The notes beneath the pieces were generated by a model. The model made no database searches. It saw only the letters and a program-made list of their open reading frames with translations, and was not told the origin of the DNA. A stretch of 18,692 nt of DNA. It comes from Rhodospirillales bacterium RIFCSPLOWO2_12_FULL_67_15. Its GTDB lineage: Bacteria > Pseudomonadota > Alphaproteobacteria > Rhodospirillales > 2-12-FULL-67-15. Below, in pieces: positions 1-18,692 of this stretch (position 1 is the stretch's first letter; each line of letters opens with the position of its first letter). Made by a program: the position numbers and the translations under genes. The DNA lies in assembly GCA_001830475.1 (NCBI GenBank), contig MIAC01000148.1, forward strand, positions 1 to 18,692, read 5' to 3'.

Positions 1-444
1 GAACTTGGACGCATCGATCCCCTGCGGCAGCTTCTTGGCGTATTCCAGCTCGAGACCGAGGAAATTGGGCACGGCGGCGGTTTCGCTGTCGCCGCGCTCG
101 CGCTCGGTCTTGTTTTCGAGCTTGCCCGAATCGGCGATCGAGACCTTGACGGTGATGATGTCGCCGACCGCCTTGGCGCGGATATCCTTGAAGAAGGCCC
201 GCGCGCCCGCGCGCCAGAGCGAATTGGGATTGATTTCGGCGGGCTGGGCCGCCGGCATCGGCATGTTGACCGGCTTGTAACCCGGCTGGACCGTCGGATT
301 GGCGATTTGCGAGGGCTTGGGCCCGCCGCCCACTTCCGAGAGGCGCGTGAGCACGTTGCAGCCGGTGAGCGCCGTGGTGACGAGGGCGAGCGCGATCACG
401 CTCGTCCACGGCCGCTGGCGGGAGAAGGATCGGTTGGGGGTCAT
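1..444 (-). CDS. flgH: FlgH, flagellar L-ring lipoprotein (3' end outside window)
   Basis: FlgH forms the L-ring, the outer-membrane bushing of the flagellar rod. The reading frame starts at the ATG at 444 and runs off the left edge, giving 148 residues. The N-terminus is a lipoprotein signal: a basic start, a hydrophobic stretch and the lipobox LTGC with the acylated Cys at residue 29. After a Pro-rich linker comes the typical FlgH segment NPNSLWRAGARAFFKD (about residues 72-87), then AKAVGDIITVKVSI (about 90-103). An AGGAG Shine-Dalgarno lies about 8 bases before the ATG. It is the last visible gene of the flgF-flgG-flgA-flgH cluster, 40 bases after the flgA stop. A rival frame on this strand, starting near 1241, is a shadow of flgA. 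Identification is firm; the C-terminal part cannot be judged. Confidence 0.93.
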   Translation of the reverse strand, partial: MTPNRSFSRQRPWTSVIALALVTTALTGCNVLTRLSEVGGGPKPSQIANPTVQPGYKPVNMPMPAAQPAEINPNSLWRAGARAFFKDIRAKAVGDIITVKVSIADSGKLENKTERERGDSETAAVPNFLGLELEYAKKLPQGIDASKF

Positions 445-484
445 GGGGCGTACTCCTGGAACGATCGCGCGGGCTGACGGAGGA

Positions 485-1537
485 TCAGTTCGTGGCCGGG
501 CGGGCTTCGGCGAAGGCGCCGAAGGGCTTGACCGCGGCCTGGCCGGCGGCGACGACCGTGCCCTCCACCACCTGCTTGCTTTGCTCGTTGACGACGCGGA
601 TGACGTCGCCCTGGCTGCCCGCGTCGAGCGCCTTGCCGCGGACGGTGAGGCGCATGTGGGTCGCCTGCAGGATCAGGGTGACGAGGGAATCCTTGGGCAC
701 CAGCACGGGCCGCTCGACATCGCGCGCGAAAACCGGATGACCCGCGCGCAGGCCGCGCACCGCCGCCTTGCCGACGAGCGCGTCGCGCTCGACGGCGATG
801 TCGGCCGGCACCTGGTCCATCTTCAGCCGCACGGCCTCGATATCGTCGGCGCGCAGGATCTCGCCCTTGGAAATCGGGCGCTTCGGCACCGGCACGGCGA
901 ACATCTTGTGCACGCGGCCGCTGACGCGCGCGCGATACGCCATCGTCGATCCGGCGGGCGCGGCGACGATGGCCTCGAACCGGCGCGTGACCGCGTCGAA
1001 GGAGAGGTCCTCGAGAGCGAAGGTGTCGTTCGCGTCGCCGGCGGCGTGGAGGCGGAAGTTGGCGTTGAACAGCTCGACCGCGAGGTCGGTGCCGGGCAGG
1101 CGTTCGGCGAGCAGGGCGCGCACCCGTCTTTCCACGTCCTCGCGACCGACGACGAAGCTCTGGCGCTGGACGACGACGTGCTCGTTGGGGCCGGCCGGCT
1201 GCCAGACGAGGTTGTGGCGGCGGGCGGTGCGGGTCAGCCATTGGGCGTCCAGCACCAGGCGCTTGCCCGGCGGCGGCGCATAGGCGACGGCGTTCGCCGC
1301 GGTCTTGGCGTCGGCGCCGGCGAAGACGTCGCCGAGGCGCACGAGCGGCTCGTTGACCGTGACGCCCGATCCGGCGAGCGTGATGCTTCGGGGTTCGAAG
1401 GCGTTCATACTCGAGGGCCCGGCGGCGATTTTCACCCCCGATTCCTTGTTTGGGCGGCTTTCGCCGCCGGCCGCGGCCGAAGCGGCGGCGAAGACAAACC
1501 CGGCGGCAAGCGCGAGGGCGATGGTGTTGCGGATCAT
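485..1537 (-). CDS. flgA: FlgA, flagellar P-ring assembly chaperone
   Basis: FlgA is the periplasmic chaperone needed for assembly of the FlgI P-ring around the rod. The 350-residue product starts with a Sec signal peptide (about residues 1-23, ending AAASAAA). The C-terminal half has FlgA/SAF features: VPVPKRPISKGEILRADDI (about 206-224), then LVGKAAVRGLRAGHPVFARDV, and a final beta-rich part with QGDVIRVVNEQSKQVVEGTV. It is longer than the enterobacterial protein (about 220 residues), as is common in alphaproteobacteria. Spacing is 19 bases after flgG and 40 before flgH, so it is very probably co-transcribed with both. Just after the signal peptide, residues GGESRPNKESG are encoded by a copy of the palindromic repeat described separately (1448-1468), which suggests an insertion at the mature N-terminus. 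Confidence 0.93.
   Translation of the reverse strand: MIRNTIALALAAGFVFAAASAAAGGESRPNKESGVKIAAGPSSMNAFEPRSITLAGSGVTVNEPLVRLGDVFAGADAKTAANAVAYAPPPGKRLVLDAQWLTRTARRHNLVWQPAGPNEHVVVQRQSFVVGREDVERRVRALLAERLPGTDLAVELFNANFRLHAAGDANDTFALEDLSFDAVTRRFEAIVAAPAGSTMAYRARVSGRVHKMFAVPVPKRPISKGEILRADDIEAVRLKMDQVPADIAVERDALVGKAAVRGLRAGHPVFARDVERPVLVPKDSLVTLILQATHMRLTVRGKALDAGSQGDVIRVVNEQSKQVVEGTVVAAGQAAVKPFGAFAEARPATN
1448..1468 (-). repeat. REP-like palindromic repeat core, copy D in flgA
   Basis: On the minus strand GGCGGC (1468-1463), loop GAAA and GCCGCC (1458-1453) are followed by CAAAC (1452-1448) and AAGGAA. This is the same stem, loop size and tail as copies A to C. Here the loop is a GNRA tetraloop. 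The copy is read as GESRPNKE just after the FlgA signal peptide, in the phase of copy A rather than that of B and C. Only the core is recognisable; the outer arms are not conserved. Confidence 0.6.
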
Positions 1538-1556
1538 GACCGACCGGCCTTTCGCG

Positions 1557-2342
1557 TCAGCGCAATTGCGAGAGCGTGCCCATCATGTCGTCCGAGGCCT
1601 TGATGACCTTGGAGTTCATTTCGTAGGCGCGCTGCGCCGAGATCAGGTTGGAAATTTCTTCCACCGGATTGACGTTGGAGGTCTCGAGGAAGCCCTGCAG
1701 GATCGAGCCGAAGCCCGTGCTCGCCGGGTTGCCGGCGACGGGCGCGCCCGAAGCCGGCGATTCCAGATAGAGGTTGCCGCCGATCGAATTCAGGCCCGCC
1801 TCGTTGGGGAAGATGGCGACCTGAAGCTGCCCGACGTTGCTGAGCGTCACCTGCCCTTGCAGCTTGACCAGCACCTGGCCGCTCTGGTTGACGGTGACGT
1901 CGACGGCGGTGTTGGGGACGGTGATCGTCGGCAGCACGGTATAGCCGTCGTGGTTCACGACTTTCCCGGTGGCGTCGAGCTGGAAGGTGCCGTCGCGGGT
2001 ATAGGCGGTTTCCCCGGTCGGCAACTGCACCCGGAAATAGCCGCGACCCTGGACGGCGAGGTCGAAGGTGTTGTCGGTCGCGGTCAGGTTTCCTTGTTCG
2101 TGGATGCGGTAGACCGCGGCGAGCTTGACGCCGAGGCCGAGCTGCACGCCCGAAGGCACGACGGTGCCGGCGTCCGACGAGGCGGTGCCGACCCGGCGCA
2201 GATTCTGGTAGAGCAGGTCCTGGAATTCGGTGCGCCGGCGCATGTACGCCGTGGTGTTCATATTGGCGAGGTTGTTGGAGACGACCTCGACGTTGCGTTG
2301 CTGCGCCAACATGCCGGTGGCGGCGATGCTCAGGGATCTCAT
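1557..2342 (-). CDS. flgG: FlgG, flagellar distal rod protein
   Basis: FlgG builds the distal rod of the flagellar axial structure. The 261-residue product has the family's usual length. It opens with the conserved rod/hook N-terminal helix (MRSLSIAATGMLAQQRNVEVVSNNLANMNTTAY), which contains the NNLANMNT signature. The central domain carries GYFRVQLPTGETAYTRDGTFQLDATGKVV (about residues 101-130). It ends with the matching C-terminal helix ETSNVNPVEEISNLISAQRAYEMNSKVIKASDDMMGTL. Like other axial proteins it lacks a cleavable signal and is exported by the flagellar type III apparatus. An AAGGAA Shine-Dalgarno lies upstream of the ATG. It sits between flgF (52 bases upstream) and flgA (19 bases downstream). 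Confidence 0.97.
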   Translation of the reverse strand: MRSLSIAATGMLAQQRNVEVVSNNLANMNTTAYMRRRTEFQDLLYQNLRRVGTASSDAGTVVPSGVQLGLGVKLAAVYRIHEQGNLTATDNTFDLAVQGRGYFRVQLPTGETAYTRDGTFQLDATGKVVNHDGYTVLPTITVPNTAVDVTVNQSGQVLVKLQGQVTLSNVGQLQVAIFPNEAGLNSIGGNLYLESPASGAPVAGNPASTGFGSILQGFLETSNVNPVEEISNLISAQRAYEMNSKVIKASDDMMGTLSQLR

Positions 2343-2394
2343 GGCGGTGTTCCTTCTCTTGTCGTTGTCCTGGTTCGGTTCGGCGGCCGGGGCC

Positions 2395-3126
2395 TCAGGC
2401 GAGCTGGCCGAGGTCGCGGATCACATTCCGGATGCGTTCGTCCTCGCGGTCGATGAAGCGCGCGAGCGATTCGTAAGACCGCTGCACCTCGATCATCCGC
2501 GTGATCTCGACGATCGGCTGGACGTTCGAGGCTTCGAGCGCGCCCTGGACGACGGTCGGCTTGTCGCCGGTGCGGGGCGCCTCGTCGGATCGGAACAGGG
2601 TGTTGCCGACCTGACGCAGGGCCGCCTCGTTGTCGAAGGTCACGACCCTGAGCTTGCCGAGCTGTCCGGTTTCGCTCGCGACCGTGCCGTCGCGCGCAAT
2701 GTTGACCGTAGTGTCCCTGGGCCCCAGCACGATCGGCCCGCCTTCGGTGAGAACGGCGAAGCCCTCCTGGGTCACGAGCTGGCCGGACTGGTCGAGCTGG
2801 AACCGGCCGTTGCGGGTGTAACGCTCGCCGTCCGGGGTCTGGACGGCGAAGTACCCGGGCCCGGCGATCGCGACGTCAAGGACGTTGTTGGTCTGGGTGA
2901 TCTCCCCTTCGGTCGTATCGCGGAAGGTGGCGACGTCGCGGACGAAATGGAGTTTCTGCGGGAAGGGATTCTCGCCGCCGGAACTGCGGACGAAATGGTC
3001 GACGAACATCATATTCTCGCCCTTGAACCCGACGGTGTTCATGTTGGCGAGATTGTTGGCGACCACCTCCAGTTGCCGGCGCAGGCCGGTCTGGCGCGAC
3101 AGCGAGATCAGCGACGTGGTTTCCAT
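2395..3126 (-). CDS. flgF: FlgF, flagellar proximal rod protein
   Basis: FlgF is a proximal rod subunit of the basal body, exported by the flagellar type III system. The 243-residue product has the shared axial N-terminal helix (METTSLISLSRQTGLRRQLEVVANNLANMNTVGFKGE), a central GPGYFAVQTPDGERYTRNGRFQLDQSGQLV block (about residues 89-118) and the C-terminal helix EASNVQPIVEITRMIEVQRSYESLARFIDREDERIRNVI. FlgF rather than FlgG is favoured by its length, by the VGFKGENMMFVDHFV sequence following the N-terminal helix, and by a true FlgG immediately downstream. It is the first gene of the minus-strand cluster. A near-consensus sigma-54 promoter lies about 165 bases upstream (3292-3307). An AAGGG Shine-Dalgarno precedes the ATG. 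Confidence 0.95.
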   Translation of the reverse strand: METTSLISLSRQTGLRRQLEVVANNLANMNTVGFKGENMMFVDHFVRSSGGENPFPQKLHFVRDVATFRDTTEGEITQTNNVLDVAIAGPGYFAVQTPDGERYTRNGRFQLDQSGQLVTQEGFAVLTEGGPIVLGPRDTTVNIARDGTVASETGQLGKLRVVTFDNEAALRQVGNTLFRSDEAPRTGDKPTVVQGALEASNVQPIVEITRMIEVQRSYESLARFIDREDERIRNVIRDLGQLA

Positions 3127-3291
3127 GACTTCAAGTTCCCTTTCAGCCGCGGCGGGATTCGCATGCCCAAGCGCGGCGTCTTCCGTTCACTCGACCAACC
3201 CGCACCCGTATGCGGGCTCGCTCTCCGGCCGCGCCTCGGACCCCGGCGGTTGTTGTTGAGCCGTGGGTCAAACGCGACCGCACCCGAATTA

Positions 3292-3307
3292 TGCACGGGT
3301 CATGCCA
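3292..3307 (-). promoter_or_regulatory. Putative sigma-54 (RpoN) promoter for flgFGAH
   Basis: The minus strand reads TGGCATGACCCGTGCA, against the sigma-54 consensus TGGCACG-N4-TTGCA. GG and GC have exactly the required spacing, and only two consensus positions differ (C to T, T to G). Transcription would start near 3281, leaving a leader of about 155 bases before flgF. Sigma-54 control of rod and ring genes is established in several alphaproteobacteria. No enhancer site for a FlbD/FleQ-type activator was identified. Confidence 0.7.
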
Positions 3308-3487
3308 AGTACGTTTATCGTTTGAATTCAGATGGATGCGGATGATCGGGGGCTGAATTCCCGAAGCGGGGAGCGTTTTCGTCCAAACGCCGGGGGAAGA
3401 ATTTGCCCAAGCCCGTCAGTGCCTGGCGGACCCCCGGGGCACGATCATCGGCGGGCGCGCGGGTGGCGAAGGGCCGATTTTTCGGCT

Positions 3488-3495
3488 ATGGTTAA
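3488..3495 (-). promoter_or_regulatory. CtrA-like box (TTAACCAT)
   Basis: The minus strand reads TTAACCAT, an exact match to the eight-base CtrA recognition sequence known from Caulobacter and relatives. It lies about 180 bases before fliL in the divergent flagellar region, next to a 5-bp hairpin. CtrA controls motility genes in several Rhodospirillales. The match is short, so chance cannot be excluded, but a second related box at 3590-3597 in inverted orientation raises its credibility. Confidence 0.45.
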
Positions 3496-3589
3496 CAAAG
3501 GTGTAGCCATATTTCCTGTTTGTGTTTTATGCCGTTAGGCCGGCGAAAGCCCGTGAAGGGGGCCTTCGCTTGCGGCCTTCAACCTTTTG

Positions 3590-3597
3590 TTAACCAA
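3590..3597 (+). promoter_or_regulatory. CtrA-like box (TTAACCAA), inverted relative to 3488-3495
   Basis: TTAACCAA on the plus strand differs from the CtrA half-site in one base. With flanks, CCTTTTGTTAACC here and GGTTAACAAAGG at 3490-3501 form an inverted repeat about 80 bases apart, with one inserted base. It lies about 80 bases before fliL, where a regulator could influence that operon. Confidence 0.4.
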
Positions 3598-3676
3598 TCG
3601 CCCTTACCATCGGCATCCAGGTCCGAGGGTCGAGGCCGAGGAGAGGGGCGGTTGACCGCCCGCGAGCGAGCGAGCG

Positions 3677-4222
3677 ATGGCGGAACGCGACGAAGACGAA
3701 GAACCGCCCCAGGACCAAGAATGGAGCGCGGAGGGCGAAGAAGAAACCGGGGCATCGCCCGCCGGGCGCAAGCGGCTCCTGATCGTAATCGCTGTGGCGG
3801 TGTTCCTGGTGGTTGGCGGGGTCGCGGGGGCGTATTTCCTGGGGTACATGGACCCCCTGATCAGCAAGCTCACCGGCAAGGAGCGCGCGCCGGCCGAAGC
3901 GGGCATCCAGGGGAAGGAGACGGTGTTCATGGACCTGCCCGAACTGCTCGTGAATCTGAACACCGGCGGCCGGCGGTCCACGTTCATCAAAATGAAAGTG
4001 ACGCTGGAAGTGGAGAAAAAGGAACACGTCCCGATGGTCGAAAAGCTGATGCCGCGCATCATCGACAACTTCCAGGTCTATCTGCGCGAGCTGAGGATCG
4101 AAGATCTGAGGGGCTCCATCGGCATGTACCGGCTGCGCGAGGAGATGCTGCTCCGGGTCAACACCGCCGCCGCCCCTGCGCAGGTCAACGACGTCTTGTT
4201 CAAGGAAATCTTGATCCAGTAG
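3677..4222 (+). CDS. fliL: FliL, flagellar basal body-associated inner-membrane protein
   Basis: FliL is a single-pass inner-membrane protein whose periplasmic domain surrounds and supports the stator at the flagellar motor. The product has 181 residues: an acidic cytoplasmic N-terminus (about 1-30), a transmembrane helix (about 34-56, LLIVIAVAVFLVVGGVAGAYFLG) and a periplasmic FliL domain. That domain contains FMDLPELLVNLNTGGRRSTFIKMKVTLEV and ends LLRVNTAAAPAQVNDVLFKEILIQ, the characteristic FliL C-terminus. No strong Shine-Dalgarno is adjacent to the ATG; a purine-rich GAGGAGAGGGG lies about 25 bases upstream, so the start is somewhat uncertain. It heads the fliL-fliM-DUF6468-motE cluster and ends 54 bases before fliM. 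Confidence 0.93.
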   Translation: MAERDEDEEPPQDQEWSAEGEEETGASPAGRKRLLIVIAVAVFLVVGGVAGAYFLGYMDPLISKLTGKERAPAEAGIQGKETVFMDLPELLVNLNTGGRRSTFIKMKVTLEVEKKEHVPMVEKLMPRIIDNFQVYLRELRIEDLRGSIGMYRLREEMLLRVNTAAAPAQVNDVLFKEILIQ

Positions 4223-4243
4223 CCGGCGGCGAAAAAAGAAGCC

Positions 4244-4257
4244 CGAGCGCAAGCTCG
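4244..4257 (+). other. Small GNRA-type hairpin between fliL and fliM
   Basis: CGAGC-GCAA-GCTCG forms a five-base-pair stem closed by a GCAA (GNRA) tetraloop, about 20 bases before the fliM start and just ahead of its AAGGA ribosome site. It has no U-tract, so it is not an intrinsic terminator. It could affect message stability or fliM translation, or be chance in G+C-rich DNA. Confidence 0.35.
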
Positions 4258-4276
4258 CGGACAAGGATTAGGGACA

Positions 4277-5419
4277 ATGGCTCCAGGCGACGACGCGACC
4301 GACCAAGTTGCCCAGCAAGGCGGCGCCAAGCCCGAGGGCGGCGCCAAGCCCGAGGGCGGTGGCGGGGGCGACAATCAGGACGATCTCGCCGCCGAATGGG
4401 AAGCCATGGTCGCGGGCGGCGGCGGCGGCGCGGCCGCCGGGCCGGCGGGCCGCGAATCCACCCGCGTCCTCAACCAAGACGAAATCGACAGCCTGCTTGG
4501 GTTCGACGACGAACAACAGGATGTCTCGGAAAAGGCCGGGATCCAGGCGATCCTCTCGAGCGGCATGGTGTCTTACGAACGGCTTCCGATGCTGGAAGTC
4601 GTCTTCGACCGGCTCGTGCGCCTGATGTCCACCTCCTTGCGCAACTTCACCTCCGACAACGTCGAGGTTTCGCTCGACAACATTGCCTCGATCCGCTTCG
4701 GCGATTATCTCAATTCGATCCCGCTGCCGGCCATGCTCGGCGTTTTCAAGGCGGAGGAATGGGACAACTACGGCCTGATGACGGTCGATTCGTCGCTCAT
4801 CTACTCGATCGTGGACGTGCTGCTGGGTGGGCGGCGCGGCACCGCGGCGATGCGCATCGAGGGCCGCCCTTACACCACCATCGAGCGCTCGCTCGTCGAG
4901 CGCATGATCCACGTCATGCTCGGCGATCTGTCGTCGGCGTTCGAGCCGTTGAGCCCGGTCAGCTTCCGCTTCGAGCGGCTGGAGACGAACCCGCGCTTCG
5001 CCACCATCTCGCGCCCGTCGAACGCGGCCATCGTCGCGCGCCTGCGCATCGACATGGAGGACCGCGGCGGCCGGCTCGAATTGCTGCTGCCCTACGCCAC
5101 GCTGGAGCCGGTGCGCGAACTCCTGCTGCAGATGTTCATGGGCGAAAAATTCGGCCGCGACTCGATTTGGGAGACGCACCTGGCCGAGGAACTCTGGCGC
5201 ACCGACGTCGATCTGGAGGTGGTGGTCGATCGACAAACCATGATGTTGAGCGATGTTTTCAAATTCAAGGTCGGCTCGCAAATCCTGCTCAACGCGACGC
5301 CCGATTCGCTGGTCGAGCTGGAATGCGGAAAAGTGCCGATGTACACCGGCCGCATGGGCCGGCGGGGCAACAAGATCGCGATTTGCATCGAAGGGCGCAT
5401 CGAGAAACAGAAAGGGTAA
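4277..5419 (+). CDS. fliM: FliM, flagellar motor switch protein with extended N-terminus
   Basis: FliM is the switch-complex protein of the C-ring that binds phosphorylated CheY and transmits the signal to FliG. The product has 380 residues. The CheY-binding peptide LNQDEIDSLLGF is at residues 65-76, not at the extreme N-terminus as in enterobacteria. Before it lie a Gly/Ala/Pro-rich extension with a duplicated GGAKPE unit and an acidic helix-like motif QDDLAAEWEAMV (34-45). The CheC-like middle domain carries the FliG-contacting loop LLGGRRG (about 182-188). The C-terminal SpoA domain, which pairs with FliN, includes LLNATPDSLVELECGKVPMYTGRMGRRGNKIAI. A clear AAGGA Shine-Dalgarno precedes the ATG. 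fliL is 54 bases upstream and the DUF6468 gene begins 4 bases after the stop. Confidence 0.96.
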   Translation: MAPGDDATDQVAQQGGAKPEGGAKPEGGGGGDNQDDLAAEWEAMVAGGGGGAAAGPAGRESTRVLNQDEIDSLLGFDDEQQDVSEKAGIQAILSSGMVSYERLPMLEVVFDRLVRLMSTSLRNFTSDNVEVSLDNIASIRFGDYLNSIPLPAMLGVFKAEEWDNYGLMTVDSSLIYSIVDVLLGGRRGTAAMRIEGRPYTTIERSLVERMIHVMLGDLSSAFEPLSPVSFRFERLETNPRFATISRPSNAAIVARLRIDMEDRGGRLELLLPYATLEPVRELLLQMFMGEKFGRDSIWETHLAEELWRTDVDLEVVVDRQTMMLSDVFKFKVGSQILLNATPDSLVELECGKVPMYTGRMGRRGNKIAICIEGRIEKQKG

Positions 5420-5423
5420 GGCC

Positions 5424-5855
5424 GTGAACTTCACCTTGATCCTGGACGTGGTGCTGATCGCGTTTCTCGCCGTGACCATCGGCTACGCGGTCGTGCTGAA
5501 CCGGAAGCTGACCGCGCTCCGGCGCAACAAGACGGAACTGGAGCGGCTCGCCGCCACCTTCGCCCAGGCCACGCTCAAGGCCGAGGACAGCATCGGCCGC
5601 GTCAAGACCGGGGCCGAGACGCTGCACGAGCGGGTCAACAAGGCGCAAGGGCTGCGCGACGATCTCGCCTTCCTGATCGACCGGGCCAACTCCACCGCCG
5701 ACCGTCTCGAGGGTGCGATCCGTTCCGCGCGCCCCAAGACGCCCTTCGGTCCGGCGCCGGCGGCGGCTCCGGGCGCCTCGGAATTCGAGGACGGCATCGA
5801 ACCCCGTTCGGAAGCCGAGCGGGAGTTGCTCAAAGCCATCCGTTCCGCGGGCTGA
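5424..5855 (+). CDS. DUF6468 family membrane-anchored coiled-coil protein of the flagellar cluster
   Basis: The 143-residue product starts with GTG four bases after the fliM stop, so it is almost certainly translated with fliM. One N-terminal transmembrane helix (about residues 5-24, LILDVVLIAFLAVTIGYAVV) is followed by a long charged helical region (about 28-100), likely a coiled coil in the cytoplasm. A Pro/Ala-rich stretch follows, and the end SEAERELLKAIRSAG is conserved-looking. I recognise the architecture and position (between fliM and a MotE-family gene) as that of the DUF6468 proteins of alphaproteobacterial flagellar operons. The function is not established. Its place suggests a motor or switch accessory role, but that is inference. 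An upstream start inside fliM is unlikely because it would overlap the conserved end of FliM. Confidence 0.8.
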   Translation: MNFTLILDVVLIAFLAVTIGYAVVLNRKLTALRRNKTELERLAATFAQATLKAEDSIGRVKTGAETLHERVNKAQGLRDDLAFLIDRANSTADRLEGAIRSARPKTPFGPAPAAAPGASEFEDGIEPRSEAERELLKAIRSAG

Positions 5856-5889
5856 GAGGCCGCACCGCCCCTAACGAGCCGAGATCCAC

Positions 5890-6621
5890 ATGAAATTCCT
5901 CCCCCGCTTCCGCTTTCTTCCCGTCACCATTTTTTTCGCCGCGCTGCTCTTGACGGTTCGGGCCGGCGACGTCTGGCGCGACATCGTCGATATTCTCGAA
6001 GGCGTGAGCGTCGCGGACGCGACCGCCCAGCAGCAGGCTCCGCCGTCGCCGCCGCCGGCCGGGGCCACGCTTGTGGTGCCGCCAGTGGCGGACGCCGAGG
6101 CGGAAGGCCCGGCCGAGGGCGAAGCCGCGGCCCGGCCGCGCGACGCGACCCGGGGCCGGCCCATGCGCAAGCTCGGCGACGATCCGGCGCTGCTCACCCA
6201 AGCCGAAATGGACCTCCTTCAGCAACTCGCCGAGCGGCGCGACCGGGTCGAGAAGCGCGAACAGGAGATCGAGGTCCGCGGCGCCATCCTCAAGGCGGCC
6301 GAAACGCGGATCGACAAGAAAGTGGAGGAGATGAAGAACCTCCAGGCCACCATCGAGCGGCTGCTCGCGGCCTACGACGACCAGCAGGAAAAGAAAGTCG
6401 CGAGCCTGGTGAAAATCTACGAGAGCATGAAGCCGAAGGAAGCGGCGAAGATCTTCGAGGAACTGGAGATGGACGTGCTGCTGATGGTGGTGGAGCGGAT
6501 CAACAGCCGCCGTCTCGCGCCGATCCTTGCGTCCATGAACCCCCAGAAAGCGCGCGAGGTGACGGTGGAGCTTTCGCGCCTGCGCCAGCTTCCCGAGGGC
6601 GGTCTCGGCGCCGGCGGCTAG
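5890..6621 (+). CDS. MotE-family protein (MgtE-N-like domain), motor accessory
   Basis: The 243-residue product has an N-terminal signal or anchor (about residues 10-24, LPVTIFFAALLLTVR), a Pro/Ala/Glu-rich linker (about 45-95), a strongly charged coiled coil (about 104-165, including QQLAERRDRVEKREQEIEVRG) and a C-terminal helical domain. In that domain KIYESMKPKEAAKIFEELEMDVLLMVVERINSRRLAPILASMNPQKAREVT (about 175-225) matches the MgtE N-terminal fold shared by MotE and FliG-like proteins. In rhizobia MotE is a periplasmic chaperone of the stator protein MotC. Here the position after fliL-fliM supports a motor role. The last codon lies within a perfect palindrome (6613-6626). Family assignment is good; an identical role to rhizobial MotE is inferred. 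Confidence 0.82.
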   Translation: MKFLPRFRFLPVTIFFAALLLTVRAGDVWRDIVDILEGVSVADATAQQQAPPSPPPAGATLVVPPVADAEAEGPAEGEAAARPRDATRGRPMRKLGDDPALLTQAEMDLLQQLAERRDRVEKREQEIEVRGAILKAAETRIDKKVEEMKNLQATIERLLAAYDDQQEKKVASLVKIYESMKPKEAAKIFEELEMDVLLMVVERINSRRLAPILASMNPQKAREVTVELSRLRQLPEGGLGAGG

Positions 6622-6884
6622 CCGCCCACGAGTGGTCTCGGCGGATACGGGTTTTTCCCCATGAAAAAGCGCACGCCGGCCTTCGCGGAGGGGGTTGCCT
6701 TAAGCCATGCATGGAATAAACTGATTCCCATCCCCATGTAATTTCTTCAAGGGGACGCGCGAGGAAGCCGGGAGCGCGGCCATTGACGGGTTCTCGATTC
6801 GAGCCGGGGCGGCAAGAACGCGTGCGGGAGAGTTTGGAAAATGAACCGGCGTGAACGTTCCCTTCCGGCAGCAGAGGGCTGAAA
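6622..6884 (+). other. Intergenic region before cheY
   Basis: This 263-base gap separates the motE-type gene from cheY. It contains a 10-bp palindrome CCATGCATGG (6705-6714) and a small inverted repeat CTCG-ATT-CGAG near 6793-6803. A more A/T-rich patch around 6715-6750 could hold a promoter. No good sigma-54, sigma-28 or sigma-70 element was found, and no hairpin with a following T-run. No gene is supported here. Confidence 0.4.
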
Positions 6885-7271
6885 ATGGCGGTCGACAAAA
6901 ACATGAAGGTCCTGATCGTGGACGACTACCAGACCATGCTCAGGATTCTGCGCAACCTTCTGAAACAGCTTGAGTTCCTCAACGTCGAGGAAGCCAAGGA
7001 CGGCTCGACCGCGCTCGCGCTGCTGCGCAAGGAAAAATTCGGCTTGGTCATCTCGGACTGGAACATGGAGCCGATGACCGGCATCCAGTTGCTGCGCGAA
7101 GTGCGCGCCGACCCCGCGCTCAAAAGCATTCCCTTCATCATGATCACGGCGGAAAGCAAATCCGAAAACGTGATCACCGCCAAGGAAGCGGGCGTGTCGA
7201 ATTACATCGTCAAGCCTTTCAACTCGGAGACTCTGAGAGCCAAGCTGGTGAGCGTGCTCGGCGAATTTTGA
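6885..7271 (+). CDS. cheY: CheY-type single-domain chemotaxis response regulator
   Basis: CheY carries the phosphoryl signal from CheA to FliM at the motor. The 128-residue product is a single receiver domain of the usual length. It has the acidic pair D13-D14, the phospho-acceptor D58 (ISDWNMEP), the switch Thr at 88 (MITAES) and the invariant Lys at 110 (IVKPF). No output domain follows. A GAGGG Shine-Dalgarno lies about 7 bases before the ATG. The stop codon overlaps the cheZ start by one base (TGATG), so the two are translationally coupled and the kinase-signal carrier and its phosphatase are made together. The cheZ partner and flagellar neighbours favour a motor-binding CheY over another receiver protein. 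Confidence 0.93.
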   Translation: MAVDKNMKVLIVDDYQTMLRILRNLLKQLEFLNVEEAKDGSTALALLRKEKFGLVISDWNMEPMTGIQLLREVRADPALKSIPFIMITAESKSENVITAKEAGVSNYIVKPFNSETLRAKLVSVLGEF

Positions 7272-7987
7272 TGGCTCGAGGGAAGAAAAAACAAAAAGCA
7301 TCCGGCGGCGCCGGCGCCCGCGTCCGCGCCGCGGAACTGCGCACCCGCATTTCCAGACTCCGTTCCCGACGCGACGGCACGGTTCCGGCCAAGGACGCGG
7401 TCGCCGTCGTCGACGACATTCTCGCGGCCGGGACCCGGATCTCCGCCCGCAGCCGAAAGCTGCGCGCCGAAATCCGGCGGCTCTCCGATTTCATCCACGC
7501 CGCCCGCTCCGGAATCGTCGCGGTCAGAACCGACGAGGTGAAGAAGGAATTCATCCCGACCGCCACCGACGAACTCGACGCCATCATCGAGGCGACCGCG
7601 GTCGCCACCAACGACATCATGGATGCGACCGAGACGATCGATAAGGTCATGGGGACGCTCACGGGCGACGCCAGCGCCCAGTTGATGGACGTCACGACTA
7701 AAATCTACGAAGCCTGCGGCTTCCAGGACATCACCGGCCAGCGCATCACCAAGGTGGTCAAAGCCTTGAAGCAGATCGAGGAGCGGGTGGACGCCATGGT
7801 CGCGGCCTTCGGCCCCGATGTTGACGCGCGCCCGGCCAAGACCGCAGGCCTAGCCAAAGCAAAAACCACGGACGGCGGGGCGAAGAAGCTCATCACCGAT
7901 GCGGATCTTCTCCATGGGCCGCAACTCAAGTCCGCCGCCAAAACCCAGGAAGAAATAGACGCGCTGCTTTTCGGCCCCGGCCGATAG
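7271..7987 (+). CDS. cheZ: CheZ, CheY-P phosphatase
   Basis: CheZ dephosphorylates CheY-P and ends the motor signal. The ATG at 7271 overlaps the cheY stop; an in-frame TTG one codon earlier is not preferred. The 238-residue product is basic at its N-terminus and has a long helical hairpin. Within it, CGFQDITGQRITKVV (about residues 149-163) is the catalytic motif, with D153 and Q157 corresponding to the enterobacterial Asp143 and Gln147. A low-complexity linker (about 183-207) joins the core to the C-terminal tail TQEEIDALLFG (225-235). That tail closely resembles the CheY-binding peptide of FliM and likely docks CheY. The linker DNA at 7826-7867 may be a decayed copy of the palindromic repeat family. 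Confidence 0.9.
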   Translation: MARGKKKQKASGGAGARVRAAELRTRISRLRSRRDGTVPAKDAVAVVDDILAAGTRISARSRKLRAEIRRLSDFIHAARSGIVAVRTDEVKKEFIPTATDELDAIIEATAVATNDIMDATETIDKVMGTLTGDASAQLMDVTTKIYEACGFQDITGQRITKVVKALKQIEERVDAMVAAFGPDVDARPAKTAGLAKAKTTDGGAKKLITDADLLHGPQLKSAAKTQEEIDALLFGPGR

Positions 7988-8013
7988 GAGCGGCGCGAGG
8001 AAAAGGACGGGCG

Positions 8014-8031
8014 GCGGCCGGAATCGGCCGC
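8014..8031 (+). other. Seven-base-pair hairpin after cheZ
   Basis: GCGGCCG-GAAT-CGGCCGC forms a perfect seven-base-pair stem with a four-base loop, 26 bases after the cheZ stop. No T-run follows, so a classical intrinsic terminator is not supported. It may slow transcription or protect the 3' end of the cheYZ message. It lies just before the first palindromic repeat copy. Confidence 0.4.
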
Positions 8032-8050
8032 GCGGCGCACGTTGGTCCGT

Positions 8051-8151
8051 GCCCGGCGGCGCAGGCCGCCCAAACAAGAGACCGGGCGCGAACGGTGCCG
8101 CCGGGTCTTGGGGTTTTGGCGCCTGCGCGCCCGGCGCTTGCGCGCCCGGCG
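8051..8151 (+). repeat. REP/BIME-like palindromic repeat, copy A (inverted pair)
   Basis: Two related units face each other. The left unit has a hairpin stem GGCGGC (8055-8060), loop GCAG and GCCGCC (8065-8070), followed by CAAAC (8071-8075). The right unit, 8097-8136, resembles the reverse complement of the left one and has its own hairpin GGCGC-CTGC-GCGCC (8118-8131). CCGGGCGCG (8082-8090) pairs with CGCGCCCGG (8126-8134), so the whole element can fold as a larger hairpin. Positions 8097-8136 are identical to 9038-9077. A 15-bp tandem duplication with one mismatch occupies 8122-8136 and 8137-8151. The copy lies between cheZ and the ATG of the large TPR gene. In the upstream extension of that frame it would be read in a different phase from copies B and C. 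Confidence 0.8.
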
Positions 8152-8174
8152 GGAAAGAGGGACAAACGATTCGC

Positions 8175-11100
8175 ATGGCGAGCGACGCACGCACCAGAGC
8201 TTGGACGGGAACCGCGCGGAAAGTGCTGGTCCGCGCCGCGCTCGGGGCCGTGCTGGCGCCGGCCGCCCTCGGGTCGGCGTTCGCCGATGCGGTTCCGATT
8301 CGCGTCGGCTCCCATCCCGATTACGGCCGAATCGTCTTCGCCTGGAGCCAGCCGGTCCCGTACCGGGCGGAAATCCAGGGCGGCCGGCTGGTGGTCGCCT
8401 TCGAGCGCGAGATCGAGGCGGACTACGCCCAGGCGCTTCGGATTCTGCGGCGCTACCTCAAGGACGCCGCGCCCGGCGCGGACGGCCGGTCGGTGTCGTT
8501 CGCGCTCGCCGGCGACTTCGGCCTCCGGACGTTCCGCAACGACTCGGCGGTGGTGGTCGATCTCCTCGACAAGGCGCCTGCGCGCCCGGCGGCGGAAGCC
8601 GCCCAAACGAAAGACCGGGCGCAAGCCGCGAAGGAGCCCCCGGCCCCCGCGGCCCCGGCTTCGATCGCCGAACGGGTGCGCGTGCGCGCCGGGATTCACT
8701 CCGACAAGACGCGCCTGGTGATCGACTGGCAGGCCCCGGTGGCCTACGCCCTCGATCGCCAGGGCGATACGCTGACGCTGTTTTTCGACCGCCCGGCGAG
8801 CCTCGAATTGGGCCGAATCGCCACCAATCCGCCTCCGCGCGTGCTCGCGGCCTCGGCCGAATCTTCGCCGGCATCGTCGGTCCTGACGCTGGCCATCGCG
8901 CCCGGCGCGGTGGTCAACCATTTCCTCGCCGGCACCCGCGTGGTCGTGGATATTCTCGCGGCCGACCTTCCTTCGCCCTCTTTCGCCGAAGCTCCGGCGG
9001 CTGAGGCCGCCCAAACGAAAGGCCGGGCGCTCGATTCGCCGCCGGGTCTTGGGGTTTTGGCGCCTGCGCGCCCGGCGGCCAGGCCCGCCGATGCGCTGCC
9101 ATCGCGCCCGGCCGCCCAGGCCGCTCCCCGGACGGAGCCCCCTGCTGCGCCGGCGGCCCGCGCCCAACCGCCCGCGCCTGCGGCCCGCGCTCAACCCGCG
9201 CCGCCTCCGGCGGAGACCCCCGGGGGCAAGCCGGTGTCGCTGGTTCCGGGCGCGCCCGAGGTGGTGATCCGCGAACACGAGGCGCCTTCCCAGGCGGCCG
9301 GCGCCGCCCGCTCGGAGGCGACCGGCCCCCCGGCCGGGGTGACGCTCCGGTTCGACTGGGATAGGCCGGCCGGACTTGCCGTATTCCGCCGCGCCGGCGC
9401 GCTGTGGGTGGTGTTCGACCGCCCAAGCAAGCCCGATCTCGATCGCTTGCGCGACGCCGGCGGAAACGTGGTGCGCGCGGTCAGTCAAATTCCCCACGAA
9501 GGCGCCACCATCCTGCGCCTGGATGCGGTCGCCGGGATCAATCCCGTGCCCCGGCGCGACGGCCTGAGCTGGCTGCTCGAATTCTATCGCCAGCCGGTCG
9601 AGGCGGCCAATCGCCTCGACGTCAACGTCCAGCCGCAAACGCGGCGCGGCCGGGTTTTGGTCCCGGTGTCGGAAGCGACGACGGTGTTCGCCGTCACCGA
9701 TCCCGAGGCCGGCGACAACCTGATAGTCGTGCCGACCCTGCCCGCGTCCTACGGGATGGCGTACCCCTACGAGTTCGCCCATTTCGCTCTGCTCCCGACC
9801 GGCCAGGGCGTGGCCGTCCGGCCCCGCATCGACAATCTTCAGGTCCGGGCCGTTCCTCAGGGCGTGGAGATCACGAGCCCCGACGGTCTCGCCTTGTCCG
9901 AAGTCCCGCCCGAAGCCGAGGCCCAGATCGTGTTCGGCCTGAACCGGCCGCTGTCGCGCGTGCTCGATCTCGACAAGTGGCGGATAGCGGACCAAGCGAG
10001 CTTCGTCCCGCGCCGCCAGCGGCTGCAACTCGATATCGCGCAGGCCAAACCGGGCGAGGCGCGCGAGCGCGCGCGGCTGGATCTGATCCGGTTTTTCTTC
10101 ACCAACGGGTTCGCCGCCGAGGCGATCGGGGTCATCGAGGCGGCGGTGGCGGAACGGGCGGAGGTCGCGAACAGCGCCGAATTCCGCCTGATCCGCGGCG
10201 GGACCCGGTTCCTGATGGGACGAATCGCCGAGGCGCGGGAGGATTTCGCCGACAAGAACCTCGATGGTCTGGACGAGGGCCTGTTCTGGCGCTCCGTCGT
10301 CGAGGCGATTTCGGGCGACCGGGCCTACGCCGCGCGCGAGCTGCGCCGCGTCGGGTCGATCATCCGCTTCTATCCCCGCGCGCTCGCCCTGCCGCTCGGC
10401 CTGATCGTCGCCGAAACCGCCGTCGATCTCGGCGATTTCAAGGTCGCGGTCTTCTACCTGGAATCGTTGCTGGCGGCGGGGCCGACGCCCCCGCAGCGGG
10501 CCCACGTCGATTACCTGGAAGGCCGAATCTTCGAGCTCACCGGCGATTTCGACAAGGCGCTGGAGAAATGGGAGGCGGTGGGCAAGGGGCCCGACCGCCT
10601 GGCCAGCTTCCGCGCCACCCGCGACCGCATCGAGTTGAGGCTCAAGCTCGAGCAGATCGACCGGATCGAGGCGATCGAGGCGCTGGAAAACCTTCGCTAC
10701 GCGTGGCGCGGCGACGATATGGAGTTCGCGCATCTCCGCCGTCTCGGCACCCTCTATCTCGAGGCGGAAGACTACCGCGAAGGGCTCCGGACGCTGCGCC
10801 AGGCCGCCACCAATTTCCGCGAGCACGCCCGCGCGCCCGAGGTGACCCTGCAGATGGCGGACGCCTTCACCAGCCTGTTCCTGGAGGACGAAGCCGACAA
10901 GCTGTCGCCGGTCTCGGCGATCGCGCTGTTCGAGGAGTTCCGCGAGCTGACCCCGGTCGGCGGCCGCGGCGACGAGATGATCCGCAAGCTCGCCGACCGG
11001 CTGACCAAGGTCGACCTCCTCGACCGCGCCGCCGAATTGCTGCGGGGCCAGGTCGAATTCCGCTTGAAGGGGGTGGAGAGGACCCGGATCGGAAACCAGC

Positions 11101-11672
11101 TCGCCCTGGTCTATCTCCTGGACCGCAAGCCCGACGAGGCGCTGGGCGCGCTCCGCCTGACCGACGAGCCCGACCTGCCCCCCGATCTCGCGGCGCAACG
11201 CTTGCATCTCCGCGCCAAAGCCTTGATGGCCAAAGGCGACGGGGCGGCGGCGCTCGCCGCCCTCAAGGACGACAAGAGTCTCGATGGCGAGCTCCTGAAG
11301 GCCGAGGTCTATTGGGAAGCCCAGGACTGGGAGCGGACCGTCCAGGGGCTGCAACGGGTGCTCCGCGAGGCCAAGGCCGAGCCGCGCCGGCCGCTCACCA
11401 AGGCCCAGGCCGGCTACGTCTTCAACCTGGCGGTCGCCTTGACGCTCGCCGGCAACGAGCGCGGGGTCGCGCGGCTCCGGGCCGAGTACGGCGAAGCCAT
11501 GGCCCGATCCGAGCTTGCCCAGGGCTTCGAGTTGATCGCCGGCCAGTCGGCGCTGATGGGCGTGGGCCGCGCCGACGTCCCCGCCGAGGTCAAGGAAGTC
11601 CAGGGCTTCCAGACGTTCCTCTCCGCCTACAAGGAGCGACTGCGCGAGCAGGGGCTCTCCGGCATCAACTGA
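8175..11672 (+). CDS. Large exported AMIN-like/TPR repeat protein next to the chemotaxis genes
   Basis: The 1165-residue product starts at the ATG at 8175, which places a clean Sec signal peptide at residues 1-37 (cleavage about SAFA-DA). The open frame continues upstream to a GTG at 8049, but that extension is repeat DNA read out of the phase used inside the gene. The N-terminal half has three beta-rich AMIN-like modules, each ending in a LVVAFER or LWVVFDRP type strand (about residues 39-95, 168-205, 390-425). Ala/Pro-rich linkers separate them, and two contain palindromic repeat copies B and C (about residues 134-150 and 274-302). From about residue 630 the sequence is helical with TPR character (for example YLEGRIFELTGDFDKALEKWEAV). 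It probably acts in the periplasm as a scaffold. No named family is recognised with certainty; a motility link rests only on position. Confidence 0.8.
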   Translation: MASDARTRAWTGTARKVLVRAALGAVLAPAALGSAFADAVPIRVGSHPDYGRIVFAWSQPVPYRAEIQGGRLVVAFEREIEADYAQALRILRRYLKDAAPGADGRSVSFALAGDFGLRTFRNDSAVVVDLLDKAPARPAAEAAQTKDRAQAAKEPPAPAAPASIAERVRVRAGIHSDKTRLVIDWQAPVAYALDRQGDTLTLFFDRPASLELGRIATNPPPRVLAASAESSPASSVLTLAIAPGAVVNHFLAGTRVVVDILAADLPSPSFAEAPAAEAAQTKGRALDSPPGLGVLAPARPAARPADALPSRPAAQAAPRTEPPAAPAARAQPPAPAARAQPAPPPAETPGGKPVSLVPGAPEVVIREHEAPSQAAGAARSEATGPPAGVTLRFDWDRPAGLAVFRRAGALWVVFDRPSKPDLDRLRDAGGNVVRAVSQIPHEGATILRLDAVAGINPVPRRDGLSWLLEFYRQPVEAANRLDVNVQPQTRRGRVLVPVSEATTVFAVTDPEAGDNLIVVPTLPASYGMAYPYEFAHFALLPTGQGVAVRPRIDNLQVRAVPQGVEITSPDGLALSEVPPEAEAQIVFGLNRPLSRVLDLDKWRIADQASFVPRRQRLQLDIAQAKPGEARERARLDLIRFFFTNGFAAEAIGVIEAAVAERAEVANSAEFRLIRGGTRFLMGRIAEAREDFADKNLDGLDEGLFWRSVVEAISGDRAYAARELRRVGSIIRFYPRALALPLGLIVAETAVDLGDFKVAVFYLESLLAAGPTPPQRAHVDYLEGRIFELTGDFDKALEKWEAVGKGPDRLASFRATRDRIELRLKLEQIDRIEAIEALENLRYAWRGDDMEFAHLRRLGTLYLEAEDYREGLRTLRQAATNFREHARAPEVTLQMADAFTSLFLEDEADKLSPVSAIALFEEFRELTPVGGRGDEMIRKLADRLTKVDLLDRAAELLRGQVEFRLKGVERTRIGNQLALVYLLDRKPDEALGALRLTDEPDLPPDLAAQRLHLRAKALMAKGDGAAALAALKDDKSLDGELLKAEVYWEAQDWERTVQGLQRVLREAKAEPRRPLTKAQAGYVFNLAVALTLAGNERGVARLRAEYGEAMARSELAQGFELIAGQSALMGVGRADVPAEVKEVQGFQTFLSAYKERLREQGLSGIN
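8574..8622 (+). repeat. REP/BIME-like palindromic repeat, copy B (inside coding sequence)
   Basis: The hairpin GGCGC-CTGC-GCGCC (8573-8586) is followed directly by the core stem GGCGGC (8588-8593), loop GGAA and GCCGCC (8598-8603), then CAAAC (8604-8608). GCGCCCGG (8582-8589) and CCGGGCGC (8615-8622) form an outer stem around the core. The copy is read in frame as KAPARPAAEAAQTKDRA within the first Ala/Pro linker of the large TPR protein. Confidence 0.75.
8996..9080 (+). repeat. REP/BIME-like palindromic repeat, copy C (inverted pair inside coding sequence)
   Basis: The core stem GGCGGC (8996-9001), loop TGAG and GCCGCC (9006-9011) is followed by CAAAC (9012-9016). GCCGGGCGC (9022-9030) pairs with GCGCCCGGC (9068-9076). 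Positions 9038-9077 are identical over 40 bp to 8097-8136 of copy A. The copy is read in frame as AAEAAQTKGRALDSPPGLGVLAPARPA, in the same phase as copy B. It forms part of the second linker of the large TPR protein. Confidence 0.8.
9153..9206 (+). repeat. 27-bp tandem repeat, two units, in the Pro/Ala linker
   Basis: Units at 9153-9179 and 9180-9206 both begin GCGGCCCGCGC and encode ARAQPPAPA and ARAQPAPPP. This is a slippage-type duplication in the same low-complexity linker as repeat copy C, and it does not share the hairpin core of that family. Confidence 0.6.
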
Positions 11673-11738
11673 ATCGCGTTAACTTTGTTTACCGACTTGG
11701 GCCGCGCGGCAAAAAACGTCCGCGGGTTCTAAAATCGC

Positions 11739-11767
11739 TTGCATCGCGAACGCAATGGACTTATTAG
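11739..11767 (+). promoter_or_regulatory. Weak sigma-70-like promoter candidate for speDE
   Basis: TTGCAT (11739-11744) and TATTAG (11762-11767) are separated by 17 bases. The matches are only 3 of 6 and 4 of 6 to the consensus. The region is the most A/T-rich part of the 150-base gap before speD, and the preceding gene ends at 11672, so a promoter somewhere here is expected. Confidence 0.25.
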
Positions 11768-11776
11768 CGAATAATT

Positions 11777-11791
11777 GCCTGGTTTTCAGGC
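11777..11791 (+). other. Hairpin in the speD leader
   Basis: GCCTG-GTTTT-CAGGC forms a five-base-pair stem with a five-base loop, ending 31 bases before the speD ATG. No T-run follows. It could be a leader structure acting on speDE, but I recognise no known riboswitch or speF-type leader in it. Confidence 0.3.
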
Positions 11792-11822
11792 TCGCTTCTC
11801 TGGATCGAGCGAGGGTTACGAG

Positions 11823-12326
11823 ATGCCGAAGAGCGCGGTCGCCAAGATCGTCCCGGAGACGAAATTCGTTTCAGCCAAATCCGCCGGCGGGCTTGCGCGT
11901 GGCCCAAGCGCCACGACGAAGCCCAAGCCGGTCTATCCGGTGGTCGAGAATAAAAACGACTACTTCGTCGAGCGGGACGGCGTGAAGTTCGCCGGCACCC
12001 ACCTCATTCTCGATCTGTGGCAGGCGAGCCGCCTCGACGACCCGAAGTTCATCGCCGCCGTGCTCGAGCGCGCCGCGCGCGCGGCCTCCGCCACCGTGCT
12101 CCACACCCACATCCATCATTTCGCGCCCAGCGGCGGGGTGTCGGGCGTCGTGGTCCTGGCCGAATCGCACATCAGCATCCACACCTGGCCGGAACGCCAC
12201 TACGCCGCGATCGACATCTTCATGTGCGGCAAGTGCGACGCCTACCTCTCGATCCCGGTCCTGCGCGAGGCCTTCCGCGCCGGAAGCGTCCAGTTGACGG
12301 AACACAAGCGCGGCCTGACTCCGTGA
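11823..12326 (+). CDS. speD: SpeD, S-adenosylmethionine decarboxylase proenzyme
   Basis: SpeD decarboxylates S-adenosylmethionine to provide the aminopropyl donor for spermidine synthesis, using a pyruvoyl group made by self-cleavage. The ATG at 11823 follows a GAGGG Shine-Dalgarno by 7 bases; an in-frame TTG further upstream is not credible. Of the 167 residues, ESHISIHTWPE contains the cleavage site between Glu114 and Ser115, and Ser115 becomes the pyruvoyl. His120 and Cys135 (FMCGKC) match the processing and catalytic residues of the short bacterial/archaeal type. HTHIHHFAPSGGVSGVVVLAESH is also typical. An N-terminal extension of about 45 residues precedes the conserved core, which begins near KNDYFVERDGVKFAGTHLILDLW. 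The stop overlaps the speE GTG start by four bases. Confidence 0.95.
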   Translation: MPKSAVAKIVPETKFVSAKSAGGLARGPSATTKPKPVYPVVENKNDYFVERDGVKFAGTHLILDLWQASRLDDPKFIAAVLERAARAASATVLHTHIHHFAPSGGVSGVVVLAESHISIHTWPERHYAAIDIFMCGKCDAYLSIPVLREAFRAGSVQLTEHKRGLTP

Positions 12327-13231
12327 AGCGCCGTTCCCCGCCTGCGGGCGGGTCCGGCTGGTACCAAGAACGGCTGCACACCCACTTCACCAAGAAGGGT
12401 TACGGGCAGCGGTTCGAAGTCGTCCGGACGATCGTCGCAAAACGAACCCCCTTCCAGGAACTGGTCATCTTCGAGACCCGGCATTTCGGCCGGGTACTCG
12501 CGCTCGACGGCATCATCCAGACGACCGAAGCGGACGAGTTCGTCTACCACGAGATGATGACGCATCTTCCCCTGTTCGCGCACGGGCGGGTCCGCGATCT
12601 GCTCATCATCGGCGCCGGCGACGGCGGCATCCTGCGCGAATCGCTCCGCCATCGAAGCGTGCGCCGGGCGGTGATGGTGGAGATCGACGGCGACGTGGTC
12701 GAGGAATGCACCCGCCACATGCCCGGCCTGAACGGCGGCGCGTTCAAGGACCCCCGCGCCGAGGTCATCATCGGCGACGGCATCGACTACGTGCGCAAAG
12801 CGAAGCGCAAATTCGACGCGATCCTGGTCGATTCGACCGACCCGATCGGGCCGGGCGAGGTTCTGTTCACCGACGAGTTCTACCGCAACTGCCGGCGCAT
12901 CCTGAAAAAGGGCGGCCTGATCGTGACCCAGAACGGAGTGCCCTTCTTCCAGCCCGAGGAGGTCGTCACCACGCGGCGCCGCCTCGGCGGCATCTTCAAG
13001 GACGTGACGTTCTATTATCTGGTCGTGCCGACCTACATCGGCGGAATGATGACGCTCGCCTGGGCGAGCGACGCACCCGGGCTTCGCCGCGTTTCGCGCC
13101 GCGTCCTGGAACGCCGCTTCAAGGCGGCCGGGTTCAAGACCCGCTATTACACCCCCGGGATTCACGTCGGCGCGTTCGAGCTTCCGCCCTTCATCGCGGA
13201 ATTGGCGGCGAAGGGCGCGGAGCGGAAATAA
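12323..13231 (+). CDS. speE: SpeE, spermidine synthase (polyamine aminopropyltransferase)
   Basis: SpeE transfers the aminopropyl group from decarboxylated S-adenosylmethionine to putrescine, giving spermidine and methylthioadenosine. The chosen start is the GTG at 12323, which overlaps the speD stop as GTGA; the open frame upstream of it is a shadow of speD. The 302-residue product shows WYQERLH near the N-terminus, YGQRFEVVR, the nucleotide-binding loop GAGDGG (97-102), the acidic ligand-binding EID (120-122) and VDSTDPIGPGEVLF, with the catalytic Asp at about residue 170. The C-terminal part, PTYIGGMMTLAWAS, is also typical. Coupling to speD means both steps are made together. A putrescine-forming enzyme is not visible in the window. 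Confidence 0.96.
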   Translation: MKRRSPPAGGSGWYQERLHTHFTKKGYGQRFEVVRTIVAKRTPFQELVIFETRHFGRVLALDGIIQTTEADEFVYHEMMTHLPLFAHGRVRDLLIIGAGDGGILRESLRHRSVRRAVMVEIDGDVVEECTRHMPGLNGGAFKDPRAEVIIGDGIDYVRKAKRKFDAILVDSTDPIGPGEVLFTDEFYRNCRRILKKGGLIVTQNGVPFFQPEEVVTTRRRLGGIFKDVTFYYLVVPTYIGGMMTLAWASDAPGLRRVSRRVLERRFKAAGFKTRYYTPGIHVGAFELPPFIAELAAKGAERK

Positions 13232-13330
13232 CGGCCTCGCGACCCGCGCAAAAGTCCGCGAATTCCTGTATCCTGGGGCCCCTCTTGCATCGAGAGCCGG
13301 TGCGGGACCGAACTCGGGGAGGCCGAGGCC

Positions 13331-13765
13331 ATGCAAGTCAGCGACATCCTGAAGGCGAAGGGGACGCGCGTCCTCACGGTCCGGCCCGAGGAGGCCATTT
13401 CCACGTTCATCAGGCGAATCAAGCTCGAGAAGGTCGGCGCCATGGTGGTGAGCACCGACGGGATCCGCCCCGAAGGCATCATCACCGAGCGCGACATCGT
13501 CCATGGGCTGTCCGCGCACGGGTCCGAACTGCTCGCGATGCAGGTCCGCGAGGTGATGACGAAACGGGTGCTGACCTGCGCGCCCTCGGAAAGCATCAAG
13601 GAGGTGATGATCAAGATGACCCAGGGCCGGACCCGCCATCTGCCGGTGATGGAGGGCGGCCGGCTCGCCGGCATGATCAGCATCGGCGACGTGGTCAAAA
13701 GCCGCCTCGAGAACGCGGAGCTGGAGGCCAACGTGCTCCGCGACTACATCACCACCGCGCGCTGA
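13331..13765 (+). CDS. Two-CBS-domain protein
   Basis: The 144-residue product consists almost entirely of two CBS motifs (about residues 1-62 and 73-128), which together form a Bateman module that usually binds adenine nucleotides. Visible landmarks are MQVSDILKAKGTRVLTVRPEEAI, GIITERDIVHGLSAHG, VREVMTKRVLTCAPSESIKEVM and RHLPVMEGGRLAGMISIGDVVKSRL. There is no attached catalytic or membrane domain, so it is a stand-alone sensor or regulator of unknown partner. A GGGGAGG Shine-Dalgarno lies about 9 bases before the ATG. The gap to speE is 99 bases with no clear terminator, and dodecin follows after 29 bases, so the two small genes are probably co-transcribed. The role in this genome cannot be told from sequence. 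Confidence 0.9.
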   Translation: MQVSDILKAKGTRVLTVRPEEAISTFIRRIKLEKVGAMVVSTDGIRPEGIITERDIVHGLSAHGSELLAMQVREVMTKRVLTCAPSESIKEVMIKMTQGRTRHLPVMEGGRLAGMISIGDVVKSRLENAELEANVLRDYITTAR

Positions 13766-13794
13766 AGTCAAAACCGCCAACAAGGGAGGATGCC

Positions 13795-13995
13795 ATGGCC
13801 GTCGCTCGCGTCACCAAGATCACCGCCGCCTCGAACAAGGGATTCCAGGACGCCGTCGCCGAGGGCCTCAAGCGCGCCGCCAAGACGCTCCACGGCATCA
13901 CCGGCCTCGAGGTCCTGACCGAGAAGGCCAAGGTCGCCAACGGCAAGATCGTCGAGTACCGGGTGACGATGGAAATCACGTTCATTCTCGATTGA
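13795..13995 (+). CDS. Dodecin-like small protein
   Basis: The 66-residue product matches the dodecin family in length and layout: [32 protein letters not shown] (beta strand plus helix), then [29 protein letters not shown] (two strands). Dodecins assemble into hollow twelve-subunit shells that usually store flavins in the cytoplasm. The Trp that stacks on flavin in the classical members is absent: the ITGLEV segment has Gly at the Trp position, and the neighbouring YQV Gln is Arg (YRV). This suggests the non-flavin branch of the family, of which a calcium-binding mycobacterial protein is known. A GGGAGG Shine-Dalgarno precedes the ATG. The 3' end overlaps the convergent minus-strand gene by 14 bases. 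Confidence 0.85.
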
Positions 13996-15166
13996 TCTTC
14001 CTACCGTTCTCGATCCGCGGTGGCGCGGGCTCCTCGAACGTCGGCGGCAGATTCGGAAACGCCGCCGCCGTCGCGCCGGGAGCGCCCGATCCGCGGCCAA
14101 GCGCGATATCCAAGGTGACGAAGAGGCGGACCGGCAGATCCCGGTCGCTCCACCCGAAGCCGGCCCATTGGCCGGAGCCCGCCTTGGAAAGCGAGCCCGC
14201 CGCCGCGAGCGAATCCTCGCGGCGATTTGATGATGGCGGCGGGGATTCGCCCGCCGCCGCGCGCAGGTCGCTTCCGCATTCGAGCCGCCACGACTTCGAC
14301 CGGACGTCGATCGCGCCGGCGCAAGCGCTATCCCGGATTTTTCCCGAAAAGGTCCCGGCTCCCGAGGCGAGGCCGTCGATCTTCAAGCCGTGGAGCGTGC
14401 CGATCTCGCCCCAGTCGACGGTCGCGCCGGCGACGGGCCCCTCGCCCAAGGACGCGTACGCGACCGGCCCCTGCCATGCGATCGTTCGACCTTCGGCGAA
14501 TATCTTGCAGGGCTTTCCCGCGCGCTCCGCGCATCTTATCTCCGCTAACATATATAAGGGATCCGGTTCGCAGCGAAGGTGCGGGCAGTACCTGCTGTAG
14601 GAGATCGAGCCGTCGGCGTTGACCAGGAATACGATCGGAACCTGGTGGTCGAGGTATCGTTGCAACGACAACTGCACGTTCGGTTGAATCGTTATCGGAC
14701 CTGTCCCGTGCGGGATTTGCGATTGGCAAGCGGCGGCCGCGAAGGCGAGAGCTAGGACAATCGATCCGCGCATGGCGCCGCCGCGATAACAACGGTTCGG
14801 AATCGCCGCTCCGCACGCCAGCTCGTCGTCGCGGGAGGCCGCCTGCCAATTGCGCGCGGCTTCGAGTTGGGCGCAGTGCAGAAACCGCGCGCCGCGGAGA
14901 TCGGCCGCGCTCAGATCGGCACCGTCCAACCTGGTCTTGAACAGATTGGCGCCCGCGAGCCGCGCGCCGGCGAGATTGGCGCCGCCGAGATTGGCGCCGC
15001 GCAGGTCGGCGCCGCTGAGGTCGGCGCCGGAAAGATCGGCTTCCGTCAGGTCGAGGCCGCGCAGCGCGCCGCCGGAAAGGTCCACCGCCGCCGTCCGTTC
15101 CGCCCGCCAAGCGTTCCACGGCCGGGCTCCCCGCGTCAGCAAAACCACCTGATCGTCATTCGCCAT
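13982..15166 (-). CDS. Pentapeptide-repeat protein fused in frame to a lipoprotein-like domain
   Basis: This 394-residue frame has two unlike parts. Residues about 26-95 are A(D/N)LXX pentapeptide repeats (for example [22 protein letters not shown]), forming a right-handed beta-helix. A Cys-containing tail ending [17 protein letters not shown] follows. At residue 132 an internal Met (ATG at 14773) begins [19 protein letters not shown], a plausible lipoprotein signal with Cys at +16. It leads a 263-residue module with [28 protein letters not shown] and a Trp/Gly-rich end. The module's pattern resembles small secreted alphaproteobacterial proteins of unknown function. There is no stop between the parts and no good Shine-Dalgarno at the internal ATG. 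It may be a true fusion, or two genes of which the second starts at 14773. The gene overlaps the upstream pentapeptide gene by 11 bases. Confidence 0.65.
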
Positions 15167-15947
15167 CTTCCATCTCCGCGCTCAAGCCGGGGGGCAGCCG
15201 CGTATTCGCGTCCCGGATAGCGTTGTCGATCTGCTCCCGGGTCAGTCCCTGCGCGCCCCGGAGATCGGCGCCCGACAGATCGACGCGGCGGAACTTCGCC
15301 GCCCGCAGATAGGCGCCGCGAAGATCGGCACCGGCGAAGGAGGTGTGGGCGAAGATCGCGCCGCCCATGCGGGCCTCGCGCAGGTCCGCGCCGCCAAGAC
15401 GGGTCTTTTGGAACGACGCGCCGCGCAGGTTGGTCCGGCGCAAATCCGCCCCGCGCAAGTCGGCGCCATCGAGAACCGCGCCGCTCATGTCGGCGTCGCG
15501 GCAATCGGCGTCGCGCAAGTCGGCGTTGGCGAGAATCCCGAACTCGACGTCAGCTTCGGCGAGGCGGACGCCCGCGCAATCGGCGCCGGCCATGTTGATT
15601 CCTCCGAGCCGCCCGCGCGTCAGGTCGGCGGCGGCGAGACACCCGCGCTTCAGCGTCGCCCCGATCAGGAGCGCGCGCCGGAGATCGGCGCCGGCGAAAT
15701 CCGATTCGGTCAGATTCGCCCGGCAGAGGCGGATGCGCCGCAGCTTCATGCCGGCGAAGATTTTGCCGGCGAGATCGGCGGAGTCGAGATTGGCCCGCTT
15801 TCCCGACCGCTGCGCGGATTCGACATAGCGCTCGTGGGCGGCGAGGGTCCGCGCGAGTTCCTCCGGCGCGATCGGCCGGATGGGGGCCGCTTCGGCGAAA
15901 TCGAAGTTCGCCGCTAACGGCGAGCGCGGCAAAGGGGAATCGGCCAT
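15156..15947 (-). CDS. Pentapeptide-repeat protein
   Basis: The 263-residue product is cytoplasmic by appearance, with no signal peptide. A short helical N-terminus (about residues 27-52, [26 protein letters not shown]) is followed by A(D/N)LXX repeats from about residue 53 to 238, for example [54 protein letters not shown] and [25 protein letters not shown]. These fold as a four-sided beta-helix. The end [22 protein letters not shown] is a common C-terminus in such proteins, so the gene looks complete. Functions in the family vary, including DNA mimicry and scaffolding, and none can be assigned here. It is first in a two-gene operon, overlapping the next start by 11 bases. Confidence 0.85.
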
Positions 15948-16034
15948 GGCGCGATTCTAACAGGCGCCCGCCGCCGCGGATACGCCCGGCGGCGCGGCCG
16001 CGTTGTTGAAAGTAATATCCATATACCGCTTCGT

Positions 16035-16040
16035 TATAAG
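16035..16040 (+). promoter_or_regulatory. Possible -10 element (TATAAG) in an A/T-rich patch
   Basis: TATAAG matches five of six positions of a sigma-70 -10 element, about 110 bases before the small membrane protein gene. No -35 at standard spacing was found. It lies in a markedly A/T-rich stretch (about 16003-16052) with a direct repeat GTAATAT at 16012-16018 and 16041-16047. This patch probably serves both the plus-strand small gene and the divergent pentapeptide operon. Confidence 0.3.
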
Positions 16041-16146
16041 GTAATATTGTACCTCTGCCGCGCGTTGACTTCGCGAATGACGGAAATTGTTTGGGAGTCC
16101 GACCGCGAACCACTCGTGGCATGGGAAATCGCCAAAGGAGCAGCAC

Positions 16147-16431
16147 ATGCAAAACGTCTTCGCGTTTATCGCGTTCGGTATTGGCTGGCCCGTTCTGATC
16201 GGCGCCAGCGTCTGGATGTGGAACAAGTCGACCACGCTCCAGGGCCACGCCAAGACCTTTTTCTACGTCTCCCTCGTATCGTTTTACACCCTCGGCTACA
16301 CCTGCACGGTGTATTGGCTGAATATGCCGTGGGTCGTCGGCGTCCTCCCCGCCTTCGTGGTCTTCGTGATTCTCATCGTCATAATGGTGCGTGCCTTCAT
16401 GATCGCGGAGCGACCCGCTCCCTCGAACTAG
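16147..16431 (+). CDS. Small integral membrane protein, function unknown
   Basis: The ATG at 16147 is set by an AAAGGAG Shine-Dalgarno six bases upstream (16134-16140); the open frame upstream of it has no such support. The 94-residue product has three likely transmembrane helices: about residues 4-23 (VFAFIAFGIGWPVLIGASVW), 38-58 (FFYVSLVSFYTLGYTCTVYWL) and 61-85 (PWVVGVLPAFVVFVILIVIMVRAFM). A short polar loop WNKSTTLQGHAK lies between the first two. I do not recognise the family. The gene stands alone on the plus strand, between the divergent pentapeptide operon and the convergent DUF6064 gene, with its own A/T-rich upstream region. The strong ribosome site and clean membrane pattern make it a real gene. 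Confidence 0.75.
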   Translation: MQNVFAFIAFGIGWPVLIGASVWMWNKSTTLQGHAKTFFYVSLVSFYTLGYTCTVYWLNMPWVVGVLPAFVVFVILIVIMVRAFMIAERPAPSN

Positions 16432-16447
16432 GGGGCGTTGTTCGGGC

Positions 16448-16477
16448 CGCCGCCGCGAACTCCGGAGCGCGGCGGCG
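16448..16477. terminator. Strong hairpin between convergent genes
   Basis: A ten-base-pair perfect stem (16448-16457 with 16468-16477, arms CGCCGCCGCG/CGCGGCGGCG) encloses a ten-base loop that contains the palindrome CTCCGGAG. It sits in the 63-base gap between two convergent genes, the expected place for a bidirectional terminator. Neither side has a T-run, so intrinsic termination would be non-canonical. Confidence 0.45.
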
Positions 16478-16494
16478 AATCCCGCCGCGCATAT

Positions 16495-17178
16495 TCATGT
16501 TGCGCCCCTACCGGGGCGCGGCCGGCTCCGGGTCTGCCGGTTCTTCCGGAAAACGAGCCCGAGCGCGACGAGCCCGGCGAGGGGAAGTGCCAGGTCTTCG
16601 GGGACGTCGAGCAGCCAAACCGCCGTGCCGGCGACGAGCGACCAGAGCACCGGGATCGCGACCAGATGCAACGGCGTCCGGCCCTCGATCGTCAGCAGCA
16701 GGCCGAGGGTGAAGATCGTCGTCGGACAGGGTGAAACCCCGAACATCGCCGCGCGCGGCCAGCCGTGGCCCGCGAGCGCGCCCAGGAGGGGATAAACCGC
16801 CAGGGCGAAGACCGCGAGGCCCAACCCCGTCCAGCCGACGGGATCGGGGCGGAAGCGGAAGGCGATTTTTCCCCGGACCACCCCGGTCCAGGCGAAGAGC
16901 AATCCCTGGACGACGAAGAACGCGGCGAAGATCGGGGCCATGAAGTTGATCTGGGCGAAGTGCATCAGGTGGTAGGCGACGCCGTTCCACGCCCACATGA
17001 CGCCGAGGATCGCGGCGACGATTCTTCCCGCTCCCGGAACCGGCCGGAAGACCAGCGCGAGAACGGCGAGCCCGAGCGCGTAGGCGACGACCGGCGCCGG
17101 TCCGATCGCCCGGTTGTACTGCTCGAAGACGGAAAAAAAGGCTTCCGGGGAGAAGGACAGCAACCGGAGCGGCGACAT
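16495..17178 (-). CDS. DUF6064 family integral membrane protein
   Basis: The 227-residue product is very hydrophobic, with about six membrane helices. Landmarks are FEQYNRAIGPAPVVAYALGLAVLALVF near the N-terminus, IVAAILGVMWAWNGVAYHLMHFAQINFMAPIFAAFFVVQGLLFAW in the middle, and GHGWPRAAMFGVSPCPTTIFTLGLLL with a conserved-looking GVSPCPTTIFT. This layout matches the DUF6064 proteins as I know them; the function is unknown. The start lies six bases after the aldo/keto reductase stop on the same strand, so the two are one transcript. The nearest GGAGGG is about 15 bases from the ATG, a poor spacing that suggests translation coupled to the upstream gene. The C-terminal tail is short and basic. 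Confidence 0.75.
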   Translation of the reverse strand: MSPLRLLSFSPEAFFSVFEQYNRAIGPAPVVAYALGLAVLALVFRPVPGAGRIVAAILGVMWAWNGVAYHLMHFAQINFMAPIFAAFFVVQGLLFAWTGVVRGKIAFRFRPDPVGWTGLGLAVFALAVYPLLGALAGHGWPRAAMFGVSPCPTTIFTLGLLLTIEGRTPLHLVAIPVLWSLVAGTAVWLLDVPEDLALPLAGLVALGLVFRKNRQTRSRPRPGRGAT

Positions 17179-17184
17179 TTTCGG

Positions 17185-18117
17185 CTACAAACCCTCCACG
17201 TGGCGGATCATCCGCGCGCGCGTCTTCGCATCTGGCAGCCGGCCGCGAAGCGCGCCCATGTTCTCCGCCATGTGGTCCGCGCGCGTGGTCGCGGGGATCG
17301 CGCAGGTGACGGCCGGGTGGGAGACGACGAACTTGAGGAAGAACTGCGCCCAGTTGGCGCAGTCGAACTCGGCCGCCCACTCAGGGAACGGCCGGCGCGC
17401 GAACCGGTCGAACAAATCCCCCTGGCGGAAAGGCCGGTTGACGATTACCGCGAGCCGGCGCTCGGCCGCGAGCGGCAACAGGCGCCGTTCCGCCTCGCGA
17501 TCGAGGATGTTGTAGGTGAACTGGACGAAGTCGAGCGGCTGCGCCGCCATCGTTTTCGCCATCGCCTCGTGCCGCTCGCCGTGGGAGGTGGTTATGCCGA
17601 CGTAGCGGATGCGGCCTTGGGCCTTGTGCGCGAGCAGGGTCTCGAGGTGGCTCTCCCAATCGAGCAGGTTGTGGATTTGCATCAGGTCGAACCGCTCGAG
17701 GCCCCACAGCCGGCGCGAATTCTCCATCTGCCGGATGCCGCGCGCCTGACCCCAGATCCACACCTTGGTCGCGGAAAAGAGGGTGTTCGCGTTGGCGATG
17801 CGCTTCAGGCCGTCGCCGATGACCTCCTCGGACGAGCCGTACATCGGCGATGAATCAATCAGGCCCCCGCCCCGGTCGAAGAAGGCTTGCAGGACCTTCG
17901 CGCGGGCATCGCGGAGCGCCGGGTCGGCGCCGACGTTGAAGGTGATCCACGAGCCCATGCCGATCGCCGGGATCTCCTCGCCGGTCTTGGGGATCGCCCG
18001 TTTCAGCATCGGCCCCGGCGCGGCATTGGCCGCGGCGCCGAGAGATGCGGACGCGCCGAGGCCCGCGAGCGCGGCCAGAACCGCGCGGCGGCTAAGGTTT
18101 TCCATCGAGCTCCGCAT
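17185..18117 (-). CDS. Tat-exported aldo/keto reductase
   Basis: Aldo/keto reductases use NAD(P)H to reduce carbonyls. The product has up to 310 residues. It starts with a twin-arginine signal: S9-R10-R11-A-V-L, a hydrophobic stretch and AAANAAP near the cleavage site, so a folded enzyme in the periplasm is predicted. The catalytic tetrad is visible: D88 and Y93 (LIDSSPMYGSSEEVIG), K118 (FSATKVW) and H149 (DLMQIHNLLDWE). The end shows SHPAVTCAIPATTRADHMAENMGA, typical of the cofactor-binding region. Two starts are possible, at 18117 and 18105. The second has GGAG directly upstream and keeps the Tat motif, and may be the real one. It overlaps the upstream transferase by 14 to 26 bases and leads into DUF6064 six bases on. 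Confidence 0.88.
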   Translation of the reverse strand: MRSSMENLSRRAVLAALAGLGASASLGAAANAAPGPMLKRAIPKTGEEIPAIGMGSWITFNVGADPALRDARAKVLQAFFDRGGGLIDSSPMYGSSEEVIGDGLKRIANANTLFSATKVWIWGQARGIRQMENSRRLWGLERFDLMQIHNLLDWESHLETLLAHKAQGRIRYVGITTSHGERHEAMAKTMAAQPLDFVQFTYNILDREAERRLLPLAAERRLAVIVNRPFRQGDLFDRFARRPFPEWAAEFDCANWAQFFLKFVVSHPAVTCAIPATTRADHMAENMGALRGRLPDAKTRARMIRHVEGL

Positions 18118-18692
18118 AGTGGCGGAAAATGCCTTCCTGGTTGAACGGAATCCGGCGGTCCGAGGCGAGATAAGCGGCGACGCGCGGGCGCGCCGCGACG
18201 GCCCGGTGCAGGGCGACGGTGCGCGGAAGCTTTTTCTCGAGCCGCGCCATGGCGTTGGGGAAGGCGTAGCGCAGGCCCGAAACGACCTGGAACAGCGAGA
18301 GATCGGGGTAGGTCGGCCGCGCCCCGGCCAGATGCCCGGATGCCGGATTCCGGGCCAGGATTCGCTCGAAATAACCGAGATATTTGGGCGCGCGCGCTTT
18401 CAGGAAATCGGCGGCGCGAAGCCGCGCTTCCCGGCGCTGGTCCTCGTAATAAAGGTTGCCCGAGATCGGATGGTGGGTGTCGTGAACTTCCTGGATCAGG
18501 TCGGCGATGGTGAGTTGCAACTGGTGCGCCCACAATTTCCCGGCTTCGCTCGCGGGCGCGAGCCCGTGCCGGGCGCCGAGATACATCAGGATGTTCGCGG
18601 TTTGGGCGATGACGAGCCGGCCGGCTTTCAGAAACGGCGGCGCGAACGGCGGCCTGGGAATCTTCGCGCCGTCGAGAAGGCGGAGCAGGGCG
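18092..18692 (-). CDS. Glutathione S-transferase family protein (5' end outside window)
   Basis: About 199 residues are visible; the start lies beyond the right edge, and an in-frame ATG at 18586 is internal. The visible N-terminal part includes the end of the thioredoxin-like domain, AGRLVIAQTANILMYLGARHGLAP, where Q-T-A-N-I corresponds to the glutathione-binding Ser/Thr region. An all-helical C-terminal domain follows, with WAHQLQLTIADLIQEVHDTHHPI, KYLGYFERIL and the core motif PTYPDLSLFQVVSGLRYAF. The substrate is unknown. The gene overlaps the start of the aldo/keto reductase by 14 to 26 bases, so the three minus-strand genes form one operon. A link to detoxification is inference. The protein has no visible export signal, unlike its neighbour. 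Confidence 0.85.
   Translation of the reverse strand, partial: ALLRLLDGAKIPRPPFAPPFLKAGRLVIAQTANILMYLGARHGLAPASEAGKLWAHQLQLTIADLIQEVHDTHHPISGNLYYEDQRREARLRAADFLKARAPKYLGYFERILARNPASGHLAGARPTYPDLSLFQVVSGLRYAFPNAMARLEKKLPRTVALHRAVAARPRVAAYLASDRRIPFNQEGIFRHYAELDGKP

Follow-up and report, generated by a model that had tools for sequence, protein, structure and literature searches.

A dispersed REPIN-like palindromic element family in a Rhodospirillales genus, with some copies in frame in conserved genes

RAYTs, which are Y1 transposases, are the usual movers of REP-type elements, and REP and BIME sequences of the Escherichia coli type combine a GTAG motif beside the hairpins, a Y1 transposase, and a strictly extragenic location. 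A REPIN, in the portion of PMC3116915 drawn on here, is a REP doublet that forms a hairpin and moves as one unit, folded as a long hairpin or a clover. CGTC-tagged REPs, as described in excerpts of PMC3733652, occur mostly in alphaproteobacteria as inverted dimers, are said to lack a dedicated transposase, and can lie within genes; dimers or groups, which encode 20 to 30 residues, make up over half of those intragenic inserts. In-frame palindromes are known, by the excerpted account in PMC10969869, above all from Rickettsia, whose palindromic elements (RPE) measure ∼150 bp.

Here, we analyzed a stretch of 18,692 nt (contig MIAC01000148.1; referred to as the window in its entirety) from Rhodospirillales bacterium RIFCSPLOWO2_12_FULL_67_15, together with the genome from which it comes (G000; 2.15 Mb, 290 contigs, 77% complete) and two genomes of the same genus (G001, 96% complete, and G002, 81% complete). 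Copies in the window belong to a dispersed family whose unit is an 82-nt (CCGG...CCGG) inverted REP-like dimer. This family is probably a non-autonomous, REPIN-like mobile palindromic element that would be mobilized in trans.

Copies in the window and the family beyond it

An earlier note on this DNA had drawn attention to three copies of a palindromic repeat in and before a large TPR gene. All three were present in the window with the described stem, loops (GCAG, GGAA, and TGAG), and tail, and the family was found to extend past the window. The tail, GCCGCCCAAAC, occurred exactly four times in the window, the fourth time on the minus strand (1448-1458). With up to one mismatch allowed there were 5 matches; shuffled sequences averaged 1.01, and none of 200 reached 5. 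The features are as follows (evidence in parentheses).

485..1537, minus strand: ORF that we take to be FlgA-like, host of copy D (ORF)
1387..1474, minus strand: copy D, degenerate full-length element (covariance model 50.6 bits, E = 3.7e-8; sequence and translation)
8049..8136, plus strand: copy A, full element, upstream of the TPR gene (covariance model 100.6 bits, E = 3.4e-19; BLAST to dispersed places)
8053-8134, plus strand: copy A core, CCGG...CCGG, 82 nt (sequence)
8055..8070, plus strand: copy A hairpin H1, GGCGGC / GCAG / GCCGCC (sequence; consensus structure)
8082..8089, plus strand: copy A internal segment B, CCGGGCGC, complementary to the right terminus B′ (sequence; B:B′ covariation)
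8097..8105, plus strand: copy A internal segment A′, GCCGCCGGG, complementary to the left arm (sequence; no double changes)
8118..8134, plus strand: copy A hairpin H2, GGCGC / CTGC / GCGCC, with the right terminus (sequence; consensus structure)
8127-8134, plus strand: copy A right terminus B′, GCGCCCGG (sequence; B:B′ covariation)
8133..8152, plus strand: second right arm trailing copy A (repeat search of the window)
8175..11672, plus strand: large TPR protein gene, host of copies B and C (ORF; homologues named tetratricopeptide repeat protein)
8573..8622, plus strand: copy B, left half-unit preceded by a right arm (in frame, Pro/Ala-rich linker of the TPR protein)
8990..9077, plus strand: copy C, full element (in frame, second Pro/Ala-rich linker; covariance model 91.1 bits, E = 4.1e-17)
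8994-9075, plus strand: copy C core, 82 nt (sequence)

The extra right arm after copy A is possibly the remnant of a tandem unit. Copy B gave a weak covariance-model match (8582-8695; E = 0.006), and its fusion of a right arm to a left half is, we infer, what a collapsed tandem array would leave. Copy D lies in frame just past the signal-peptide-like N-terminus of its host ORF. The linkers with copies B and C were not conserved in the G001 orthologue of the TPR protein or in the 17 other homologues aligned, of which two stop short of the linker region and one is without linker 1; these two copies therefore show tolerance rather than clean insertion. A match to the TPR protein was looked for and not found in G002, and a contig scan with this protein gave 27 pattern matches and no relative. 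Elsewhere in the window (14883-15536), dense 15-nt-periodic repeats lie within minus-strand ORFs, a pattern that would fit pentapeptide-repeat proteins.

A BLAST search of G000 with window positions 8040-8160 returned 45 matches at E ≤ 10; E values of ≤3e-9 were given to 40 of these (one being the query itself), which were spread over many contigs, and the longer matches were 76 to 88% identical. A covariance model built from 29 copies (alignment A1) and searched at E ≤ 0.1 gave 90 rows in the same genome, many of them both strands of one place. A hand count reduces these to 48 distinct places with E < 1e-4, or 52 if E < 0.01 is accepted (about 50 in all), the many dispersed copies expected of a BIME or REPIN family. 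An inverted REP pair in each unit, likewise expected, was seen in the 29 copies of A1 and in the many places that matched the model on both strands. The earlier note had anticipated tens to hundreds of copies, often in inverted pairs, in the genome and its sister genomes, and had named confinement to this locus or purely local duplication as the contrary outcome; what emerged was tens of copies as inverted dimers, some in tandem, dispersed and with flanks that were dissimilar for most copy pairs.

We give next to no credence to the idea that the copies arose by duplication in place or by chance in GC-rich coding DNA. The window is GC rich, and copies B and C do lie in Pro/Ala-rich linkers; however, the 40 strong BLAST matches lie over many contigs, the flanks of most pairs are dissimilar, unit length is fixed in 62 of 76 aligned rows, the covariance model matches across the genome, and proA is occupied in one genome and empty in others (see below).

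Among 100 genomes searched with the covariance model (G000 included), matches were found in four: G000, the two of the same genus, and G035 (a single weak match; E = 5.3e-5). The 8 rows in G001 correspond to 7 distinct places, and at least 44 candidates were scored in G002. Loci fetched from the three genomes held 105 nonredundant copies or fragments (52 in G000, 46 in G002, and 7 in G001), including 33, 45, and 7 full-length copies, respectively. A strict 35-position pattern matched 8 stretches in a scan of 84,980 named genomes that possibly left out near relatives; all belong to Rhodospirillales bacterium isolate Baikal-deep-G60, a relative of the present host that, judging by its record name, came from deep Lake Baikal. 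This pattern may miss genomes with few, diverged copies, such as G001. When viral carriage was checked, the strict pattern gave 0 matches in IMG/VR viral contigs. No account of this palindrome family was found in open-licence PMC papers.

Anatomy, folding, and covariation of the unit

The consensus reads CCGG-CGGC-GCAG-GCCGCC, spacer, CCGGGCGC, spacer, GCCGCCGGG, spacer, GGCGC-NTNC-GCGCCCGG. Hairpins H1 and H2 thus occupy the two ends, and segments B (pairing with B′) and A′ (pairing with the left arm) lie in the middle. In alignment A2 (81 rows minus three reverse-strand rows and two duplicates, or 76 rows), the CCGG-to-CCGG distance was 82 nt in 62 rows, and the consensus unit contained no stop codon in any of six readings. 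RNAalifold folded the consensus into three hairpins. As single-stranded DNA, copy A and the copy at L104:4918 each folded into one long hairpin (z = −2.6 and −2.2), the fold of copy C equaled its shuffles (z = −0.04), and that of copy D was weakly better (z = −1.3).

Compensatory change in the hairpins, another property of BIMEs and REPINs, was detected through two of the pairings. The B:B′ pairing had 6 double-change cells in 3 pairs and H2 had 3 in 2 pairs, values reached by 0 of 1,000 shuffles each (76 rows; shuffles that ignore the relatedness of the rows). Some of the letters behind the B:B′ signal also belong to H2; the three C-G changes fall outside the H2 stem. The 6 double-change cells of the central stem were reached by 190 of 1,000 shuffles and its paired fraction by 48 of 1,000; H1 and A:A′, which share an arm, had no double changes in either. 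The conserved pairing claimed from the window copies is supported, through H2 and B:B′ and not through H1, A:A′, or the central stem. The BIME organization proposed at the same time also held, in that the units are inverted dimers, as in BIMEs and REPINs.

Units also occur in tandem. Five copy pairs in G002 lie 77 to 78 nt apart and have a common CCGG. Among 53 copies with clean ends, GCGC stands to the left of the first CCGG in 20 and CGGC to the right of the last in 17, as tandem units or their remnants would leave.

Two further observations concern palindromes. One G002 copy, L139:1504-1591, contains a nearly perfect long palindrome (CAAAACGATAGACC / GGTCTATCGTTTTGG) and is perhaps a converted copy. 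Separately, a second palindrome, which is CGTC tagged (CGTCATGCCGGTAGGCATG), had 26, 10, and 12 matches in G000, G001, and G002, respectively (up to two mismatches; reversed-pattern control, 0 matches). It was found inside loops of the first element, for example at L001, L046, L047, L141, L142, L144, and L149; when coordinates were compared by hand, 6 of the 26 G000 matches fell inside 5 covariance-model hits. Two others, more diverged, occupy the central loop at L141 and L142. This second palindrome seems to target loops of the first element, and the excerpts of PMC3733652 contain a precedent for REP dimers nested in palindromes.

Occupied and empty sites and copies inside genes

In G000, proA contains the 82-nt CCGG...CCGG core and is a net 26 codons (78 nt) longer than in G001, where the gene has its usual uninterrupted length and the element is absent. 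The element is also absent from proA of G002, which is a further 6 nt shorter and has GCGCCCGG at the site. An alignment of 15 ProA sequences had the insert in the G000 sequence and in none of the other 14; relative to P0003-P0015, it amounts to 26 extra residues, small differences aside. The peptide patterns of the element occurred in 0 of 119 other ProA homologues among the matches listed (120 of 8000 scored), and the cluster to which this ProA belongs, P0001, represents 14 sequences.

Further sites differed between genomes. L104:4918 is occupied in G002 and empty in G000, with a 78-nt gap at CGCGGCCGG; at L046 it is G000 that has the copy, which also contains a second palindrome, and the empty site in G002 does not read CCGG; at L042:935, where the flanks are messy, G000 has a copy that G001 lacks. 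L037 versus L091 was considered as an empty site and set aside as uninformative. Sites common to two genomes were L031/L138 and L042:1503/L087 (flank comparisons at E ≤ 1e-8 in incomplete genomes). BIMEs and REPINs move as a unit; here, whole units were present or absent between sister genomes, but precise deletion between direct CCGG repeats would look alike, and empty sites give no direction at any single site. At L042:935-1588 in G000, two direct copies flank an apparent small ORF, and the downstream copy, common to G001 (L087), apparently supplies its stop codon.

The gain or loss of 78-nt units, the CCGG at each end, and the short imperfect terminal inverted repeats (CCGGCGGC / GCGCCCGG) could also be read as those of a MITE derived by deletion from a DDE-type insertion sequence, with CCGG as its target duplication. 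We regard this origin as unlikely, although an autonomous partner of a class other than that covered by the transposase model searched here, PF01797, may exist. The internal hairpins and internal arm copies are conserved beyond what a MITE would be expected to need, and both the inverted-dimer symmetry and the tandem units 77 to 78 nt apart with a common CCGG also speak against it.

Of the 85 full copies, 84 could be scored, and a codon-score criterion placed 15 of these in frame within an ORF: 4 of 33 in G000, 9 of 44 in G002, and 2 of 7 in G001. Random positions fell in ORFs in 55, 47, and 39% of cases, respectively (600 positions each, in loci). Gene interiors are thus under-used but not excluded, and the family is enriched, though not exclusively, outside genes, in keeping with the mainly extragenic location of BIMEs and REPINs. 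The in-frame copies in conserved enzymes, on which the earlier note is silent, show that the family is not strictly extragenic; the 15 in-frame copies face one way in 9 cases and the other way in 6.

Their hosts include proA, nadB, purL, glnD, hisC, and a PBP1A gene, among others, so that the family, like RPE, is found in frame in unrelated conserved genes. NadB, GlnD, HisC, and PBP1A have profile matches that run across the insert; in a histidine kinase (with a HisKA match under the cut-off, 25 versus 26.9 bits) and in RlpA-SPOR, the matches lie beside it. RlmJ, ProA, and a PRK06567-like protein have profile matches in several stretches, with coordinates given for the best stretch. For PurL, the alignment with 3viu was strong ahead of the insert and weak past it (10.3 bits). 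The copies at L112 and L108, in ORFs that no profile supported, were excluded from the verified hosts, as was L114, whose AsmA match lies solely past the insert. At L133 (PolyA_pol) and L089 (HemY_N, TPR), the copy lies beyond the last profile match among those listed, and these two assignments rest on codon scores.

An AlphaFold model of ProA (56 sequences; mean pLDDT of 77.9, a middling quality) placed helices 61-76 and 108-114 around the insert, with pLDDT of 41 to 46 over residues 81-100 within it and other low stretches elsewhere. The host enzymes presumably still work.

The stable fold of copy A, the under-use of gene interiors, and the two sites common to genomes (L031/L138 and L042:1503/L087) are what might be expected if the copies were ancient, vertically inherited structured RNA or DNA elements with a cellular function in termination, mRNA stability, or protein binding. 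This explanation appears very improbable. Flank comparisons (E ≤ 1e-8, incomplete genomes) yielded just those two shared sites, presence and absence differ between genomes, and in-frame copies stand in both orientations (9 and 6 of 15). In addition, Rfam gave three matches to window positions 7900-9200 at E ≤ 1, all far under their gathering scores, and known structured RNA was thus not found there.

Mobilization and comparison with known systems

We searched for a mobilizer of the REPIN-like family with the Y1_Tnp model PF01797. The earlier note had raised the expectation of a RAYT gene in the genome. This expectation was not borne out: PF01797 matched in 0 of the 3 genus genomes (G000, G001, and G002), compared to 34 of the 100 genomes searched, these three counted among them. 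Search controls matched in 6 of 14 cases in the 100-genome search and in 10 of 14 at a laxer limit in the G000 search. Because G000 and G002 are incomplete (77 to 81%), a RAYT may have been missed or lost. The part of the note that stood is thus the dispersed inverted dimers, their conserved pairing, and the BIME organization; the part that fell is the RAYT. No GTAG or CGTC tag, the terminal motif of the corresponding REP superfamily, was seen by eye as a conserved motif in alignments A1 and A2.

We propose that two REP-like hairpin units with unlike stems, in inverted orientation, would behave as one unit, entering or leaving the chromosome as an ∼78-nt gain or loss between direct repeats of CCGG (often GCGCCCGG). 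In single-stranded form, the unit could adopt either one long hairpin or three hairpins in succession. Segment B can pair with the right terminus B′ and covaries with it, which would fit recognition of the end. A net length of 78 nt (26 codons), together with a consensus free of stops in six readings, would allow the unit to enter reading frames without a shift; the insert would be tolerated where its residues make a loose loop or linker. Most copies lie outside ORFs. Movement presumably occurs in trans, as single-stranded DNA, by a recombinase that is either a RAYT that was lost or not assembled or a different enzyme.

Segment B may act in a guide-like manner, an idea taken from IS200/IS605 biology as covered in part of PMC8266576. 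A bolder, rather doubtful proposal is that the element is RAYT independent, with a net length held at 26 codons and open in six readings; it would colonize coding DNA as well as spacers and decorate conserved enzymes, and its internal segment would guide the recognition of ends and targets by pairing with the terminus of the element and with targets resembling GCGCCCGG. The family bears on how such elements move without a RAYT. With occupied and empty sites in three related genomes, a near-fixed length, and covariation, the insertion chemistry and the cost to enzymes such as ProA are directly testable.

Compared with the excerpted description of REPINs (PMC3116915), the family is alike in the inverted REP dimer as mobile unit, the long-hairpin and clover folds, the tandem clusters, and the compensatory changes; it differs in that no RAYT was found in three genus genomes, each half has its own stem, a number of copies sit in frame in genes, and the net unit is 78 nt. 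Since no RAYT was found and no GTAG or CGTC tag was seen, we call the family REPIN-like rather than a member. With REP/BIME of the E. coli type (PMC8266576, in part), it has in common the alternating inverted REP units, conserved pairing, and tandem arrays; here, however, no GTAG was seen beside the hairpins, no Y1 transposase was found, and some copies are intragenic. RPE resemble it by description, being palindromes in frame in unrelated genes of an alphaproteobacterium (PMC10969869, in part), but measure ∼150 bp compared to 78 nt net here, and the present host is not Rickettsia. CGTC-tagged REPs, as far as the excerpts of PMC3733652 describe them, are likewise alphaproteobacterial inverted dimers with intragenic units and no dedicated transposase known, whereas the present family is without a CGTC tag and has stems of 5 to 6 bp rather than 8 to 9 bp. 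PMC10969869 already records RPE, and PMC3733652 records REPs inside genes as well as CGTC REPs that lack a dedicated transposase, so this kind of element is known. What is new here is the combination of a nearly fixed 26-codon unit, a two-stem design, covarying internal and terminal segments, and no RAYT found.
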